A stretch of 64,000 nucleotides of DNA from Bryobacterales bacterium (GTDB lineage Bacteria > Acidobacteriota > Terriglobia > Bryobacterales > UBA6623). The notes beneath the pieces were generated by a model that did not search any database, was not told the DNA's origin, and was given only the letters and a program-made list of their open reading frames with translations. Position numbers and translations under genes: made by a program. Location of the stretch: assembly GCA_026713545.1 (NCBI GenBank), contig JAPOOG010000150.1, positions 62,001 to 126,000 of the forward strand. The letters run 5' to 3'. The first letter of the stretch is position 1. Each line of letters opens with the position of its first letter. Shown piece after piece: positions 1 to 64,000 of this stretch.

Positions 1-576
1 GAACGAGATCGCGCTGGCGCCGGAATCCTCGACGCGCTCGACGAAGTTGAGCATCGAGTTCTCGGTCCGGAACTGGCCGCCGGTCGTGAATTGCCACCAA
101 TTCTTCGGCCCCTTGCCGGACGCGACGACTTCATCGATGCCGCCGTTGGTGATCATGAGCGTATCGGTATCGCCGGCGGCTTTGGCGACCTCGTTCTCGC
201 CGTCCGGGTAGAAGCAGTTTTTTCCACCGGCGGGGTCGATGAAAATCGGATGCCGTAGCGTTTTTCCGAACAGTTCGGTTTCGATGCTGATCTTGTGGAC
301 GTCGGTCAGGAAGCGCGGCCGGATGATGATGCGGTTGAAGGCTTTGCGGGCATCGCGCAGCGCGGCCTCGTCACTGGCGCCTTCGGCCATGTAGTCCCAG
401 GCGACGGGGTCGAGCTTTTCCTTGGCGAGCTTGGCGAAGTCGAAGACGTTGGCGGGATCGAGAACCGGGTCAATGGCCGGCGGTCCCTGCGATTGCAGAA
501 GTTGCCTCTGCAAGAGCGGTGAAGCGACAAAGAGTTGAGCCAGACGGCACAGCGCCCGACGGCGGTCGACCTTCAT
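1..576 (-). CDS. FMN-dependent alpha-hydroxy-acid oxidase, N-terminal part (cut by window edge)
   Basis: The reading frame is open from an ATG at 576 to the first base of the window, giving 192 residues without a stop. It starts MKVDRRRALCRLAQ, a Tat-like leader, and continues with WDYMAEGASDEAALRDARKAFNRI and PAGGKNCFYPDGE, which match line for line the complete paralogue at 1505..2701. The family (lactate/glycolate oxidase, L-lactate dehydrogenase type) oxidises 2-hydroxy acids with FMN in a TIM barrel. The catalytic His region lies outside the window. It is the third gene of a minus-strand operon, starting 10 bp after the stop of the lipoprotein gene 586..1500. The substrate cannot be read from the sequence. 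Confidence 0.85.
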   Translation of the reverse strand, partial: MKVDRRRALCRLAQLFVASPLLQRQLLQSQGPPAIDPVLDPANVFDFAKLAKEKLDPVAWDYMAEGASDEAALRDARKAFNRIIIRPRFLTDVHKISIETELFGKTLRHPIFIDPAGGKNCFYPDGENEVAKAAGDTDTLMITNGGIDEVVASGKGPKNWWQFTTGGQFRTENSMLNFVERVEDSGASAISF

Positions 577-585
577 ATTCGTTGC

Positions 586-1500
586 CTAGCTTTCAGCAGT
601 GAGAATCCGTGTTGTTGCCGAGTGCTCCCTTACTTCGGAGTAATGCAGGACACGCGCCAGCTCGCCGCCCGCATCGTCAGTGATCGGCGTCGGCCGCCTC
701 AGAATCAACTCCACCCGGTCGAGACGATTGTACGCGATGTGCGCCATCTCGAGGCGATCGATCGTCTTCGCCTCAGAGCTTTCGAGATCCGGTGCAAGCA
801 GCGGACCCGTGTCGACCTGGAATGAGGAATTTTCGGGACGGAAGTTCATGGTCCGGATGGGATACTCAAGCAGATACGTCCGGTCGGGTCTGCGGATTTC
901 CGTCCGGCCGACGAGCGGGATGTTGTTTTCCGTGGCCTCGTTGATGGCCGCCGGCTCATCAAGAGCACGGGAGGCGGTAAAGCGCGCCACATCGATTTCG
1001 AGCGACCGGAAGCTGTCCGTCACGGGCCTGCCGCGAGCGGCTTCACCCCCATACGTGATCCCGCGGCCCATGGAACGCTCTTCGGTCAGGGAATAGATGT
1101 TTCTGTACTCGCGGCTCGGAAGTTGAAACATCCCGCTTTCCGCGTACACCCATTCGGTGCGGCAAGCGGCAATCAATACGAACCGCTCGGTCTCGCCGCT
1201 CGCCTCGTCAACCACGTCGAGGAGGGCGTCCAACTGGATGCGCGCCTTGTTGCCCAGAGGGATGTTGTGCCTCGCGTGCGGACGGGGATCGGGGCGCGGC
1301 GGCAGATCCCACGTCATGTAGGAAGACTGAAAATTGCATGCCGGGGTATCCGTCATCGATAGCCGATCCTCATCCCTGTCCGTCTTTGTTTCGGACCCTC
1401 CACAAGCAAGGGCGATCAGCGAACTTCCCGCTGCAAGCCCCTTGGCGGACTCGACGAACATCCGTCTTCGCGTGACCGGCATTCGATGGCGCGTGGGCAT
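586..1500 (-). CDS. Hypothetical exported protein, probable lipoprotein
   Basis: This 304-residue product is not recognised. It begins MPTRHRMPVTRRRMFVESAKGLAAGS and reaches IALACGG, so it has a Tat-type RR leader with a possible lipoprotein cysteine near residue 33 (the lipobox is not canonical). The mature part is soluble, rich in Arg/Glu, with no membrane segments. The ATG at 1500 was chosen because it sits 4 bp after the stop of the oxidase gene 1505..2701; the frame is open further upstream inside that gene, and an alternative start is ATG 1482. Sitting between two paralogous oxidases in one operon, it may be an accessory or electron-transfer partner, but that is inference from position only. 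Confidence 0.6.
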   Translation of the reverse strand: MPTRHRMPVTRRRMFVESAKGLAAGSSLIALACGGSETKTDRDEDRLSMTDTPACNFQSSYMTWDLPPRPDPRPHARHNIPLGNKARIQLDALLDVVDEASGETERFVLIAACRTEWVYAESGMFQLPSREYRNIYSLTEERSMGRGITYGGEAARGRPVTDSFRSLEIDVARFTASRALDEPAAINEATENNIPLVGRTEIRRPDRTYLLEYPIRTMNFRPENSSFQVDTGPLLAPDLESSEAKTIDRLEMAHIAYNRLDRVELILRRPTPITDDAGGELARVLHYSEVREHSATTRILTAES

Positions 1501-1504
1501 GATC

Positions 1505-2701
1505 TCAGGGGCTCCAGCCGCGGATGCGGACCAGCTTGCGGTCGATGTCGTTGATCCGGGCGACACCCGACATGCCCATGTCGAGCGCCAGCTCGACGCG
1601 CATCAGTTCGAGGACGCGGGCCACGCCGCGGCTGCCGAAAGCGGTCAATCCCCAAAGATATGGCCGCGCAATGCCCACTGCGGTCGCGCCCAGCGCAAGG
1701 GCCTTCAGCACATCCGTGCCGCGCCGGAAGCCGCCGTCGATGAGGACCGGCATCTTTCCGCCCGCCGCCTGGACGCATTCGGGAAGCGCTTCGATGGTCG
1801 AACCGGTGTGATCGATCTGCCGCGCACCGTGGTTCGACACGACGGCCGCAGACATTCCGTAGCGGACGCACATCTCGGTGTCCTCGCCGGTCAGGACACC
1901 TTTGATGATAATCGGCAGGTCGGTCATGTCGCGGAGTTGCTTGAGGTTGTCCCAGGTGGGCGTCGGGAATGGACGAGAAGGGTAGACGTCGCTCCGCCAG
2001 ATCTTGTCCGTGTCGCCTTCCTTGAAGATCACCTGGCCCTGATCGTTGCGCGGCACGCCGCCTTCATTGCACCAGGTCCGGACGAACCTGTTGCGGATGC
2101 TCCGCTCGCGATGTGAGACGAGCATGTTGTCTACGGTCCAGCAGATACCCGAATAACCGGCGTCCTCGACGCGCTCGACGAAATTGAGCATGGCGCTCTT
2201 GCGGCTGAACTGCCCCCCGATGGTGTAGTGCCAGCAAGTCTTCGGACCCTTGCCGCTGCTGACGAGATCGTCGATGCCGCCGTTGGTGATCATGTGAGCC
2301 CCGGCCTCGACGGCGCCCCGGGCCGTTTCGAGTTCGCCGTCGGGATAGAAGCAGTTCTTCCCTCCTGCCGGACAGATGTAGATCGGGAAGTTCATCTTGT
2401 GGCCCAGCAATTCGGTCGAGACGTCGATGTCGTGCACATCCGTCAGCCAGCGCGGTCGCAGGATGATGCGGTTGAAGGCTTGGCGATTCTCGCCCAGGGA
2501 GACCTCGTCCTTGCCGCCCTCATCCATGTAGTCCCAGGCAATCGGGTCAAGCTTCTCCCGTGCGAGTTCCTTGAAGTCCCAGATGTTGATCGGGTCGAGC
2601 AGCGGGTCTTGCTTGGGGAGGCCGACTTGTCCGTAGAGGAGCGGGGATGCGAGGAAGAAGCTGGTGAGGTTCTTCAGCGCGGCGCGGCGATCGATCTTCA
2701 T
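1505..2701 (-). CDS. FMN-dependent alpha-hydroxy-acid oxidase/dehydrogenase
   Basis: The 398-residue protein has the FMN-dependent 2-hydroxy-acid dehydrogenase fold: flavin-phosphate and substrate motifs IIIKGVL (Lys 267), SNHGARQ (289-295, catalytic His 291, substrate Arg 294) and LIDGGFRRGTDVLKALALGA (from about 320). The canonical motif is SNHGGRQ, so the second Gly is Ala here. The N-terminus MKIDRRAALKNLTSFFLASP looks like a Tat/Sec leader, which is unusual for a family that is mostly cytoplasmic. It is the first gene of a minus-strand operon and shares its leader and domain layout with the partial gene at 1..576, so the two arose by duplication. Substrate (lactate, glycolate or other) is not determined. 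Confidence 0.9.
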   Translation of the reverse strand: MKIDRRAALKNLTSFFLASPLLYGQVGLPKQDPLLDPINIWDFKELAREKLDPIAWDYMDEGGKDEVSLGENRQAFNRIILRPRWLTDVHDIDVSTELLGHKMNFPIYICPAGGKNCFYPDGELETARGAVEAGAHMITNGGIDDLVSSGKGPKTCWHYTIGGQFSRKSAMLNFVERVEDAGYSGICWTVDNMLVSHRERSIRNRFVRTWCNEGGVPRNDQGQVIFKEGDTDKIWRSDVYPSRPFPTPTWDNLKQLRDMTDLPIIIKGVLTGEDTEMCVRYGMSAAVVSNHGARQIDHTGSTIEALPECVQAAGGKMPVLIDGGFRRGTDVLKALALGATAVGIARPYLWGLTAFGSRGVARVLELMRVELALDMGMSGVARINDIDRKLVRIRGWSP

Positions 2702-2956
2702 AGCTGGATCACTCCGAAGGCGAAGCTAACATGCCGGTCGCAGGCTGTCAAACATGGCGAACGTTTCGGCGCGCGTTCGTGGTTCCGCCTCGCTTGGGAG
2801 TGACTTGGTTTGCTCAGTGGCGTTCTGGATCGCTATGGCAGTCGCAAAGAAGGGCCGGGATGCTGACGACCAAAGCGGGGGTCGCAGAGCGCGTCAATGG
2901 CCGCAACGCAGGACGGGAGAACGCTTCGGCGGGAATTTTCTCATACACTGTGTGCG

Positions 2957-3622
2957 ATGCGCGGATCCTTGCTATGGCTGGTTTGGGTGGTCTTCGGGGC
3001 GGTGTCGGGGCTGTTCGGTGACGAACCGCATCTCAACAGGCTTACGGATGAGGAAGCACGCGAGGGGTTCACACTGCTGTTCGATGGCGAATCGTTGCAA
3101 GGCTGGGATGGGGCTACTGGGTTCTGGCGGGTGGAGAATGGCGCGATGGTCGGCTCGACGGACGGTCGTCAAATCGAGCACAACACGTTTCTGATCCTCG
3201 ACCGGCCGTACAGCGACTTCGTGCTGCGGTTTCAGATCATGCTGCGCAACGGCAATACGGGCGTGCAGTTCCGCAGCCGGCGGCTTTCGGATTGGGTGGT
3301 GAAGGGCTATCAGGAGGACGCTTCCGACATGGGCGAACGTTCGGCTTGGGGGAACTTCTATGAGGAGAAAGGCCGCGGCCGAAACGTCATGGCAACGCCG
3401 ACGGAAGGCTGGGACCGCGCGAAGGAAGTCGTCCGGAAGGGTCAATGGAACGACTATGAGATTCATGCGAAGGGTGATCACATCCGGTTGACGCTGAACG
3501 GCAAAGTGACGATCGACACGCATGACGGCGAGTCGTCGGAGGGAGTGATCGCGGTGCAGTTGCATCGAGGAGAGGCGATGGAGGTACGGCTGCGGAACTT
3601 GCGGATTCGGGAACTGCGCTGA
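2957..3622 (+). CDS. DUF1080 (3-keto-disaccharide hydrolase family) secreted protein
   Basis: The ATG at 2957 gives a 221-residue protein with a clean Sec signal (MRGSLLWLVWVVFGAVSGLF then GDEP). The frame is open upstream to 2897 but without a signal sequence. The mature part shows the DUF1080 pattern: GFTLLFDGESLQGWDG, then FWRVENGAMVGS, FVLRFQIML, NTGVQFRSR, WNDYEIHAKGDHIRLTLNG and a C-terminal LRNLRIREL. This concanavalin-like fold is abundant in Bryobacterales and Planctomycetes and some members hydrolyse 3-keto-glycosides. It is followed 45 bp later by the M14/GH105 fusion on the same strand, so the two may be co-transcribed for glycan breakdown. Confidence 0.85.
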   Translation: MRGSLLWLVWVVFGAVSGLFGDEPHLNRLTDEEAREGFTLLFDGESLQGWDGATGFWRVENGAMVGSTDGRQIEHNTFLILDRPYSDFVLRFQIMLRNGNTGVQFRSRRLSDWVVKGYQEDASDMGERSAWGNFYEEKGRGRNVMATPTEGWDRAKEVVRKGQWNDYEIHAKGDHIRLTLNGKVTIDTHDGESSEGVIAVQLHRGEAMEVRLRNLRIRELR

Positions 3623-3667
3623 CCAAGGTCTCTCTCTCGCAACAGCGCAAGGGCTGAGAAGAAAACC

Positions 3668-5485
3668 ATGCTGCCGCGATGGATGACGTTGGGGGTCGTG
3701 CTTGTTGTCTTGGGGGCGGTCGCTCTTGCTGCTCAGACGCCGGCGGAGAAGGTGGAGCGGCTGCTGAGCGAGACTCGGCTGCCCGGGGTGATTCGAACTC
3801 CGATTGGAGTGACTCGAAAAGGAACTCCGATTCCGGCCCTGATCACGAAGGATGATCTGGATTACTTCACGCCGAAGACACGCGTTTTGTTGGTGGGCGG
3901 GTTGGATGGGTCGGAGAGTTCGGTTCAGGCAACGCTTGCCGTTCTGCAGTGGTTCTATTCCGACTCCAAGGCCGAGGTGCATCGAGAACGGATTGCGCTG
4001 TCGGCGGTACCGCTGGCCAACCCTGACGGTTGGGCATCGGGTCTTGGACCGTCAAACGGCTCGGGAGGGAATCCGACGGTCGCGTATCCGCCGCAAGGGA
4101 CGGCCTATAACAGCGCAACGGACCCCGAGGCGGCGTATCTATGGCGTTGGATTGCCATGCATGCGCCCGAGCTTGTCGTAGATCTCCGCGTCGGGACGGA
4201 ATGGGCCTTCGCGGTCCGCCAGAGCGGCTCCGGCACAGATGCGCGCGGACTTGCCTTCAACCTCTCCAAGCGTTTCGCTGCCGATCAAACCGCAATCGTC
4301 GAGCCGGCGGACGATGAACTCGTGAACCGGATTTCCCGCCAGACGGCCGGCGGAGTGGGTGCGATGGCTGCTCTCAGGGTCCGGATGGACCTCGACGACG
4401 GGAACGCACTGGCTCCTGAGCTTTTCAAGGCAGTTCAGCGCGCAAGGATGGCCGGATGGCCGGGCTCGACGGCTCGCGAATCGATTCAGCGCCGGCTGAG
4501 GCGCGGTCCGGTCGAGGTCGCGCAACAACTCGCCGCTCACTACGGCCACGAGCTGGAGAGGGTTGCGTACATCCCGGCGCTGGCTTTGCTGGGGCGGATT
4601 CGGTTGGCGGACCTGAGCGGAGATGCGAGTCACCTCGCGGATGTCGAGCGGATCGTGAAGCCCTATCTCGACGGCGGGAAGCCGACGCTGCCGGAGCGGC
4701 CGAGCGGCAGCAATTTGTCCGGTCACCTCGTGTTTGCCGAGTTGGCGCGGGTGACGAAAAAGACGCGCTACATCGAGCTGGCGCGCGCGGCGGCGGATTT
4801 GGGTTTCGACAACCAGGGCAACCCCGGAGAGTCGATGCCGTTTCACAACGAGATGAGCGACTCGGTATTCATGGGTACGCCGATCCTCGCTGAAGTGGGA
4901 CGTCTTACCGGAGAGGCGAAGTACTTCGACATGGCGCTACGGCACATGAAGTTCATGCAGGATCTTTGCCTGCGCCCCGACGGTCTCTATCGCCATTCGC
5001 CGCTCGATGAAGCGGCCTGGGGACGAGGAAATGGCTTCCCCGCCCTGGGACTGGCACTGAGCCTGAGCGCGATGCCCGAAGATCATCCCGGCCGGGCCAG
5101 GATGCTCGCCGCCTTCCGAAATCATCTGGAAGCGCTGCTCCGTCGCCAAGACCCCAGCGGGATGTGGCATCAGGTGATCGATCATCCCGAGAGCTACCGT
5201 GAACTGACAGCGACCTCGATGATCACGTTCGCGATGGTTCGCGGGCTGCGGTCGGGTTGGCTCGATCGCAAGCGTTATGAGCCAGTGATCGATCGGGCCT
5301 GGGAGGCGCTCAAGGCGCGCATCGCGCCGTCGGGAGATCTGATGGACGTTTGCACGGGGACAGGGAAACAGAAGAGTCTGCGCGACTATTTCGACCGTAC
5401 GGCAATCCTCGGCCATGACGATCGCGGCGGGGCGATGGCGTTGATGATTTCGACCGAGATGGCTTACTGGCAACGCGAACGCTAA
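3668..5485 (+). CDS. Secreted fusion of a degenerate M14 carboxypeptidase domain and a GH88/105-like glycoside hydrolase
   Basis: The 605-residue protein has a signal peptide (residues 1-22, ending VALAAQ). Residues about 45-260 follow the M14 zinc-carboxypeptidase layout: RVLLVGGLDGSESS at 72-85, LANPDGW at 116-122 and LVVDLRVG at 169-176. In active M14 enzymes these are GGxHGxE and VDLH; here the zinc His are Asp 80 and Arg 174, so zinc binding is probably lost. The C-terminal half (about 340-605) is an alpha/alpha-barrel like unsaturated rhamnogalacturonyl hydrolases, with DEAAWGRGNGF as the GH105 WxRGNGW-type motif and repeated helical hairpins. Likely role: removal of terminal unsaturated uronic acids from pectin-like oligosaccharides outside the cytoplasm. 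Its stop codon overlaps the convergent permease stop. Confidence 0.75.
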   Translation: MLPRWMTLGVVLVVLGAVALAAQTPAEKVERLLSETRLPGVIRTPIGVTRKGTPIPALITKDDLDYFTPKTRVLLVGGLDGSESSVQATLAVLQWFYSDSKAEVHRERIALSAVPLANPDGWASGLGPSNGSGGNPTVAYPPQGTAYNSATDPEAAYLWRWIAMHAPELVVDLRVGTEWAFAVRQSGSGTDARGLAFNLSKRFAADQTAIVEPADDELVNRISRQTAGGVGAMAALRVRMDLDDGNALAPELFKAVQRARMAGWPGSTARESIQRRLRRGPVEVAQQLAAHYGHELERVAYIPALALLGRIRLADLSGDASHLADVERIVKPYLDGGKPTLPERPSGSNLSGHLVFAELARVTKKTRYIELARAAADLGFDNQGNPGESMPFHNEMSDSVFMGTPILAEVGRLTGEAKYFDMALRHMKFMQDLCLRPDGLYRHSPLDEAAWGRGNGFPALGLALSLSAMPEDHPGRARMLAAFRNHLEALLRRQDPSGMWHQVIDHPESYRELTATSMITFAMVRGLRSGWLDRKRYEPVIDRAWEALKARIAPSGDLMDVCTGTGKQKSLRDYFDRTAILGHDDRGGAMALMISTEMAYWQRER

Positions 5486-6810
5486 GTCGCCCGCATCTGG
5501 GACGGCCGGGCGTGGCGCCGCCACCGGTAGAAGAGCGGCAAGCCGCTGGCGATGAGCGCGAGCCCGGCCAAGGACGGAACCGGTCGATCGAGCATCGTGT
5601 TCACGACCAGCCAGAGTGAAGCCAAGCCGAAAAGAAGGGGCGTGACGGGATAGCCCCACATACGGTACGGCCGCTCCCATTCGGGCCTCTTCTTGCGCAG
5701 AATGATCACGCCGAGAACGGTCATTCCATAGAAGATCCAGGCGACGAACATCACGAAGGAGAAAAGTCCTGTGTAGGTGCCGCTGAGCGAGAGCAGCGCC
5801 GCCCAGGCTCCCTGCAAAAGCACCGCGAAAGCCGGGGTGTGGAAGCGCTGATGGACCTCCCCGAAAATGCGGAAGAAAAGGCTGTCCCTTGCCTGCGCGA
5901 AGTAGACACGCGGGCCGGTGAGGATTCCGGCATTCATCGCGCCCGTAATGGAGACGAGAATGATGAGCGAGATCATTGTCCCGCCGGCGAGTCCGAAGAC
6001 GCGCTCCAGCACGACGGCGGCGACGCGCTCCGTGCCGGCGATTTCCTCTACGGTCAGCACCTGCATGTAGGCGACGTTGGCGAGCAGGTAGAGCAGCATT
6101 ACGATGCCGACGCCGATGCCGAGACTGATCGGCAGGTTGCGGCCGGGGTTGCGGATCTCGCCGCCCACGAACCCGGCCTGGAACCATCCGTTGTAGGCCC
6201 ACAGGCAGGCCAAGAGGGCGCTGCCGACCTCGCTCGCCCCGAAGTCGATGACGGAGGCGCCTGTGTCGCCTGTTGCTGAAGGCGCTTGGTGGAACAACGC
6301 GGTTCCCGCGACGAACAGCAATCCTGCGACCTTGAGGAAGGTTGTGATGTTCTGCATCATCGCTCCGCCGATCAGGGTGCGGTAGTTGAGGATCGTGAGC
6401 GCCAAGATGATGGCTGGCGGACTGAGGCGTTCCATTACCGGCGGCATCGGGACGAGGTGACTCAGATAGATCGAAAAGCCCACAGCGAGCGTGGCCGTCC
6501 CGCCTGAACGGATAACAAGGAGCAGGACCCAACTGAAAAGAAAGCCCCAGAGCGGCGAGTAGGCCTCGCGCAGGTAAACGTACTGGCCGCCGGAATGCGG
6601 TAGCATCGCGCCGAGCTCGGCGAACGCCAGCGCCCCGCAGAGCGACAGCAGGCCGCCGACGGCCCATATCGCGAGTATCCACTCGGCCGAGGGCAGGGCG
6701 CGGGCGATCTCACCGGGCACAATGAAAACTCCCGATCCGATGATCGTGCCGATGATGATCGCCTTGGTATCCCAAAGGCCCAATCGACGGGTGAGGTTGC
6801 GCGTTGCCAT
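5482..6810 (-). CDS. APC-family amino acid permease
   Basis: The protein has about 12 membrane segments and the APC signature at the start of TM1, IIIGTIIGSGVFIVPG, followed by LSLCGALAFAELGAMLPHSGGQYVYLREAY in TM2-3 (read in parts, these are the classic LAT/APC motifs). Proteins of this type exchange or import neutral amino acids across the inner membrane. The ATG at 6810 gives 442 residues and begins MATRNLTRRLGLWD; the frame is open to 6870 but that extension lies inside repeat R1 copy A, so the shorter start is preferred. The 3' end overlaps the stop of the fusion gene 3668..5485 by a few bases in a convergent arrangement. Confidence 0.88.
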   Translation of the reverse strand: MATRNLTRRLGLWDTKAIIIGTIIGSGVFIVPGEIARALPSAEWILAIWAVGGLLSLCGALAFAELGAMLPHSGGQYVYLREAYSPLWGFLFSWVLLLVIRSGGTATLAVGFSIYLSHLVPMPPVMERLSPPAIILALTILNYRTLIGGAMMQNITTFLKVAGLLFVAGTALFHQAPSATGDTGASVIDFGASEVGSALLACLWAYNGWFQAGFVGGEIRNPGRNLPISLGIGVGIVMLLYLLANVAYMQVLTVEEIAGTERVAAVVLERVFGLAGGTMISLIILVSITGAMNAGILTGPRVYFAQARDSLFFRIFGEVHQRFHTPAFAVLLQGAWAALLSLSGTYTGLFSFVMFVAWIFYGMTVLGVIILRKKRPEWERPYRMWGYPVTPLLFGLASLWLVVNTMLDRPVPSLAGLALIASGLPLFYRWRRHARPSQMRAT

Positions 6811-6848
6811 CGGACCAGCATAGACGAAGGGGAACGCCGGCATACTGG

Positions 6849-6939
6849 CCCGAAACATCCTCCTGATCAAGCGGCATTGATACCGATCCGGACGTTTCCC
6901 GCTTGTATGATCCGCACACGGGCGGAGGAAAAACTCGCC
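6849..6939 (+). repeat. Dispersed intergenic repeat R1, copy A
   Basis: This 91-bp segment is about 88% identical to the reverse complement of 18431..18522 (copy B) and clearly similar to 34011..34101 (copy C). Conserved blocks are CCTGATCA, TTTCCCGC, TGTATGATCC and GGAGGAAAAACT. It lies between the divergent permease and ispG genes, in the ispG direction. Confidence 0.85.
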
Positions 6940-7022
6940 AGGGAAACGGATGTCATCTCCTTCGAACCGGAGCAGGGCCTCCGGTTGTTAGAATCGAGAT
7001 TGCATGCGGTAAAGCGCCCACT

Positions 7023-8252
7023 ATGCCCATTTCTCGGAGAAAATCGGCTGTCTGCGACATCGACGGCGTCAAGGTCGGCGGCGATCACTCGATCGTCGTT
7101 CAGTCGATGACCACCACTGACACGGCGGACACCGCGTCCACGATCAATCAGGTGATGGAGTTGGCTCGCGCCGGGTCGGAGCTGGTCCGCGTCACCGTCA
7201 ACACGAATAAGGCCGCCGAGGCCGTTCCGACGATCGTCGAGTCGCTGGAAGGGTTCGGCGTTCGTGTTCCGATCATCGGAGATTTCCATTACAACGGGCA
7301 CATCCTGCTCAAGCAATACCCGGAGTGCGCGCGGCTCCTGGCGAAGTATCGGATCAATCCCGGCAACGTCAACATCGGCAAGAAGCATGACGACAATTTC
7401 CGGACGATGATCGAAGTCGCGGTCGAGCATCAGAAGCCGGTGCGAATCGGAGTGAACTGGGGGTCGCTCGATCAGGCTTTGCTGACGAAGCTGATGGATG
7501 AGAACGCGGGCCGGACCGATCCGAAAGACGCTGCCGAAGTGACGCGCGAGGCGATCGTGCTCAGCGCCTTGAATTCCGCCGAAGCGGCCGAGCGCTACGG
7601 CCTGCGGCACGATCAGATCATCTTGAGCGCCAAGGTATCGAACGTGCAGGATCTGGTGACGGTCTACCGCGACCTCGCAGTGCGCTGCGACTATCCTCTG
7701 CACTTGGGGCTGACCGAGGCGGGGATGGGCAGCAAGGGCATCGTCGCTTCGACAGCCGGTCTCGCAATCCTGCTGCAAGAAGGTATCGGCGATACCATCC
7801 GGGTCTCCCTGACGCCTCAGCCTCGGGGCGACCGCACCGAGGAAGTGCGCATCTGCCAGCAGATTCTGCAGTCGCTCGACATCCGCAGCTTTAAACCGCA
7901 AGTGACGGCGTGTCCCGGCTGCGGCCGTACGACCAGCACCTTCTTCCAGGAGATGGCGAGCGAGATCGAGCACTATCTGCACAATCAGATGCCCGTCTGG
8001 AAATCGAGCTATCCAGGCGTGGAGAAGCTCAATGTGGCCGTGATGGGCTGCGTGGTGAACGGTCCCGGAGAATCGAAACACTCCGACATCGGGATCTCGC
8101 TGCCCGGAACCTTCGAGGAGCCGAAAGCGCCGGTGTATGTTGACGGTCGTATGCTGCTCACCCTCAAGGGCGATACGATCGTGCGCGATTTTATCGGTAT
8201 TCTCAATGACTACGTGGACAAGCGTTTCTCGCAGAGCCGCGACGTAGCCTAG
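7023..8252 (+). CDS. ispG: 4-hydroxy-3-methylbut-2-enyl diphosphate synthase (flavodoxin/ferredoxin)
   Basis: IspG converts methylerythritol cyclodiphosphate to HMBPP in the MEP isoprenoid pathway. The 409-residue product has the N-terminal TIM-barrel ([60 protein letters not shown]) and the C-terminal [4Fe-4S] domain with [11 protein letters not shown] and [10 protein letters not shown] carrying the three cluster cysteines and the catalytic Glu region. The ATG at 7023 was chosen because homologous sequence begins just after it; the frame is open back to 6903, but that part includes repeat R1 copy A. It stands alone, transcribed away from the permease. A ferredoxin gene lies elsewhere in the window (38011) but any electron-donor link is speculative. 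Confidence 0.96.
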
Positions 8253-8424
8253 CAGTCCTTGGTGAAACCACGCGCAGCACCGAGAGCGGCGGGCAACCCG
8301 TCGAATACTCCTCCGGCAAGAGGTCGATTAGCTTGTGGACGACTGGGGCTGAACGTATTTGTGCCCTCCCCCTGAAGCGGTCAGAACGACGATCTTGCTC
8401 TTGAGCTTTCGGCTCCGGATGCAT

Positions 8425-8448
8425 GGGAGCCGGGTGAGCCCGGCTCCC
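8425..8448. terminator. GC-rich perfect hairpin downstream of ispG
   Basis: GGGAGCCGGG and CCCGGCTCCC form a perfect 10-bp stem around a TGAG loop, about 170 bp after the ispG stop. No T-tract follows, so it may be a terminator of the hairpin-only kind or an RNA stability element. The rest of 8253..8550 holds only the tRNA promoter. Confidence 0.4.
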
Positions 8449-8480
8449 CCGGCGCTCCCTGTTCCTGTAACGCACTCCGA

Positions 8481-8510
8481 TTGACAGCCGTTGGACCGAC
8501 TGCAAGAATA
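8481..8510 (+). promoter_or_regulatory. Putative sigma-70 promoter of tRNA-Leu
   Basis: A perfect TTGACA (8481-8486) is followed after 17 bp by a weak -10 candidate (AAGAAT at 8504-8509), with the tRNA 5' end 41 bp further on. The -10 is poor, so the assignment rests mainly on the -35 and the position. Confidence 0.45.
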
Positions 8511-8550
8511 CTCGAAGAGGGGCCGCTCCACGCGGCTCCTCCCCGTCTGT

Positions 8551-8639
8551 GCGCAAGTGGCGGAATTGGCAGACGCGCTAGGTTCAGGTCCTAGTCCGGG
8601 TTACACCGGGTGGAGGTTCAAGTCCTCTCTTGCGCACCA
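8551..8639 (+). tRNA. tRNA-Leu (anticodon CAG)
   Basis: The 89-nt class II tRNA has acceptor arms GCGCAAG/CTTGCGC, the D-arm GGCGGAATTGGCAGACGC, an anticodon stem CTAGG/CCTAG with loop TTCAGGT (anticodon CAG), a variable arm stem TCCGGG..., a T-arm with GGTTCAAGTCC, discriminator A and an encoded CCA (8637-8639). I found no duplicate of its 3' end in the window, so it does not mark an island here. Confidence 0.96.
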
Positions 8640-8846
8640 CCATCTCCACGCGGGGAACCTGGAAACACACCCTGCCCGAACAGGGTTCTCTCCAGCCGGC
8701 TCCGTGTCGTTACCCCAAGGTCCGATGCCAACATTCGATCGTCGGCAAGACGCATCGCAGGCTTCGGCCGCACACCCCTTTTCGGACCTGACGCCGTTCA
8801 GCAAATCGGCTGAAGTCTGAGACCCATCGACCTGGAGACACGAGTC

Positions 8847-9956
8847 ATGAAAAAACTCTCGAACGCCGCGCCCGCAAACCAAGGAAGCCGTCGGAAGTTC
8901 CTGAAGCTGCCCCTGGCGGCCGCCGCGATGGCGCCGTCGTTGCCGGCGAGGCCGGTAATCGACGAGCACGATCCCTCGAACATCAAACTCTGCCGGCGGC
9001 TCCGGTCCGACATCGCCGACGACGACCTGCTCTTCCTGCGGCAGATCGGATTGCGCTGGGCGCGCGTGAACTTTCAGGGCAACGCCGAGCTTGACTACAT
9101 GGCGCAAACGCAGAAGCGCTACGAAAGTCATGGGATCAAGATCTTCTCGGGCGTCCACTACGCCTACCGCGAGTTGGACCTGCAGCTCGGCAAGCCGGGC
9201 CGCGATAAGCACATCGAGACCTATCAGCTCTTCCTTCGGAATCTGGGCGCGCTTGGCATCCCGGTTTCCTGCTACGACTTCCACCCCGCGAACACGTATA
9301 CGACCGACATCATCGAGACGCCCCGCGGTTACCGCGCCCGCGAGTTCAGCGTCGATGACTTTCGCGACAAGGTCGAGAAGCAGAAGTTCGACCGCGAGTA
9401 TTCGGCGGAGGAAATCTGGGACGCCTATACGTACTTGATGAAGGCCATTCTGCCGGTGGCGAAAGAAGCCGGCGTGAAACTCGCGCTGCACCCCGATGAC
9501 CCGCCGCTGGCCATGATGAACGGTGTCGCGAAGGTGCTGGTTCACTACGACGGCTATCGCCGCGCCGAGCGGATTTCCGAATCGATTGAAGGACACGGCA
9601 GTCCGCATTGGGGACTGACGTTCTGCGTAGGCACGTGGTCGGAAGGCGGCGGCAACATGGGCAAGGACGTCTACGGCATGATCCGCGACTTCGGCCGCCG
9701 CGGCAAGATCCTCGGGATTCACTTCCGCAACGTCAGCTCGCCGCTTCCGCGCTTCTACGAGACTTTTCCGGACGAAGGCTACATGGATATGTACCAGGTG
9801 ATGAAGGCGCTGCGTGAGGTGAAGTACGACGGCACCGTCGTGCCGGATCACATCCCGCAACTCGTAGGCGATAGCGGAATCCGTCGCGCGGGCACGGCGT
9901 ACTGCATCGCCTACATGAGAGCACTGCTGCAGCGAGCGAACGAAGAAGTGGGATGA
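8847..9956 (+). CDS. Mannonate dehydratase-like sugar dehydratase with Tat leader
   Basis: The 369-residue protein shows UxuA-type signatures: LALHPDDPPLAMMNG, GLTFCVGTW, GIHFRNVSS, FYETFPDEGYMDMYQVMKAL and VVPDHIPQ, which in UxuA bind the divalent metal and substrate. Mannonate dehydratase turns D-mannonate into 2-keto-3-deoxygluconate in uronate catabolism. The N-terminus NQGSRRKFLKLPLAAAAMAPS is a Tat-type twin-arginine leader, so export is possible although UxuA is normally cytosolic. The start at ATG 8847 has GGAG 10 bases upstream. It fits with the uronate-releasing GH105 and pectate lyase genes in this window, but no other uronate pathway gene is adjacent. Confidence 0.8.
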   Translation: MKKLSNAAPANQGSRRKFLKLPLAAAAMAPSLPARPVIDEHDPSNIKLCRRLRSDIADDDLLFLRQIGLRWARVNFQGNAELDYMAQTQKRYESHGIKIFSGVHYAYRELDLQLGKPGRDKHIETYQLFLRNLGALGIPVSCYDFHPANTYTTDIIETPRGYRAREFSVDDFRDKVEKQKFDREYSAEEIWDAYTYLMKAILPVAKEAGVKLALHPDDPPLAMMNGVAKVLVHYDGYRRAERISESIEGHGSPHWGLTFCVGTWSEGGGNMGKDVYGMIRDFGRRGKILGIHFRNVSSPLPRFYETFPDEGYMDMYQVMKALREVKYDGTVVPDHIPQLVGDSGIRRAGTAYCIAYMRALLQRANEEVG

Positions 9957-10062
9957 CTCCCCGAGGCTGCTGACTGGCCCTTACCGGCTCACTTCCGGTT
10001 TCAGCACTTCTCCAAACAGGCGGCTTGCAGTCAACGACCAGCGAATATCATCAACTCGTCGC

Positions 10063-11565
10063 CTACTTCACATCTCCCGTGAGACGGCTCATGACGGGAC
10101 TGACGAAGACCGCAACGACTCCGACGCCTGCTGTGATCAACGCCACATTCCAGAACAGGTCGGCGGGGGCGAGTTGCTCCAGCCGTCCTGCCACCAGGCC
10201 GGCGATGAGGTTGCCGAGCGCGGCGGCGATGAACCAGACACCCATCATCTGGCCAACACGCCCTTTTGGAGCGAGCTTGGTCATCGACGACAGGCCGACG
10301 GGCGACAGGCAGAGCTCACCGGCGGTGTGGAGGAAATAGGTCACCACCAACCAGCTCATTGAAACGCGGCTGGCCTCGCTCGCATTGGCCGCCCCCCATG
10401 AAATCACGAAGAATCCGGCAGCCAGGCCGAAGAGTCCCATGGCGAACTTCATCGGGATCGACGGATTCGCATCCCGTTGGGCAAGCCAGGTCCATAGCCA
10501 GCCGAAGATGGGCGCGAAGATCACGATGAAAACGGGATTCACGTTCTGCAGCCAACTGGCGGGCATCTCCCAGCCCGCCACTCCTCGGTCGGTGAGGTCG
10601 CGGGCAAAGATGTTCATCGACGAACCGGCCTGCTCGAATCCCGACCAGAACATCGCCGCCAGGATGTAGAGCCACACAATCACGACGAGGCGCTTCTTCT
10701 CGATCGCCGTCAGGCCTCCGGCCGTAAAGAGATAGAGGAAGAACAGGCCGCTCAGGATGAGGATGCCGTAGCCGAGCCACGCCGCCGTCTGCTGGATGGT
10801 GACCTCGATCGCGCCGCTTGTGGCGAGGAACGTGAACAAGGTAATCGCGGCCCCGGCCGCCGCCACCGCCTGGAAGAAGCCACGGCTCTTGCGGCTGAGA
10901 GCCTCCGGTGGGTCGTCGCTCTTCAAGCTGCCCGCCGTGCCGAGGCGTTTCGCGCCCTTCTTGTACTGGATCAAACCCGCTACCATTCCGACGCCGGCCA
11001 GAGAGAAGCCCCAGTGGAAGTTGTAGCCCTCGCCAATGAAGCCGCAGAGAATGGTCCCGAGAAAGGCGCCCAGGTTGATGCCCATGTAGAAGATCGAGAA
11101 GCCGGCGTCCCGGCGCGCGCCGCCTTCCGGATAGAGGTCCGCCACCATGGTGCTCACATTCGGCTTGAGCAAGCCCGTACCCAGAGCGATCAGCACCAGA
11201 CCCAGGTAGAACGTCGGAAACGTGGGAACCGCCATCGAGAAATGGCCGGCGGCAATGATGCAGCCTCCCACGAATACCGCCTTGCGCTGCCCCCACAGGT
11301 TGTCGGCCAGCCAGCCGCCGGGCAATGACAACAGGTACACCATCGACGTGTAAAGGCCGTAGATGGCGGTCGATTTCCCTACGTTGAATCCGAGTCCCGG
11401 ATTGTCTTGTGCCAGCGGCGCCGTCATGAACAACACAAGCAGGGCTCGCATCCCGTAGTAGCTGAATCGCTCCCACATCTCCGTAAAGAAAAGGGTGGTC
11501 AAGCCACTCGGATGGCCGGCGATGCCTCCTGTGTCAACAGGGACGGCGGTTGAGTCAGTAGTCAT
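10063..11565 (-). CDS. POT-family proton-dependent oligopeptide transporter
   Basis: This 500-residue, roughly 14-TM protein carries the POT signature ExxERFxYYG (EMWERFSYYGMRALLV near residues 29-44) and the second PTR2 motif region GINLGAFLGTILCGFIGE. POT carriers import di- and tripeptides with protons. A cytoplasmic linker (about 200-230) separates the two bundles. It is transcribed divergently from the MFS gene at 11767; the 200 bp between them holds no clear promoter. Confidence 0.93.
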   Translation of the reverse strand: MTTDSTAVPVDTGGIAGHPSGLTTLFFTEMWERFSYYGMRALLVLFMTAPLAQDNPGLGFNVGKSTAIYGLYTSMVYLLSLPGGWLADNLWGQRKAVFVGGCIIAAGHFSMAVPTFPTFYLGLVLIALGTGLLKPNVSTMVADLYPEGGARRDAGFSIFYMGINLGAFLGTILCGFIGEGYNFHWGFSLAGVGMVAGLIQYKKGAKRLGTAGSLKSDDPPEALSRKSRGFFQAVAAAGAAITLFTFLATSGAIEVTIQQTAAWLGYGILILSGLFFLYLFTAGGLTAIEKKRLVVIVWLYILAAMFWSGFEQAGSSMNIFARDLTDRGVAGWEMPASWLQNVNPVFIVIFAPIFGWLWTWLAQRDANPSIPMKFAMGLFGLAAGFFVISWGAANASEASRVSMSWLVVTYFLHTAGELCLSPVGLSSMTKLAPKGRVGQMMGVWFIAAALGNLIAGLVAGRLEQLAPADLFWNVALITAGVGVVAVFVSPVMSRLTGDVK

Positions 11566-11766
11566 GCAGTGTCCTGATGGTTGGTTTCAGAGTCTTCCGA
11601 TTATATCCCCGCATCGAGCAACGTCTGTGCACGGCTAATAAGGACTGCCTCGGATCTGGAGGTAATGAAGCGGAACCCAGTTGCACGGAACGATGTGCGA
11701 AGATGGGTCTCCGTTTGCATCCGAGCCTGTCCGCGGGCAAGCGTTCCCTCTCAGACAAAGTTCTGG

Positions 11767-13035
11767 ATGGCCGATCCCTCTCCGAAAGACGCCTCTGAAT
11801 CCGTAGAGCCCTCCGGGACGCCAAGCGGAGTCCTGCGCCGCACGTTCCAGGCCTTTCACTACCCGAACTTCCGCTTGATGTGGTTCGGCGCTTTTACATC
11901 CACGACCGGATTCTTCGTTCAGGAAGTCGCCCAGAGCTGGCTCGTCTTCGACATCACGAGAAGCGAGTTCTACCTGGGACTGACGGCCACGCTCAATGGC
12001 GCTCCGATTCTGTTGCTGTCGCTGTTCGGCGGCGTCGCCGCCGACCGCATGGACCGCCGCAAGCTCCTGCTGTTGTCACAGTTTGTTCAGATGTCCAGCG
12101 CTCTATCGCTGGCCGTTCTGGTGGGGCTGGACCTGATTCAGGTCTGGCACATCATGGCGGCGGCATTCGTCAATGGCCTGGGTCAGGCCTTCGGAGGGCC
12201 GGCCTATCAAGCCCTCATTCCATCACTGGCCGACAAGAAGGATCTGCCCAACGCCATTGCATTGTTGTCGATTCAGTTCACGTTGGCGCGGGTCGTCGGC
12301 GCCATCATCGGCGGCATCACGTTTACTTCGTTGGGACCCACGGCCTGCTTCACGATCAACGGCCTCTCGTTTCTGGCCGTGATCGGCGCTCTGTCCATCA
12401 TTCATGTGACCTTCGTGCCGAAGAAGTCTGATGCGCACGTATTGCAAAGCCTCAAGGAAGGGCTTGCCTCGGTGTACCGTAACCGTGTGATTCTCGCCCT
12501 GGTTTTTCTGGCGCCGATGGCGGCGTTTCTGGGCGCGCCCCTGGTCACGCTGCTTCCGGCGTTTGCCCACGAGACGTACATGCTCGGCCCGGAAGGTTAT
12601 TCGAGGATGATGGCTTTTTGGGGTACGGGCGCTGTGATCGGCGCGCTGTATGTCGCGTTCCAGGGCAATGCGCCGCACAAGGGCCGGCGCTCGCTGCTCA
12701 TGCAGATCGCGCTGGGAGGCACCATGATCGCGTTCGCGGCAAGCTTGAATGTGTGGGCGGCATGCATTGTTCTGTTGTTTTCGGGGTGGACGATCCTGGG
12801 CGTTTTCGCGCTCGTGAACTCTCTCGTCCAACTGCACGCCAAGGAAGAGCTCCGAGGCCGCATCATGAGCGTCTACAACACGGCGTTCCGCGGGGCGATG
12901 CCGCTGGGCAATTTCTCGGCTGGGCTGCTGGCGGACAAGTTCAGCGCGTCGGCGACGGTGATGGGCAACGGCGTGCTCCTCATCCTGGTGGCGCTCGTGT
13001 ATCTCGGTCGCAAGCACGAAGTCACTCGCCTATAA
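11767..13035 (+). CDS. MFS transporter, EntS/DUF894-like drug or siderophore exporter
   Basis: The 422-residue protein has a 12-TM MFS pattern with FGGVAADRMDRRKLLL as the cytoplasmic loop 2-3 motif, and resembles the EntS-like group of exporters (FQAFHYPNFRLMWFGAFTS; SWLVFDITRS; FGGPAYQALIPSL). These carry small molecules out of the cell. The ATG at 11767 starts MADPSPKDASE; the frame is open to 11581 and ATG 11665 has a better Shine-Dalgarno (GGAGGT), but the sequence before 11767 does not look like transporter. It meets the AGE-family epimerase gene tail to tail. Confidence 0.85.
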   Translation: MADPSPKDASESVEPSGTPSGVLRRTFQAFHYPNFRLMWFGAFTSTTGFFVQEVAQSWLVFDITRSEFYLGLTATLNGAPILLLSLFGGVAADRMDRRKLLLLSQFVQMSSALSLAVLVGLDLIQVWHIMAAAFVNGLGQAFGGPAYQALIPSLADKKDLPNAIALLSIQFTLARVVGAIIGGITFTSLGPTACFTINGLSFLAVIGALSIIHVTFVPKKSDAHVLQSLKEGLASVYRNRVILALVFLAPMAAFLGAPLVTLLPAFAHETYMLGPEGYSRMMAFWGTGAVIGALYVAFQGNAPHKGRRSLLMQIALGGTMIAFAASLNVWAACIVLLFSGWTILGVFALVNSLVQLHAKEELRGRIMSVYNTAFRGAMPLGNFSAGLLADKFSASATVMGNGVLLILVALVYLGRKHEVTRL

Positions 13036-13063
13036 CGCCGGCGAACCCCTCGCCGCCGAGGAA

Positions 13064-14269
13064 CTAGCCTACTAGGCGTCCCAGCGTCGCCAGATTCAGC
13101 ATGAGCGCACGAAGGCGGTGGTAGTTGTCCTGCCGCGAGGAGTGCGGGGGTGCGGTGATGCGGCGGTCGGCGAAAAGTACGTAGGTGGGCTGCCCGGCCG
13201 CCGCCTTCATCGAGAACTTGTCGTCGATGAGCTGCTGCGTGCGGTCGAAGAACTCGCGTGCCCACGCGGCGCCGGTGCGCTCGTGGATGAGTAGGGTTGC
13301 GACCAGGATCTCGTCCAGCGCCCACAGAGTCTTGGTGTAGTTGTACTCGCCGACGACTTGAAACGCGAGATCGGTCCCCGGCACGCCTTCCACGGGCCAC
13401 TCGTATGCGCCCTGGTCGACGTTGATCCACATCGCGAGACCGCCGTACAGCCAGTCCCAGCCGACATCGAGGTGATGGCGGATTCGCTCGGCGCAGGTGT
13501 GCCAGAGCCGCACATCGCCGCGCCGGCGCGCCTCTTCCATGAGCATCCAGAGCGTCTCGATGCTGTGCCCGAAGTTGCATTTCGTCGCTTCTTCGGACGG
13601 CCGGGTGAAATCACGGTTGAGCTGCTCGTTGTTCAAGCCGAAGTCAGCGTTGTAGTGTTTGTGGATGACGGCATCGATAGCATGGTCGGCGATCTCGGCG
13701 GTTTCCGAGTCCGACTCGCGGTCGAGAATCTGCCGCGCGATGTTGATGTTGACCATCCAGAAGCCTTGCGTGATCGGCCCGGATGCGTCGGCCGCAGTCT
13801 CTCGACGAAACAGGTCTTTGAACATGTGCAACGCCGTTTCGTGAGCCTGCTCGTCGTTTGCGGCGTGGCTGTATTCCAGCAGCCCCTCGACGGCGAAGTA
13901 GCGGCCGTAGAAGTCAGCTTCGGGTGCGAGCGGGGCACCTTCGCGCGAAAGGTTCGAAGCCCAGGAACCATCCGGCTGAGGCGTGTGGGCGAGCAGGAAA
14001 TCTTTTGTCCTGCGTGCGGTCTCCAGGTATCCGGGGTCGGGCTGCAGGTGGTTGTAAACAAAGCTGCAGGCCCACAGCCCGCGGCCTTGGAACCACGTGA
14101 ACTTCTCATCGTTCACGCGCCGTCCGTCGTAGTCCAGCGAGCAGCAGAACCCGCCTCGCTCATGGTCGATGCCGAAACGATGCCAGAAAGGAAGTTGTTC
14201 ATCGAACAGCTCACGGCGGTACCGCTCACAGAGTTGTTCATACGAAGCGGGAGCTTCTGTAAGCGGCAT
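13064..14269 (-). CDS. AGE-family (N-acylglucosamine 2-epimerase) enzyme
   Basis: The 401-residue protein is an (alpha/alpha)6-barrel of the N-acylglucosamine 2-epimerase / cellobiose epimerase family. Supporting segments are GGFCCSLDYDGR, TWFQGRGLWACSF (the conserved WxQGRxxW motif), EADFYGRYFAVEGL, KCNFGHSIETLWML with the general-acid His, and YGGLAMWI. Members interconvert mannose-type and glucose-type residues at C2, sometimes at the reducing end of disaccharides. No signal peptide, so it acts in the cytoplasm. It is separated by 40 bp from the upstream radical SAM gene on the same strand; whether they share a transcript is not known. Confidence 0.85.
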   Translation of the reverse strand: MPLTEAPASYEQLCERYRRELFDEQLPFWHRFGIDHERGGFCCSLDYDGRRVNDEKFTWFQGRGLWACSFVYNHLQPDPGYLETARRTKDFLLAHTPQPDGSWASNLSREGAPLAPEADFYGRYFAVEGLLEYSHAANDEQAHETALHMFKDLFRRETAADASGPITQGFWMVNINIARQILDRESDSETAEIADHAIDAVIHKHYNADFGLNNEQLNRDFTRPSEEATKCNFGHSIETLWMLMEEARRRGDVRLWHTCAERIRHHLDVGWDWLYGGLAMWINVDQGAYEWPVEGVPGTDLAFQVVGEYNYTKTLWALDEILVATLLIHERTGAAWAREFFDRTQQLIDDKFSMKAAAGQPTYVLFADRRITAPPHSSRQDNYHRLRALMLNLATLGRLVG

Positions 14270-14309
14270 GGATCAAGGATAGCGGGGACGGTTCCGGGCG
14301 CGCTGTCCG

Positions 14310-15350
14310 TCAGACCGTCGTTCCACCGCAACCGGACCCGGCGCCGGCAGTGCAGCCGTAGCAGTGCTGTCCGGTAACGATGCGGCGCTTGTCAAGCCGG
14401 TCGTGAACAAAGTCGCGAATGTGGACCGGAGCGCCGAACGAGACCGGCAGGTCCAGCATCTGATTGAAGTCGCAATCGTAGAGCACGCCGTCCCAACCGA
14501 CCGACAGCGTATTGCGGCACATCACGCAGGAGGCGGCGGCCGGATTGTAGGCCTGGACGAGCTTCTGCATGTAGCGATCGTAGTTGTCTGTTCGGAGCAG
14601 GAACTCGAGGAAGCGGCTGATAGGCATGTTTGTGATCGTGTAGAGCGAGTTGAACACCACTCCGTGGCGAACGAGAAGCTCGCGCCTGAAATCGGCTTCG
14701 ATCGAGGCTTGCGGCGGAGGCAGGAATGCGCCCACCGGATTGTAAACCAGATTCAGCTCCAATCCGGAACCTTCCCGGCCGTAGCCCAAGCCGTTGAGCA
14801 AGCGAATCGCTTCGATCGATTTATCGAACACGCCCTCGCCGCGTTGCGCATCGGTATAGGCGGCCATGAAGTAGGGCAGGCTGGCGACGACCTCGACCTG
14901 GTAATGTGCGAGGAATGCTCCTAGGTCTTTCTGCGAAGGCAGCAGCAGGACGCTCAGATTGCAACGGTCCATCACGTGCCGGCCGAGCCGCTTTGACTCC
15001 GTGACGAGCCAACGGAATTGCGGGTTGAGTTCAGGCGCTCCGCCGGTGATGTCGACCGTCGGGGTCTCCGTCTGCTCCAGCGCGGCCATGCAAAGAGCGG
15101 CGGTTTCACGCGTCATGACCTCATCGCGGTCCGGCCCCGCGTCGACGTGGCAATGCTTGCAGGTCTGGTTGCACAGCTTGCCGACATTGATTTGCAAGAT
15201 CTCGATACCCGTCGAGGTGAGCGGATGCAGTCCGGATCTCTCGAGCACGTCGTCGAACGAGCGATGCGCGAGGGCAGGGCTATTGAGGACGCGAAGCTGC
15301 TCGCCGGGCATAGCGAGCGGATGTTGTTGACGGAGAAGGCTCTGCATCAA
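14310..15350 (-). CDS. arsS: ArsS-type radical SAM protein (arsenosugar biosynthesis family)
   Basis: The 346-residue protein has the radical SAM cluster motif CxxxCxxC as LCNQTCKHCHVDAGPDRDE (Cys 60, 64, 67), the family-typical VDITGGAPELNPQFRWLV, and a C-terminal DUF3641 region with ASCVMCRNTLSVGWDGVLYDCDFNQML and HCYGCTAGAGSGCGG, whose cysteines are conserved in the family. ArsS adds a 5'-deoxyadenosyl group to dimethylarsenite in arsenosugar synthesis; the same family was first noticed for its Cys/Sec-rich C-terminus. The gene starts 7 bp after the stop of the peroxidase-like gene 15358..15690, so they form an operon. No arsenic methyltransferase (ArsM) is nearby. Confidence 0.87.
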   Translation of the reverse strand: MMQSLLRQQHPLAMPGEQLRVLNSPALAHRSFDDVLERSGLHPLTSTGIEILQINVGKLCNQTCKHCHVDAGPDRDEVMTRETAALCMAALEQTETPTVDITGGAPELNPQFRWLVTESKRLGRHVMDRCNLSVLLLPSQKDLGAFLAHYQVEVVASLPYFMAAYTDAQRGEGVFDKSIEAIRLLNGLGYGREGSGLELNLVYNPVGAFLPPPQASIEADFRRELLVRHGVVFNSLYTITNMPISRFLEFLLRTDNYDRYMQKLVQAYNPAAASCVMCRNTLSVGWDGVLYDCDFNQMLDLPVSFGAPVHIRDFVHDRLDKRRIVTGQHCYGCTAGAGSGCGGTTV

Positions 15351-15357
15351 GACGACT

Positions 15358-15690
15358 TCACATGCTCAGCTTTTGCGTGACGTTTCGCATCTGCAACCCG
15401 TGGACGAGGCTCGCCCCACCGCGAATGGCTGACGCGACATGTACAGCCTCCGTCATTTGATCGAGGTTCGATCCCTTCTGGAGACAATCCTGTGTATACG
15501 CGTCAATGCAATAGGGACACTGAACGGCATGCGCCACGGCCAGCGCGATCAAGCTTTTCTCTCTTTGACTGAGCGCCCCTTCCTCGAAAACCGCTCCGTA
15601 CCAATCCTGAAATTTCTCCCAGAGCTCCGGCACGTTCTTGCCCATCTCCCCGAAATGGGCAAGATCATCCTCATGATAGTAGCTCGACAT
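15358..15690 (-). CDS. Carboxymuconolactone decarboxylase/AhpD-like protein partnered with ArsS
   Basis: The ATG at 15690 has a strong Shine-Dalgarno (AGAGGAG, 6 bases upstream) and gives a 110-residue protein starting MSSYYHEDDLAHFGEMG. It contains the AhpD redox motif CPYC followed by IDAYTQD and the helix pattern SLIALAVAHAVQ of the carboxymuconolactone decarboxylase/peroxidase-like family. Members with this N-terminus are found beside ArsS-type radical SAM genes and are called arsenosugar-associated peroxidase-like proteins. It is the first gene of the two-gene operon with arsS. The frame is open upstream to 15795 but that part has low coding character. Confidence 0.85.
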   Translation of the reverse strand: MSSYYHEDDLAHFGEMGKNVPELWEKFQDWYGAVFEEGALSQREKSLIALAVAHAVQCPYCIDAYTQDCLQKGSNLDQMTEAVHVASAIRGGASLVHGLQMRNVTQKLSM

Positions 15691-15895
15691 GCATTCTCCT
15701 CTGGATGTGAATCGGGGCTCGCTGGTGGGAGCCGTGCCACATTGTAAGCGCGGGCGATGAACGACAACTGCGCTCGACGAGATTGTGCTCAGCAATCATC
15801 ATGGCAGCTTCCTGGAAGGCAAGTGACGAGATACGGAGAGTCCGGGTGCAACTCGGTATCGTAAAGTTGCGATCTGCCGTCGCGAGCGGTGATTA

Positions 15896-16153
15896 GCCTG
15901 CATTTCTCACCACGTGGCGAGGTGAAGTGCGTAAGAGGGCCGTCAGGACGCGGCTCGTGCAGCTTGGCACGCACAGGCGTAGCGGCCGTATCGCCTCCTT
16001 CGGCCCCCGGGTCACGAAACACGATTCACGGCCTTTACGGTTCACCGGCCGTCAGACATTTCTTCTGGAGCGAACCAGACCCCGCCAATGGTTTTCACGA
16101 ATCACGGCCTGTCTCTCGCGGGCTTCGGCCGTCGGCTGGCGAGTAATGCAGGT
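15896..16153. repeat. Dispersed intergenic repeat R2, copy D, with terminal inverted repeats
   Basis: The ends GCCTGCATTTCTCACCAC (15896-15913) and CTGGCGAGTAATGCAGGT (16136-16153) are inverted relative to each other at 14 of 18 positions. The inside shares GTGCGT-AGAGGGCCGTCAGGACG and CACGA-TCACGGCC stretches with copy F (35949..36188). The right end runs into the priA stop codon. Upstream 15691..15895 shows no gene and presumably holds the promoter of the ArsS operon. Confidence 0.8.
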
Positions 16154-18390
16154 CAGAGCAAGCTCATCGGATCGACGTCGGTGACGAGCGCCGTGGCGGG
16201 CCAACGGTTCTCTTGCGCGAACGACTTCGCGCGGCGCAGGGTTGCGGCGATGGATTTGCGGCTCCGGGCTTTCAGCAGGAACAGATAGCGGAACTCCGAC
16301 TTGAGCTTGGCGAGCGGGGCCGCGGCCGGTCCCTGGATGCGGACTGCCGGCGACCCCTCCTTCAAGTGTTGGCCGAGACGGCTGCTCAGACTCAACGACT
16401 CCTCGAGCTTGCGGCTCCGCACCGTCAGCGTGGCCGTTGCGACGAAGGGTGGATAGTGGAGCATACGGCGGTAGTGCAGCTCCTTTTGATAGAAGCCCTC
16501 GTAGTCCTGCGCGGAGGCAAAGCGAATCGCATAGTGGTCGGGACTCCAGGTTTGCAGGACGACTTCGCCCGGCATTTTCCCGCGGCCGGCGCGGCCGGCG
16601 ACTTGTGTGAGGATCTGGAAGGTGCGCTCCGCCGCGCGAAAGTCGGGCATGCCGAGCCCGACGTCGGCCGAAACCACGCCGACCAGCGTGACGTTCGGCA
16701 TGTCATGGCCCTTGGCCACCATCTGCGTACCGCAGAGGATGTCATAGTCGCCTTCGCGGAAGCCGTGGAGGATAGCCTCGTACCGGCCCCGGCCGCGTAC
16801 GCTGTCGCGGTCCAGGCGCGCGACGCGGGCTTCCGGGAAGCGCTTGCGCAGATGCTCCTCTACCTTTTCGGAACCGCTGCCCACAAAGTACAGGTGCCCG
16901 CTGTTACAGTCCGGGCATTCCGCGGGTACGGGCTGCGAGTAGTCGCAATAGTGACAGAGCAGCTTTCCGTGACGGCGGTGGTGCGTGAGGGTGACCGAGC
17001 AGTTTCGGCACTCGATCCGCTCTCCGCACTTGCGGCACATCACGAAGGACGAGAAGCCGCGCCGGTTCAGCAGCAGGATCACCTGCTGCCGCTCTTCGAG
17101 ACGTTGCCTGATCGCATCGTCGAGATCGCGTGAGAAAAGGTCCGGGCGGCGCGTTTCCAAGAACTCTGTCCGCATATCCACAATTCGGACCTTCGGGAGC
17201 GGTCGTCCCGCGATCCGCTCGGGGAGCTGCAACAGCTCATACTTGCCGCGATCGACGTTGTAGCGGGACTCCAGGCTAGGCGTCGCAGAGCCCAGCACGA
17301 CGGTGGCTCCCGCGGCGCGGGCGCGCACGATCGCAACGTCTCGGCCGTGGTAGCGAGGGGCTTCATCCTGTTTGTATCCGCCCTCTTGCTCTTCGTCGAC
17401 GACGACCAGGGCGAGGTCCTCGAGCGGGGCGAACACGCTGGAGCGCGTGCCTACCACGACGCGCGCCTTGCCTTCGCGGACACGCCGCCACTGCCCGGAG
17501 CGTTCGGGGTCGGTAAATGCGCTGTGAAGAATCGCGACCTGCTCGCCGAAGCGTGCGTAGAACTCCGAAGCGGCTGCGGGCGTGAGCGAAATCTCCGGGA
17601 CCAGAAAGAGACAGCTCTTGCCCTCGCGCAAGACCTTGTCGATCGAACGCAGGTAGACTTCCGTCTTGCCCGATCCGGTGACGCCGTGCAGGAGAAAGGT
17701 CCGGAACTCCCTGCCTGCAATCGAGGCGCTGATCGTGTCGACGGCGGTGCGCTGCGCAGAGGTCAGCCGGCGCGGCGGCGGGTCTGCCGTCAAGGGAGTC
17801 ACGTTCAACGCAGCGTTCCCGGCGCGCACCGATTTCCGGTCCTCAACAAACTCGTCGAGAGCGAGCCAACCTTTCTTGCGAAGTGTTTCGATCACACTCG
17901 CCGAACCCGGAAGCTTGCGCTTGAGATAGGAGTGATTGAGTGGCCGCTTCACAAGAGCTCGCAGAACCTGCCCCGTGAGGTCGGTCGGCTGGGCCGAGTT
18001 CCCATGCTGCCTGGCGCGAAGCAGCCCTTCCGGAGTCAGGATCGCCCGCTTGCTCTTGCGAGACTCACCGGCCAACGGGAGCATCGTCTTGAGCACTTCG
18101 CCGAGCGGCGCGCAATAATAGTCCGCGATCCAGCGGCCGAGATCGAGCAACTCGGGGCTGAGCGCCGGCTCCTCGTCGAGCACGCGCGTGATTTGCCGAA
18201 TCCGCGGTCCCGGCTCGTCACTGCTTGCTCCGACAACAACGCCGATCAGCTTGCGCGAACCCAGCGGTACCAACACCCGGCAGCCGGGTTCGATCCTGCC
18301 TTCGAATGCGGCAGGAACGGAATACGCGAAGGACTGGTCGAGCGGTACGGGAACAGCTACCTGAATGACCAGGGAAGGGGGGGGCGGCAT
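16153..18390 (-). CDS. priA: Primosomal protein N', replication restart helicase
   Basis: PriA restarts stalled forks by loading the primosome. The 745-residue product has the N-terminal 3'-DNA-binding domain (VAVPVPLDQSFAYSVP), Walker A GVTGSGKTEVY (236-246), a DEAH-like box written DEEQ (332-335, where most PriA have DEEH), the cysteine zinc-binding insertion CRKCGERIECRNCS... through HYCDYSQPVPAECPDC, and helicase motifs GTQMVAKGHDMPNVTLVG and QVAGRAGRG. Length matches the family. It follows tsaD on the same strand with repeat R1 copy B in the 127-bp gap, and its stop codon coincides with the edge of repeat R2 copy D. Confidence 0.97.
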   Translation of the reverse strand: MPPPPSLVIQVAVPVPLDQSFAYSVPAAFEGRIEPGCRVLVPLGSRKLIGVVVGASSDEPGPRIRQITRVLDEEPALSPELLDLGRWIADYYCAPLGEVLKTMLPLAGESRKSKRAILTPEGLLRARQHGNSAQPTDLTGQVLRALVKRPLNHSYLKRKLPGSASVIETLRKKGWLALDEFVEDRKSVRAGNAALNVTPLTADPPPRRLTSAQRTAVDTISASIAGREFRTFLLHGVTGSGKTEVYLRSIDKVLREGKSCLFLVPEISLTPAAASEFYARFGEQVAILHSAFTDPERSGQWRRVREGKARVVVGTRSSVFAPLEDLALVVVDEEQEGGYKQDEAPRYHGRDVAIVRARAAGATVVLGSATPSLESRYNVDRGKYELLQLPERIAGRPLPKVRIVDMRTEFLETRRPDLFSRDLDDAIRQRLEERQQVILLLNRRGFSSFVMCRKCGERIECRNCSVTLTHHRRHGKLLCHYCDYSQPVPAECPDCNSGHLYFVGSGSEKVEEHLRKRFPEARVARLDRDSVRGRGRYEAILHGFREGDYDILCGTQMVAKGHDMPNVTLVGVVSADVGLGMPDFRAAERTFQILTQVAGRAGRGKMPGEVVLQTWSPDHYAIRFASAQDYEGFYQKELHYRRMLHYPPFVATATLTVRSRKLEESLSLSSRLGQHLKEGSPAVRIQGPAAAPLAKLKSEFRYLFLLKARSRKSIAATLRRAKSFAQENRWPATALVTDVDPMSLL

Positions 18391-18430
18391 CCGATCCCCG
18401 ATTCTATCCGATTGACAAGGAATCGCTTCA

Positions 18431-18522
18431 GGCGAGTTTTTCCTCCACCTGCTTGCGGATCATACACGCGGGAAACATCCGGACCGGTGTCAACACCGCT
18501 TGATCAGGAGGATGTTTCAGGC
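18431..18522 (-). repeat. Dispersed intergenic repeat R1, copy B
   Basis: Reverse complement of this segment is about 88% identical to copy A (6849..6939). The tsaD stop codon (18517-18519) lies within its end, and the element is oriented toward priA, filling most of the tsaD-priA gap. Confidence 0.85.
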
Positions 18523-19602
18523 CAGAGATAGCGACGGCTGCGCCGTGACCTCGTCAGACGCAAAGTCGCCTCGCAGGAAAGCCGGATAAGCAGCGGCGGC
18601 GATCATGGCCGCGTTGTCGGTGGAAAGCGACAGGCTGGGGAAATAGAGCGGCAGTGGCGTATCCGCGAAGACTTTCCGCAACCCTGAATTCGCCGCGACG
18701 CCGCCGGAGACGATCAGCGAACGAACATCGTGTCCCTTAGCGGCTTTGAGGGCCCGCCGCAGCAGCTCTTCGATCACGGTCGCCTGAAACCCCGCCATCA
18801 GGTCGAGAGTCGCCTGCGGCGTGACTTCCAGAATGGGTTCGATCGTAGCCGGACGGCCCTCGACAAAAAGCTTGCGGCGCTCTGCAATCTCCGCTTCCAT
18901 GTCGGCGGCCCGGACGTAACGCAGAACGGCCGTCTTCAGCCCGCTGAAACTCAAATCAAGCGGGTTGCCCTTCATTCGCGAGAGGGGCAGATCAACCTTT
19001 GAGGCATCTCCATAGGGCGCCAGTTTGTCAATCAACGGGCCGCCGGGATAGCCGAATCCGAGCAGCTTGGCGACCTTGTCGAATGCTTCTCCCGCTGCAT
19101 CATCGCGAGTTTTTCCGAGCAGCCGATAGCGATAGTCGGTCTCGTTGGGCCGCTCCACCAGAAACAGATGGCTGTGTCCGCCGCTGACGACCAACGCCAA
19201 TGCGGGCAGCTCAATCTCGCCGCCCCGCTGCTTCTGCTCGAGAAACACGGCGTGAATATGTCCCTCGATATGGTTCACCGCGATCAGCGGGATGCCAAGT
19301 GAGAACGTGAGTCCCTTGGCGAAAGTCAACCCGACCAGCAACGAACCCACCAGCCCTGGTCCTTGTGTCACCGAGACGGCGTCGAGTTGGCGGTAGTCGA
19401 GACCCGCTTCCGCCAAGGCTTGGCGAACCACGGGGACGATGGTTCGCAAGTGTTCGCGCGAGGCCAGTTCGGGGACGACGCCGCCGTACTTGTAGTGCGT
19501 CATCAACTGCGACGCAACGACGTTCGAGAGCAGCGTTCCGCCATCTTCGACGACAGCGGCGGCCGTCTCGTCGCAGGAGGTTTCGATGCCTAGTATGCGC
19601 AT
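18517..19602 (-). CDS. tsaD: tRNA N6-adenosine threonylcarbamoyltransferase
   Basis: TsaD transfers the threonylcarbamoyl group to A37 of ANN-decoding tRNAs. The ATG at 19602 yields 361 residues beginning [13 protein letters not shown], the family hallmark; an upstream start at 19653 is unlikely. Metal-binding HIEGHIH (His 111 and His 115) matches the E. coli positions, and [31 protein letters not shown] and [12 protein letters not shown] complete the ASKHA ATPase fold. It lies upstream of priA on the same strand. Confidence 0.97.
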
Positions 19603-19650
19603 GGATGAACAGACGCTTCTGGAGCGGCAAGGAGAGCCCTCCAAACACAA

Positions 19651-19681
19651 CACCCCCGGCAGGGAGCGCCTTCCGGGGGTG
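19651..19681. terminator. Strong hairpin in the tsaD upstream region
   Basis: CACCCCCGG (19651-19659) and CCGGGGGTG (19673-19681) form a perfect 9-bp stem with a 13-nt loop, 49 bp before the tsaD start. No T-tract follows on the minus strand, so it could be a 3' end for transcripts from cbiO or a leader structure of tsaD. Confidence 0.4.
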
Positions 19682-19737
19682 ATCTTACCAGTCGCGGGAC
19701 GGGTGCCCGCAATTGGGTGAATGTATAGCCGATTTGT

Positions 19738-19826
19738 GAGGTGGCCGGTCCACAGGAATCATGACCCGATCACTGGGTCCGGGCATCTGCACTTTCTGAA
19801 CAGTCGCTTCAGCTATCGGCCACCTC
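19738..19826. ncRNA. Candidate structured RNA (three-stem element), unassigned
   Basis: GAGGTGGCCG (19738-19747) pairs perfectly with CGGCCACCTC (19817-19826). Inside are two further perfect hairpins: GACCC/GGGTC (19763-19767 with 19775-19779, 7-nt loop) and CTGAA/TTCAG (19796-19800 with 19808-19812, 7-nt loop). Together they fold as a three-way junction. The strand is not determined; on the minus strand it would lie between cbiO and tsaD. It matches no riboswitch that I recognise. Confidence 0.4.
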
Positions 19827-20096
19827 GCAAGGACTACTATCGGATTCACTCATTGAGCCAGATCACCTCCTTTCGCCAGTGTTACCCCCATGCTAAGGTC
19901 GGGGGGATCGCGAAGTCAATGCGTCCTCCCTCAGCGACGGAACCCTGGTCCCGCCTCACTGGCCCCGATCGAAGCCATTCGGTCCGTAATCCCTAAAAAC
20001 GCCTCGGAGAAACTGTTGCGCTCGACAGACTCAGCCTGTCCGTACTCGGCCGAGGTTTCCATGGCTCGCCGAGTCCGAACGGCTGTGGATTGAGTC
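19827..20096. other. Non-coding stretch between cbiO and the structured element
   Basis: No gene with coding character is visible. There is a short palindrome CTCGGCCGAG near 20046 and nothing else I can assign. Confidence 0.5.
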
Positions 20097-20828
20097 TCAC
20101 CTTGCCGCCACGGCCGAAGGGCGGCTGACGCCATCCCAGCCGGCGGCCTCGATCACTTCTTCCACATCGCCCTCTGCAGTGATCTTGCCGTGCTCGAAGT
20201 AGACGGCCCGCGACGCCAACCGGCGCGCCAGAATAAGGTCATGGGTCACCAGGATCTTGGCCTGACTCAGGCTCTGAAGAATCTCGATCAACGACGACTT
20301 CGCCGGAGGATCCAGGAAGGTTGACGGCTCGTCGAGCAAAATGATTTCGGGGCTCATCGCCAGTACACCGGCGAGCGCGACGCGACGTTTTTCCCCGGCG
20401 CTGAGATGGTAGGGCGGCCGGCTCGCCACGTGCTCCATGGCCACTTGCCCCAAGCTCTCCTTCACGCGCTTCCGTACCTCGTCGGGCGAGAGACCTAGAT
20501 TCAAGGGCCCGAAAGCAACATCCTCCTCGACGCTGGGCATGAAGAGCTGGTCGTCGGAATCCTGGAACAGCATGCCGATCTTTTGCCGCACCTGGGCCAG
20601 GTTTTTCTTCCTCACGGGCATGCCGCAGACGACGATCTCACCCTCGTTCTTCCCCTCGGCCAAGCCGAGCAGATGCAGCAGGAACGTGGTCTTGCCCGAT
20701 CCGTTCGCCCCGAGCACCGCGACCGTTTCACCGAGGTCGAGTTGGAAATCGACGCCGTTGAGGGCCGCCGTTCCGTCGGGGTAGGAATAGCGCAGGTTCG
20801 TGACCTGAATGATGGCTGAGGTCGACAT
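20097..20828 (-). CDS. cbiO: ECF transporter ATPase for cobalt/nickel
   Basis: The 243-residue ATPase begins MSTSAIIQVTNLRYSYPDGT at ATG 20828; a much longer frame reaches back through cbiQ but is not homologous. Walker A GANGSGKTT (40-48), the signature LSAGEKRRVALAG, Walker B IILLDEPSTFLDP and the switch His in VTHDL are all present. CbiO powers uptake by the CbiMNQO complex. It is the last gene of the minus-strand importer cluster, 8 bp after cbiQ. A cobalt supply would serve the B12-dependent ribonucleotide reductase encoded at 57202. Confidence 0.93.
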   Translation of the reverse strand: MSTSAIIQVTNLRYSYPDGTAALNGVDFQLDLGETVAVLGANGSGKTTFLLHLLGLAEGKNEGEIVVCGMPVRKKNLAQVRQKIGMLFQDSDDQLFMPSVEEDVAFGPLNLGLSPDEVRKRVKESLGQVAMEHVASRPPYHLSAGEKRRVALAGVLAMSPEIILLDEPSTFLDPPAKSSLIEILQSLSQAKILVTHDLILARRLASRAVYFEHGKITAEGDVEEVIEAAGWDGVSRPSAVAAR

Positions 20829-20836
20829 GGCAGGTG

Positions 20837-21562
20837 CTACCCCATCCAGAACCGCGCTGTGATTTGAATCGCCACTGCCAACATGACCGTGGCCGCCAGC
20901 CCAAACCAGTCGCCGCGTTGCGTGCCGGTCTCGGCAAGCACGGGGAAGCGACCCTGAAATCCCCGCGCCAACATCGCGTGATGGATGCGTTCGGCGCGGC
21001 CGTAGCTGCGCGCGAAAAGGACGGCGATCGCCCCCGCCGAGGCCTTCCATAGTGGAGTACGTCCTCTGCGCAGCGGAGCGCGGCACTTCCTGGCGCGCGC
21101 CATGGACTGCGCCTGGCTCGAAAGCAGGAAGAGATAGCGATAAACGAAGTGCAGCACCATCAACAGGAACGGCGGGACGAGCATGCGCTCCAGTCCCCTC
21201 AGCAGGGCCGGGAACGGCGTCGTCGCCAACAGCGCGACCGCCGTGTAGGCCGAGAGCAGGCTACGAAGCAGGATGAGGATCGCAAGTGACGGATCACCTC
21301 CCCAAAGGTTGAGGATGGCGATGCCGGCAACGAAGGGCAAGACGATGAGCGAGCGGAGCAAACTCCCACCCAACGGGATGCCCGCGGCCGCCAAATAGGT
21401 CGTCAACAGCGCGAAGTATCCCGCGAAAGCGGTCGCCGACTCCCTGTCCGTTGTCGCCAGGCAGAGCAGGACGGTCAAGGCTCCCAGCAACTTGACGCGG
21501 GCGTCCAGGCCATGGATGCGCGATCCACCGCCGCTCCAGTCTTCGAAGGCCAGCGAACGCAT
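20837..21562 (-). CDS. cbiQ: ECF transporter T component, cobalt/nickel
   Basis: The 241-residue membrane protein has the CbiQ pattern: IHGLDARVKLLGALTVLL at the N-terminus, several TMs, and the cytoplasmic coupling motifs seen as ARSYGRAERIHHAMLARGF (the RAxxxxxAMxARG coupling helix that contacts CbiO). It connects the S unit CbiM to the ATPase. The gene starts 1 bp after the PDGLE-domain gene and ends 8 bp before cbiO. Confidence 0.9.
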   Translation of the reverse strand: MRSLAFEDWSGGGSRIHGLDARVKLLGALTVLLCLATTDRESATAFAGYFALLTTYLAAAGIPLGGSLLRSLIVLPFVAGIAILNLWGGDPSLAILILLRSLLSAYTAVALLATTPFPALLRGLERMLVPPFLLMVLHFVYRYLFLLSSQAQSMARARKCRAPLRRGRTPLWKASAGAIAVLFARSYGRAERIHHAMLARGFQGRFPVLAETGTQRGDWFGLAATVMLAVAIQITARFWMG

Positions 21563-21563
21563 G

Positions 21564-21851
21564 TCAGCCGTCCCGTCCGCGGCGGACGAGACGACCGAAC
21601 AACACTCCGAAGCCGTACATCAGAGCGACTCCGAACAGACCCGCCACAACCTGCGCCGGCCAGGAGGAATCAATCAGCCGGAACTCGTAGTCGGCAAACG
21701 GGCTCCACGGCTCGCCTTCCGCCGCCCGATCCGAAAAGCCGAGCAGCTCGGCGACCGACTCCAGCCCGTCAGGCGAAGACGAAGCCACGAGGACCCCCAA
21801 CACAACCAAAGCCAATGTCAGTGCGCCCAAAAACAGAATGATTCGCTTCAT
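21564..21851 (-). CDS. PDGLE-domain protein, CbiN-like component
   Basis: This 95-residue protein has two membrane segments (5-23 and about 69-85) and the hallmark SSPDGLESV just after the first. PDGLE domains occur alone or fused to CbiM in cobalt/nickel ECF systems, where they take the place of CbiN. Its ATG overlaps the cbiM stop by 4 bp, so translation is coupled. Confidence 0.85.
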   Translation of the reverse strand: MKRIILFLGALTLALVVLGVLVASSSPDGLESVAELLGFSDRAAEGEPWSPFADYEFRLIDSSWPAQVVAGLFGVALMYGFGVLFGRLVRRGRDG

Positions 21852-22480
21852 GCAGCCTCGCCGGGCAAGACGTAGGCGCTATTCAGCCGCTGGATGGCGG
21901 AGAGCGTCACGACGGTAATCAAACCTTCGGCAACTCCCGTAACGGCATGAATGCCCAGCATCGAAACAAACAACGGACCGCTCGGCGCCATGGCGGAGAT
22001 GCTGAGCTCGACAGCGGCCAGCAGAGCCGCCGCCATCAGTGACAACCAGCCGCCCAGAAAGGCCGCCAGGCTCCGCAATCGCGGCCCCCGGCCGTTGAGC
22101 AGCTTCATCGGCAGATAGCCCACCCAGACGCCGACTACCGCCATGTTGACGACATTGGCTCCAAGAGCCAGGATTCCGCCGTCCTGAAAGACGAGAGCCT
22201 GCACGCAAAGAATGGCGGTCATCACCACCGTGGCCGCGCTGGGCCCCAGCGTGAAAGCCAATAGAGCCCCTCCGATCAGGTGTCCTGATGCCCCCGCCAT
22301 TACGGGGAAATTGATCATCTGGGCCGCGAAGACGAACGACCCTAAAACTCCCAGCAGAGGGATCCGGGAATCTTCGAAGACCCGCTGGGTGCGGCGCACG
22401 AAGTAGCCGACGCTGGGGATCGCGGCCAAGTCCAGACTCAGCCAAACAGGAACAGAGAGAAATCCGTCGGGTATATGCAT
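21848..22480 (-). CDS. cbiM: ECF transporter S component, cobalt/nickel
   Basis: The 210-residue protein begins MHIPDGFLS; the N-terminal amine and His 2 are metal ligands in CbiM/NikM. Further conserved pieces are FPVMAGASGHLIGGALLAFTLGP and IHAVTGVAEGLIT. Choice of Co over Ni cannot be settled from sequence. I looked for a cobalamin riboswitch in the 140 bp upstream and saw none. The SPFH operon ends at 22621 just upstream on the same strand, so read-through is possible. Confidence 0.92.
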   Translation of the reverse strand: MHIPDGFLSVPVWLSLDLAAIPSVGYFVRRTQRVFEDSRIPLLGVLGSFVFAAQMINFPVMAGASGHLIGGALLAFTLGPSAATVVMTAILCVQALVFQDGGILALGANVVNMAVVGVWVGYLPMKLLNGRGPRLRSLAAFLGGWLSLMAAALLAAVELSISAMAPSGPLFVSMLGIHAVTGVAEGLITVVTLSAIQRLNSAYVLPGEAA

Positions 22481-22620
22481 CCTTGAAACCGATACACGTT
22501 AACACGATTTTGAAATTCGTGCCACTGGACCGGCCAGCCTTGCAACCGTCAAGCCAGGGTTTCGCAACGAATTCGGTATATGCGTACCTGCAGTCCTCGA
22601 TACGAAGGCCGTGGCTCTGA

Positions 22621-23124
22621 TCAGTAGACGGGCGTGCCGTAGGGGACGATCGTTTCCACCCTCTCGATCCCGTCGAGTTTCGTGATCGTCCAGCGGCCGG
22701 AGAGCCTCTCGAGTCGGAACCGCTGCGCCTCGTTGCGGTCCGCATAAACGTACTCGACGCGGATGTCCACAGCGCTATCGGACACCTCCAAGGGCTCATA
22801 CATTGCAAAACCCTTGATGAGCTCGTTGTTTTTCATGAGGTATCGTGCGAAGCCCGAGGCCGACATTTCGGCGACGCTCTGCTGGAGTGTTTTCTTCATC
22901 TGCCCGCCGAAGGACTCGAGATAAGCGTCCACGTCTCCGTCACGGGCGGCGTCCATCATGCGATTGATCGTGTCGGTTGGCTGGTCGGACTCCTCCGATC
23001 CCGCAAACAGCGCTTCGGAGGCGCTCGAGGGAAGGCGCCAGCGAGTTTCCCGGCCGATAACCAGGATGAGTCCGGCCGTGACTACCGAGAGCGTGACGAC
23101 GTGAGCTTTGCGCAGCTTCGTCAT
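22621..23124 (-). CDS. Small anchored protein of unknown function in SPFH operon
   Basis: The 167-residue product has an N-terminal membrane anchor (about 8-24) followed by a soluble domain rich in short beta-type segments: TINRMMDAARDGDVDAYLESFGG, then VDIRVEYVYADRNEAQRFRLERLSGRWTITKLDG. This resembles NTF2-like or DUF4878-type domains, but I cannot name the family. Its start overlaps the end of the second hflK by 4 bp, so it is co-translated with the SPFH proteins and probably belongs to the same complex outside the cytoplasm. Confidence 0.7.
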   Translation of the reverse strand: MTKLRKAHVVTLSVVTAGLILVIGRETRWRLPSSASEALFAGSEESDQPTDTINRMMDAARDGDVDAYLESFGGQMKKTLQQSVAEMSASGFARYLMKNNELIKGFAMYEPLEVSDSAVDIRVEYVYADRNEAQRFRLERLSGRWTITKLDGIERVETIVPYGTPVY

Positions 23125-24173
23125 GGCGGCGGAGGGAAGGCCGTCGTGGGCGGAGGGAGTGTCGCCTCGCTCGGTGACGAAGCCGGCTCTCGCCGGATGA
23201 TCGTCATATCGAGATTCCCGGCGCTGTCCACGATCGTTTTCTTCAGACGGGGCAGAACCTCCTCCATGGTCTCGAGATAAAGGCGGCTGCGAGTGAGCGC
23301 CGGGGTCCTGTTGTATTCCACCGCGAGTTGGGCGAATCGAGCAGCGTCGCCTTGCGCCTCGTCAACGCTGCGCTGCCGGTAGGCCTGAGACTCTTCGAGC
23401 AGCTTGGTCGCTTCACCTCGAGCGCGGGGAATCAGATCGTTGGCATAGCCCTGCGCTTCGTTGATGATGCGGACCGAATCCGCGCGGGCGCTGGCCACAT
23501 CCCGGAAAGACGCGGCCGTCTCGGGAGGCGGCGCGATGTACTCGATCGAGACGGTCGAGAGAACGACGCCCAGGCCGTACTGGTCGACGAGCTGCTGTGC
23601 TTGCTGCCGGACGGTTTCCTGGATCGCCACCTTCTCGGTCGTGAGCACATCGTCCACATTGCGCAAGGAGATCTGGCGCGAAAGCTCTGACTCGGTCGCA
23701 GCACTGATTGCCTGCCCTACGTCCTCGGCGCGGAACAGGTATTCATCCGGTGTTGCGACGCTGTACTGCACCACGGTACGGATGTTGATGAGGTTCTGAT
23801 CGCCGGTCAGAAACTGTGAGGCCAGCGGCTCAACTTGACCGAGGGGTTGATCGGCCGGCGCCCCGCCGATGAAGGCGCGCTGCCGTTGGAGAACCTTGAG
23901 CTTGTGGACCTCGGCGATCGGGTAAGGCCAGGTCAGATGTATTCCGGGCAGGATCCGGCGCTCGACGATCTCTCCGAAGCGAGTCACGACGGCCTGCTGA
24001 TCGGGGCCGATGATGTAGACGCCCGTCAGCAACCACAGCGCCGCCAGTACGGCCGCGATCAAGCGTCGTCGGTTCCACGTCGGCGGGCGCTCCTTCTCCA
24101 CAGGCCGGCCGCTGGGCGAGGAGGGGCGCTCAGTGGGTTCGACGGCGACTGTGGGATCGAGAACGGTGCTCAT
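23121..24173 (-). CDS. HflK-like SPFH/Band 7 protein (second copy in operon)
   Basis: The 350-residue protein has a Pro-rich cytosolic tail (1-34), one membrane segment (about 38-56) and an SPFH domain: GPDQQAVVTRFGEI, LPGIHLTWPYPIAEVHKLKV, FLTGDQNLINIRTVVQYSV, then the coiled-coil Ala/Glu-rich region SARADSVRIINEAQGYANDLIPRARGEA and a Pro-rich end. HflK with HflC forms a large cage around FtsH in well-studied bacteria. Here no ftsH is adjacent. It is the third gene of the operon led by the ATPase-HflK fusion, 17 bp after the HflC-like gene. Confidence 0.88.
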   Translation of the reverse strand: MSTVLDPTVAVEPTERPSSPSGRPVEKERPPTWNRRRLIAAVLAALWLLTGVYIIGPDQQAVVTRFGEIVERRILPGIHLTWPYPIAEVHKLKVLQRQRAFIGGAPADQPLGQVEPLASQFLTGDQNLINIRTVVQYSVATPDEYLFRAEDVGQAISAATESELSRQISLRNVDDVLTTEKVAIQETVRQQAQQLVDQYGLGVVLSTVSIEYIAPPPETAASFRDVASARADSVRIINEAQGYANDLIPRARGEATKLLEESQAYRQRSVDEAQGDAARFAQLAVEYNRTPALTRSRLYLETMEEVLPRLKKTIVDSAGNLDMTIIRREPASSPSEATLPPPTTAFPPPP

Positions 24174-24190
24174 GGATCTTGCTCTCGTGA

Positions 24191-25150
24191 CTATTGCCCG
24201 CGCGTGAGCAGCCGCAACAGCTCCGAATCGGAACTGAGAACGACGGTTGTCTTGTTGTCGAGCGCCTTCTTGTAGGTCTCCAAGGTGCGCGTCAGCTTGT
24301 AGAACTGCGGGTTGCGGGAATAGGCCTCGCCATAAATGCGCGCCGCGTCGGCATCGCCCTTGCCCTTGATCTCCTCGGCTTCCTTGTAGGCGGCCGACAG
24401 GATCTCCTCGCGTTGGCGGTCAGCGTCAGCTCGGATCCGCAGCGCCTCCTCCTCGCCCTCGGCGCGATACTGCCTCGCGATTCGCTCACGCTCGGCACGC
24501 ATACGGCCAAATACGCTCTGTTTATTCTGCTCGGGCAGGTTCAGCCTCTTGATGCGAACGTCCAGAACATCGATCCCGTATCCTGTCAGCGCCTGCGAGC
24601 CGGTCTGCTCGGAAAGTGCATCGAGCATCGACTCCGTCCGCACCCGCGCCGGGTTTACAGAGACGATGGCGTCGAGATCATGGCGTCCCATCGTCGCGGC
24701 CAGACCCGCCCAGACGATGTCATGCAGGCGCATCTCGGCCGCTTCAGGGTTTCCGACGGTCTCGACGAAAGTTTGCGGCTCGGCGATGCGCCACAGAACG
24801 TAGCTCTCCAACACGAGATTCTTCTTGTCGCGCGTCAGGAACTCGGACGGCGTCGGGTTGTAAACACGCAGGCGCCGATCGAAGTAGGTGGCCGTTTCGT
24901 AGGGCCACTTGAAGTGCGGCCCCGCTTCGGTAACGGTGCGCACGGGCCTGCCGAACGCTGTGACCAGCACGAACTCGGTTTCCCTCACGGTGAAGAACGA
25001 CGCGTACAGAAGCAGCACGACCACAACGGCGGCGGCGTACGGTCCCCAGCGGCGATAGTCGGCCAGCACTTCCCCCCGGCTTCGCCGAGTCACAGGTTCG
25101 TGGTCATGATGGTGATGATGGTGGTGGTGATGGTCGATGTGATCGTGCAT
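24191..25150 (-). CDS. HflC-like SPFH protein with histidine-rich N-terminal tail
   Basis: The 319-residue protein opens with MHDHID followed by nine consecutive histidines and DHE, giving 13 His in the first 17 residues. A membrane segment follows (about 36-55), then an SPFH domain (ETEFVLVTAFGRPVRTVTEAGPHFKWPY; FLTRDKKNLVLESYVLWRI) and the HflC-type MRAERERIARQYRAEGEEEALRIRADADRQ region. By HflC topology the His tail would be cytosolic and could bind Ni, Co, Zn or Cu. Its ATG overlaps the stop of the ATPase-HflK gene by one base. Confidence 0.88.
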   Translation of the reverse strand: MHDHIDHHHHHHHHHDHEPVTRRSRGEVLADYRRWGPYAAAVVVVLLLYASFFTVRETEFVLVTAFGRPVRTVTEAGPHFKWPYETATYFDRRLRVYNPTPSEFLTRDKKNLVLESYVLWRIAEPQTFVETVGNPEAAEMRLHDIVWAGLAATMGRHDLDAIVSVNPARVRTESMLDALSEQTGSQALTGYGIDVLDVRIKRLNLPEQNKQSVFGRMRAERERIARQYRAEGEEEALRIRADADRQREEILSAAYKEAEEIKGKGDADAARIYGEAYSRNPQFYKLTRTLETYKKALDNKTTVVLSSDSELLRLLTRGQ

Positions 25151-28100
25151 CAGGGTTGCTCCAAGACATCGTCAAACGGGATGGTCGGCTGTGGCGGCAT
25201 CGACCCGGGCGGCAACATGAGAACGTCGTCCTCGATCGCATAAAGCGTGCGGCGGCCCGAGCCGTTACGGTCCAGCACGAGCTTGCGCCGTCCGGGCAGG
25301 ATCTCATCCATGACTTCGAGGTAGAGGCGTGTTGCATTGGGGCCGGGAGCGCTGCGGTACCCGGATTCGAACTGCCGGAAGCGCGAGGCATCGCCGACGG
25401 CGCGGTCCGAGCGGACTTTCGAATAGGCCTCGGCGACGCTGATCCGTGCTCCGGCTTGCCCTCGCGCCAGCGCGACCTGCTCGTTGCGGTATCCCTCGGC
25501 GGCGTTGATGCGGCGGCTTTTTTCTTCAAGAGCGCCCGCCACTTCGCGAAAAGCGTCGACGACCTCGACGGACGGATGCACGTCCTGAAAGCGCACCTGC
25601 AAGACCCGCGCCCCGGTCTGGTACTTGGCGAGGCGGTCGTTGAGCTGCCGCTCCGCCTGCTGCTCGAGGCCCCGGCGGCTCGTCGTCAGCAGATCATCGA
25701 GAGCGGTCGAGTTGACGATCCGCTGGATCACCGACTCCGCGGCGACCTGCAACGTCTCTTCCGCGTCGAGTTGCTGAAAGAGATAGGCGTCCGGCCGCTC
25801 GAGGTTGTAGTGGACGATGGCGGTCATCTCGATCATGTTCTGGTCGCCGGTCAGCATCAACGATTCATCCGGCTTGCGCTCGAAGCGTCCCATGCGATGC
25901 TGTGCGTTCCATTCGTAGGCCGGGGGTTCCGACTCGTCCTCGCCGGCTTCGGCCGCCACCGTGCGGAATCCGACCTCGATCGTGCGGACGCGCAGATCTT
26001 CCATCCGCGTCAGCCGCTCGAAGGGATAGGGCAGCTTGTAATGCCAGCCCGGCGGCTCATGCGGCGTCACCTTGGCTCCAAGACGCTCGATGACGCCGAC
26101 CTCACCCGGTTGGATGGTATGGAAGCCGCTCAGAACCCACAATGCCGCGGCAGCCAAGAGCGCCGGTTTGATCATCTCACGGCGGCGATCCCACAGCCAT
26201 GCAAAGCCGGCGGCCGGGTCGAGATGACTGAGCCAATGCTTGAGATCATGCCACCAGGAGCGGACCGGCGTCCGCTCGAAGAGACGCAGCAGCCAGATCC
26301 GTTGCCCTCGCGGCCGCTCGACCCTGAGCAGCCGCACGGAGTTGACCATCACGAAGAAGGACGCGATCTGATGGACGATGGCCGCGCCGATCGGCCCGAG
26401 CAAGCCGCGGCTGGCGGCCAGCACGGCAAGCACGTTGACGATGCCCGCGAAGATGATGATGTTCTGCCAGACGATGGCTACCGCCCTGCGGCTCACGACG
26501 AGCAGCCGGGGCAGCTTTTCGAGCGAACGGTTGAGGTCGACGACATCGGCAGCCTCCGCCGCGATATCGGCCCCCGATCCTGCCACGGCCACGCCGACGT
26601 CGGCCGCTGCCAGAGCGGGTGCGTCGTTAACGCCGTCGCCGATCATCGCAACCTTGCGTCCCTCGGCCTGCAACTGGCGAATCCGCTCGAGCTTCTGCTC
26701 GGGCAGAAGCTCCGACTCGACATGCGGGATGCCGACCTCGCGAGCCACGGCTTGGGCGGCGCTCTTGCGATCGCCGGTCAGGAGAATTACGTTCTGGATG
26801 CCCAGGTCCTCAAGTTCGTGAACGGCGTCATGGGCGCCCCGGCGGGCCGTATCTCGCAGCAGGATCGCGCCCACGAGATGCTCATCGGCCGCGACAAGAA
26901 CGGCGGTTGCTCCTGCGCGGTCGGCTTCTTCGAGGTACGAATCGACGCCGCGGATGCCGTTCTCGGCCAGAAACGCCGCATTGCCCGCCCGGACCCGTCT
27001 TCCGCCCACGTGGCACTCCGCGCCACGGCCGGGAACTATCTCGGCGTCGCTGGACGTCTCGAACTCGACGCCCTTCTCTTGGGCGGTTTGGACAATCACT
27101 TTCGCCAACGGGTGATCGGAGCCGCTTTCCGCCGAGGCGCCGTAGGCCAAGACCTGGTCTTCGGCGAAACCTTCCGCCGGAAGCGTCTTGATGATCTGAA
27201 AGGCGCCGGACGTCAACGTGCCGGTCTTGTCGAAGACGACCGTGTCGACCTTCGAGCCCAGTTGAAGAATCGATCCGCCCCGGACGAGAATGCCCCGGCG
27301 GGCCAAACCGCCGATCCCGGCCACCATCGCCGCCGGTGTCGCCAGAATCAACGCACAGGGACAGCCGACGATGAGAACGGCGACCGTCCGCAGCCAATCG
27401 GACGTGAAGTAGTAGGTCCCCCCGGCCGCCAGAAGCAACGCCGGCAGAAAGTATTGCGCGTAGCGGTCGGCTTGGCGCACTACCGGCGCCCGCCGCGTTT
27501 TCGCAGCCTCCACCAGCTCGACGACTCTCGCCAGTGTGCTTTCTTCAGCCCGATGGCTTACGCGAATATGCAGCAGGCCGTGGCCGTTCAGGGTGCCGGC
27601 GTAGATATCATCTCCCTCGGCCTTGTCACGCGGGACGGACTCGCCGGTGATTGGGCTTTCGTCGACGCTCGATTGGCCGCTCAGGACAACGCCGTCGGCC
27701 GAGATGCGTTCTCCGGCGCGCACGACAATGGTGTCGCCGGGGACGAGGTCCTGAACCGGGACATCCACTTCTTCACCGTCGCGCAGCACTCGAGCCCGGT
27801 GAGGCAGTTGCTCGACGAACTTGTGGATCGCGGCCTCGGTGCGTCCCGCGGCATAGGCCTCCAACCCCTCGCCGACAAGCATGATGAACATCGCCTCGGC
27901 GGCGGCCAGATACTCGCCCACGGTAAGGGCGGCCCCGGCGGCGATGCAGATCGCCAAGTCTGCGGAGATGCGCTTCTCGAGCAGCTCGCCGATCGCACGG
28001 GAAAATGTTCCATACCCCGCAAGCAGAGTCAGAAAGATTGCCGTATCGATCCCCAGGATCGACGAAAACAACCCTGTGACATTGAGCAGAAGCAGGACGC

Positions 28101-28182
28101 CGACGGCCGCCGTGAAGCCGATGTACTTGACCCGCTCCCGCGCGTGCCGGTTGATGGAATGGTCTTCGCTAACGACGTGCAA
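25150..28182 (-). CDS. Fusion of P1B-type metal-transporting ATPase and HflK-like SPFH domain
   Basis: The 1010-residue protein has two full modules. Residues 1-620 are a P1B ATPase: no N-terminal CxxC metal domain; TGES at 179-182 (dephosphorylation), CPC in the ion path at 274-276, DKTGT at 318-322 (phospho-Asp 318), SDHPLA at 355-360 (the P1B His-Pro), and GDGVND at 515-520. The TM7/TM8 ion-site positions read IVNVLAVLAA and VHQIASFFVMVNSVRLLR, lacking the Lys/Asp of Zn pumps and the YN/MxxSS of Cu pumps. Residues about 665-1010 are HflK-like: a membrane segment at 671-687, then HTIQPGEVGVIERLGAK, PPGWHYKLPYPFERL, LTGDQNMIEMTAIVHYNLE and a C-terminal coiled-coil part. The reading frame is continuous with no internal stop. 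It heads the operon. Confidence 0.92.
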   Translation of the reverse strand: MHVVSEDHSINRHARERVKYIGFTAAVGVLLLLNVTGLFSSILGIDTAIFLTLLAGYGTFSRAIGELLEKRISADLAICIAAGAALTVGEYLAAAEAMFIMLVGEGLEAYAAGRTEAAIHKFVEQLPHRARVLRDGEEVDVPVQDLVPGDTIVVRAGERISADGVVLSGQSSVDESPITGESVPRDKAEGDDIYAGTLNGHGLLHIRVSHRAEESTLARVVELVEAAKTRRAPVVRQADRYAQYFLPALLLAAGGTYYFTSDWLRTVAVLIVGCPCALILATPAAMVAGIGGLARRGILVRGGSILQLGSKVDTVVFDKTGTLTSGAFQIIKTLPAEGFAEDQVLAYGASAESGSDHPLAKVIVQTAQEKGVEFETSSDAEIVPGRGAECHVGGRRVRAGNAAFLAENGIRGVDSYLEEADRAGATAVLVAADEHLVGAILLRDTARRGAHDAVHELEDLGIQNVILLTGDRKSAAQAVAREVGIPHVESELLPEQKLERIRQLQAEGRKVAMIGDGVNDAPALAAADVGVAVAGSGADIAAEAADVVDLNRSLEKLPRLLVVSRRAVAIVWQNIIIFAGIVNVLAVLAASRGLLGPIGAAIVHQIASFFVMVNSVRLLRVERPRGQRIWLLRLFERTPVRSWWHDLKHWLSHLDPAAGFAWLWDRRREMIKPALLAAAALWVLSGFHTIQPGEVGVIERLGAKVTPHEPPGWHYKLPYPFERLTRMEDLRVRTIEVGFRTVAAEAGEDESEPPAYEWNAQHRMGRFERKPDESLMLTGDQNMIEMTAIVHYNLERPDAYLFQQLDAEETLQVAAESVIQRIVNSTALDDLLTTSRRGLEQQAERQLNDRLAKYQTGARVLQVRFQDVHPSVEVVDAFREVAGALEEKSRRINAAEGYRNEQVALARGQAGARISVAEAYSKVRSDRAVGDASRFRQFESGYRSAPGPNATRLYLEVMDEILPGRRKLVLDRNGSGRRTLYAIEDDVLMLPPGSMPPQPTIPFDDVLEQP

Positions 28183-28506
28183 TGCAGTTCAAGATAGCAG
28201 AACGAGAGGCCCGTATCCGTCAGGAACAGCGTTGACGAACAGACTCGCTCCGATCGGCCCTGGAGACTTCCGAGCCCTTGTCATGATCGGAATTTCGCTC
28301 TGTGGATCGGGGATGAGAACACCAACCCGCTTCTCCGCGCGGTCGTGGAAGTCTTGCATGGCCGTCGACGATTGTCCATCAACAGTACCGGGGCTCCCGA
28401 CAGGTGTTCACTGCGTGCCGCTCTCCAACTGCCATTCGGAAGTGCATTGATCCGACAACCTGTTCAATACAGGAGAAAAACGGGGGCCAACCACCGTTTG
28501 GGCGGC
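28183..28506. other. Divergent intergenic region, left part
   Basis: This stretch lies between the divergent ATPase-HflK operon and the DUF2339 gene. I see no gene and no convincing promoter pair; its right end leads into the perfect inverted repeat at 28507..28536. Confidence 0.5.
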
Positions 28507-28536
28507 GAGCTTGCTGTGATACGGTACAGCAAGCTC
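28507..28536. promoter_or_regulatory. Perfect 11-bp inverted repeat, possible operator or leader hairpin
   Basis: GAGCTTGCTGT and ACAGCAAGCTC are exact inverted copies around an 8-nt spacer, 20 bp before the DUF2339 start. It could be a dimeric-regulator site in the divergent promoter region or a hairpin in the DUF2339 leader. Confidence 0.5.
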
Positions 28537-28555
28537 GATCGTGTAGGGCCAACCC

Positions 28556-31500
28556 ATGGCGGCCATTCTCTATCTCATCCTGTTGGGGTTCGGCATCGTC
28601 CTTCTCGTGATAGTGCGGAGGGCGCAGAAGACGGCCGGCCACAACCGCTCCCGAGCGGCGCATCTCGAGGCGGAACTGAAGGCGACACGGTCGGCTTTGG
28701 TGAATCGGATCAATGTCCTTGAGAAACAGGTAACGGATCTTCAAGCCGGCAGGGCCGTCGAGACGCCGCCTGAGCCGGAACAGCCGGCGCAAGGGCAAGC
28801 GTCGCTGCCGGAGCCGACGCCTGCGACCGTGGATTCTCCCGAGGAGTCGCGTGCAGTCGAGCCTGAAGTCGCCGCCCCCACTCCGCCGCCGCAACCTGCC
28901 GCCCCGTCAGCGCCTCCCCGATCGCCGAGTGAACCGCCGCCGCTGGCGCAGCTCTCGCGCCGCATCGACTGGGAGCAATGGATCGGCATCAAGGGCGCCG
29001 CCGTGCTGGGCGGGATCGTTCTCGCACTGGCGGCAGTCATGTTCCTGCGCTACGCGATCGAATACGACTTGATTCCGCCGATCGTGAGGGTCGCGATCGG
29101 CTTGGCCACGGGGATTGCGGCCATTGCGGTCTCCGAGCGGCTGCGGGGACGCGAGTATGTGACGACGGCCAACGCGCTGGCGTTCGGGGGCATTGTCGTG
29201 CTCTACGTCTCGGTGTGGGCGGCGCGCGTTTTGTACGAGCTGGTGCCGGTGAGTCTGGGATTCCTGCTGATGATTCTCGTGACGACGGCATGCGGCGCCC
29301 TCGCCTGGAGGCATCGGGCTCGTGAGATCGCGCTGCTGGGTCCGATCGGAGGTTTCGCGACGCCGATTCTGATGTCCACGGGCCACGACGACCCGATTGG
29401 ACTCTTTGGCTACGTGCTGCTGCTCGACGTGGGACTGCTGTGGTTGGCGCGGGTACGACGCTGGCCGTTGTTGATGATTCTGGCGCTCTTCGGAACGTTC
29501 TTTTACGAGGCGCTCTGGGTTCTGTTCCGGATGGGACCGGATCGGACCGCGATCGGGCTCGGCGTTCTTGTGTTGTTCGGCCTGTTCTTCAGCTTGGCTA
29601 TGGGGTTGCGCAAGCCCAAGGAGATTACATCCGAGCAGGACGCGATGGAGCGGCTGGTGCAGCTCGCCGGTACGTGGGCTCCGTTCGTGTTGGCGCTCTA
29701 TTTTGCCGCGCGTGCGGGTCTGGGCGATCACCTGTATCCCGTCGCGGTGCTCATGTTGGTGTTGTCGATAGCAGCCGCTTGGCTCGGCCGAACCGAGCGG
29801 CTGCCGCAACTCCCGGCGGGAGCGGCGGCGGGTTGTGTCGCGGTGGTGATGGCTTGGCTCATGCGGACGGACTTTACTACGCCTCTGGCTTGGGAAGCTT
29901 CGGTGGTCTGCATTGCGCTCACGGGAGCGTTTCACGCTTTCCTTGAGTTCGACAAGCGGCGGCCGGTCGAGCCAGGCCAAATCACGGGGGCCAAACCTGC
30001 CGTGATCACATCACTCGGATTCCTCGGCCTGCTGGCGCTGGTGGCGATGACGGTCACGGGGACCCCGCTCTGGCCCTGGATGGCCGGATGGACGGCGCTG
30101 GCGGGGATGGCGTTCCGGCAAGCGGGCGTATCCGGACGAGGGCTGATCCAACAGGCGGCCGGTTTCGGGTTGGCTCTTGGGTTCTCCCTGTTTTTCTTGA
30201 CGTTTCACGGTAGTTCGTCGCTTCCTCCCGACACCCTGTTCTTCGGGTTGGTGGTTCTCGCCGGGTTGGGACTTCAAATCATCGCGTTCCGCCGGAAGGA
30301 ATCGCAGCTACGCCGGTCTGCCGATTGGGCCGCCGCGGCGTTTGCGATGACGGTCTTGTTTCTGATGCTTTTCGAAAGCTCGGCCCCCGGTATCGAGGCT
30401 TGGTTGTACTTGGGCGCGACGATTACGCTGGGGTTGTTGAGCGTGCTCTCGGCGACTCGGCTGGAGAGCGGCGGACTCTATTTCGCGGTAGTGGCTTTGC
30501 TTTCCTGCAATCATCTTCTGTGGGTCGAGAGCGGAATCTTCGGCCGCGGCGGCCGTGAGGAGACGTTGCTCTCGATGGCGTCGCAACTGGCGGTCGTGAT
30601 TGCGCTTTCATACCTGCCTTTCCTTGCGGGGACGAGCCTGCTCAGGCGGCGCTGGGCGTGGTATGGCGCAGCCCTCTCGGGGCCGGCCTGGTTCTTCCCG
30701 TTGCGCGAACTCTTCGAAGCTCATTTCGGTGACACTGCGATCGGGTTGCTGCCTGTCGTGCTGGGGGCGGTGTCTCTCGGCGCAGTATTCATGGCGCGCC
30801 GGCTCGGCCCGCTGGACGATGCCGATCGGCTGAGGCCGCTGGTCTGGTTCTCAGCGGTCGCCTTGGGATTCGCAAGCGTCGCCATCCCCCTGCAACTCGA
30901 CAAGGAGTGGATCACCGTCGGCTGGGCGCTGGAAGGGTTTGCGGTAATCACGCTGTGGAAGCGTCTGGACCATCCGGGGCTCAAGTACTTCGGCTTGGCG
31001 TTGCTGGCGGCAGTGACCGTGCGCTTGGTCGCCAACCCGGGTCTATTGGATTACTACGAACGCTCCGCTCTGCCGATTGTGAACTGGCTGATGTACACGT
31101 ACCTGATCCCTGCCGCTGCACTGCTTGGCGGGCTGCGCCATCTTCGGGACCAGGAAGTAGAGCGGGCACGCTCTTGGGAGACGAACCTGTACTCGGGACG
31201 GCGACCGTTGGGCGCGATCGTCTGCGGGATGGCGGCCGTGGCGGTCGTGTTCACTTGGATCAACTTGACGATTTTCGATTTCTACGCCGAAGGTGCCGCG
31301 TTGACAATTTCATTCGAGCGCATGGCTGCCCGCGATCTCACGCTGTCGATTGCCTGGGCCTTGTATGCGCTGCTGTTGCTCAGTATCGGTTTCAAGCGAG
31401 ACAGCGAGGGGCTGCGGTGGGTCAGCCTGGCGTTCCTGGTACTCACCATCGGCAAGGTTTTTCTGCACGATCTGGGTGAGTTGGAAGACCTATATCGCGT

Positions 31501-31597
31501 GGCATCTCTCGTCGGCCTGGCGCTTTCATTGATCCTGGTTTCTCTGGCGTATCAGAGATTCGTCTTCAGCAAGCGCTCGACGAAAGAGGATTCATGA
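28556..31597 (+). CDS. DUF2339 multi-pass membrane protein
   Basis: The 1013-residue protein has an N-terminal membrane segment (3-20), a short coiled coil (about 30-65), a Pro/Glu-rich linker (70-135) and then about 24 hydrophobic segments. The DUF2339 entry motif is visible as WEQWIGIKGAAVLGGIVLAL followed by AVMFLRYAIEYDLIPP. The family's function is unknown; it is an inner-membrane protein found in diverse bacteria. The next gene overlaps its stop by 4 bp. It is divergent from the ATPase-HflK operon, with an inverted repeat between them. Confidence 0.87.
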   Translation: MAAILYLILLGFGIVLLVIVRRAQKTAGHNRSRAAHLEAELKATRSALVNRINVLEKQVTDLQAGRAVETPPEPEQPAQGQASLPEPTPATVDSPEESRAVEPEVAAPTPPPQPAAPSAPPRSPSEPPPLAQLSRRIDWEQWIGIKGAAVLGGIVLALAAVMFLRYAIEYDLIPPIVRVAIGLATGIAAIAVSERLRGREYVTTANALAFGGIVVLYVSVWAARVLYELVPVSLGFLLMILVTTACGALAWRHRAREIALLGPIGGFATPILMSTGHDDPIGLFGYVLLLDVGLLWLARVRRWPLLMILALFGTFFYEALWVLFRMGPDRTAIGLGVLVLFGLFFSLAMGLRKPKEITSEQDAMERLVQLAGTWAPFVLALYFAARAGLGDHLYPVAVLMLVLSIAAAWLGRTERLPQLPAGAAAGCVAVVMAWLMRTDFTTPLAWEASVVCIALTGAFHAFLEFDKRRPVEPGQITGAKPAVITSLGFLGLLALVAMTVTGTPLWPWMAGWTALAGMAFRQAGVSGRGLIQQAAGFGLALGFSLFFLTFHGSSSLPPDTLFFGLVVLAGLGLQIIAFRRKESQLRRSADWAAAAFAMTVLFLMLFESSAPGIEAWLYLGATITLGLLSVLSATRLESGGLYFAVVALLSCNHLLWVESGIFGRGGREETLLSMASQLAVVIALSYLPFLAGTSLLRRRWAWYGAALSGPAWFFPLRELFEAHFGDTAIGLLPVVLGAVSLGAVFMARRLGPLDDADRLRPLVWFSAVALGFASVAIPLQLDKEWITVGWALEGFAVITLWKRLDHPGLKYFGLALLAAVTVRLVANPGLLDYYERSALPIVNWLMYTYLIPAAALLGGLRHLRDQEVERARSWETNLYSGRRPLGAIVCGMAAVAVVFTWINLTIFDFYAEGAALTISFERMAARDLTLSIAWALYALLLLSIGFKRDSEGLRWVSLAFLVLTIGKVFLHDLGELEDLYRVASLVGLALSLILVSLAYQRFVFSKRSTKEDS

Positions 31598-32007
31598 GCC
31601 TGCGGCTTGCTCGATTTGCCGCGTTCATGCTGCTAGCGGCAGGGTTTTCGGCAACGTTTTCGCACATGGGCTTGGGCCGCGAACTCCGTCCTCAATATGA
31701 CCCGAGGCGGCCGGCGTGCGTTCTGCAACTTCCTTCTTTCGCAGCGCAGGCGAAGGATGCCGAGCAGCGATTCAATGCGCCACCGGAGCGCCTCGGGGAA
31801 ATCGAGCCCGGCCCGGATTTCGACCAGGGCTCCTATGCGCTGCTGTTGGGGAACTCGCGGGACGAAGCGCACCGTACGATCCTCTGGACTGTTCTGATCG
31901 CCACAGTGGGGTTTCTCGCCATGCTTACGCTGCGGCTGGTGCGCCAGGGCAGGAGAACCTCGTGCGACAACCCTCCGCCGGAAACGTCATCCGAACAAAA
32001 CCAGTAA
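31594..32007 (+). CDS. Small membrane protein downstream of DUF2339 gene
   Basis: This 137-residue protein is not recognised. It has a hydrophobic N-terminus (about 6-22, probably a signal), a polar middle and a second membrane segment near 96-114 (WTVLIATVGFLAMLTLRL), then a charged tail. In DUF2339 operons a companion membrane protein is common (DUF3999 in some genomes), but this one is too short to be that. The ATGA overlap with the preceding stop implies translational coupling. Confidence 0.65.
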   Translation: MSLRLARFAAFMLLAAGFSATFSHMGLGRELRPQYDPRRPACVLQLPSFAAQAKDAEQRFNAPPERLGEIEPGPDFDQGSYALLLGNSRDEAHRTILWTVLIATVGFLAMLTLRLVRQGRRTSCDNPPPETSSEQNQ

Positions 32008-32153
32008 GATGTCTATGTTGCGTTCGCATTGATCCTGATGCCGAATCACTGCTGCAACTGAAGCTCCTACGGGTCGCCGAACCTCCCGCATCGTTTGGGA
32101 AAGCTTCCTAATTGCAAACCCGGGTGTGCGGTCCACCCGGAACCGGTGAAGAC

Positions 32154-34010
32154 ATGTCCACGGAGACGGCAAAGAGCCTTGTCACTCTGCTCAATGACAA
32201 GGCCAATCTGATGCGAATCCACTCGATTCGCTCCACCACGGAAGCAGGCAGCGGACACCCGACAAGTTGCGCATCCGCCGCCGAGATCATGTCGGCGCTC
32301 TTCTTTTCGGTGATGCGCTACGACCCGAAGAACCCGGTTCATCCCGACAACGACTTCTTCGTCCTTTCGAAGGGACATGCGGCTCCGCTGCTGTATGCCG
32401 CTTGGGCCGAAGCCGGGCTTATTCCGAAGGAAGAACTGCTGCGGCTGCGCAAGATCGACTCTGACCTGGAGGGTCACCCTTCCCCGAAGCTGCCGTTCGT
32501 TGATGTGGCCACCGGGTCGCTGGGACAAGGGCTCTCGGCGGGCTTGGGCATGGCGGTAGCGGCTCGGCTCGACAACAGGGATCATCGCATTCATGTGCTG
32601 ATGGGCGACGGCGAATCGGCCGAGGGATCGGTTTGGGAAGCTGCGGCAATGGCGTCCGACGAAGGACTCAGCAACCTTTGCGCGACCGTCGACGTGAACC
32701 GGCTGGGCCAGAGCGAGCCCACCATGCTCGAACACGACATGGACACGTACCGCATACGCTGGGAAGCGTTCGGTTGGCAGGCGTTCGTCGTTGACGGACA
32801 TAACGTCGCGGAACTGCTCGAGGCCTATGAGAAGGCCGCGGCGACATCGGACAAGCCGACGGTCGTGCTGGCTCAAACCTACAAGGGCCGCGGCATCGAG
32901 TTCGCCGAAGATAAGGACGGTTGGCACGGCAAGCCCTTCCCGAAGGGCGAGAAGACCGACGATGCCGTGGCGGCCATCGAAGCGCGGCTTTCCGGTGAAG
33001 CGATTGATTGGCGGCCGAAGCTTCCGGTTTCGAATGGTCGGGCGCCGGCAAACCCGAGATTCCCGCCGGGTCCGGGCTACGCAGTCGGTGACTCGCTCGC
33101 GACGCGCCAAGCCTTTGGCGCCGCCTTGGCTGCGCTTGCAAGGGCCGACTCCCGCGTGGTTGCCCTGGATGGCGATGTTAAAAACTCGACCTTTACCCAG
33201 GACATCGAGAAAATCGCGCCGGAGCGTTTCTTCCAAGGCTTTATCGCCGAGCAGAACATGGTGGGTGCGGCCATAGGCTTGGCGGCGAGGGGGAAGATTC
33301 CGTTCGCGGCCAGCTTCGCATGCTTCCTGACCAGGGCGTACGACTTCATGCGCATGGCGGCGATCAGTTCCTCGAACATCAAGCTTGTCGGCACTCATGC
33401 CGGAGTCTCGATCGGCGAAGACGGTGCGTCGCAGATGGGTCTCGAAGATCTCGCCATGACCTGCGCCGAACCGAACTACACGGTCCTGTATCCGAGCGAC
33501 GGCACCAGCGCATGGCGAGCCACTCAACTGGCCGCCGCTACGGAGGGGCCCGTCTACGTTCGCACCAGCCGCCCGAAGACGCCGGTCATCTATCACGCTG
33601 GTGAGCGGTTCGAGGTCGGCAAATGCAAGGTTCTCCGCCAGAGTCTGGACGATTGCCTGGCGATCGTCACCGGTGGCGTCACGCTTTTCGAGGCGCTCGC
33701 GGCGCACGACGAACTGGCGAAGGAGGGCATCGCGGTCCGTGTCATCGACCTGTTCAGCGTTCAGCCGATTGACCGCCAAGCCCTTCTACAGACCGCTGAG
33801 GCCACCGGGGGCCGCTTTATCACCGTCGAGGAACACTACCCCCATGGCGGCATCGGAGACGCAGTGTTGTCCGCTCTGGCGACCGAACCTGTCCAGGTTC
33901 ACAAGCTGGCCGTCCGGTCCATTCCCCGTAGCGGTCCCTCCGCGTCTTTGCTGGATCTGTTCGGTATTTCGGCCCGCCACATCATCAATGCCGCAAAGAG
34001 AATCATCTGA
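32154..34010 (+). CDS. tkt: Transketolase, single-chain, animal-like subtype
   Basis: The ATG at 32154 gives 618 residues starting MSTETAKSLVTLLNDKAN. Thiamine-diphosphate binding is shown by MGDGESAEGSVWEAAAMAS with the distal Asn in DVNRLGQS, substrate contacts by SGHPTSCASAAEIMSAL and KGHAAPLLYA, and the C-terminal half by FIAEQNMVGAAIGLA. The stretch through AFGWQAFVVDGH and TYKGRGIEF...GWHGKP is closer to animal transketolase than to the E. coli TktA type. It moves two-carbon units in the pentose phosphate pathway. Frame open upstream to 32112 but homology begins at 32154. Confidence 0.95.
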   Translation: MSTETAKSLVTLLNDKANLMRIHSIRSTTEAGSGHPTSCASAAEIMSALFFSVMRYDPKNPVHPDNDFFVLSKGHAAPLLYAAWAEAGLIPKEELLRLRKIDSDLEGHPSPKLPFVDVATGSLGQGLSAGLGMAVAARLDNRDHRIHVLMGDGESAEGSVWEAAAMASDEGLSNLCATVDVNRLGQSEPTMLEHDMDTYRIRWEAFGWQAFVVDGHNVAELLEAYEKAAATSDKPTVVLAQTYKGRGIEFAEDKDGWHGKPFPKGEKTDDAVAAIEARLSGEAIDWRPKLPVSNGRAPANPRFPPGPGYAVGDSLATRQAFGAALAALARADSRVVALDGDVKNSTFTQDIEKIAPERFFQGFIAEQNMVGAAIGLAARGKIPFAASFACFLTRAYDFMRMAAISSSNIKLVGTHAGVSIGEDGASQMGLEDLAMTCAEPNYTVLYPSDGTSAWRATQLAAATEGPVYVRTSRPKTPVIYHAGERFEVGKCKVLRQSLDDCLAIVTGGVTLFEALAAHDELAKEGIAVRVIDLFSVQPIDRQALLQTAEATGGRFITVEEHYPHGGIGDAVLSALATEPVQVHKLAVRSIPRSGPSASLLDLFGISARHIINAAKRII

Positions 34011-34101
34011 TGTAACACATCCCCCTGATCAGGCGCCGTTGAAACCGCTCCGGGTGTTTCCCGCTTGTATGATCCACACGCGGACGGAGGAAAAACTGAC
34101 C
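34011..34101 (+). repeat. Dispersed intergenic repeat R1, copy C
   Basis: The segment shares all R1 blocks (CCTGATCA, GTTTCCCGCTTGTATGATCC, GGAGGAAAAACT) with copies A and B and begins immediately after the transketolase stop codon. Confidence 0.85.
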
Positions 34102-34180
34102 TGCATATCCCGCCACGCTGAGAGGCGAAGTGCGTGAGAGGGCCGGCACGACGAGGCGCAAGCTGCTCGCTTCGTGGATC
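34099..34180 (+). repeat. Dispersed repeat R2, truncated copy E, joined to R1 copy C
   Basis: It matches the left end and core of R2 (CCTGC...CGCCACG, then GGCGAAGTGCGTGAGAGGGC and GACGAGGCGC), directly following R1 copy C. No right-hand inverted end is present, so this copy is truncated. Confidence 0.7.
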
Positions 34181-34211
34181 GATGCTCCGCCGGTGATAGG
34201 ATAACGGTGGC

Positions 34212-34295
34212 GTGGAGATTGGCGTACTGATCGGGTTTGCTCTATTGGCCGGGGTCGCTTGGCTGTGCCGAGGATGCTGCCGGCGCGCCCCGTAG
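34212..34295 (+). CDS. Possible 27-residue membrane micropeptide
   Basis: From a GTG at 34212 the frame encodes a hydrophobic helix (IGVLIGFALLAGVAWL) followed by CRGCCRRAP and a stop. The Shine-Dalgarno is weak (AGGA about 13 bases upstream). It may be chance, but the hydrophobic-then-basic layout is typical of small membrane proteins. Confidence 0.25.
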   Translation: MEIGVLIGFALLAGVAWLCRGCCRRAP

Positions 34296-34310
34296 CTCTC
34301 GCGCAACTTC

Positions 34311-35690
34311 CTAGCCCGGGGCGAGCGATTCGAAGAAGTGCACGACGGCTCGGATACCCATTTGGAAGTTCTCCAGCAAGAACTTCTCGTTGGGGCCGTG
34401 AAGGCTGTCGTCTGGAAGGCCGAACCCCATCAGCACCGTGGGAATGCCGAGTTCCTGGCGGAATTCCCCAACGATCGGTATCGAACCGCCGCAACGAGTA
34501 AAAACTGTCTGAGCACCGAAGGTCTCGGTCAGTGCCGCCGCGGCTTTCTGAATGAACGGGTTGTCGGGCGAGACCATGCTGGCTGGCGAGGCGTACATCT
34601 GGCGGATGCGGATGCGGATGCCTGCCGGCGTATTGTCGGCGACGAATCGCTCAATAGCCTCGAGCAGCTTCCGAGGATCCTGGTTTGGGACGAGGCGCAT
34701 ACTCACCTTGGCGTAGGCCTTGGCGGGAATGACGGTTTTCGCACCCGGTCCGGTGAAGCCGCCGCCGATTCCATGAACCTCGAAGGTCGGACGGGCCCAG
34801 GTCCTCTCCATCACGGAGTATCCCGGCTCGCCCGTGAGCCGTGACGATCCCACTTCGTTCTCGCGGTAGTCCGCTTCGCTGAATGGCAGCCTCTCCCAGC
34901 TTTCTTTCTCCTCCCGAGCGGGCGATTCTACGTCGTCATAAAATCCGGGGATCTGACAGACGCCGTCGGCCGACTTGCACTTTGCAAGCAGCTCGACAAG
35001 GCCGAAGACCGCATTCGGGGCCGCGCCGCCATACATGCCGGAATGGAGATCTTGCGCCGGACCGGCCGCCTCCCATTCCTGGTAGATCATTCCGCGCAGC
35101 CCGATGTCGAGTGAGGGTAGGCCGGGCGCATACATTGAGGTATCGGAGATGAAGGCGGCGTCGGCTTTGAGCTTTTCACGATTTGCGGCCAAATACGCCG
35201 AGATGGACTCGCCACCTACTTCTTCTTCTCCCTCGATCAGGAACTTGATGTTGAGCGGTAAATCGCCGCGAACCGCGTGCAGGGCCTCCACAGCCTTGAT
35301 GTGGATGTAGAGCTGCCCCTTGTCGTCGGCCGCGCCGCGGGCATAGACGCTCCCGGCCCGGATCGTCGGCTCGAAGGGCGCCGACTTCCATTCCTCGAGC
35401 GGTTCGGCGGGCTGGACGTCGTAGTGGCCGTAGCAGAGCACGGTGGGCGCTCCGGACGCATGCAGCCAATCGCCGTAAATGAGCGGATGCTTGTCCGTCG
35501 TGATGACTTCGACGTTTTCGAGTCCGGCGATGCGCAATTTCGACGCTACGAACTCGGCCGCCCGGCAAAGATCGGGCGCGTGCTCGGGAAGAGTGCTGAC
35601 GCTTGGTATGCGGAGCAGCTCGAACAGCTCGTCCTGAAAGCGCTGTTTGTTCGCGGATAAGTATGCATCACAGGAATTCCGGTCCGACAT
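34311..35690 (-). CDS. M20-family dipeptidase/metallopeptidase
   Basis: The 459-residue protein follows the M20 dipeptidase layout: LCYGHYDVQPAEPLEEW with the first zinc His and catalytic Asp, ARGAADDKGQ with the bridging Asp, IEGEEEVGGES with the catalytic Glu pair, and late RCGGSIPIVG and LHGPNEKF with the last zinc His. The lid domain lies in the middle (about 200-310). No signal peptide, so it hydrolyses dipeptides or short peptides in the cytosol. It is convergent with transketolase, with repeats R1-C and R2-E between them. Confidence 0.92.
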   Translation of the reverse strand: MSDRNSCDAYLSANKQRFQDELFELLRIPSVSTLPEHAPDLCRAAEFVASKLRIAGLENVEVITTDKHPLIYGDWLHASGAPTVLCYGHYDVQPAEPLEEWKSAPFEPTIRAGSVYARGAADDKGQLYIHIKAVEALHAVRGDLPLNIKFLIEGEEEVGGESISAYLAANREKLKADAAFISDTSMYAPGLPSLDIGLRGMIYQEWEAAGPAQDLHSGMYGGAAPNAVFGLVELLAKCKSADGVCQIPGFYDDVESPAREEKESWERLPFSEADYRENEVGSSRLTGEPGYSVMERTWARPTFEVHGIGGGFTGPGAKTVIPAKAYAKVSMRLVPNQDPRKLLEAIERFVADNTPAGIRIRIRQMYASPASMVSPDNPFIQKAAAALTETFGAQTVFTRCGGSIPIVGEFRQELGIPTVLMGFGLPDDSLHGPNEKFLLENFQMGIRAVVHFFESLAPG

Positions 35691-35948
35691 GGATCGAGAA
35701 TATCACGGACCGGGAACCTGAACTTCGATCGGTGACCGGATTGCTTCCAACAACGCCCCGGAAGTGCTCGCCTGGAGGTCTGTCATGGAGGAAGTTGCAC
35801 CATGGTGGATCTGTGTGGGGATTTTGAATGACTCCGGCGGAACGGTCCGGCGTCTTTCAAGCAGGCGCTGTGGCAACGGCGGAGTTTTCTGGTCCGACCG
35901 GCGCCGTGAAAGAAACGCGAGCTTGATTGCTCCTTCGCAAACCGCCCA
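35691..35948. other. Non-coding stretch upstream of the M20 peptidase
   Basis: No gene with coding character and no clear promoter is visible; the stretch ends at the R2 copy F inverted end. Confidence 0.5.
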
Positions 35949-36188
35949 GCCTGCCTTTCTCACCACGCGGCGAGGCGAAGTGCGTGAGAGGGCCGTCAGG
36001 ACGAGGCGCGCCGCTTGGCGCGCGCAGGCGTACTTGACCGTACGTCGAGCACGGCAAGCAAGCGCAACGCAAGCTGCCTTGGAGCGACGGCCGTACCGCC
36101 TGCCTGGGTTGTAGGTCACGAATCACGAGACACGAATCACGGCCTTTTTATCGCGTGCTTCCGCCATCGGGTGGCGAGAAAGGCAGGC
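35949..36188. repeat. Dispersed intergenic repeat R2, copy F, with terminal inverted repeats
   Basis: GCCTGCCTTTCTCACCAC (35949-35966) and GTGGCGAGAAAGGCAGGC (36171-36188) are inverted at 17 of 18 positions. Inside lie a GCGCGCC/GGCGCGC hairpin and two CACGAATCACG units. The right end touches the sulfatase stop codon (36188-36190). Confidence 0.85.
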
Positions 36189-37534
36189 TAACGGTAAGGA
36201 CGGTCTCTGATCTCGACCCAGGCGTCTTGGGTGTCTTCGAGCCACCTCGTTGTCAGGGTGTCCAACTCGGACTCCAGCTCGCGATGGGAAGGATTGCCGA
36301 CAAGGTTCGCAAGTTGGAAGGGGTCTTCCTGATTGTCGTAGAGCAGCCAGGGGCGACCTTCATGGCGGGCGTAGATGTGGCGAGCGGTTCGCACGCCGCG
36401 CCACGGAGGGAATTCGTTCCGCTCGGTAGGCGTATAGCTCTGCAGGTAAACGGACTCGGGCTCGGTTCCGCCGATACCGCTCAAGAGACCGGCTACGTTG
36501 CGGCCGTGCATGTTGCGTTTCGGGGCGATCCCCGCGAGTCCGAGCATCGTCGGAACCATGTCGACATGGGAAAACGGGAACCTCAGCGTTTGACCCGGCG
36601 CGACGGCGGCGGGATAACGCAGGATGCCGGGGACGCGGATCGATTCCTCCCAAGGCTTGCGCTTGAGGTAGCGTCCGTGGGAACCGAGCATGTCGCCATG
36701 GTCAGAGGTGAGCAGGACGATCGTGTTTTCCGTGTGACCGCTTTCCGCAAGGACGTTCAAGATCCGGCCGACCTCGTTGTCGATAAAGGTGACGGCGGAG
36801 TAGTAGCCGGCGATATCGTTGCGGCCGCCCAGGCGCGTGCCGGGCTTCCAGTTGTCGCGCATCGTCAGGGCGTCGGAATCGTACAGGTTCATGTACTCCG
36901 GAGGCGCCACGTAGGGATTGTGGGGCGGCCCCCACTCCAAGTAGAGGCAGAAAGGCTGGGCGGATTCCCGGGCTATGAAATCAATGGCTTCGTCGGTGAA
37001 GGTCTCTGCGGAGTAGTCCGGCATATCGATCGGCGTCGGATCGTCGCGGAAGTACTGCATGCTCCAGTAGTCGTGTGAGCAGATGTTGGCAGCCCAGTAG
37101 TCGAAACCCTGTCGGCGCGACCCGGGAGCTACGAAGCCGGGCAGCCGCTTGCCGCCTTCGAGGTGCCACTTGCCTACGAACCCCGTGCGGTAGCCATCCT
37201 CCTTGAGGATCTCGGCGATCGTGACCTCACTGTTCGGCAATGGCGCGTCGTTGACGGCGACACCGTGGGCATGAGCATATCGTCCGGTGAGCAACGTGCC
37301 GCGCGCCGGGCAGCAAACCGGGCAGTTCGCAAACGTGTTCTCCAGCAGGACACCTTCGGAAGCAAGACTGTCCATGTTGGGGGTTTGGACATCAGGGTTC
37401 CCCATTATGCCGAGATCCATGCCACGGAACTGATCGGGCACGAGGACCAGGATATTCGGGCGGGTCGTTTCGGAGCGGCACCCCATCAGAGCCGCGCCGG
37501 CTAGGCCCGCCAAGAAATCACGCCGCTCGATCAC
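36188..37534 (-). CDS. Sulfatase (formylglycine-dependent), lipoprotein-type leader
   Basis: The 448-residue protein starts MIERRDFLAGLAGAALMGC, a Tat-like leader with a lipobox (LMGC, Cys 19). The sulfatase signature CCPARGTLLTGRY places the formylglycine-forming Cys at 74 (C-x-P-x-R form). Metal residues appear in VPDQFRG and TSDHGDMLGSHG, and GKWHLEG is the family Lys/His motif. It should hydrolyse a sulfate ester at the cell surface; the carbohydrate or other substrate is unknown. Cys-type sulfatases need formylglycine maturation by FGE or an anaerobic SME, neither of which is encoded here. Confidence 0.92.
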   Translation of the reverse strand: MIERRDFLAGLAGAALMGCRSETTRPNILVLVPDQFRGMDLGIMGNPDVQTPNMDSLASEGVLLENTFANCPVCCPARGTLLTGRYAHAHGVAVNDAPLPNSEVTIAEILKEDGYRTGFVGKWHLEGGKRLPGFVAPGSRRQGFDYWAANICSHDYWSMQYFRDDPTPIDMPDYSAETFTDEAIDFIARESAQPFCLYLEWGPPHNPYVAPPEYMNLYDSDALTMRDNWKPGTRLGGRNDIAGYYSAVTFIDNEVGRILNVLAESGHTENTIVLLTSDHGDMLGSHGRYLKRKPWEESIRVPGILRYPAAVAPGQTLRFPFSHVDMVPTMLGLAGIAPKRNMHGRNVAGLLSGIGGTEPESVYLQSYTPTERNEFPPWRGVRTARHIYARHEGRPWLLYDNQEDPFQLANLVGNPSHRELESELDTLTTRWLEDTQDAWVEIRDRPYR

Positions 37535-37785
37535 AGGGGCTCAGCATGCCATCAGGTAGAAGACAGTGTCAAGGCGGGTTCGTCTTGTCGTCCCTTACAT
37601 CGTTTTCTTGAAAGAAACTTGCAGCCATCGACACTATGGTCCGCGCCGGGCTCGGTTGCGAGAAGTCACTCATCTTGCATCATTCTTCAAAACGCAATCA
37701 AGGGAACATGTCTTCACCTACATGCCGAAAGAACATGTCAACACCCCTTTCCTGTTGAAATCCACTGTGTCGAGCACAGGTATAG
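37535..37785. other. AT-richer non-coding region upstream of ferredoxin
   Basis: This stretch is noticeably lower in GC than its neighbours and holds two AACATGTC copies (near 37708 and 37732). I see no gene. The remainder to 38010 holds the putative ferredoxin promoter and leader. Confidence 0.45.
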
Positions 37786-37814
37786 TTGACAACGATTTGC
37801 AAATTGGGATACCT
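37786..37814 (+). promoter_or_regulatory. Putative sigma-70 promoter for the ferredoxin gene
   Basis: TTGACA (37786-37791), 17-bp spacer, ATACCT (37809-37814). It would give a leader of about 190 nt before the ferredoxin start. Confidence 0.4.
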
Positions 37815-38010
37815 TGACTCGATATTGGCAACTTGCAAGACCATTGCATTTGATGTCTCAGGCCTCCCAAGACGAAACGCCGCTATCGATGATGCATTCG
37901 TTCAAAACTTCACCGACGCGCTCTTCATCTCATCGCGGGAGCCATAGGCAATCCAACTTGGCCCCTTCCATCAGGCGAACGCCGGCATTCGGATCAGCCC
38001 CTGGTCGATC

Positions 38011-38292
38011 ATGACGCACTACGTAATCGCGGAACCCTGCACCAGCCGGAAGGACACGAACTGCCTGGATGTGTGTCCGGTGGACGCGATCCACCCGAAC
38101 CGCAAGTCTCCTGACTTTACAAATGCCGCCAAGCTTCACATCAACGCAATGACGTGTATTGGTTGCGGCTCGTGCTTTCGTGTGTGTGCGGCGCAGGCGA
38201 TCTTCTCTCGCGAGGAGTTACCGGCGTCCTACGAGCCGTATGACCTTGAGAACCTGCAGTATTTCCAACTAGCTCGGCAAGAGAGAGCCTAG
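38011..38292 (+). CDS. 7Fe/8Fe-type bacterial ferredoxin
   Basis: The 93-residue protein begins MTHYVIAEPCTSRKDTNCLDVCPVD: Cys 10, 18 and 22 spaced x7 and x3, as in seven-iron ferredoxins that carry a [3Fe-4S] cluster, and CIGCGSCFRVC (Cys 49, 52, 55, 59) for a [4Fe-4S] cluster. DAIHPN and the C-terminal extension rich in Glu/Tyr match the family. It is a small soluble electron carrier in the cytoplasm. It stands alone. Candidate clients in the window are IspG and the radical SAM enzymes, but nothing in the sequence ties it to them. Confidence 0.92.
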   Translation: MTHYVIAEPCTSRKDTNCLDVCPVDAIHPNRKSPDFTNAAKLHINAMTCIGCGSCFRVCAAQAIFSREELPASYEPYDLENLQYFQLARQERA

Positions 38293-38299
38293 CTACCTG

Positions 38300-38597
38300 T
38301 CATCGTAGAGGACGGTTGCGCCGCGGCCTGCTCGTCCCCGACTCGGTCATATTTCGGTCTCCCATCCAACGGGTAACGTAGACCCATTGGCTATTCGAGG
38401 CTTGTATTTCGCCGTCGTTTCCCTCGATGTCCTGCAGCCCGTGATCGACGAACAACAATTCGCACTGCCGCTCGCCGAGAAGTCGTAGGGCCGGCTTTGA
38501 AACCTGAATAGGCCAGGCGGTGTCTCTAGAGGTAACCTGTAAGCGGCTGCAGGGTGGAGTTGCGCGGCTATGCGCGGGGTTGCGCGGCTCAGGGTCA
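38300..38597 (-). pseudogene. Possible gene remnant in the ferredoxin-downstream gap
   Basis: On the minus strand residues such as LGERQCELLFVDHGLQDIEG and SNSQWVYVTRWMGDRNMTE (38320-38510) have natural protein composition but no clear start and no recognisable family. It may be the 3' end of a decayed gene or chance. On the plus strand there is only the leader of the gene at 38598, with two GTTGCGCGGCT units. Confidence 0.2.
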
Positions 38598-40142
38598 ATG
38601 CGAGTAGGAGTGTCATGGTCAGTCGAACGGCGTCTCCTGGCGCTCTCGCTGCTGGTTTCGTGCGCTTCCGCGCAGTCCATCACCGGCAGCGTCTACGAGC
38701 GCGTCGGCGACCGGCTTGTTCCGCTGCGCAAGGCTCTCGTGTCAGCCGGATCGCCCGACGGCCGGCAAACGTTCACCGTCACCCGGACTGGTGACCGGGG
38801 CCAGTATCTGCTTGCGGGCGAGGCGGCCGGTCGCCTGCGATTGAGGGCTGAGAAGTTCGGATACCTTGTTGTCTCGGCCGGCGGAAAAAAACAGACAGAG
38901 TTGAATGTCAGTTGCTTCAAAGCCAAGTGCGGTCCGTTTGACTTCGAGCTGGTCAAAGGGGCTGTCGTGACCGGAACCGCAGTCGATGAGCTCAACGAAC
39001 CCGTCAAGAACGCTCACATCTGGTTGCTCACGCCAAACGCTGCTTCGATGGAAGCCGCCAATTTGCGAGGCGAGGGGCTCACCGATGATCGCGGCCGATT
39101 CCGCATTATCGGTCTGCATGAGGGCGAATACGAACTGCATGGCGCTGTCGGCGGTCGGGGAAGGGGCGACGCAACTCTTCGCTCCGAACCCGTGCTGATT
39201 GACGTTGCCGCCGGCGAAGAGATCGGCGGCATCTCGCTACGGCTCGCGGATATCGCCGGTTCGACGTTCACGGTTGCCGGACGCGTTGCCGGAGTCGATC
39301 TGTCATTGCGAGGCGACCACTTGTTGTGGATACGTCCGCTAAGAAAAATTGTTCAGGCTGGCCCTCGATACGGCTCATACATGTATCGGCTGGCGCATGA
39401 CGGCGCCTTCACGGTTGAAGATGTTCTGCCGGGAGACTACGTGTTCTCGTACAGCCAAAATCCTCGAAGCGGACCACAGCAACGATTCCCTCTCGGAGTG
39501 GTGCGCGTCGAGAACGAGATGCGGGGGTTCACTCTTCAGCCATCGGATCCGACGGGCTTTCGCGGGCGGGTGGAAAGCGACGGGAGCGAGCTACCCAATC
39601 ATCTTTCCCTCAGCTTTGTGCGCGCCGATGACTCCGGCATTTCCACACGCGCCGGTGCGGCCTTTCCGGACTTCACTTTCCAGGAAAAACATCTCTTGCC
39701 GGGAACATACCGCCTTTCCGTGGCCAGCCGGGAATTTTATATCAAGAGCGTCCGCATTGGCGGCGAGACGTTGCCGCCGCAGGGCATTGAGCTGCGGTCT
39801 GGAGATATTCGCGATGTGACGCTGATTGTTTCATCCGAGTTCGCGCGTGTCCGGGGTCGCGTGAAGCCGTCCCGCGAACGGCGCGGAGACGAACCCGCAG
39901 CCGCGCATTATCGCGTTGGCCTCGAAGGGCCGAACGGGATTGTCTCGGCGCAAACAGATCAGAACGGCGCGTTCGCTTTCGAGAAGCTGACACCGGGGCC
40001 GTATCGGATCTGTGCCTGGAGCGACCGCAACTCGGCAGAGGTACACAGCCGGGAACTCTGGGAATCCGCCGGAGATGCGGTGCGGAGCTTTCTGATTGAA
40101 CCCGGCAGTGGGGTCGAGATAGATCTGACGGCCGTCGAATGA
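38598..40142 (+). CDS. Secreted carboxypeptidase-regulatory-like domain protein
   Basis: The ATG at 38598 gives 514 residues with a signal peptide (RRLLALSLLVSCASAQ). The mature chain is a run of transthyretin-like beta domains: SITGSVYERVGDRLVPLRKALVSA, VVTGTAVDELNEPVKNAHIWLL with GLTDDRGRFRIIGLHEGEYEL, FTVAGRVAG, GFRGRVESDGSELP and VRGRVKPSRERR with TDQNGAFAFEKLTPGPYRICAW. Such Bryobacterales proteins are exported and of unknown role, probably carbohydrate or matrix binding. Its stop overlaps the next gene's ATG by 4 bp. Confidence 0.82.
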   Translation: MRVGVSWSVERRLLALSLLVSCASAQSITGSVYERVGDRLVPLRKALVSAGSPDGRQTFTVTRTGDRGQYLLAGEAAGRLRLRAEKFGYLVVSAGGKKQTELNVSCFKAKCGPFDFELVKGAVVTGTAVDELNEPVKNAHIWLLTPNAASMEAANLRGEGLTDDRGRFRIIGLHEGEYELHGAVGGRGRGDATLRSEPVLIDVAAGEEIGGISLRLADIAGSTFTVAGRVAGVDLSLRGDHLLWIRPLRKIVQAGPRYGSYMYRLAHDGAFTVEDVLPGDYVFSYSQNPRSGPQQRFPLGVVRVENEMRGFTLQPSDPTGFRGRVESDGSELPNHLSLSFVRADDSGISTRAGAAFPDFTFQEKHLLPGTYRLSVASREFYIKSVRIGGETLPPQGIELRSGDIRDVTLIVSSEFARVRGRVKPSRERRGDEPAAAHYRVGLEGPNGIVSAQTDQNGAFAFEKLTPGPYRICAWSDRNSAEVHSRELWESAGDAVRSFLIEPGSGVEIDLTAVE

Positions 40143-41782
40143 CGAGACTCGATCGACAGGATAGGCGTTTCCGGACAAGCCCGCTATGTGCTTGTCTCAG
40201 TCTCTTGCTTGTCTGCCTCGTGCTTGCCGGCGCCGGACAAATCCGGACGGGAGAGATCCGTGGATTCGTCGCCGCGGCGCACGGCAACGAGCCGTTGCGG
40301 AGCGTCCGGGTGGGTCTCGCTTCCAGCAAGATGTCGGGTAGTAGACCGGCAGTCAGCCGTCACGCGCGCACCGGCTTCGACGGGCGCTTCCGATTTGCGG
40401 ACCTCCCGCTGGGTGGCTACTCGCTGAGTTTCCGCAAGGATGGCTACGAGGCGGATTCCAGCCTTTCGGCGAGCGTCAAGCTGAGTGGGGACGAACCGCG
40501 CACCGACCTTCGCGTCGAGATGAGGCGTTCGGCGGCGATTTCGGGCCGCGTCTTGGACGCCGATGGCGACGCTGTCCCGCTAGCGACCGTTCAACTCTAC
40601 GAGAGGCTGACTGCGCAGGGGCTCTCACGGCTTCAATTCAAGCGCTCGGGAGTAACGAACGATCTCGGCGAGTCCCGTTTGTCGGGGCTCGCGCCCGGCC
40701 GCTATTTCGCGGCGGTGCAGCCATTGAGCCTGCGCAGCCCGCGCGGGGTCCGCGCCTTCGAGTTCCCCAACGTGTACCATCCCGACGCGGGATCCATTGA
40801 GGAGAGCGCGCCGATCGCGGTGAGCTGGGGAATCGAACGCGAAGGGATCGATTTCCATCTGCCTCGGGCGATGCGCACGTCGGTCGAGGGGTCGGTCTTC
40901 CACGGCGAAAGCGGGCAGCCCTGCCCTGCCTGCAACGTGATCGTCATTGGCCCCGGCAACATCACCGTGGCTTCTGTTTCTCCTGACGAGCAAGGATTCT
41001 TCGCCGTGCGCGGGCTGCACCCCGGAGCATATCGATTGTTGGCCCAGACAGGCGGCGGCGGTTTTCATGCCGAGGAGTCCGTGCTGCTGGTCTCCCGCAA
41101 GGCCCTCGAAGTCGCGCTTGCCGTGTCCGCCACCCAGGACGTTGTCGGCCGCATCATCGCTGAAACCGCCCCTCCCGAGAACGACCCCGCGGCCCTCACC
41201 CAAGCGATGAGGGTGCGTCTCGTATCCGATGTGGGCGCCCCCAGCGGACGCTTGACCCGCCTGCCCACGCTCGCCGCCGGGGGCGAGTTCCGCTTCAGCG
41301 GCGTCTCGCCGGGCTCGCATCACGTTTTTGTCACGGACCTGCCGAAAACAGCCTTCTTGAGTCGGATGTTGATCGACGGCCACCCGCTGAAGAGCCGGCG
41401 GGTGTCGGTTCCGCAAAGCGCACCGCTAGAAGGACTCGAGATCCGCATCGCTTTCGATGCCGGCGTCGTACAGGGAACCGTTACTGAAGAGGGCTTGGCG
41501 GCTTCCGAAACTCCGGAGGGCTTCGTGGTCCTCCTCCCTGGTCGCTACGGAGAGGGTTGGCATTTCGAGCGCTTGGGGCGCTACCGCCGTGAAGACGGGG
41601 CTTATGCCCTATCAGGCGTCCCACCGGGCTCCTACACCGTGTTCGCGGTCGGCCGCGACAATCACTTCGACCTCGGTATCGCCGAAGACCTGCGCTATCT
41701 GCGCGAACGCGGCCGCCGCGTGCTCGTCGCCGCGAATGAATCCGTCACGGTGGAGGCGCCATTCATTGCCAATCGTGAATAG
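40139..41782 (+). CDS. Secreted carboxypeptidase-regulatory-like domain protein (paralogue)
   Basis: The 547-residue protein has a hydrophobic leader (LCACLSLLLVCLVLAGAG, about 17-34) and the same beta-domain chain as the preceding gene: GEIRGFVAAAHGNEPLRSVRVGL with TGFDGRFRFADLPLGGYSLSF, ISGRVLDADGDAVPLATVQLYE, VEGSVFHGESGQPCPACNVIVI with GFFAVRGLHPGAYRLLA, and VVQGTVTEEG with GAYALSGVPPGSYTVFA. The ATGA overlap shows it is translationally coupled to 38598..40142. It ends 18 bp before the tRNA-derived repeat that bounds the pectin island. Confidence 0.82.
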   Translation: MTRLDRQDRRFRTSPLCACLSLLLVCLVLAGAGQIRTGEIRGFVAAAHGNEPLRSVRVGLASSKMSGSRPAVSRHARTGFDGRFRFADLPLGGYSLSFRKDGYEADSSLSASVKLSGDEPRTDLRVEMRRSAAISGRVLDADGDAVPLATVQLYERLTAQGLSRLQFKRSGVTNDLGESRLSGLAPGRYFAAVQPLSLRSPRGVRAFEFPNVYHPDAGSIEESAPIAVSWGIEREGIDFHLPRAMRTSVEGSVFHGESGQPCPACNVIVIGPGNITVASVSPDEQGFFAVRGLHPGAYRLLAQTGGGGFHAEESVLLVSRKALEVALAVSATQDVVGRIIAETAPPENDPAALTQAMRVRLVSDVGAPSGRLTRLPTLAAGGEFRFSGVSPGSHHVFVTDLPKTAFLSRMLIDGHPLKSRRVSVPQSAPLEGLEIRIAFDAGVVQGTVTEEGLAASETPEGFVVLLPGRYGEGWHFERLGRYRREDGAYALSGVPPGSYTVFAVGRDNHFDLGIAEDLRYLRERGRRVLVAANESVTVEAPFIANRE

Positions 41783-41799
41783 CGGCTGGCCGTAGAGAT

Positions 41800-41846
41800 T
41801 GGCGGGCCCTGCAGGATTCGAACCTGCGGCCTGCGGATTACGAGTC
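41800..41846 (-). repeat. Duplicate of the 3' half of tRNA-Ile2 (putative att site)
   Basis: These 47 nt match 48969..49015 at 44 positions, in the same orientation, from the CCA end through the T-arm and variable region to the anticodon loop. The 5' half of a tRNA does not follow, so it is not a gene. Direct repeats of a tRNA 3' end mark the two ends of tRNA-targeting integrated elements. The 41847..42061 remainder holds nothing else assignable. Confidence 0.75.
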
Positions 41847-42061
41847 AGAGCGAGAACCCCCGTGAAGGCGAAGATGATTGATGTACGGTTCTCTTGTCGG
41901 CGCCGAGACGAGCTAAAGCTCGCCGGGATGAGCGTGAATACGGACAGAAAACGGACACTCGGGCGCCCGGCCGGGCTCAGGGCGCTCATCTGTTGAGTTC
42001 GCAGCGTGCAAAGCGCCTCCACGGCCCCAATCGGAGGTAGCAGTCATCGGCGCCGGTGTCC

Positions 42062-42934
42062 CTACGCTGTCCCGTTCACTATTCGGCGGGTCGGTCGTTT
42101 GTCGTGATGCGTTCCACGATGTTCCCTTCGATACTGGCGCGGCGAGCAGCCGCACGCAGCTTTGAACGCCTCGTTGAACCGGCTCAGGCTCTGAAATCCG
42201 GCCCTGAACGCGATGGAGACGACAGGATCGTCCGTGGTAACGAGCAACCGTTGGGCATGCGAGATGCGATGCTGCGTGATGAACGTGCCCATCGTCGTAT
42301 CGAACGCCCGACGAAAAAGGTTCATGGCATAGTTGGCGTGCATGCCGTTGGCTGCAGCGACCCGCTCCGAGGTCAGCGGCTGGTGGTAGTTCCGAGCGAT
42401 GTAGCAGGCGAGTCGATCGGCTCGGGACAGAGCCGGCTCGGGGTAACTTGCTGTTCGACGATTCGAGACGACGCGCGCGAGCCGTAGCAGCCGAGCCTGC
42501 ACCTCCAGCCACACAGCCCGCTCACTCCTCGGATCGCTCTCCGGGAGTTCGTGCTCCCACTGATGAAACTTCAGTTGATCGCAGGCATCGTGGGCCGAAT
42601 CGATCATCAACTCGCCCTTCAGGACTCGATTCACCAAGATCGAGTCGAGCCCGGCGGCCAGGAAGCCGCTCAGCGGGACGGTCACCACAAAGTACGGCGC
42701 CTCGCCGACGAAATCCACGATCTGATGTGGGATCGCAGCCCAGAAAACCGCCAATCTCCTCGCCGCGATGGTAACGCGGCGTTCGCCGAGCAGGTATGTC
42801 AGCGAACCGGATCTGAGGAGGTTGAGCTCGATCTCGTTGTGCCGGTTCGGTCGGGGCATGCGCGCCGGCACCCACAGCTCGCAGGTGAAGCCGTAGGGTG
42901 AGAACTCGGGCCGTGTGTTGTCGAATCTTTGCAA
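42062..42934 (-). CDS. AraC-family transcriptional regulator
   Basis: The 290-residue protein has an N-terminal cupin-like sensor (ELNLLRSGSLTYLLGERRVTIAARRLAVFW; HQIVDF) and a C-terminal pair of helix-turn-helix motifs: LTSERVAAANGMHANYAMNLFRRAF and VVSIAFRAGFQSLSRFNEAFKAACGCSPRQYRRE. This layout resembles MelR/sugar-responsive AraC proteins. It faces away from the pectate lyase genes across a 123-bp gap (ATG at 42934 to 43058), the usual position for the activator of a catabolic cluster, so it probably responds to a pectin breakdown product. Confidence 0.9.
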   Translation of the reverse strand: MQRFDNTRPEFSPYGFTCELWVPARMPRPNRHNEIELNLLRSGSLTYLLGERRVTIAARRLAVFWAAIPHQIVDFVGEAPYFVVTVPLSGFLAAGLDSILVNRVLKGELMIDSAHDACDQLKFHQWEHELPESDPRSERAVWLEVQARLLRLARVVSNRRTASYPEPALSRADRLACYIARNYHQPLTSERVAAANGMHANYAMNLFRRAFDTTMGTFITQHRISHAQRLLVTTDDPVVSIAFRAGFQSLSRFNEAFKAACGCSPRQYRREHRGTHHDKRPTRRIVNGTA

Positions 42935-43057
42935 GCTGACATTAGAATACCGTAAGTTTAATCGCTAATGGAGGGAGAAACACGGAATAGAAGCAGTGAC
43001 GATACAGGGTAAGTGGCAAGCGACGGGTCTCGGCTCGCAGCCGCACCGGAGGTGACC

Positions 43058-44533
43058 ATGAATTTTCTTCAACCCACAGGGATTGCTCTTGCAATGTTGA
43101 GCGGCCTGTTCGCGGCGGCCCTCGGCCCTGGAGCGTTGGGGCAGACCCCGCGTGTTCCCGCTTTTCCTGGCGCGGAAGGCCACGGCTCGATGACGCGAGG
43201 CGGCAGGGGCGGACAAGTGATTGCCGTGACGAATCTGAACGATTCGGGACCCGGCAGCTTGCGCCATGCGGCTGAAGCCGATGGTCAGAGGATCGTCGTC
43301 TTCCGCGTCTCAGGCACGATCACCCTGGAAAGCCAGTTGAAAATCTCCCATCCCTACATCACCATCGCCGGCCAGACAGCCCCGGGAGACGGCGTTACCC
43401 TTCGAAAACATCCGATCCAGATCGACGCCGACGAGGTGGTGATCCGATACATTCGTGTCCGCCTGGGCGATGAGTCCGGAGATGACGCAGACGCCATAGC
43501 GAGCCGGTACCACAAGAACATCATTCTCGACCACGTCTCCGCGAGCTGGAGCGTTGATGAAGCGGTCTCCATCTATCACTGTGAAAACGTGACGGTCCAA
43601 TGGTGCCTGATCTCGGAGAGCCTGTACGAATCGAACCACGTCAAAGGCCATCACGGGTTCGGGGGGATCTGGGGGTCCAACTACAGCACCTACCACCACA
43701 ACCTGCTCGCGCACCACAGCAGTCGGAATCCCCGTTTCGCCTCGGGTTGCGGATACACGGACTACCGCAACAACGTGCTATTCAACTGGGGTTACAACAG
43801 CGCCTACGGAGGAGAAAAACGACAGCAAGGCAACCCGAAGTTCAGTTTCTGCGTTGTCAACATGGTGGCCAACTACTACAAGCCGGGACCCGCGACGATT
43901 CCGGGGCAAGTAGCACGGCGCATCGTCAATCCGTATTCGAGCAACCGTGGATTCGCCAAATGGTTTGTTGCCGACAACTTCATGCATGGCAATGCCGCCG
44001 TCACCGCCGACAACTGGGACGGGGGCGTGCAGCCGCAGCACGGCAGGTCGTCCATCGCGGGACTGAAGCTTGATGAGCCTTGGCCGGCCATGCCGATCCG
44101 CCGACAATCCGCGGAAGAGGCTTATCGAGCTGTCCTTCACGATGCGGGAGCGACCTTGCCCAAGCGAGACGCGGTCGATCTGCGCATCGTCGAAGAGACC
44201 CGCAGGGGCGAGGCAACGTATGAAGGAAAGGGATACAAGCGAGATCGGCAAGTCGTTGATCCGTCCAAACCGTCCGGCATCATCGACTCGCCGGACGACG
44301 TGGGCGGCTGGCCCGAGCTGGCCGGTTTGCAGGGGCCGCGCGACAGCGACGACGACGGCATGCCCGACGGATGGGAAGAGAAATTCGGGCTCGACCCTCG
44401 CGCCGCCGCGGATGCCGCGCTGGACAGCGACGGCGACGGGTACACCGACATCGAAGAGTATCTGAATGGAACCGATCCGACGCAGTTCGTGGACTATACC
44501 CTGCCGGAGAACAACAGAAACACGCTCAAGTAA
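43058..44533 (+). CDS. Secreted pectate lyase (PL1-like right-handed beta-helix)
   Basis: ATG 43058 is preceded by CCGGAGGTGACC, a good ribosome site, and starts a signal peptide (MNFLQPTGIALAMLSGLFAAALG). The mature 490-residue protein follows the bacterial pectate lyase/pectinesterase-like beta-helix pattern: PAFPGAEGHGSMTRGGRGG, VTNLNDSGPGSLRHA, VVFRVSGTITL, ITIAGQTAPGDGVTL, IIRY-type VVIRYIRVRLGD, NIILDHVSASWSVDEA and VTVQWCLISESL. The C-terminus has calcium-binding DSDDDGMPDGWE and DSDGDGYTDIEEYLNG units. It cleaves polygalacturonate by beta-elimination outside the cell. Confidence 0.88.
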   Translation: MNFLQPTGIALAMLSGLFAAALGPGALGQTPRVPAFPGAEGHGSMTRGGRGGQVIAVTNLNDSGPGSLRHAAEADGQRIVVFRVSGTITLESQLKISHPYITIAGQTAPGDGVTLRKHPIQIDADEVVIRYIRVRLGDESGDDADAIASRYHKNIILDHVSASWSVDEAVSIYHCENVTVQWCLISESLYESNHVKGHHGFGGIWGSNYSTYHHNLLAHHSSRNPRFASGCGYTDYRNNVLFNWGYNSAYGGEKRQQGNPKFSFCVVNMVANYYKPGPATIPGQVARRIVNPYSSNRGFAKWFVADNFMHGNAAVTADNWDGGVQPQHGRSSIAGLKLDEPWPAMPIRRQSAEEAYRAVLHDAGATLPKRDAVDLRIVEETRRGEATYEGKGYKRDRQVVDPSKPSGIIDSPDDVGGWPELAGLQGPRDSDDDGMPDGWEEKFGLDPRAAADAALDSDGDGYTDIEEYLNGTDPTQFVDYTLPENNRNTLK

Positions 44534-44570
44534 GCATTAGTAGTCGACCAGTGCCTCCAGGGAGGACAGT

Positions 44571-45958
44571 ATGCCTCGAAACACGAGACGTCCAATCCTG
44601 ACCGGGCCGCCTGGGCTATCGCTGCTACGCGGGACTGCACGCTCTCAGCAGCCTGTTCCCAATGTGGACGAGCGGCGCCTTGTCCCGGCATCCACCCGCA
44701 TCATGAAGTCTCTTGCCAAACTTCCCGGCATCTTGCTGCTGATCGGACTTGGCAGCGTCTCCACTTCCGCCAAGGAGCGCCTCTTTGTCCTTACCGACAT
44801 CGGGGGCGATCCGGATGACCAGATGTCCATGGTTCGGTTAATGACCTACGCCAACCACATGGATATCGAAGGCCTTGTCGCCACGCCGACGGGAAGTCGG
44901 AGCAGTGTCGCCCCAGAGCACATCCAGAGGATTATTGACGCCCACGGGAAGGTCCGCGACAACTTGGAACTGCACGAATCCGGATACCCCACAGCGGAGT
45001 ACCTGCGCGATCGCATCACGAAGGGGATCCCATTCGATGGGATGCAGGGTGTGGGCGAGGGCAAGGATTCAGCTGGATCCGAACTGCTGATTCGCGCCGT
45101 AGACCGCGATGATCCGCGGCCATTATGGGTGACCGTTTGGGGCGGCCCCAACGTGCTCGCCCAAGCGCTCTGGAAGGTACGCGCGACGCGGTCTCCAGAC
45201 GAACTCGCCGGATTTGTCGCCAAGCTCCGCGTTTATGCCATCTCCGACCAGGACAACAGCGGCCCATGGATTCGCAGGAAAGGACCCCTGGGGGCCGTCT
45301 ATCCCGGTTGGGAATTCATGATGGAAGGCGACACGCCCTCGTTTCTCAATCTGATCAACAACGGTCTGAGCGATCCCGAGCGGCCAAATTGGGGCGGTTG
45401 GGGAGGTCGCTACGAGCTCTACACGCCGCGCATGGAGAAATGGTTCCTGGAACCCGAGACCCGGCCGATCTGGACCAATGTCCAGGATGAAGTTTTGGGG
45501 AATGACGGCGAATGGCACACCACCAACCACGCGACGATCTGGCGCTGGCGCTCCGCCTGCAGAACGACTTCGCCGCACGCATGGACTGGACGATCCAACC
45601 CTATGACAAGGCGAACCACCCGCCGGTTCCCAGGCTTGACCATCCAGCCATGATCACCGCCAAGCCAAGCGAGCGTGTGGACCTCGGCGCAACGGGCTCG
45701 ACCGATCCGGACGGCGATGCGCTTTCCTTCGAGTGGTTCTGCTACGCAGAGGCCGGCACGCGCGGGATTTCGAACGCCCGTACGGGTGTGATGCATAACA
45801 TCGTCGGTTTCGACCAACCCAAAGCCTGGCTCAAGGTCAAAACCAACCGCGTGATGCCTCCAGGCACGGGCACGATGCACATCATTCTCGCCGTCACCGA
45901 TCACGGCACGCCACGTCTGACCCGCTACAAGCGCGTGATTGTGAACGTGCAGGAGTGA
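44571..45958 (+). pseudogene. DUF1593 nucleoside-hydrolase-like protein, frameshifted
   Basis: The first frame (44571..45653) encodes [21 protein letters not shown] (the Asp cluster of the nucleoside-hydrolase fold), [15 protein letters not shown] and [13 protein letters not shown]. At about 45556-45558 the homologous sequence jumps frame: TIWRWRSA in frame 1 continues as [23 protein letters not shown] in the next frame and on to a beta-domain (STDPDGDALSFEWF) ending at 45958. One missing C in GCC(C)TGCAG would explain it. The leader 44571..44702 has a strong Shine-Dalgarno and degenerate [13 protein letters not shown], then a second signal peptide starts at ATG 44703 ([17 protein letters not shown]). 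It could be a real mutation or an assembly error. Confidence 0.8.
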
Positions 45959-45962
45959 CCGG

Positions 45963-46193
45963 CCATGGGGCGATCATCCGGCGCAGATCCTGGAAGGCCT
46001 ACAACTGCCTGATTATGAGCCCTTACGACTTACCGGCGAAAACGTCCGCGGCTTGCGCCTTCACCCCACGGGAATTGCTCTCGCAATGTTGATTGGCCTG
46101 CTCGCGGAGACCGTTGGTCGACCGGCGGGGTGCCGGAGACTGCTCAAGCGCAAACCGGGGTTCCCGACAATCTGCCGACTGGCACCAGAGTGA
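45963..46193 (+). pseudogene. Gene remnant carrying a copied pectate lyase leader
   Basis: A 76-codon open frame without a start reads PWGDHPAQILEGLQLPDYEP and on to GENVRGLRLHPTGIALAML, then decays. The first 30 codons look like the end of an unidentified protein. The part 46059..46111 is about 83% identical to the signal-peptide DNA of the pectate lyase at 43067..43120. This is a recombination scar between island genes. Confidence 0.5.
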
Positions 46194-46216
46194 AGCGCAC
46201 CAACGGAGTACAGACC

Positions 46217-47311
46217 ATGAACCTGATTCAAATCATGAGTGGCTCGCAGCCGCCGCCACGAAGGGTCGTACCGACGGCGGCGCTGACGATTCTGGTATCT
46301 GCATGCAGCGCTTTGCCGACCGCCGCTCAGGTCCGATGGGGCGATGAGATCCTCCGTCAGCCGCGGCAGTGGTATGCCTCGACCGAGGCGCGCACCGCGG
46401 CAGACAGCGTCATCCAGTACCAGTCGCCGGAGGGAGGATGGCTCAAGAACGCCGATCTGCTGACACCGCCATCGACGCCCGGCGCGTTGGGGAGGCCGAC
46501 CATCGACAACGGCGCCACTACGATGCCGATGAGATTTCTGGCCCTGGTGGCCGATGCCACCGGCGACGCTAAATACCGGAAAGCGTTCGAGCGCGGCATG
46601 GACTACCTGTTCGCCGCTCAGTACCCGAACGGCGGCTGGCCGCAGTATTTCCCCTTGCGCGAGGGCTACTACTCCCGGATCACCTACAACGACAACGCGA
46701 TGGTCAACGTGTTGAAGCTTCTCCGCGACGTAAGCGCCGGCGATGCGCCTTACGGCTTCGTCGACCAGGCGCGCCGCGACAAGGCCGCCGCCGCGCTGGA
46801 GCGAGGCATTGATGTGATCCTGCGCTCTCAAGTCAAGCAGGACGGCCAGCTAACCGCCTGGTGCACCCAGCACGACGAGGAGACGCTTGAACCCGCCTGG
46901 GCGCGCTCCTATGAGCCGCCGTCGCTTTCCGGCGGGGAGAGCGTCGGTATCGTGCGCTTCCTGATGTCGATCGACGAGCCCGCGCCGGAGATCGTTGCGG
47001 CGATCGAGGGGGCTGTACGGTGGCTGCGTTCGGTCGCGATGTCCGGGGTTCGGGTCGATCGGATTCGCAGACCCGACGGCCGCGTCGAGCGGGTTCTGGT
47101 CAAAGACTCCGCCGCACCGCCGCTGTGGGCGCGGTTCTATCAGCTCGGCACCAACCGCCCCCTGTATCTGGACTGCGACTCGGTATACCGCTACGACTTC
47201 TCCGAGATCGGCTATGAAAGGCGCAGCGGTTACAACTACCATGGCACGTGGGCTGCCGGACTTCTTAACGAGGACTATCCGCGCTGGCGCGCGCGACATG
47301 GACTGCAATAG
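46217..47311 (+). CDS. Secreted pectate lyase, PL10 family
   Basis: ATG 46217 (GGAG 9 bases upstream) starts a signal sequence reaching SACSALPTAAQ. The 364-residue protein matches PL10: WYASTEARTAADSVIQYQSPEGGWLKN, TIDNGATTMPMRFLA, FERGMDYLFAAQYPNGGWPQYFPLR, ITYNDNAMVNVLKLLRDV, TAWCTQHDEETLEPAWARSYEPPSLSG and the C-terminal FYQLGTNRPLYLDCDS with YERRSGYNYHGTW. The catalytic Arg of PL10 would lie in ARSYEPPS. It acts on polygalacturonate together with the PL1-like lyase of the same island. Confidence 0.92.
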   Translation: MNLIQIMSGSQPPPRRVVPTAALTILVSACSALPTAAQVRWGDEILRQPRQWYASTEARTAADSVIQYQSPEGGWLKNADLLTPPSTPGALGRPTIDNGATTMPMRFLALVADATGDAKYRKAFERGMDYLFAAQYPNGGWPQYFPLREGYYSRITYNDNAMVNVLKLLRDVSAGDAPYGFVDQARRDKAAAALERGIDVILRSQVKQDGQLTAWCTQHDEETLEPAWARSYEPPSLSGGESVGIVRFLMSIDEPAPEIVAAIEGAVRWLRSVAMSGVRVDRIRRPDGRVERVLVKDSAAPPLWARFYQLGTNRPLYLDCDSVYRYDFSEIGYERRSGYNYHGTWAAGLLNEDYPRWRARHGLQ

Positions 47312-47380
47312 CTGACAGCAGGTTTCCCTGTCTGCGATGCCGTCACGGCCCAGGCGTTCAACCGGAAGGAGGTATTCCGC

Positions 47381-48598
47381 ATGCCTTGCACCACAAGACG
47401 TCGATTCTTGACCGGGGCTCTCGGCCTGTCGGCATCACCAGGGTTTGCATGCGCCCAGCATCGTGCTGGCTTCGGGGACGAGCGTCACCGTGTCCTTGTA
47501 TCGACGGACATCGGCGGCTCCGACCCGGATGACTTCCAGTCGATGGTGCACTTCCTGGTCTACTCCGACCTGTTCGATGTCGAAGGACTTGTCTCCTCGC
47601 CATGGGGCGCAGGCCGCAAGCGGCATATCCTTGAAGTGATCGATCGATACGAGGCGGATTACCCCAATCTGCGGACATGGTCAGAGCGATATCCCGCTCC
47701 TGACGATCTGCAGTCGATCACGAAACAGGGCGAGACCGGGTTCGCTGTGGGTGCGGGCTACAATCGCCCCACGGAGGGTTCCAACTGGATCGTCGAGTGC
47801 GCTCGGCGTGACGATCTGTGCCCGCTCTACGTGCTGGTATGGGGGACGATCGAGGATGTCGCTCAGGCGCTCCATGACGATCCGCCCATCAAAGAGAAAT
47901 TGCGCGTGTACTTTATCGCAGGTCCAAACAAGAAGTGGAGCCCGGCGGCATACAACCACATCGAGCAGAATCACCCGGATCTGTGGATCATCGAGAACAA
48001 TTCCACGTACCGCGGTTGGTTCGAGGGCAGAGATCAGTCGGGCGACCTGGGTAACCGGAGTTTCGTTGATACTCACATCCGGGGACACGGCGCACTGGGA
48101 GGGTACTTCACGGAACACTTGGGCGGCGTCATCAAGATGGGCGATACGCCGTCTGTGACCTACATGATGGGCTCTCCGGAGAACCCGGCCCTACCCAGCT
48201 GGGGCGGCCGCTTCGTACGCGCATGGGAGCGCCCCAAGCGCGTCTTCGACCGGCTCACCGCCTTCGACGACGAACTCGAGACGTTCGGTCTGCTGGAGCT
48301 GGTGTTGCCGGGACCTGAAGGCGCTGAAGCCAGCCTGGTTGTAGACGGGCAGGAGTTTCCGGCGGCTTCCGAAGGCGCCTCGGGCTACCGCTTTCGATTT
48401 GTGCCCAAGGAAACCAAACGCTGGTCCTATCGAACGAAGAGCATCGCTGCCGAGCTGGACGGACTGGCAGGCGCCTTCAGCAGCGTCGATCCGTTGCCGG
48501 ATGCTGCGAGTCGGCCCTCCGCGCGACATCCCCATTGGTGGACTGACGACCCGGACCGCGCTTTCGCCGAAGGACCCATCTCGGCGCGGTCACCGTGA
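47381..48598 (+). CDS. DUF1593 nucleoside-hydrolase-like protein, C-terminus frameshifted
   Basis: AGGAGG 8 bases before ATG 47381 and a Tat leader (TRRRFLTGALGLSASPG) mark the start. The 405-residue frame holds RVLVSTDIGGSDPDDFQSMVHFLVY (catalytic Asp cluster), VWGTIEDVAQALH, YFIAGPNKKWSP and PSWGGRFVRAWERP. It stops at 48598, but the next frame continues with GAVTVNRWREEFLRDFAARM to a stop at 48670-48672, which matches RWR...NDFAARMDW in the paralogue. A missing C near 48574-48577 would restore it. The family probably cleaves glycosidic bonds in sugar or nucleoside-like substrates, often beside pectin genes. Confidence 0.82.
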   Translation: MPCTTRRRFLTGALGLSASPGFACAQHRAGFGDERHRVLVSTDIGGSDPDDFQSMVHFLVYSDLFDVEGLVSSPWGAGRKRHILEVIDRYEADYPNLRTWSERYPAPDDLQSITKQGETGFAVGAGYNRPTEGSNWIVECARRDDLCPLYVLVWGTIEDVAQALHDDPPIKEKLRVYFIAGPNKKWSPAAYNHIEQNHPDLWIIENNSTYRGWFEGRDQSGDLGNRSFVDTHIRGHGALGGYFTEHLGGVIKMGDTPSVTYMMGSPENPALPSWGGRFVRAWERPKRVFDRLTAFDDELETFGLLELVLPGPEGAEASLVVDGQEFPAASEGASGYRFRFVPKETKRWSYRTKSIAAELDGLAGAFSSVDPLPDAASRPSARHPHWWTDDPDRAFAEGPISARSP

Positions 48599-48672
48599 AC
48601 CGATGGCGTGAAGAGTTCCTGCGCGATTTTGCCGCACGCATGATTCGTTGCCGGGCTCCGGTTGCCGGGTAG

Positions 48673-48968
48673 CCTCTTGTCTCCGGCCTCCAGGTCTTCG
48701 TTATCCTCTCCGCGATGCCGTTTCCCCGTCGGCCTGCAATCGCCTTATTGGGGCCGAGCATCGCCAGCTACGGCCAACGAACAGTGTCCGCGCAAGATCG
48801 GCATACTGTTGCCGCACAACAGGAATCACCTTGACGAAAATTGTATTGGCCAGCGCCCGAGGCAAAGGCATCCGTTTGTCGCGCAAACTCAGAGACTCCG
48901 CCGATGCCGTCGCTTGGCCGGACGATGGCGGGCAAGCAGGATCCGATGGATTCGATTGTGCTTGGTTG
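48673..48968. other. Non-coding stretch between the island and tRNA-Ile2
   Basis: No gene, integrase or repeat is visible. Small frames running into the tRNA are the usual false AGPAGFEP type. Confidence 0.5.
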
Positions 48969-49044
48969 TGGTGGGCCCTGCAGGATTCGAACCTGCGGCC
49001 TACGGATTATGAGTCCGCAGCTCTAACCGCTGAGCTAAGGGCCC
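48969..49044 (-). tRNA. ileX: tRNA-Ile2 (anticodon CAT, lysidine type)
   Basis: The 76-nt tRNA has acceptor GGGCCCT/AGGGCCC, D-arm TTAGCTCAGCGGTTAGAGC, anticodon stem GCGGA/TCCGT with loop CTCATAA (anticodon CAT), T-arm GCAGGTTCGAATCCTGC, discriminator A and encoded CCA (48969-48971). Its body is closest to E. coli ileX rather than to elongator or initiator tRNA-Met, so C34 is expected to become lysidine and read AUA. Its 3' half is repeated at 41800..41846. Confidence 0.88.
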
Positions 49045-49073
49045 TCCCGATCAACAGGCTTGCGCCTCCCACG

Positions 49074-49104
49074 ATTCTACACTGCGTTACATTTATATAA
49101 TGTT
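49074..49104. promoter_or_regulatory. Divergent promoter region of tRNA-Ile2 and cupin gene
   Basis: On the minus strand TAGAAT preceded by TG (49074-49079) is a good extended -10 about 30 bp before the tRNA. On the plus strand an exact TATAAT (49096-49101) lies inside the AT-rich palindrome ACATT-TATAT-AATGT (49090-49104), 83 bp before the cupin start. Confidence 0.45.
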
Positions 49105-49183
49105 CAGTTACGTCCCGACTCGAGGTTTCGCGCCTTGATAAAGACGCTGCGGCGGTTCACACCGCTCCGAGAGCAAGTCAACC

Positions 49184-49558
49184 ATGGCCGGTCATAGCAA
49201 AATCCATCGCTGGGATGACATCGAGCACGAAGAGCTCGGGCCCGCGATCGGAAGACGGGTTGTCCACACCGACCGCATGACGATAGCTCGTCTCTATTTG
49301 AAACAGGGAGGGGTTGTGCCCCGGCACCATCACGAAAACGAGCAGGTGAGCTATGTGATGGAGGGCCGTTTGCGCTTCTACTTTGACGACCGCGAAGAAG
49401 ACGTGTCGGCCGGCGAGATGATGCAGATTCCTTCGCAGAAGCCGCACAAAGTGGAAGCTCTTGAGGATGCCGTCGCTCTGGATCTCTTCCAGCCCGTGCG
49501 TGAAGACTGGCTGCGAGGTGACGACGCCTATTTGAGAAACCCTTCCGCTTCGTCGTAA
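49184..49558 (+). CDS. Cupin-domain protein
   Basis: The 124-residue protein is a single cupin: VVPRHHHENEQVSYVMEGRLRFYFD is cupin motif 1 with its metal His/His/Glu, and GEMMQIPSQKPHKVEALEDAVALDLF is motif 2 with the last His. Small stand-alone cupins of this kind include sugar-binding and quercetinase-like proteins; the substrate cannot be told. No signal peptide, so cytosolic. It is next to the tRNA but on the other side of the island boundary. Confidence 0.88.
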   Translation: MAGHSKIHRWDDIEHEELGPAIGRRVVHTDRMTIARLYLKQGGVVPRHHHENEQVSYVMEGRLRFYFDDREEDVSAGEMMQIPSQKPHKVEALEDAVALDLFQPVREDWLRGDDAYLRNPSASS

Positions 49559-49582
49559 CGTATTAGGTATTGGGGGAAGGGC

Positions 49583-52500
49583 TTGTTCTTGATTCGCCGT
49601 TTCCACCTACGCGGTATTCTCTCAGGGCGTCCCCGTAATCAAGCAGTGCAAACGAAGAACTTTCAGCCGCATCGGGGATGCCTGGTCGGCACCGGAACCA
49701 TTGGACGGGACAGTCTCGTCGTGTCGATGCTGTTGGCGCTCTCGCTGGCGCCGATAGCAACAGCGCAGCCTGTCTTTGTGAACGGGCAGGCAGCCCGTCT
49801 GGTTGTCGGCCAACCCAGTTTCACTCGTCAGGCGCCCGTGTCGAGCCGCGAGACCATCGGCGGGGCGGCGGGAGTCGCCGTCGTAGGAGGACACCTCTTC
49901 ATCGCGGACGGCAATGAAGTCGGTTCGACTCCCCTCAACAACCGGGTCCTGATCTACGAAGACTTGTCGAGCTTCATCCCCGACCTCGATGCGGAACTGC
50001 CGCAGCCGGGAGCGGATTTGCCGGATGACGACTTCTGTCCCGTCTGTGTCGGCCTGCCGGATACCGTACTCGGTCAGACCGACTTCGACAGTTTCGGGCC
50101 GGGGCTCGCCGACGGTGTCCAGAACCCTTCGGCGGTCCACTCCAACGGCACGGCGGTCGCGGTCGCCGACACCGACAACAACCGAGTTCTCATTTGGCAG
50201 ACGATTCCCACCATGAACGGGACGCTCCCGGACGTTGTGGTCGGACAGCCCGACTTTGAGAGCAGCACCCCGCAGACGACAGCCGACGGTTTGCGCGGAC
50301 CGCAGGGCGTCTGGATCGACAGCGGGCGTCTGTTCGTTGCCGACACCCTGAACGGACGTATCCTGATCTACAACTCGATCCCGACTTCCAACGGAGCCGC
50401 CGCCAACATCGTCCTGGGCCAACCCGACTTCGATACGCGACCCGAGCCCGACATTACGAAGTCGAACGTGGAGACCACGGCCTCGACAATGCTCGACCCG
50501 GTGGCAGTCACCGTCACGAACGGCCAGATGTTCGTCAGCGATCTAGGCTTCAGCCGGGTGATGATCTTTTTCAACATCCCTACGCAGAATTTCGTTCCCG
50601 CCGATGTCGTGGTGGGGCAGGTGGATCTTGAAACTTCTGTGGCAAACGATTCCAGAGCGCTGTGCGAACCATTGGATCCGCCGCCGCCCTCGAACCTCGA
50701 TGACGAGATGTCTTCCGAGCCGGATGACGACTGCGAGGTCACGGAGGAAAAGGAAGAGTCTTGTTCAGACGAGATCGACAACGATTGCGACGGCATGATC
50801 GATTTCTTCAATGACGACGACTGCGGCCCGGCCTATCCCAGACGTTGTGAAGCTACGCTGCATTTCCCTCGCTTCGCGCTTTCGGACGGCAAGAAGCTCT
50901 ATATCTCCGACAGCGGGAACGATCGGGTGCTGATCTACAACGAGGTCCCACAGGAGAACGGAGCGGCGGCAGATGTCGTGCTGGGACAAGCCGACTTTCA
51001 GAGCCTGAGAGAGTCTACCGGCGCGGCGAGCCTTCGCTCACCCGGCACGCTTGCCCTTGACGGTGAGAACCTCTACGTCGCCGATCCTTTTACACGGCGC
51101 GTTTTGGTCTTTACACCGGCCGAAGACCAGATTGCCGACGATGGACTAGTCAACGCCGCGTCTTACCAGATTCCGGCAAGCGGCTCCATCTTCATGACGG
51201 GCGATCTGACCGCTGGGCAGGTAACGACAGTCACAATCGGCCCCCGCAAGTACGAACATGTTGCGGAAGAGGGCGATGCGGCGCCCCAGGCCGCTGCATC
51301 ACTTCTCGAGCAGATCAACTCCGACCCCTATTCCCTCGCCACGGCGACTCCCGCCGTGCAAGGCGGCAACCACGCCAGCGGCGCCCTGACGTTCGGCGGC
51401 GAGATTCAACCTGGTGACCGCATCACACTCAACGTCGGCGATGAAACGTATGAGGTCACCGTTCATGCGGATGACCAACCGTTCGTGATGGTCGACCGCT
51501 TCTTGCACGAGTTCAGGAACAACCCCGACTCACGGTTCTTCGTGCTCCGAGACACGACAGGAGACGTTCTCAACGTGCTGCGGTTCGTTTTCCGAGATAT
51601 CGGCCCGACAGGGAACAACATCCCCTATTCGTTCACGTTGTCGCCTGGAGCGCTCATTACGGTCGAAGCGGAGGGGGAAGCCCTCACTGGAGGCGACCTC
51701 AACTACGGTTTCCGTGTCTTCGCCAAGGAGCCCGGCCCGGAAGGCAACGGTATCTCCTTCACCTCCGCGACGGCGCAGGGCGAAAGAAGCACCACCGGGC
51801 CCTCGCGTTCGGGACAACAACTCAAGGGAGGCAGTGACGCTCGTGAGTTGCCGGTTGGCACGATCGGGGTCTTGTTCGGCAAGGACTTCGCCAATCGTAT
51901 TTGGTATCCGGGGTACGCGGACCCCGAAGTGCCGCCAGAGGGAGAAGGCGTTCGCGGTTTTCTCCACGGCGACTCCGGGTTCGGCAGCCGTGCGTTGGAA
52001 CTGCCCACGGAATTGGGCGGGGTGCGCGTCTATGTCAACGGAGTCTCAGCGCCCTTGTTCAGCGTCACTCCGGAACAGATTTATTTCCTCGTTCCTTTCG
52101 AAACGGTGGGCAGCACTGCCAGTGTCTACGTGCACAGGATGCGTGACGACGGGACGGTGAGCGTTTCCGCGCCCAGGGCTGCGAAAGTGGCTCGTGCTTC
52201 ACCCGGTTTGTTTGCGTTTGATGGACCCGAACCGCGGCAGGCCATCGCTGTTCATACCACGGGTATTGCCCAAGGCCGCATCGCAGTCACGCAAACCGAT
52301 ACCCGTGAAGGCACCACGATCACCGCAGGCGTTACCGTCACCATCAGAGTGCAAGGCAGGACCTATTCCTACGTCACAGTGGACGGCGATAGCGCCCAGA
52401 GCGTGCGGGACGCGCTGGTGGCTGCCATCAACGACGGAGATGGAGACCCAGATGTCGTCGCTTCCGCCGCAAGGGAGGGATTCTTCTCAGCGCGCGCCGA

Positions 52501-53341
52501 TGTCACCTTGACGGGAGAGATTCAAGCAGGCGACACCTTCACCGTCACCATTAACGATCGCCCCTACATCGTCGTTGTACAAGAAGGCGATACGCTGGCC
52601 AGCATCCGCAACAAGATGGTCGACGAGATCAACTCCGGCCTCGGCGACCCTGATGCCACGGCTCGCCGGCTCGAAGGTTTCGATCCCCAGGCTCCGATCA
52701 TGCAGGTGGTTGCGCGAGTCCTGGGCGTGGAAGGCAACAACATTACGTTTTCCGTCTCCGTTAACGAAGGCTCCCAGTTGATGGTGGAAACGAACGCCGA
52801 GGATGGAACCCTTAGGGGAGGCCAGACTCCGGTGATCGTCCTGCTCACCGCGCGAGTCGCGGGTCGTGAGGCGAATGAGATCGAGTTTTCAGCCGAGACG
52901 ACCGATGAGAGGGTCGTGAACGTCCAAAGCCGCACGAGCAATCTGTGCTGCGGCAACGAGCCATTCTCATTGATTACGCCCGAGAACCCGGCCGCTCCGG
53001 GAGAAGTGATCACTCTGTTCGGAACCGGATTGGGGCAAACCGCGCCGAATCCTCAGGACTTGGGTATCCCCTCCGGGCAACCCATACCGACCGGCGAGTC
53101 GCTGACCGTTCCGTTCGTGGCGGACGACTTCGTGTCGTCTCTCGTGGATGGCCGGTCGGCGGTAATCCAATTCGTTGGCTTGATGCCGGGGCAGGTGGGT
53201 GTCTATCAGATCAACATGCGGCTCAATGAAGGCCATGAAGACAACCCGACTGCCCCCGTTACGATCGCGCAAGTGTTGTTCGTCAGCAACGTCGTCACAA
53301 TACCCATCAAGAACGTCCGGCCCCGCCGGGACGCTTATTAG
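49583..53341 (+). CDS. Giant secreted NHL-repeat protein with Solibacter-type C-terminal domain
   Basis: The 1252-residue protein has a hydrophobic export segment (about 45-61, ending PIATAQ). Six NHL-type beta-propeller repeats follow (LFIADGNE, AVADTDNNRVLIW, LFVADTLNGRILIY, MFVSDLGFSRVMIF, LYISDSGNDRVLIY, LYVADPFTRRVLVF) with a MopE-like insert SDEIDNDCDGMIDFFNDDDC before the fifth. Then come four related about 45-residue units (VTTVTIGPRKYEHVAEEGD; ITLNVGDETYEVTVHADD; VTIRVQGRTYSYVTVDGD; FTVTINDRPYIVVVQEGD), and an end domain with GEVITLFGTGLGQTAPNPQD. Likely an outer surface or matrix protein. The start is a TTG at 49583 and is uncertain. Confidence 0.85.
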   Translation: MFLIRRFHLRGILSGRPRNQAVQTKNFQPHRGCLVGTGTIGRDSLVVSMLLALSLAPIATAQPVFVNGQAARLVVGQPSFTRQAPVSSRETIGGAAGVAVVGGHLFIADGNEVGSTPLNNRVLIYEDLSSFIPDLDAELPQPGADLPDDDFCPVCVGLPDTVLGQTDFDSFGPGLADGVQNPSAVHSNGTAVAVADTDNNRVLIWQTIPTMNGTLPDVVVGQPDFESSTPQTTADGLRGPQGVWIDSGRLFVADTLNGRILIYNSIPTSNGAAANIVLGQPDFDTRPEPDITKSNVETTASTMLDPVAVTVTNGQMFVSDLGFSRVMIFFNIPTQNFVPADVVVGQVDLETSVANDSRALCEPLDPPPPSNLDDEMSSEPDDDCEVTEEKEESCSDEIDNDCDGMIDFFNDDDCGPAYPRRCEATLHFPRFALSDGKKLYISDSGNDRVLIYNEVPQENGAAADVVLGQADFQSLRESTGAASLRSPGTLALDGENLYVADPFTRRVLVFTPAEDQIADDGLVNAASYQIPASGSIFMTGDLTAGQVTTVTIGPRKYEHVAEEGDAAPQAAASLLEQINSDPYSLATATPAVQGGNHASGALTFGGEIQPGDRITLNVGDETYEVTVHADDQPFVMVDRFLHEFRNNPDSRFFVLRDTTGDVLNVLRFVFRDIGPTGNNIPYSFTLSPGALITVEAEGEALTGGDLNYGFRVFAKEPGPEGNGISFTSATAQGERSTTGPSRSGQQLKGGSDARELPVGTIGVLFGKDFANRIWYPGYADPEVPPEGEGVRGFLHGDSGFGSRALELPTELGGVRVYVNGVSAPLFSVTPEQIYFLVPFETVGSTASVYVHRMRDDGTVSVSAPRAAKVARASPGLFAFDGPEPRQAIAVHTTGIAQGRIAVTQTDTREGTTITAGVTVTIRVQGRTYSYVTVDGDSAQSVRDALVAAINDGDGDPDVVASAAREGFFSARADVTLTGEIQAGDTFTVTINDRPYIVVVQEGDTLASIRNKMVDEINSGLGDPDATARRLEGFDPQAPIMQVVARVLGVEGNNITFSVSVNEGSQLMVETNAEDGTLRGGQTPVIVLLTARVAGREANEIEFSAETTDERVVNVQSRTSNLCCGNEPFSLITPENPAAPGEVITLFGTGLGQTAPNPQDLGIPSGQPIPTGESLTVPFVADDFVSSLVDGRSAVIQFVGLMPGQVGVYQINMRLNEGHEDNPTAPVTIAQVLFVSNVVTIPIKNVRPRRDAY

Positions 53342-53608
53342 CAACCCGGGGCGGTAGTCCCGCGGAAAGCGCGGCGGGCTTCTGCGGTCGCTCGGCGAGG
53401 AATGAGGAGGAGGATGGTTCTGGGCGATCTCCTCCGACGAACGAAAAAGCCGACGGGCGCAAACGTCCGTCGTCGCCCGAAGGGTTAGGCGCCTCTTCCG
53501 CCGGCGGCACGGAGAGTGCGGCGCAACGTTCCTGGAGCGGCCAGAGGGCGGTCCCTCTGCGTCACGGCGCGTAACGCCGCCTGCGTGACTTTCATCAAGA
53601 TCTTCCGG
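53342..53608. other. Convergent gap between the NHL protein and SelA-like gene
   Basis: It contains only GC-rich inverted segments, such as GTCACG...CGTGAC around 53562-53589, which may act as a bidirectional terminator. No gene is visible. Confidence 0.4.
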
Positions 53609-54823
53609 CTATGCCCCGGCGAAGATCTCCCGCATTCGCCGGGCTGCCAGCCTCTCGTCACCAGGGTCATTCATGAATACGGTGAACTGAACCCCCTGCT
53701 GGGGGTTGCCGGCGACAGCGATGCGGGGCTCGCCTTCCAGGAGTTGTTCCCGCAGTTGCCTGGTGGTGATGCCGAGTTCCGCTTCGTCCCATTCAACCAC
53801 CACGCGATGCACGCGCCGGGTGCGCTCGAACGGGACGCGGCTCGTCCGAAGGCCCCGGATCTTCTTGATCTCGTGTTCAAGCCAATCCGCTTGCTTCTTG
53901 GATTCCTTGTCGATAGCTTTGAAGTCAAGCTTGGCGTAGCGCTCCACGGCCAGCCACAGGGCGACCATCTCTTCACGTCCGACCTTCATGGCACGTCCGC
54001 TGGAGTTGGAGTGGGGATTGGAGTTGAGCCAGGCGGCCTGAATCAAGTCCTTGCGGCCGGCCAGAAGTCCCGAGCACTGCGGGCCACTGATGTGCTTTCC
54101 GCCGCTGACACAGATCAGATCGACGCCGATAGCAGCAAGCTCTTGGATGTTCTTCCAAGGGGGCAGCATGTTGGCGGCATCGACCATGACCGGAACGCCG
54201 GACGGCTTCGCGATGGCGAGAACATCGCTGACTTCGACGTGCTCCCGATCCTTCCAGGCCCAGTCACCGGTCGTGCCGCCGAGCATGTAGATCATCGCCG
54301 TGTTCTCGTTGATGGCCTTTTCGAGTTGCTCGGCGCCCTCGACCTCGACAATCTTGACGCCCGCAGTGCGGACGGCGTGATCGTACCCGTTTCGGTGGAT
54401 GGTCTGGATGACCACTTCAGACTTCATGCCGCTGACATCGGGAAGCTGTCGTATGTTCTTCGGATCGTCACCGGCGACGCAGGCATAGGTGCCGATGGCG
54501 ATCGCTCCCGCCGCGCCGGTGCTGACCATGGCGTCTTCACAGCCAATCAGCTCGGAAATCCGCCGTCCAATGGCATCCTGTAGTTCCTCGAGCACAACGT
54601 AGTGACGCGCCGCTTCAGCCTGGGCCTCAAATAACTCGGGGGCCTGCTTGGATGCCCCGATCGTCGTATAGGTGCCCTGAAAGTTGATCAACGGACGGAT
54701 ACCGAGTTCCCCATAAACATCTCGCCCGGTCTTGAGCGCTCCTGATGCGGCGAAGGACCACAGACCGGTGAGTGATCCCAGGCCGGCGCCTTGCAAGATT
54801 CGTCTTCGTGTGGAGGAAACCAT
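53609..54823 (-). CDS. SelA-like PLP-dependent enzyme with Tat leader
   Basis: ATG 54823 (GAGGT 9 bases upstream) gives 404 residues starting MVSSTRRRILQGAGLGSLTGL, a twin-arginine leader. The rest is the fold-type I SelA/DgaE family: GIRPLINFQGTYTTIGASK, GCEDAMVSTGAAGAIAIGTYA, VPVMVDAANMLPP and VSGGKHISGPQCSG, whose Lys binds PLP. Related enzymes are L-seryl-tRNA(Sec) selenium transferase and D-glucosaminate-6-phosphate ammonia-lyase. As no sel genes are near and the protein seems exported, an amino-sugar or amino-acid lyase role is more likely than selenocysteine synthesis. Divergent from the acyl-CoA synthetase. Confidence 0.85.
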   Translation of the reverse strand: MVSSTRRRILQGAGLGSLTGLWSFAASGALKTGRDVYGELGIRPLINFQGTYTTIGASKQAPELFEAQAEAARHYVVLEELQDAIGRRISELIGCEDAMVSTGAAGAIAIGTYACVAGDDPKNIRQLPDVSGMKSEVVIQTIHRNGYDHAVRTAGVKIVEVEGAEQLEKAINENTAMIYMLGGTTGDWAWKDREHVEVSDVLAIAKPSGVPVMVDAANMLPPWKNIQELAAIGVDLICVSGGKHISGPQCSGLLAGRKDLIQAAWLNSNPHSNSSGRAMKVGREEMVALWLAVERYAKLDFKAIDKESKKQADWLEHEIKKIRGLRTSRVPFERTRRVHRVVVEWDEAELGITTRQLREQLLEGEPRIAVAGNPQQGVQFTVFMNDPGDERLAARRMREIFAGA

Positions 54824-54990
54824 GTTCGTTCTACCTCGGTGAACATTATAGAGTTGGACCGTCCGTCGTGTGATCAATGCAGCCCGGCAAGAAGACGCCG
54901 GCAATCAACCGGCATTCCCCGTCCGGTTGCAGAGAGGGGATACACTGAAACCTTTGCCTTGACGGATCAGCTTCTGGAGGGATGCAGAAC

Positions 54991-56883
54991 ATGAAGCCTT
55001 CCTATGAAACGAACTATCGCCGTTCCTTGATGGAGCCGGCGGCTTTCTGGGCGGAAGCGGCCGAAGCCGTGCACTGGGATCGGAAGTGGAACCGTGTTCT
55101 CCATGCCTCGAAAGGGCCTTTCTTCCAGTGGTTCCAAGGTGGCATGCTCAACACTTGCTACAACGCCTTGGACGTACACGTAAAGAATGGGAGAGCGGAG
55201 CAAGCCGCCCTGATTTACGATAGCCCGGTCAGCGGCGTTGTTCGTCGGATGACCTACCAGGAATTGCAAGATGAGGTATCTCGTTTTGCAGGATCGCTTC
55301 GTGCGCTCGGCCTGGAAAAAGGAGACCGGCTGATCATCTACATGCCCATGATCCCGGAGGCGGCGATCGCCATGCTGGCCTGCGCCCGCATCGGTGTGGT
55401 GCATTCGGTCGTCTTTGGCGGTTTCGCTTCGCAGGAACTTGCCATTCGGATCGACGACGCCCGACCGAAGGCGATCGTCACGGCTTCGTGCGGTATCGAA
55501 GTCCAACAGGTGATTCCTTACAAGCCGCTGCTGGACGCTGCCATCGATCTTTCCGAGCATAAACCGAAGGTCTGTGTGGTTTACCAAAGGCCACAGGCTC
55601 GCGCCTCGCTCAAGCCGGGAAGAGACAGCAACTGGCAGGAGCTGATGGAAGCGGCCGAGCCCGTTGATTGCCTCCCTCTTGAGGCAACCGATCCCCTTTA
55701 CATCCTCTATACCTCCGGGACGACCGGGAAACCGAAGGGAGTGGTTCGGGACAACGCTGGACACGCGGTGGCGTTGAGGTGGAGCCTCGAGCATGTTTAC
55801 GATGTGCTACCCGGGGATGTATTTTGGGCGGCTTCCGACATCGGTTGGGCGGTGGGACATTCCTATACGGTTTACGGCCCGTTGCTGCACGGCTGCACCA
55901 GCGTGCTCTACGAGGGCAAGCCGGTAGGGACACCTGATCCGGGAGCATTTTGGAGGGTCATCGCCCAACATGGGGTGAAGGTCTTGTTCACGGCTCCGAC
56001 CGCCTTCCGGGCCATCAAGAAAGAAGATCCCGGAGGAGAGTACCTCAAAGAGTTCGATGTCTCCTGTCTGAAGTATCTCTTCCTCGCTGGTGAAAGGCTG
56101 GACCCGGACACCTACCATTGGGCCCGCCGCCTTCTCGGAATTCCTGTCATCGACCACTGGTGGCAGACGGAGAGCGGGTGGCCGATGGCGGCCAACTGCA
56201 TGGGGCTTACTCCAAATGCCTTCAAAGCGGGGTCTGCCAGTAAGCCCGTTCCCGGCTACGACATTCAGGTTCTTGACAGCGACGGTCAGGTCCTGGGTCC
56301 CAATGAGGAAGGCTTGATCGCCGTCAAGCTTCCGCTTCCGCCAGGTTGTCTGCCTACCTTGTGGAATGACGACCAACGCTACCTGGATTCCTATCTCAGC
56401 CGCTTTCCGGGCTATTACTTCACTGCCGACGGTGGACGCAAGGATGAGGAAGGATATCTCTATGTCATGGGCCGTGTGGATGATGTGATCAACGTCGCGG
56501 GCCACCGCTTCTCCACCGGGAGAATGGAGGAGGTGGTTTCCAGCCATCCCGATGTCGCGGAATGTGCGGTGGTCGGGGCCCAGGATCCACTCAAGGGTCA
56601 GGTGCCCTTGGGCTTGGTCGTGTTGAAGGCGGGAGTGGAACGCGTCTGGATGGAAATTGAAAGGGAGATCATCCAAAGAGTCAGAGCAGAAATCGGCGCC
56701 GTTGCCAGTCTCAAGAGAGTTTCTCCCGTCAAGCAATTACCCAAGACCCGCTCCGGAAAAATTCTTCGGAGAACGATCAGAGACATCGCCGACGGGCGGG
56801 ACTATTCCATTCCTTCGACCATCGACGATCCCGAGATTCCTCGAGAGATCGAGTTGGCCCTGAAAGAATCCGGCCTCGGATAA
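54991..56883 (+). CDS. prpE: Propionyl-CoA synthetase (ACSS3/PrpE-type acyl-CoA synthetase)
   Basis: The enzyme activates propionate (or acetate) with ATP and CoA. The 630-residue chain has the AMP-binding core YTSGTTGKPKGVVRDNAGHAVAL, WWQTESGWPM and the C-terminal PKTRSGKILRRTIRDIADG with the catalytic Lys. The V-R-D-N-A-G-H-A-V-A-L segment and FWAASDIGWAVGHSYTVYGPLL are typical of PrpE/ACSS3 rather than Acs. ATG 54991 is chosen because GGAGGG is 9 bases upstream; ATG 54982 directly abuts that site. Confidence 0.9.
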   Translation: MKPSYETNYRRSLMEPAAFWAEAAEAVHWDRKWNRVLHASKGPFFQWFQGGMLNTCYNALDVHVKNGRAEQAALIYDSPVSGVVRRMTYQELQDEVSRFAGSLRALGLEKGDRLIIYMPMIPEAAIAMLACARIGVVHSVVFGGFASQELAIRIDDARPKAIVTASCGIEVQQVIPYKPLLDAAIDLSEHKPKVCVVYQRPQARASLKPGRDSNWQELMEAAEPVDCLPLEATDPLYILYTSGTTGKPKGVVRDNAGHAVALRWSLEHVYDVLPGDVFWAASDIGWAVGHSYTVYGPLLHGCTSVLYEGKPVGTPDPGAFWRVIAQHGVKVLFTAPTAFRAIKKEDPGGEYLKEFDVSCLKYLFLAGERLDPDTYHWARRLLGIPVIDHWWQTESGWPMAANCMGLTPNAFKAGSASKPVPGYDIQVLDSDGQVLGPNEEGLIAVKLPLPPGCLPTLWNDDQRYLDSYLSRFPGYYFTADGGRKDEEGYLYVMGRVDDVINVAGHRFSTGRMEEVVSSHPDVAECAVVGAQDPLKGQVPLGLVVLKAGVERVWMEIEREIIQRVRAEIGAVASLKRVSPVKQLPKTRSGKILRRTIRDIADGRDYSIPSTIDDPEIPREIELALKESGLG

Positions 56884-56906
56884 CTTCCCCAGTACGCCGT
56901 CGGTCC

Positions 56907-57004
56907 ATTCTCCCTGCCGGGAACCGGAGAATACCGGAGCGGTCATCGCGGTCGGATACACCTCTGTCGCAGACAGCCCCCGGCTGGAGGCCACCTGTTT
57001 TTTT
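56907..57004 (+). terminator. Putative rho-independent terminator(s) after prpE
   Basis: ATTCTCC and GGAGAAT (56907-56913 and 56926-56932) pair perfectly 24 bp after the prpE stop. A second GC-rich hairpin region (about 56971-56997) is followed by seven T (56998-57004), the more terminator-like of the two. Confidence 0.45.
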
Positions 57005-57012
57005 CGTGTCGC

Positions 57013-57062
57013 TAACAATATGTGGAAATAGCTGTTGACATTGCCACAAGATGATGTACACT
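57013..57062 (+). promoter_or_regulatory. nrdJ promoter with two NrdR-like boxes
   Basis: TTGACA (57035-57040), 16-bp spacer, TACACT (57057-57062) form a good promoter. Two NrdR-like boxes flank the -35: TAACAATATGTGGAAA (57013-57028) and CCACAAGATGATGTAC (57044-57059), each matching about 9-10 of 16 positions of the NrdR box and set 31 bp apart, the spacing seen in proven NrdR operators. Confidence 0.55.
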
Positions 57063-57201
57063 TATGGAGCGTCACTGCCAGCCCAAGCATCGGTAGCTCC
57101 TCCCGCAAGTTATCCATTGAGCCGACGGTGACTCAACTCACATCTTTTTGGTAGGCCGTTCCGTGGGGGGACAGCACAGGTATCGAAGGGAAGGGCGAAG
57201 C

Positions 57202-60009
57202 ATGGGCGAAATCAGCGTCGATCTGTCAACCGGAGTAGACGAACTTTCATCAGAGGTCGCATCTCGGCAGGGGCTGTCATTTCCCCGCTACTTTACGGAA
57301 GGTATCGAGTCCGGGACGACCCCGTACGACCTGATCGGGTGGGATGTCCGGACCGCGTCCATTGCGAACGAGAAAAGTGAAGTGATCTTCGAGCAGCCCG
57401 AGGTGGAGATGCCCCGCGACTGGTCGCAAACCGCCACGAACATCGTCGCGAGCAAGTATTTCCACGGGCAGGCGGGCACTCCCGAAAGGGAAACGAGCCT
57501 CGCACAACTGGTCCATCGCGTCGTCGATACGATCGCCGACTGGGGCGCCGCCGGAGGCTACTTCGCCGGAAAGGAGCATGTAGAGAACTTCCGTGGCGAA
57601 CTGGCCCACCTGATGCTGCACCAGAAGGCGAGCTTCAATTCGCCGGTCTGGTTCAACGTCGGCGTAACAGAAAGCCGCGGCTACGGCTGGGCATGGGACG
57701 AGCAGAGCAAGAGCGTCAAGGCTCTGGAAGCCGGTGCTCACAGGCCGCAGTGCTCGGCCTGTTTCATCATTTCGGCCGGCGACACCATGGAATCGATCAT
57801 GGACCTCGCCAAGACCGAGGGCATGCTATTCAAGTGGGGCTCGGGAACGGGCTCCAATCTATCGAAGATCCGCGAGGAAGACGCCTTGTTGCGAGGAGGT
57901 GGCAAGGCATCGGGGCCTGTTTCTTTCATGAAGGGTTTCGACGCCTTTGCCGGTGTCATCAAGTCGGGCGGCAAGACACGCCGCGCCGCGAAGATGGTCA
58001 TCCTCAATGCCGAGCACCCTGACATCAAGAAATTCATTTGGTGCAAGGCCAGCGAAGAGCGCAAGGCTTGGGCTCTGATCGACGCAGGCTACGACTCGGC
58101 TATCGACGGCGACGCCTACAGCTCGATCTTCTTCCAGAACGCCAACAACTCGGTGCGTGCAACGGACGAGTTCATGCTGGCGGCCGTCAAGGATGAGGAT
58201 TGGTGGACACGCTCCGTGCTGACCGGACAGCCCAAGGAGCGCCACAAGGCCAAAGATCTGCTCAAGCAAATCGCCGAGGCTACACATCAATGCGGCGATC
58301 CAGGCATGCAGTTCGACACGACAATCAACCGCTGGCATCCCTGCAAGAACACCGATCGCATCAATGCTTCGAACCCCTGCTCGGAGTACATGTTCCTCGA
58401 CGACTCCGCCTGTAACTTGGCGTCGTTGAACCTGATGAAATTCAAGAAGAGCAACGGCGGGTTTGACGTCGAAGCCTTCCGTCACGCTGTCGATACTCTG
58501 ATCGTGGCGCAGGAGATCCTGGTCGACAACGCCAGCTATCCGACGGACAAGATCGCGCGGAATTCGCACGACTACCGTCCGCTGGGGCTCGGTTTCGCCA
58601 ACCTGGGCGCATTGCTGATGTCGATGGGTGTAGCGTACGACAGCGCCGCCGGCCGCGCCGTCGCGGGCGCCATCACGTCGACGATGTGCGGACAGGCCTA
58701 CTTGACCAGTGCCCGCATTGCCGAGGTCACAGGCGGATTCCCGGGCTATGAGAAGAATCGCGAGGCGTTCCTCGAAGTGATTCGGACGCACCGCGATGCT
58801 TCACGGAAGATCGACGGCGCATTGATCGAGGAGTCTCTGTGGCAAGGTGCGCAGCGTTGCTGGGACGGTGCCTATGAGATGGGCCGGCGGCATGGATACC
58901 GCAACGGTCAAGTCACAGTCATCGCACCCACCGGGACGATCGGCTTCATGATGGATTGCGACACCACCGGTGTCGAGCCGGAGTTGGCGCTGGTCAAGTA
59001 CAAGAAGCTGGTCGGCGGCGGCGTGATCAAGATTGTCAACAACACCGTCGAGCAGTCGCTGCTCAAACTCGGCTACTCACCCGAGCAAGCCAGCGAGATC
59101 GTGAACCATATCGATGCCACCGGAACGATCGAGGGCGCCGATCACATCAAGGACGAGCATCTGCCGATCTTCGATTGCAGTTTCCGTCCCCAAAACGGCG
59201 AACGCTCCATCCACTACCTCGGCCACCTGCGAATGATGGGCGCGGTTCAGCCGTTCATCTCGGGAGCGATTTCAAAAACGATCAACATGCCCGAGGAGTC
59301 CACGGTCGAAGATATCGTCGACGCCTACGTCGAGGCGTGGCGCCTGGGCCTGAAAGCGGTGGCTATCTACCGCGATGGTTCCAAGCGTACGCAGCCGCTG
59401 AACTCCGGAAGCTCCGCTGAAGACTCGGGCGCGGCGAAGGCCACCGTGCCTGTCACCACCGAGAAAATCGTATACAAACCGCACCGCTCCAAACTACCCG
59501 AAGAGCGGCAGTCACTCACTCACAAATTCTCCGTCGGCGGGCACGAAGGCTACATCACCGTTGGCTTGTATGAAAGCGGAGTGCCGGGCGAAATTTTCAT
59601 CAAGATGTCCAAGGAAGGCTCGACGATCAGCGGCCTGATGGATAGCTTCGCAACCGCTGTCTCGATGGCCCTGCAGTACGGCGTGCCCCTGCAAGCGCTC
59701 GTCGACAAGTTCCAGCACGTCCGTTTCGAGCCCAGCGGTTGGACCGGCTCGCAGAACATCCCCTACGCCAAGTCGATCATGGATTACATCTTCCGCTGGC
59801 TGGGGATGCGTTTCATCTCGCCGGCCTACCGGGAAACGGAAGCCGGCGAGACACCCAAGCTTCGGCCCACCGAGGCCGAGCCTCAGCAGGAGCTTTCGTT
59901 CCACGCAGCGCCGGACGCGCCGATTTGCGCGGAATGCGGATCGCTCATGACCAGTAACGGCAGTTGCTACAAATGCGAGAACTGCGGCTCCACCTCCGGC
60001 TGCAGTTAG
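57202..60009 (+). CDS. nrdJ: Adenosylcobalamin-dependent (class II) ribonucleotide reductase
   Basis: The ATG at 57202 gives 935 residues starting MGEISVDLSTGVDELS; the frame is open to 57148. Class II features are the active-site region QCSACFIISAGDTMESI, NPCSEYMFLDDSACNLASLNL (the NPCSE catalytic loop), PTGTIGFMMDCDTTGVEPE (PTGTI), and a C-terminal zinc-ribbon-like CAECGSLMTSNGSCYKCENCGS ending in redox cysteines. It makes deoxyribonucleotides with B12 and without oxygen. The cobalt/nickel importer at 20-22.5 kb is a plausible supplier of cobalt. Regulation by NrdR is suggested by the boxes upstream. Confidence 0.96.
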   Translation: MGEISVDLSTGVDELSSEVASRQGLSFPRYFTEGIESGTTPYDLIGWDVRTASIANEKSEVIFEQPEVEMPRDWSQTATNIVASKYFHGQAGTPERETSLAQLVHRVVDTIADWGAAGGYFAGKEHVENFRGELAHLMLHQKASFNSPVWFNVGVTESRGYGWAWDEQSKSVKALEAGAHRPQCSACFIISAGDTMESIMDLAKTEGMLFKWGSGTGSNLSKIREEDALLRGGGKASGPVSFMKGFDAFAGVIKSGGKTRRAAKMVILNAEHPDIKKFIWCKASEERKAWALIDAGYDSAIDGDAYSSIFFQNANNSVRATDEFMLAAVKDEDWWTRSVLTGQPKERHKAKDLLKQIAEATHQCGDPGMQFDTTINRWHPCKNTDRINASNPCSEYMFLDDSACNLASLNLMKFKKSNGGFDVEAFRHAVDTLIVAQEILVDNASYPTDKIARNSHDYRPLGLGFANLGALLMSMGVAYDSAAGRAVAGAITSTMCGQAYLTSARIAEVTGGFPGYEKNREAFLEVIRTHRDASRKIDGALIEESLWQGAQRCWDGAYEMGRRHGYRNGQVTVIAPTGTIGFMMDCDTTGVEPELALVKYKKLVGGGVIKIVNNTVEQSLLKLGYSPEQASEIVNHIDATGTIEGADHIKDEHLPIFDCSFRPQNGERSIHYLGHLRMMGAVQPFISGAISKTINMPEESTVEDIVDAYVEAWRLGLKAVAIYRDGSKRTQPLNSGSSAEDSGAAKATVPVTTEKIVYKPHRSKLPEERQSLTHKFSVGGHEGYITVGLYESGVPGEIFIKMSKEGSTISGLMDSFATAVSMALQYGVPLQALVDKFQHVRFEPSGWTGSQNIPYAKSIMDYIFRWLGMRFISPAYRETEAGETPKLRPTEAEPQQELSFHAAPDAPICAECGSLMTSNGSCYKCENCGSTSGCS

Positions 60010-60041
60010 TGATTCGTCATTGGATTGCATCCTCCTCATCT

Positions 60042-60092
60042 CGGGTGGGAGGCGTTTGAGAATCGGCTTCCCACCCGGGGCTTTTGTTTCTT
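60042..60092 (+). terminator. Rho-independent terminator of nrdJ
   Basis: CGGGTGGGA (60042-60050) pairs perfectly with TCCCACCCG (60069-60077), followed by GGGCTTTTGTTTCTT. It lies 33 bp after the nrdJ stop. Confidence 0.75.
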
Positions 60093-60205
60093 GAGCGCTG
60101 TTTTTCCGTGTTCCCTCCGTGTTGCATGCTCGAGTGGGGAGATAGTCAGGACCGGCAGAGGGCGGCCGTTTTCTCGTTCGTAAAGCCCGCCAACCGCCGG
60201 CAGGG

Positions 60206-61372
60206 TCACCACACGAAGTTGCGGGTCAAGTCCAAGTTGTAGACGTGTTTCTCGCTACCTTTGGTTCCGTAGCGCAGAACGGGAACGATTGACTCGTGGC
60301 GCGAGCCGTGTGAGCGGATCGCAATATCCTCGCGGACGCGGTCGAGTGCTCCGAACGCCACGTGCTTCTCGCCCAGCAGGAACAGATCGCCGATCCGCTG
60401 CTGATGCAAATGAAACTTACGGGCCGCGTCGACACGGCGATAGATTTCTTCCACCCCTTCGGTTTCGTGTAGCAACTCGAACGTGCGATCCGCATCCTTC
60501 AAGTCCATCAGGTATACGTAGCAAGCTCCGCCAAGGTTCTTGTGATGGACGACGTGCCGGTCGCGAATGATCGGCACGGCCTCGGCTCCGATGCCCTCTT
60601 CGGCGAGAAGCCTCGCGATATCGACGCCGTGCGTTTTGGCATTCATTCCGTGGTCGGCTGAGAGGTAGATCTCGATTTCGGGAAAGTCGTTGACAATGCG
60701 CCCGAGCCAACGGTCGAGCTGGTGCATGTGCTCGCGCGAGCGCTCGTCCTCGGGCGGATAAGTGTGCATCATGTAGTCAGTCGTTGCGAGGTAGACAAGA
60801 TCGTAGCCGTCACCCAGCAGCGAGTGTGCGCCGCGGGCGCACCAGTAGTTGATGTCCGGCGTATACATGTCCTGCTGCGGTCCGGCCCTTTCGAGGATGT
60901 CAGGGAACGGCTGTTGCCCCGACGTCTTGTAGTCAGCGTCCCGGCCGATGAGCCGATAGATCTTGTGTTTGGCGCTAACCATGGCCGTTTTCCAGCCCTT
61001 TTCGGAAGCCTTCACGAACAAAGTCGGGCGCAGAAGGAAGTCGGCCGTCTCCATGAAAGTCCCCTGCCCTGTTCCGCGTTCGAAGAAGTAGTTGGTGGTG
61101 ATACCGTGCTCTTCGGGGAACGAGGCGGTGGCGATGGATGCGTTGTTGACGTTCGTGACCGACGGGATGACGCTGCTGCCTTCGTCGTAAGCGCCCTCTT
61201 TCATCATTCGCCGCAGATTGGGAACGTCGCTCTGCTCGATGTAACGCGGATCGAGCCCATCGATGCAGGCAAACAGTACCTTGCGTGGCCGGTCAGGCCG
61301 CTGTCCGGGCAGCGAGGCGGCCAGGGCCACGGGGTGTGCGGTACTGAGACCGAGAAAGGTGCGTCGAGTCAT
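60206..61372 (-). CDS. Phosphonoacetate hydrolase-like alkaline-phosphatase-superfamily phosphodiesterase
   Basis: The 388-residue protein starts MTRRTFLGLSTAHPVALAAS, a Tat leader. The superfamily metal and nucleophile positions are in VLFACIDGLDPRY (Asp), SVTNVNNASIATASFPEEHGI (Thr nucleophile region), TTDYMMHTYPPED (Asp/His) and LSADHGMNAKTHG (Asp-His). The spacing and VTNxNNxSI segment are closest to phosphonoacetate hydrolase (PhnA) among families I know, but nucleotide pyrophosphatase-like activity is possible. It would act outside the cytoplasmic membrane. Convergent to nrdJ across the terminator. Confidence 0.8.
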   Translation of the reverse strand: MTRRTFLGLSTAHPVALAASLPGQRPDRPRKVLFACIDGLDPRYIEQSDVPNLRRMMKEGAYDEGSSVIPSVTNVNNASIATASFPEEHGITTNYFFERGTGQGTFMETADFLLRPTLFVKASEKGWKTAMVSAKHKIYRLIGRDADYKTSGQQPFPDILERAGPQQDMYTPDINYWCARGAHSLLGDGYDLVYLATTDYMMHTYPPEDERSREHMHQLDRWLGRIVNDFPEIEIYLSADHGMNAKTHGVDIARLLAEEGIGAEAVPIIRDRHVVHHKNLGGACYVYLMDLKDADRTFELLHETEGVEEIYRRVDAARKFHLHQQRIGDLFLLGEKHVAFGALDRVREDIAIRSHGSRHESIVPVLRYGTKGSEKHVYNLDLTRNFVW

Positions 61373-61686
61373 ACGTTTGGATCAACCGAATTGCGAGGAG
61401 TCTCGCTCTAGCCTAACCGATTCGCTTCACCTCGGTTTTCTTCCGTGCCTCCAATCGGGACAGCGATGATTAGCAGGTGCGGTAGAGAATGTGCTCCAGG
61501 CTTTGCCGCATTCGCTCTTCGATCCGAGTGCGGCAACTTGATCGAGTACAACAGTCTGAACAAGCTGCCCGATGGGTGGTCAGAGCAAAGAGAAATAACG
61601 TTCAGATAGGCATGCCGCTCCCCGACCTCTGACACTGAGTCGGGGCGATTCGTTACAAGCAGTGGCCAGGATCTATGCAGGCCCTC
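61373..61686. other. Non-coding stretch with a perfect hairpin
   Basis: CCCCGAC (61620-61626) and GTCGGGG (61639-61645) form a 7-bp stem with a 12-nt loop, 42 bp after the bifunctional-nuclease gene stop in its direction of transcription; it may be its terminator, though a T-tract is missing. Otherwise nothing is seen. Confidence 0.45.
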
Positions 61687-62172
61687 TCACATCTTGTATT
61701 GACCCAGGTCTTCGTCCCCCAGGTTCTCGAGCCAGCGGCGTAACTCCTCACTGTTTGCCTTCTCACTGACGGCGGCGACATTCTTTGACGACGACAGCAC
61801 TTCGTCCTCGACATAGATGGGGCAGTCGAGACGCAGGGCAACAGCGAGCGCGTCACTGGGCCGGGAGTCGATCGCGATCATCTCACCGTTGCGTTCGACC
61901 CAGATCATGGCGTAGAACGTATCATCCTGCAGATCGCTGACGACTACTTTGCGGACACCGCCGCCAAGCCCCATCAGCAGGTTCTTGATCAGATCGTGCG
62001 TCATCGGGCGCGGCGTCGTCACCTTCTCGATCTCAAGGGCGATCGCATTCGCCTCATAGACACCGACCCAAATCGGCAGCACCGAGTTGCCCTCGAGATC
62101 CCTCAGAATCACGATCGGCATGTTTGTCACCGGATCCATCATCAGACCCCGAATCTTCATTTCGATTTGCAT
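61687..62172 (-). CDS. Bifunctional nuclease family protein (BFN/DUF151)
   Basis: The 161-residue protein matches DUF151: MKIRGLMMDPVTNMPIVILRD, LPIWVGVYEANAIALEIE, PRPMTHDLIKNLL, VSDLQDDTFYAMIWVERNGE and IDSRPSDALAVALRLDCPIYV. Plant members have DNase/RNase activity; the bacterial role is unclear. ATG 62172 is the first start, and ATG 62160 is an alternative. It follows miaB by about 41 bp on the same strand, a pairing seen in Acidobacteria and related groups, so one transcript is likely. Confidence 0.92.
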   Translation of the reverse strand: MQIEMKIRGLMMDPVTNMPIVILRDLEGNSVLPIWVGVYEANAIALEIEKVTTPRPMTHDLIKNLLMGLGGGVRKVVVSDLQDDTFYAMIWVERNGEMIAIDSRPSDALAVALRLDCPIYVEDEVLSSSKNVAAVSEKANSEELRRWLENLGDEDLGQYKM

Positions 62173-62213
62173 TTTCGACTCCGCGGGTCAGTGCCGCTGT
62201 TTTATGACCCCGC

Positions 62214-63584
62214 CTACTGCAAGATCCGGAAACCGTGAAACGCTGGTGCGGCTTCCTTAGCGACCAACTCGCCCACAAGCGAATTCGGTCCCGAGCCGGT
62301 GACGCGCACCCGACAGTATGAACCCCTCAGTTCCGACAAATCAGCCCGTGGGGCGGAAAAGTTGAGCACTCGATTCTGCGTCGTTCTGCCAATCCACTGC
62401 CCCGATCTTTCGCGCCTGCCTTCGACAAGCACTTCTACTTCGCGTCCGATCAGGGCGGAGTTGCGGCGAAGTTGAATGCGGCGCTGCTTCTCCTGGAGTA
62501 GCGCAAGGCGGCGCGATTTCTCGGCGTCTGGAATGGCGTCTTGGTAGTTCGCCGCGGGCGTCCCTGCGCGCGGCGAGTACTTGAAGGAGAAGATCGAGTC
62601 GTATTCGACTTCATCCAGCAGCGACAGCGTCTGTTCGAAATCCTCCTCGGTCTCACCCGGGAAGCCGACGATGATGTCGGTGCCGATGGCGATATCTCTT
62701 CGAGCGTGCTTCACCAGCCGGATGCATTCCAGATATTCCTCGCGTTGGTACTCGCGCTCCATCCGCGCCAGCACTCGGTTGGAGCCTGATTGCACGGGCA
62801 GGTGCACCTGATCACAGAGGACGGGATTGTCATCGATCGCCTCGATGATCTCAGGCGTGAAGTCTCGAGGATGGGATGTCGTGAAGCGCACCCGACGAAT
62901 TCCGGAAACACGGCCAACAGCCGCTAGGAGTTGAGCGAAGTCCATGCCCGATGCCGAGGGATCGTAGTAGCTGTTCACGTTCTGACCCAGGAGCTGAATC
63001 TCGCTGTAGCCCGGGGCGGCGAGCCGCTCCGCCTCTTCGAGAACGCTCCAGCTCGAACGGCTGCGTTCCGGTCCTCGTGTGAACGGAACGACGCAGTAGG
63101 AGCAGTGCTTGTCACAACCCTCGATGATCGTGATGAACGCTTTATAGGGGTTGTCACGTCGCGTGAGCGGAGTCTCGAAGGTGTCGTCGGTGTCGAGTCG
63201 CAAGCCTTCCACCCGTTGCTCGCCTGCCTCGACCCGGTCCAGAAGCGCGGGCAGGTCGTTGTAGCTGGCAGAGCCACAAACGAGGCTCACGTGCGGAGCC
63301 TGATCGAAGATTTCCGTGCCCTTGTGCTGGGCGACACAACCGAGAACACCAAAAATCTTACCCGCAGCCTTCTGCTTCTTGAAGTTGGCCAGCCGGCAGA
63401 AGACCTTTTGCTCCGCCTTGTCGCGGATACTGCACGTGTTGTAGAGGACGAGCCCCGCTTGTTCAACCGCATGAACCTGCTGATAGCCCTTTTGAATCAG
63501 TGTTCCACGCACTTTCTCGCTGTCATGAACGTTCATCTGACAGCCGAAAGTCTCGATGTAAAAAGTCTTCGAGGACACGCTCAA
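62214..63584 (-). CDS. miaB: tRNA-2-methylthio-N6-dimethylallyladenosine synthase
   Basis: MiaB adds the methylthio group to i6A37 of tRNAs reading UNN codons. The 456-residue protein has the N-terminal UPF0004 cluster cysteines (ETFGCQMNVHDSE; YNTCSIRDKAEQK; FGVLGCVAQ), the radical SAM motif EGCDKHCSYCVVPFTRG, LLGQNVNSYYDP, and a C-terminal TRAM domain (EVEVLVEGRRERSGQWIGRTTQNRVLNF). All six cluster cysteines are present. It is followed by the BFN gene and preceded by an unrecognised gene on the same strand. Confidence 0.96.
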   Translation of the reverse strand: MSVSSKTFYIETFGCQMNVHDSEKVRGTLIQKGYQQVHAVEQAGLVLYNTCSIRDKAEQKVFCRLANFKKQKAAGKIFGVLGCVAQHKGTEIFDQAPHVSLVCGSASYNDLPALLDRVEAGEQRVEGLRLDTDDTFETPLTRRDNPYKAFITIIEGCDKHCSYCVVPFTRGPERSRSSWSVLEEAERLAAPGYSEIQLLGQNVNSYYDPSASGMDFAQLLAAVGRVSGIRRVRFTTSHPRDFTPEIIEAIDDNPVLCDQVHLPVQSGSNRVLARMEREYQREEYLECIRLVKHARRDIAIGTDIIVGFPGETEEDFEQTLSLLDEVEYDSIFSFKYSPRAGTPAANYQDAIPDAEKSRRLALLQEKQRRIQLRRNSALIGREVEVLVEGRRERSGQWIGRTTQNRVLNFSAPRADLSELRGSYCRVRVTGSGPNSLVGELVAKEAAPAFHGFRILQ

Positions 63585-63636
63585 TCCGATGATCCCCAGT
63601 ATAGCAATCGGCTTCAGAGCCGCCCTGCAGCGCTCA

Positions 63637-63996
63637 TCAGCGTGTCAGATAGTAGCTGAGCGCTCGCAGATTGTCCGCGAACGTACTGGATCGGATCACC
63701 TTTTCCGGGGGTGGGATGTCCCCCGGGTAGACCCGCAGATACTCGTCTTCCTTGATGCGATGGACGGCGTCGCCGATAGTGACGGTCATGTCCTCGGCGG
63801 CGAACAGTTGCAACACCTGATCCGTCGGATCGATGACTCCTTCTTCAACCCAAGCGCCCCGATCGCTCAACGACGACAAAGCGGCGGCAGCGCGGTCGCG
63901 AATATCCACTTCGGCAGGCTCATCGCCCTCATCCTGATTCCAGGGTGAAAGACCGCTCAAGCGGTCGGGACGCCTGAGTGTCTTTGGGTCGGCCAC
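63637..63996 (-). CDS. Unrecognised protein, start uncertain at window edge
   Basis: From a GTG at 63996 the frame encodes 119 residues; it stays open to the window end, so the true start may lie outside. The sequence is acidic at the N-terminus (NQDEGDEPAEVDIRDRAAAAL) and holds VIDPTDQVLQLFAAEDMTVTIGDAVHRIKEDEYLRVYPGDIPPPEK, with alternating beta-type segments. I do not recognise a family; there is no signal or membrane segment in the visible part. It ends 53 bp before miaB and may be co-transcribed with it. Confidence 0.6.
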   Translation of the reverse strand: MADPKTLRRPDRLSGLSPWNQDEGDEPAEVDIRDRAAAALSSLSDRGAWVEEGVIDPTDQVLQLFAAEDMTVTIGDAVHRIKEDEYLRVYPGDIPPPEKVIRSSTFADNLRALSYYLTR

Positions 63997-64000
63997 CTTG

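Follow-up and report, generated by a model that had tools for sequence, protein, structure and literature searches.

Which cargo SPFH proteins enclose other than FtsH is a standing question, and one that bears on a four-gene locus in a MAG of the Bryobacterales (Acidobacteriota), where an HflK-type SPFH chain is fused to a P-type ATPase. The locus lies in a stretch of 64,000 nucleotides (the window), and all four genes are open on the minus strand from position 28182 to 22621, with adjacent ORFs abutting. The fusion gene (25150..28182, 1010 aa, TTG start), which encodes a P1B-type heavy-metal ATPase joined to an HflK-type SPFH protein, overlaps hflC (24191..25150, 319 aa) by 1 bp. A second, free hflK (23121..24173, 350 aa) follows hflC after a 17-bp gap and overlaps the gene of a small anchored protein (22621..23124, 167 aa) by 4 bp. 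Coordinates and profile matches agree with the original prediction of an ATPase-HflK, an HflC, a second HflK, and a small anchored protein whose genes overlap or lie within 17 bp of each other. That prediction did miss the identity of the ATPase as a metal transporter and the existence of similar triads with other metal transporters. Downstream of the module by 140 bp lie genes with family matches to a cobalt/nickel ECF transporter, cbiM-PDGLE/cbiN-cbiQ-cbiO (20097..22480, minus strand); we rejected them as part of the module, because among 18 loci compared they adjoin it only in the pair from the same genus (L061 and L078).

The ATPase can be assigned to the P1B heavy-metal transporters by profile cut-off and motifs. 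Gene 1 scores 556.8 bits against the heavy-metal P-type ATPase profile TIGR01525 (cut-off 346.25), and the pump part (residues 75-620, 26323..27960, minus strand) carries the motifs TGE, CPC(x)6P, DKTGT, HP, and GDGxND, with N583 in M5 and HQxxS in M6. The AlphaFold2 model has eight membrane helices in the pump, the first two of which precede residues 75-620, and the best Foldseek match for the pump part is CopA (7r0g). The CPC metal-site motif of M4 (residues 274-276, 27355..27363, minus strand), CPC(x)6P as a whole, DKTG, TGE, and the HQ pair of M6 are intact in all 67 aligned fusions, and the positions of the CPC-type M4, DKTGT, TGE, and GDGxND motifs are conserved in 66-67 of the 67. A Pfam search found no N-terminal HMA domain in the fusion, and CxxC occurs within the first 90 residues of only one of the 67; P1B membership still stands, because this domain is common rather than universal. 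The combination of CPC, N, and HQxxS in M4, M5, and M6 has no match among the reference P1B pumps aligned.

Beyond the eight pump helices, the model (mean pLDDT 77.2) continues with one helix, SPFH1/2, and a long coiled coil. This ninth membrane helix (residues 667-684, 26131..26184, minus strand) would carry the chain from the cytoplasm to the periplasm ahead of the SPFH domain. The HflK SPFH domain and coiled coil (residues 687-977, 25252..26124, minus strand) score 169.8 bits against TIGR01933 (cut-off 159.4) and 68.8 bits against Band_7. Within the domain, alignment reveals a loop specific to the fused branch, YEWNxQHR (residues 756-763, 25894..25917, minus strand), in which Y756, E757, W758, and H762 are invariant in 31 aligned fusions; it is absent from the free, SO_0444-module, and canonical HflK sequences compared. 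We speculate that this loop might make a periplasmic metal contact.

The remaining genes complete the set. Gene 2 matches HflC (TIGR01932, 210.7 bits, cut-off 134.4) and encodes one N-terminal membrane helix, and gene 3 matches HflK (TIGR01933, 225.9 bits, cut-off 159.4). Gene 4 has no Pfam or NCBIfam family match at 0.001. Its model (mean pLDDT 86.1) comprises one N-terminal membrane helix and a predicted NTF2-like domain, for which Foldseek gives NTF2-like matches from E 3.2e-5, and so fits the suggestion that a small anchored protein may face the same compartment as the SPFH domains, the periplasm. The N-terminal tail of HflC, MHDHIDHHHHHHHHHDHE (25097..25150, minus strand), read directly from the sequence, is His-rich, and would be cytoplasmic if the topology is as in E. 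coli. Such tails were found in 18 of 66 module HflC proteins versus two of 384 flanking ORFs (Fisher p 1.6e-14, uncorrected for relatedness). SPFH subunits carry them in many lineages, HflC being the usual carrier, and at the threshold used a His-rich segment is missing in 55 of 79 loci.

The four-gene module is real and conserved. The same gene order is present in 80 named loci: HflC comes next after the fusion in all 75 loci with contig room, a free HflK is present in all 68 with room, and each module has two HflK types per HflC. The small gene is present in 58 of 65 loci with room and missing in seven; two f49 genomes (L201 and L202) gave no recognisable copy. Full-length fusions lie on unrelated contigs in several families and two phyla, and homologous fusions occur in 27 of 100 genomes of the order, in one as two broken pieces. 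Both soil and marine bacteria bear the module. The possibility that homologues are scattered singly in other genomes, which the original prediction had named against itself, fails, because the module genes remain together in the lineages examined. The flanking genes differ between loci. Among 78 flanking ORFs scanned, drawn from the 116 nearest listed, there is no recurrent metal gene or metal regulator, and a conserved fifth gene was rejected, no family occurring in more than five of them.

Each of the three module chains, whether fused HflK, free HflK, or HflC, stands apart in the SPFH tree from the canonical chains, which in this comparison were from E. coli and acidobacteria; the program warned of long branches. 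The tree supports the expectation of a dedicated set of three SPFH chains distinct from housekeeping HflK and HflC, and the module has neither of two features of canonical FtsH modulators, namely grouping with canonical HflK/HflC and one HflK per HflC. Across 61 Bryobacterales genomes, 44 HflK chains exceed the family cut-off; all 44 lie inside the module, in 22 genomes with one fused and one free HflK each, and 38 genomes give no HflK match at E<=1e-25. Whether a module holds the only hflKC of its genome, a further point on which the prediction was to be judged, receives a divided answer: here, HflK and HflC above cut-offs occur only in the module, apart from one HflC in a second, SO_0444-linked module, but 12 of 15 fused genomes in the phylum sample have an additional HflK-like match elsewhere. 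Given the 12/15 and 38/61 counts, the module cannot be regarded as the sole candidate HflKC, nor is it a partner that FtsH requires. The operon indeed contains no ftsH, and the sole full FtsH of the genome is encoded on a different contig. This absence is weak evidence, because in E. coli, too, hflKC (hfq-hflX-hflK-hflC-yjeT-purA) lies apart from ftsH.

The same plan recurs with other metal transporters. In the second module of this genome, a Cu/Zn efflux permease of the SO_0444 family is fused to an HflK-like domain; HflC and then an HflK-like chain follow, and there is also a gene for a Peripla_BP_6 protein. SO_0444-HflK fusions had no match on plasmids at 1e-30. The trees give no clear sister relationship between the fused HflKs of this module type and those of the P1B type. 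On an Aquibium plasmid, a CDF transporter is fused to HflK and accompanied by HflC and HflK. This is a single locus, because neither the search of 297 Acidobacteriota genomes (one match, confined to the HflK part) nor that of other plasmids (one of 61 matching records covers at least 80%) gave a further fusion. SO_0444, CDF, and P1B proteins are unrelated transporter types on one plan, the first two families being annotated as efflux transporters. Plasmids of Paraburkholderia, Klebsiella, Burkholderia, and Rhizobium also carry HflK-HflC-HflK triads with a P1B-ATPase gene after them, the unfused loci being L222, L225, L227, L228, and L229; in L222, L225, L227, and L229, the long HflK has an N-terminal membrane domain without a Pfam match. 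PCu(A)C copper chaperone genes lie near the triads on two proteobacterial plasmids, L221 (which also has SCO) and L222. Close common ancestry of the fusion and plasmid triad ATPases was rejected, as the latter form a clade of their own that is not sister to the former. The fusions and the proteobacterial triads are therefore not one inherited system.

We directly observed a fusion with intact motifs, a conserved set of genes, separate clades, His-rich tails, and a recurring plan, and on these grounds we consider it probable, if well short of certain, that the four genes encode a transporter-tethered SPFH dome, a dedicated membrane assembly for metal transport. The P1B ATPase would be tethered covalently to HflK through its cytoplasmic C-terminus and the one extra membrane helix, and, on the periplasmic side, the fused HflK, HflC, and free HflK would together form a dome of the HflK/C type. 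The pump would sit in the dome base, and its periplasmic exit would therefore open beneath the dome. Free HflK may ensure that only some HflK positions bear the bulky pump. The NTF2-like protein is a candidate accessory in the same compartment, and the His-rich cytoplasmic SPFH tails of many lineages may capture metal for a pump that appears to have no N-terminal metal-binding domain of its own. Both the metal and the export direction are inferred. We give even odds to a broader claim: wherever the position-1 HflK of an HflK-HflC-HflK triad carries a P1B ATPase, an SO_0444 permease, or a CDF transporter, the triad would belong to one general type of bacterial compartment, in which a dome in the periplasm handles metal, the pumps are exchangeable, and His-rich tails collect the metal. 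SPFH domes would in that case be metal-transport microcompartments, with a role beyond FtsH regulation.

Several other explanations must be weighed against such a dome. Chance or artefact was rejected, since the gene order is conserved across the 80 named loci. A gene fusion or assembly error devoid of joint function might be suspected, as the genomes are mostly MAGs and four of the 80 loci fail an open-frame test (tblastn), but the fusion is uninterrupted in the other 76, spans several families and two phyla, and keeps its catalytic motifs, leaving this scarcely credible. It is very improbable, too, that the chains are ordinary FtsH modulators and that the fusion recruits FtsH for turnover of the pump. 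The HflK and HflC profiles do belong to FtsH modulators, FtsH is encoded in the genome, and E. coli HflK/C encloses FtsH, according to PMC12005517. However, HflK is not a general need of FtsH in the Bryobacterales, because most of the genomes searched have no HflK match; the module chains form their own clades; and the C-terminal tails of the free and fused HflK of this genome (47 and 52 aa) are shorter than the 88-aa tail of E. coli HflK, an extension reported in the same paper to contact FtsH.

The direction and destination of the metal could also differ from our proposal. When Zn or Cu is scarce, the pump might, like HmtA, import it into the cytoplasm, the dome concentrating or gating periplasmic metal. 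The gene order of the hmtA cluster of Pseudomonas aeruginosa resembles that of the plasmid loci; in a znuA mutant, expression of its genes PA2434-PA2439 rises 5.6- to 14.4-fold (Table 2 of PMC4542158), and their proteins increase under Zn depletion (PMC11761036). HmtA is itself reported as an importer in PMC4542158, which would reverse the proposed direction. Yet the ATPase tree does not place the fusions as sister to the plasmid triad ATPases, and the His-rich tails would be cytoplasmic, where an exporter loads, if the E. coli topology holds; we regard import as quite unlikely. Some P1B pumps feed metalloenzyme assembly. The dome might accordingly be a periplasmic enclosure in which the pump gives metal to a specific client, be it a cuproenzyme, the NTF2-like protein, or some other acceptor in the periplasm, rather than detoxifying the cell. 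The PCu(A)C genes near the plasmid triads speak for this, as does the conservation of a periplasmic partner gene, NTF2-like here and Peripla_BP_6 in the SO_0444 module. On the other hand, the 78 flanking ORFs show no client enzyme recurring beside the acidobacterial module, and the SO_0444 and CDF families carry efflux annotations, so that we judge metallation unlikely.

The covalent fusion names the likely cargo, a metal pump, and suggests that metal efflux, or metallation, may run inside a membrane enclosure. The fused and free HflK would provide a genetic handle on stoichiometry, and the SPFH genes next to hmtA in Pseudomonas, so far unexplained, are predicted to have a role.

We found no description of a P-type ATPase-HflK fusion in the open-access PMC literature, outside which subscription papers mostly lie. 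In the hmtA cluster, as here, a P1B-type ATPase is clustered with HflC/HflK-family proteins (PA2437-PA2439), but the ATPase gene is separate and there is no fusion. The HmtA-type arrangement, an HflK-HflC-HflK triad with a P1B ATPase in one operon, is present here in fused form and unfused on the plasmids. An orthologous ATPase was not found in a comparison of the fusions with plasmid triads of similar layout, the ATPases of which belong to a distant P1B clade. We take PaFlo5-6-7 of PA14 to be the same genes as the SPFH genes of the hmtA cluster. The text of PMC13086221 describes three SPFH proteins of one P. aeruginosa operon and gave no match for ATPase or HmtA; in the open-access literature, we found no study of the hmtA-cluster SPFH proteins in metal handling. 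The SO_0444 Cu/Zn efflux family, fused to an HflK-like domain in the sister module, is a membrane family unrelated to P1B, and the text on one member (PMC10092412) has no match for SPFH, HflK, or HflC. Mycobacterial PacL1-CtpC (PMC9374683) likewise combines a P1B pump with a clustering scaffold in the membrane, one that bears a metal-binding motif; unlike here, PacL is a DUF1490 rather than an SPFH protein, there is no fusion, and DUF1490 had no Pfam match in the four proteins. E. coli HflK-HflC shares with the module both SPFH types, the single membrane helix, SPFH1/2, and the coiled coil, and differs in that the module has two HflK types per HflC, one of them fused to a pump, and no link to ftsH. 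Finally, PMC12407830 describes an erythrocyte stomatin dome that encloses AQP1 and UT-B, and HflK/C corralling FtsH. The stomatin dome is eukaryotic, is built from one kind of chain, and holds its cargo without a covalent link, but, like the assembly that the genes suggest here, it is an SPFH structure that corrals a membrane transporter.

The four minus-strand genes at positions 28182 to 22621 of the window (G000:C18:62001-126000; source genome of 5.6 Mb in 170 contigs, 99% complete) abut one another when read directly in the window, confirming the four-gene operon of the original prediction. In profile searches, gene 1 encodes a single 1010-residue chain that scores above the curated cut-offs of both its parts, a P1B heavy-metal ATPase and an HflK domain; gene 2 encodes HflC, gene 3 encodes HflK, and gene 4 matches no family. 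The key content of the module is the metal transporter. Directly downstream lie cbiM-cbiN-cbiQ-cbiO (20097-22480), which adjoin the module in the own-genus pair only among the loci compared; its neighbours vary, with no Pfam family in more than 5 of the 78 flanking ORFs scanned.

The structure model of the fusion, built from 31 aligned sequences (mean pLDDT 77.2), runs from eight pump helices through an extra helix (667-684) to SPFH1/2 and then a long coiled coil, and P1B pumps are its top solved-structure matches. Because there are eight pump helices, the linker would be cytoplasmic and the SPFH part periplasmic. In an alignment of 67 fusions (66 loci and the window), CPC(x)6P, DKTG, TGE, N583 in M5 and HQ in M6 are kept throughout and S608 in 65; profile search found no HMA domain in the window protein, and a CxxC occurs within the first 90 residues of one of the 67. 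None of the pumps aligned for comparison, of the Cu (CopA), Zn (ZntA) and SPC/HEGST types, has this M4/M5/M6 set. In two P1B-like ATPases (L247 and L252), GACG replaces CPC in M4, and M6 reads HVASE. For the small protein, 28 homologues were aligned, and its model (mean pLDDT 86.1) predicts a single N-terminal helix followed by an NTF2-like fold, comparable to that of the efflux-pump accessory YbjP, which, bound to AcrABZ-TolC, is a weaker structural match at rank 30.

A protein search across 100 genomes of the order recovered the full-length fusion from 26 and a copy split into two pieces from one more, distributed as 16/18 in its own family and 11/80 in a second; in an even sample of the phylum it occurs in 15 of 297 genomes, the 15 falling in four families (open frame >1000 aa, score of 296 bits or more). 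Scanning named genomes gave 128 relatives, of which 80, mostly Acidobacteriota, were kept; some are from the same genomes as our G-numbered set, two (L151, L158) are Armatimonadota-type records, and the closest, a Bryobacterales MAG (L079), shares 96% identity across the fused SPFH part. All 80 have an ATPase match, which runs unbroken into the SPFH part in 76 by a test that uses the best ATPase match and can pass a frame broken outside it. In another of our analyses L141 appears split, and L108 and L116, which are among the four that failed, each read as one frame. As a neighbourhood comparison, these loci show that the gene set stays together: where there is room, HflC follows the fusion in 75/75, free HflK is present in 68/68 and the small gene in 58/65. 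L113 and L114, titled Acidobacteria and Cytophagales, seemingly hold the same module stretch, and L083 and L118 are Bryobacterales-like modules titled Acidimicrobiia and Nevskia; all four are likely mis-binned MAG contigs.

In a 67-row SPFH tree, each of the module's three SPFH chains (fused HflK, free HflK, HflC) stands apart from canonical HflK and HflC. The fused-HflK group needs two changes in this tree, where an Armatimonadota row stands off, and one change in a second tree. Across 61 Bryobacterales genomes, the 44 HflK matches above cut-off are one fused and one free in each of 22 genomes; of the rest, 38 show no match at 1e-25, and the last genome shows a single weak one. In the phylum sample, 12 of the 15 fusion-bearing genomes have a second HflK-like match away from the module, which in G225, where the neighbourhood was read, is an hflK-hflC pair (L216). 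The noted absence of ftsH from the operon also holds, the one full-length FtsH gene of the genome being on a separate contig.

The same plan occurs with other transporters. On contig C11 of the same genome (L014 6979-11623; G000:C11:90978-95622), outside the window, an SO_0444-family Cu/Zn efflux permease with a His-rich loop (321.1 bits against a cut-off of 300) carries a fused HflK-like domain (126.5 bits, below the cut-off of 159.4). HflC comes next, then an HflK-like chain whose C-terminal extension is long, then a Peripla_BP_6 protein; a TolC-like gene lies upstream. This order is kept in relatives, and matches, partial ones included, occur in 13/150 genomes of the order and 2/297 of the phylum. 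One genome (G035:C98, L210) has a second such module, with a stop interrupting the permease frame. On Aquibium oceanicum plasmid NZ_CP018172.1 (L221 5367-9012), one chain joins a CDF transporter (TIGR01297, 90.0; cut-off 82.35) to HflK (215.3), and the genes for HflC and HflK (221.4) come after it; a peptidylprolyl isomerase, an ATPase of ZntA type and PCu(A)C lie downstream, and SCO is also nearby.

On plasmids of Paraburkholderia, Klebsiella, Burkholderia and two Rhizobium (L222, L225, L227, L228, L229), an unfused P1B ATPase follows a long HflK, HflC and a third SPFH gene. The long HflK has 5-7 predicted membrane helices, its N-terminal membrane domain matching no Pfam family in the four scanned (L222, L225, L227, L229). 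Counting Aquibium, 6 of 13 opened plasmid HflC loci, hand-picked and non-random among 74 records, combine a third SPFH gene with a metal transporter; the other seven (L223, L224, L226, L230-L233), four of them unannotated records judged solely by our own similarity labels, showed neither a third SPFH gene nor a P1B ATPase. Since the plasmid ATPases are not sister to the fusion ATPases in our tree, the association of SPFH triad and metal transporter appears, on these sequences, to have arisen more than once, or the pump to have been exchanged.

The window HflC starts MHDHIDHHHHHHHHHDHEP, which is His-rich. Segments with at least 8 His in 25 residues occur in 18/66 module HflC, 3/73 free HflK and 3/82 fusion frames; with a near-identical locus set aside, 24 of the 79 loci have one such segment and none has two. 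Flanking ORFs, some possibly spurious and from related loci that are not independent, have 2/384. Plasmid HflC of L222, L227, L228 and L229 also carry them, and in 10 HflC encoded by two-gene hflKC pairs the first 60 residues contain at most 2 His. The segments precede the membrane helix and would therefore be cytoplasmic, if the chains are oriented as they are in E. coli.

The most parsimonious interpretation is that the pump is tethered into an HflK/C-type dome, in which free HflK would dilute the pump-bearing subunit and metal would be released beneath the dome. The dedicated assembly originally proposed is partly supported: the parts, their conservation and the recurrence of the plan are shown, and we infer the assembly, the metal and the direction. 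A bolder reading would make transporter-tethered domes a general class.

A published parallel is the hmtA cluster of Pseudomonas aeruginosa, a P1B-type ATPase gene beside HflC/HflK-family genes, which by locus correspondence we take to include the three-SPFH operon of a 2026 study. That study, on the SPFH proteins of this bacterium, places three of them in one operon, and its text has no match for ATPase or HmtA (PMC13086221). hmtA (PA2435) clusters with PA2437-PA2439, and in a znuA mutant all of these are up 5.6- to 14.4-fold (PMC4542158, Table 2); zinc depletion likewise raises the abundance of the cluster's proteins, not every change being significant (PMC11761036). Stomatin provides a precedent for an SPFH assembly enclosing transporters (PMC12407830), and PacL-CtpC one for clustered P1B pumps (PMC9374683).

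Follow-up and report, generated by a model that had tools for sequence, protein, structure and literature searches.

A P1B-type metal ATPase and an HflK-type SPFH domain in one protein chain: a possible metal-release dome in Acidobacteriota

The role of SPFH proteins in membranes is a long-standing question, and the locus that we describe here raises it in a specific form: what is a metal pump doing in the same chain as an HflK-type SPFH protein? The gene is located in a stretch of 64,000 nucleotides from a Bryobacterales bacterium, which we refer to as "the window"; the original prediction, made from these letters, had read it as a P1B-type ATPase joined in one frame to an HflK/SPFH domain, and had proposed a metal-export or metal-quality-control complex. 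When a transporter belongs covalently to an SPFH protein, the client of the cage is fixed, and the function of the cage becomes directly testable.

Table 1. Positions of the genes, domains and motifs of the pump-SPFH operon and of related loci
Feature	Location	Strand	Details
P1B ATPase-HflK fusion gene	25150..28182	minus	1010 aa
P1B-type metal ATPase part	26317..28182	minus	residues 1-622
CPC motif, metal-site helix	27355..27363	minus	residues 274-276; unchanged in 66 fused proteins
DKTGT phosphorylation motif	27217..27231	minus	residues 318-322; 66/66
His604-Gln605, last ATPase helix	26368..26373	minus	66/66 fused proteins
Variable linker, predicted cytosolic	26167..26316	minus	residues 623-672; from alignment and AlphaFold model
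SPFH/Band_7 domain	25492..26118	minus	residues 689-897
Coiled coil and C-terminal strands	25153..25491	minus	residues 898-1010
HflC-type SPFH protein	24191..25150	minus	319 aa
His-rich N-terminal tail of HflC, predicted cytosolic	25094..25150	minus	MHDHIDHHHHHHHHHDHEP
Second, plain HflK-type SPFH protein	23121..24173	minus	350 aa
Small conserved protein, N-terminal membrane helix and NTF2-like domain	22621..23124	minus	
SO_0444 Cu/Zn efflux permease-HflK fusion	L116 (own genome, G000:C11) 7323-9623	minus	
HflC and HflK after the SO_0444-HflK fusion	L116 6352-7383 and 4982-6346	minus	
CDF-HflK fusions	L171:3314-5116; L174:2981-4798; L175:3022-4893		
Unfused Verrucomicrobiota operons	L121 7220-14322; L120 5394-12844; L164; L165; L172; L176-L178		
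Long HflK examples	L121:12385-14322; L156:4892-6787		

The predicted join has held: the frame runs unbroken for 1010 codons, from a TTG start at 28182 to a stop at 25150-25152, and a single gene encodes a complete P1B metal ATPase and a complete HflK-type SPFH domain. The actuator, P and N domains of the pump are all present, with TGES at residue 179, CPC at 274, DKTGT at 318, HP at 357 and GDGVND at 515; the Pfam families E1-E2_ATPase (125-296), Hydrolase (312-528) and Band_7 (689-897) each score above cut-off, and the same chain is matched by both NCBIfam TIGR01525 (557 bits, cut-off 346) and TIGR01933, hflK (169.8 bits, cut-off 159.4). The pump lacks a heavy-metal-binding domain at its N-terminus. 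Before the SPFH domain, a transmembrane helix is predicted at about residues 667-684; the domain is followed by the counterpart of those HflK regions that form the ring and the hat, as identified from the model and from the sequence match of E. coli HflK chains, which covers residues 774-976 of the fusion and extends up to HflK residue 349. The AlphaFold model, built with 46 aligned relatives, contains both folds (mean pLDDT 77.5, pTM 0.61), and the solved structures closest to it are P1B ATPases. On the plus strand, a frame of comparable length (25156-28197) runs antisense to the gene; it has no Pfam match and has been set aside as a high-GC shadow.

More than 60 Acidobacteriota loci, with identities as low as about 42%, encode the fused chain, as do several Verrucomicrobiota; its carriers are bacteria of soil and marine habitats. 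Among GTDB species genomes we have found 68 fusion loci, nearly all labelled Acidobacteriota, mostly full length and some cut off at contig ends. The fusion is present in 16 of the 18 genomes of the window's family, in 20 of the 396 genomes of an Acidobacteriota-wide sample and in 6 of 388 from the phylum of a Verrucomicrobia locus. With 66 full-length fused proteins in the alignment (46 after removal of those more than 93% identical), the architecture is clearly not confined to one genome, and an assembly join of two separate genes is ruled out by the many independent assemblies that carry the same chain; these were the two results by which the original prediction could have failed. CPC, DKTGT, GDG.ND and the His604-Gln605 pair are invariant among the fused proteins, while in some relatives HP is altered (HV, HA) or TGES is altered (TGEP). 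His604 aligns with the histidine of the P1B-4 ATPase 7qbz, at a position that is occupied by Asp in ZntA (P1B-2) and by Met in CopA (P1B-1). A single fusion event fits these data, since trees unite the fused pumps (support 92/87) and likewise unite their SPFH domains. Two taxonomic labels are doubtful: in the pair L055 and L053, a Cytophagales record has the same locus as an Acidobacteria record, probably through a binning error, and the assignment of L024 to Acidimicrobiia is also in question.

The fusion gene is the first of four genes in conserved order. It is followed by the gene for HflC, then by another HflK gene, and the last gene encodes an NTF2-like protein with a membrane anchor. The stop codon of the fusion gene overlaps the ATG of HflC (TGATG), and both downstream SPFH genes are bona fide members of their families (TIGR01932, 210.7 bits, cut-off 134.4; TIGR01933, 225.9 bits). 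The expected co-occurrence is borne out: HflC, the second HflK and the small gene trail the fusion in most Acidobacteriota loci whose contig extends that far, while two Verrucomicrobia loci have the small gene upstream, on the opposite strand. A His-rich HflC tail is found in about a third of the fusion loci (22/66), and also in proteobacterial plasmid operons of pump and SPFH genes. The operon genes are the only recurring neighbours, i.e. no conserved metal regulator has been found near the operon; upstream of it there is no consistent palindrome that would qualify as a Zur-like site, and the promoter and terminator scan has remained at chance level. In the window, a DUF2339 membrane protein (28556-31597, plus) is divergent from the operon, and genes of a CbiMQO-type cobalt/nickel uptake system (20097-22480, minus) are located directly downstream of it. 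This CbiMQO neighbour is restricted to close relatives of the window and is not conserved with the operon, so that a cobalt/nickel role read from it has been rejected.

HflK and HflC start in the cytosol, and the P1B core also ends there, so that the topological argument of the original prediction stands: the SPFH part of the fusion would be periplasmic, since the pump core ends on the side of the membrane where HflK begins. By the same established topology, the His-rich tail of HflC would sit beside the entry side of the pump.

Metal transporters other than the P1B pump have been joined to HflK in the same way. The window's own genome encodes a fusion of an SO_0444 Cu/Zn efflux permease (NF033936, above cut-off) with HflK, which has ZIP, CusB-like and outer-membrane efflux genes in its vicinity; this fusion, followed by HflC and HflK, recurs in relatives and in four other, divergent Acidobacteriota genomes. 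A CDF cation transporter-HflK fusion, also followed by HflC and HflK, is present in three Acidobacteriota genomes. The SPFH-fused transporters that we have found belong to three unrelated metal families, and other kinds of client have not been recognised among them. Within the genome that contains the window, the HflK/C-type genes found are located in the two transporter-fusion operons; further SPFH genes that we looked at were of the stomatin type with NfeD and of the prohibitin type, plus one frame on contig C48. The recurrence in two further, unrelated metal transporter families suggests that some bacteria have a dedicated membrane compartment for metal release.

Pump and SPFH genes are also found side by side without fusion, an arrangement that, like the fusions of the other exporter families, goes unmentioned in the original prediction. 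In Verrucomicrobiota, operons with a separate P1B pump after a long HflK, HflC and HflK are common, often with an ABC ATPase, and four annotated plasmid loci, from Burkholderia, Paraburkholderia, Klebsiella and Rhizobium, show the same gene order; of the 10 plasmid records in which the pump has a close match, all 10 have an HflC match beside it. The long HflK carries an N-terminal membrane extension of roughly 300 residues, which has no Pfam match and resembles CDF proteins weakly in profile comparison (probability 20%, E 0.0012), so that its origin from a decayed CDF transporter is kept only as a lead. In one SPFH-linked unfused pump (L108 / L120:6595-8523), CPC has become VPA, and the metal site may be lost. 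In Pseudomonas aeruginosa, the cluster PA2434-PA2439 combines the gene of the P-type ATPase HmtA with three genes of the HflK/C type (PMC4542158, PMC11761036), which is the gene content of these unfused operons. The cluster is induced by Zn depletion (PMC4542158), and HmtA has been reported to import Zn and Cu (PMC8456098), a claim that according to a review still needs confirmation (PMC10393844). In the tree test of shared ancestry between fused and HmtA-like pumps the AU p value was 0.08, HmtA itself being outside the trees.

We consider it somewhat more probable than an even chance that the operon encodes a dome of the HflK/C type that is dedicated to metal transport and contains the pump as a built-in part, and that the pump releases metal of the Zn/Cu class into this dome; assembly, stoichiometry, metal and direction are all inferred. 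The C-terminus of the ATPase would pass through a membrane helix into the periplasmic HflK-type SPFH domain, and the fusion would co-assemble with HflC and the plain HflK of the operon, with the pump at only some of the K-type positions. The His-rich HflC tail may gather metal on the cytosolic side; the pump would then move the metal out of the cytosol into the space that the dome covers, next to the NTF2-like protein. As the operon also encodes HflC and HflK without a pump, probably not every subunit carries one: prohibitin and erlin domes are about 200 A wide (PMC12624060), and a 24-subunit ring of this width would give each subunit about 26 A. A pump on each would not fit into this space, which would explain the plain SPFH proteins of the operon. 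This reading is supported by the conservation of the fusion, the intact motifs of the pump, the conserved operon and the equivalent fusions of two other exporter families. P1B, SO_0444 and CDF proteins usually transport metal out of the cytosol. Several points count against it: HmtA, which comes from the same kind of cluster, is reported as an importer; SPFH complexes known so far consist of one or two paralogs (PMC12624060), as opposed to the three encoded here; HP or TGES is altered in some relatives, and CPC is lost in one unfused relative; and neither a metal regulator nor a Zur-like site has been found near the genes. Of the original proposal, metal translocation within an SPFH assembly stands as the best reading, strengthened by the fusions of three families, whereas the quality-control idea has gained no specific support.

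The direction of transport is the point at which the strongest alternative departs. The pump could, as in the case of HmtA, bring Zn or Cu into the cytosol, with the dome concentrating or guarding periplasmic metal before uptake; the gene content is that of the Zn-depletion-induced hmtA cluster, the last-helix histidine and the His-rich HflC tails are shared with the plasmid operons of hmtA layout, and in the window's genus a metal-uptake system, CbiMQO, is directly downstream. The other two families fused to HflK are efflux families, however, CbiMQO does not travel with the operon and the import by HmtA itself awaits the confirmation that the review asks for (PMC10393844), so that we regard import as fairly unlikely. 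It is unlikely, in our judgement, that the SPFH part acts in quality control or turnover, by delivering the pump to FtsH or by protecting it, so that proteolysis would set the number of pumps and no metal would be released into a compartment: HflK/C binds FtsH in E. coli (PMC12048511), and the window's genome has one FtsH, with its HflK/C-type genes found in the transporter operons, but this FtsH is encoded outside the operon, the fused clients recognised are all metal transporters and no link between the NTF2-like gene and proteolysis has been found. That the SPFH part is a mere membrane-microdomain address or a small clamp, with no large ring, is very improbable: a role in organising microdomains is also discussed for SPFH proteins, and a ring cannot be shown by sequence, but the cage-building region of coiled coil and C-terminal strands is kept, as are the HflC and HflK partners throughout.

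Returning to the dome with a built-in exporter, its component families are already known, and there is a real chance that together they make a new kind of compartment. Tentatively, and with less than even confidence, we propose a class of metal-release compartments, i.e. three-paralog HflK/C-type domes that hold an exporter covalently in the ring and enclose a periplasmic space, and that would have arisen with at least three unrelated exporter families. That this design recurs with metal transporters of three families suggests metal handling as a specific job of some HflK/C-type domes, and gives the SPFH neighbours of Pseudomonas hmtA a role that can be tested. In the open-access literature, most subscription journals being outside the search, we have found no description of a transporter-SPFH fusion or of an SPFH role for HmtA.

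Among the known systems, the HflK/HflC cage around FtsH of E. coli is similar in its HflK and HflC proteins, both above the family cut-offs here, in topology and in the C-terminal ring region; it differs in that here a metal ATPase is located in the HflK chain, three SPFH paralogs are encoded instead of two and FtsH lies outside the operon. SPFH proteins form membrane domes, and the stomatin dome of human red cells, which encloses the aquaporin AQP1 or the urea transporter UT-B (PMC12407830), likewise holds membrane transporters, but it is eukaryotic and non-covalent and its clients are passive channels, in contrast to an ATP-driven metal pump within the chain. ZntA, CopA and sCoaT (7qbz) share the fold and the catalytic motifs with the fused pump, ZntA and CopA also CPC, and 7qbz the last-helix histidine; none of them has an SPFH part, and the combination of CPC with this histidine sets the fused pump apart from ZntA and CopA. 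The hmtA cluster, compared by its published description, similarly has a P1B-type pump adjoining three HflK/C-type SPFH genes, with pump and SPFH proteins encoded separately and HmtA reported as an importer; the plasmid operons of the same layout share the last-helix histidine of the pump and the His-rich HflC tails with our operon, and differ from it in the membrane extension of roughly 300 residues on their first HflK and in the NTF2-like gene, which is not seen in them.
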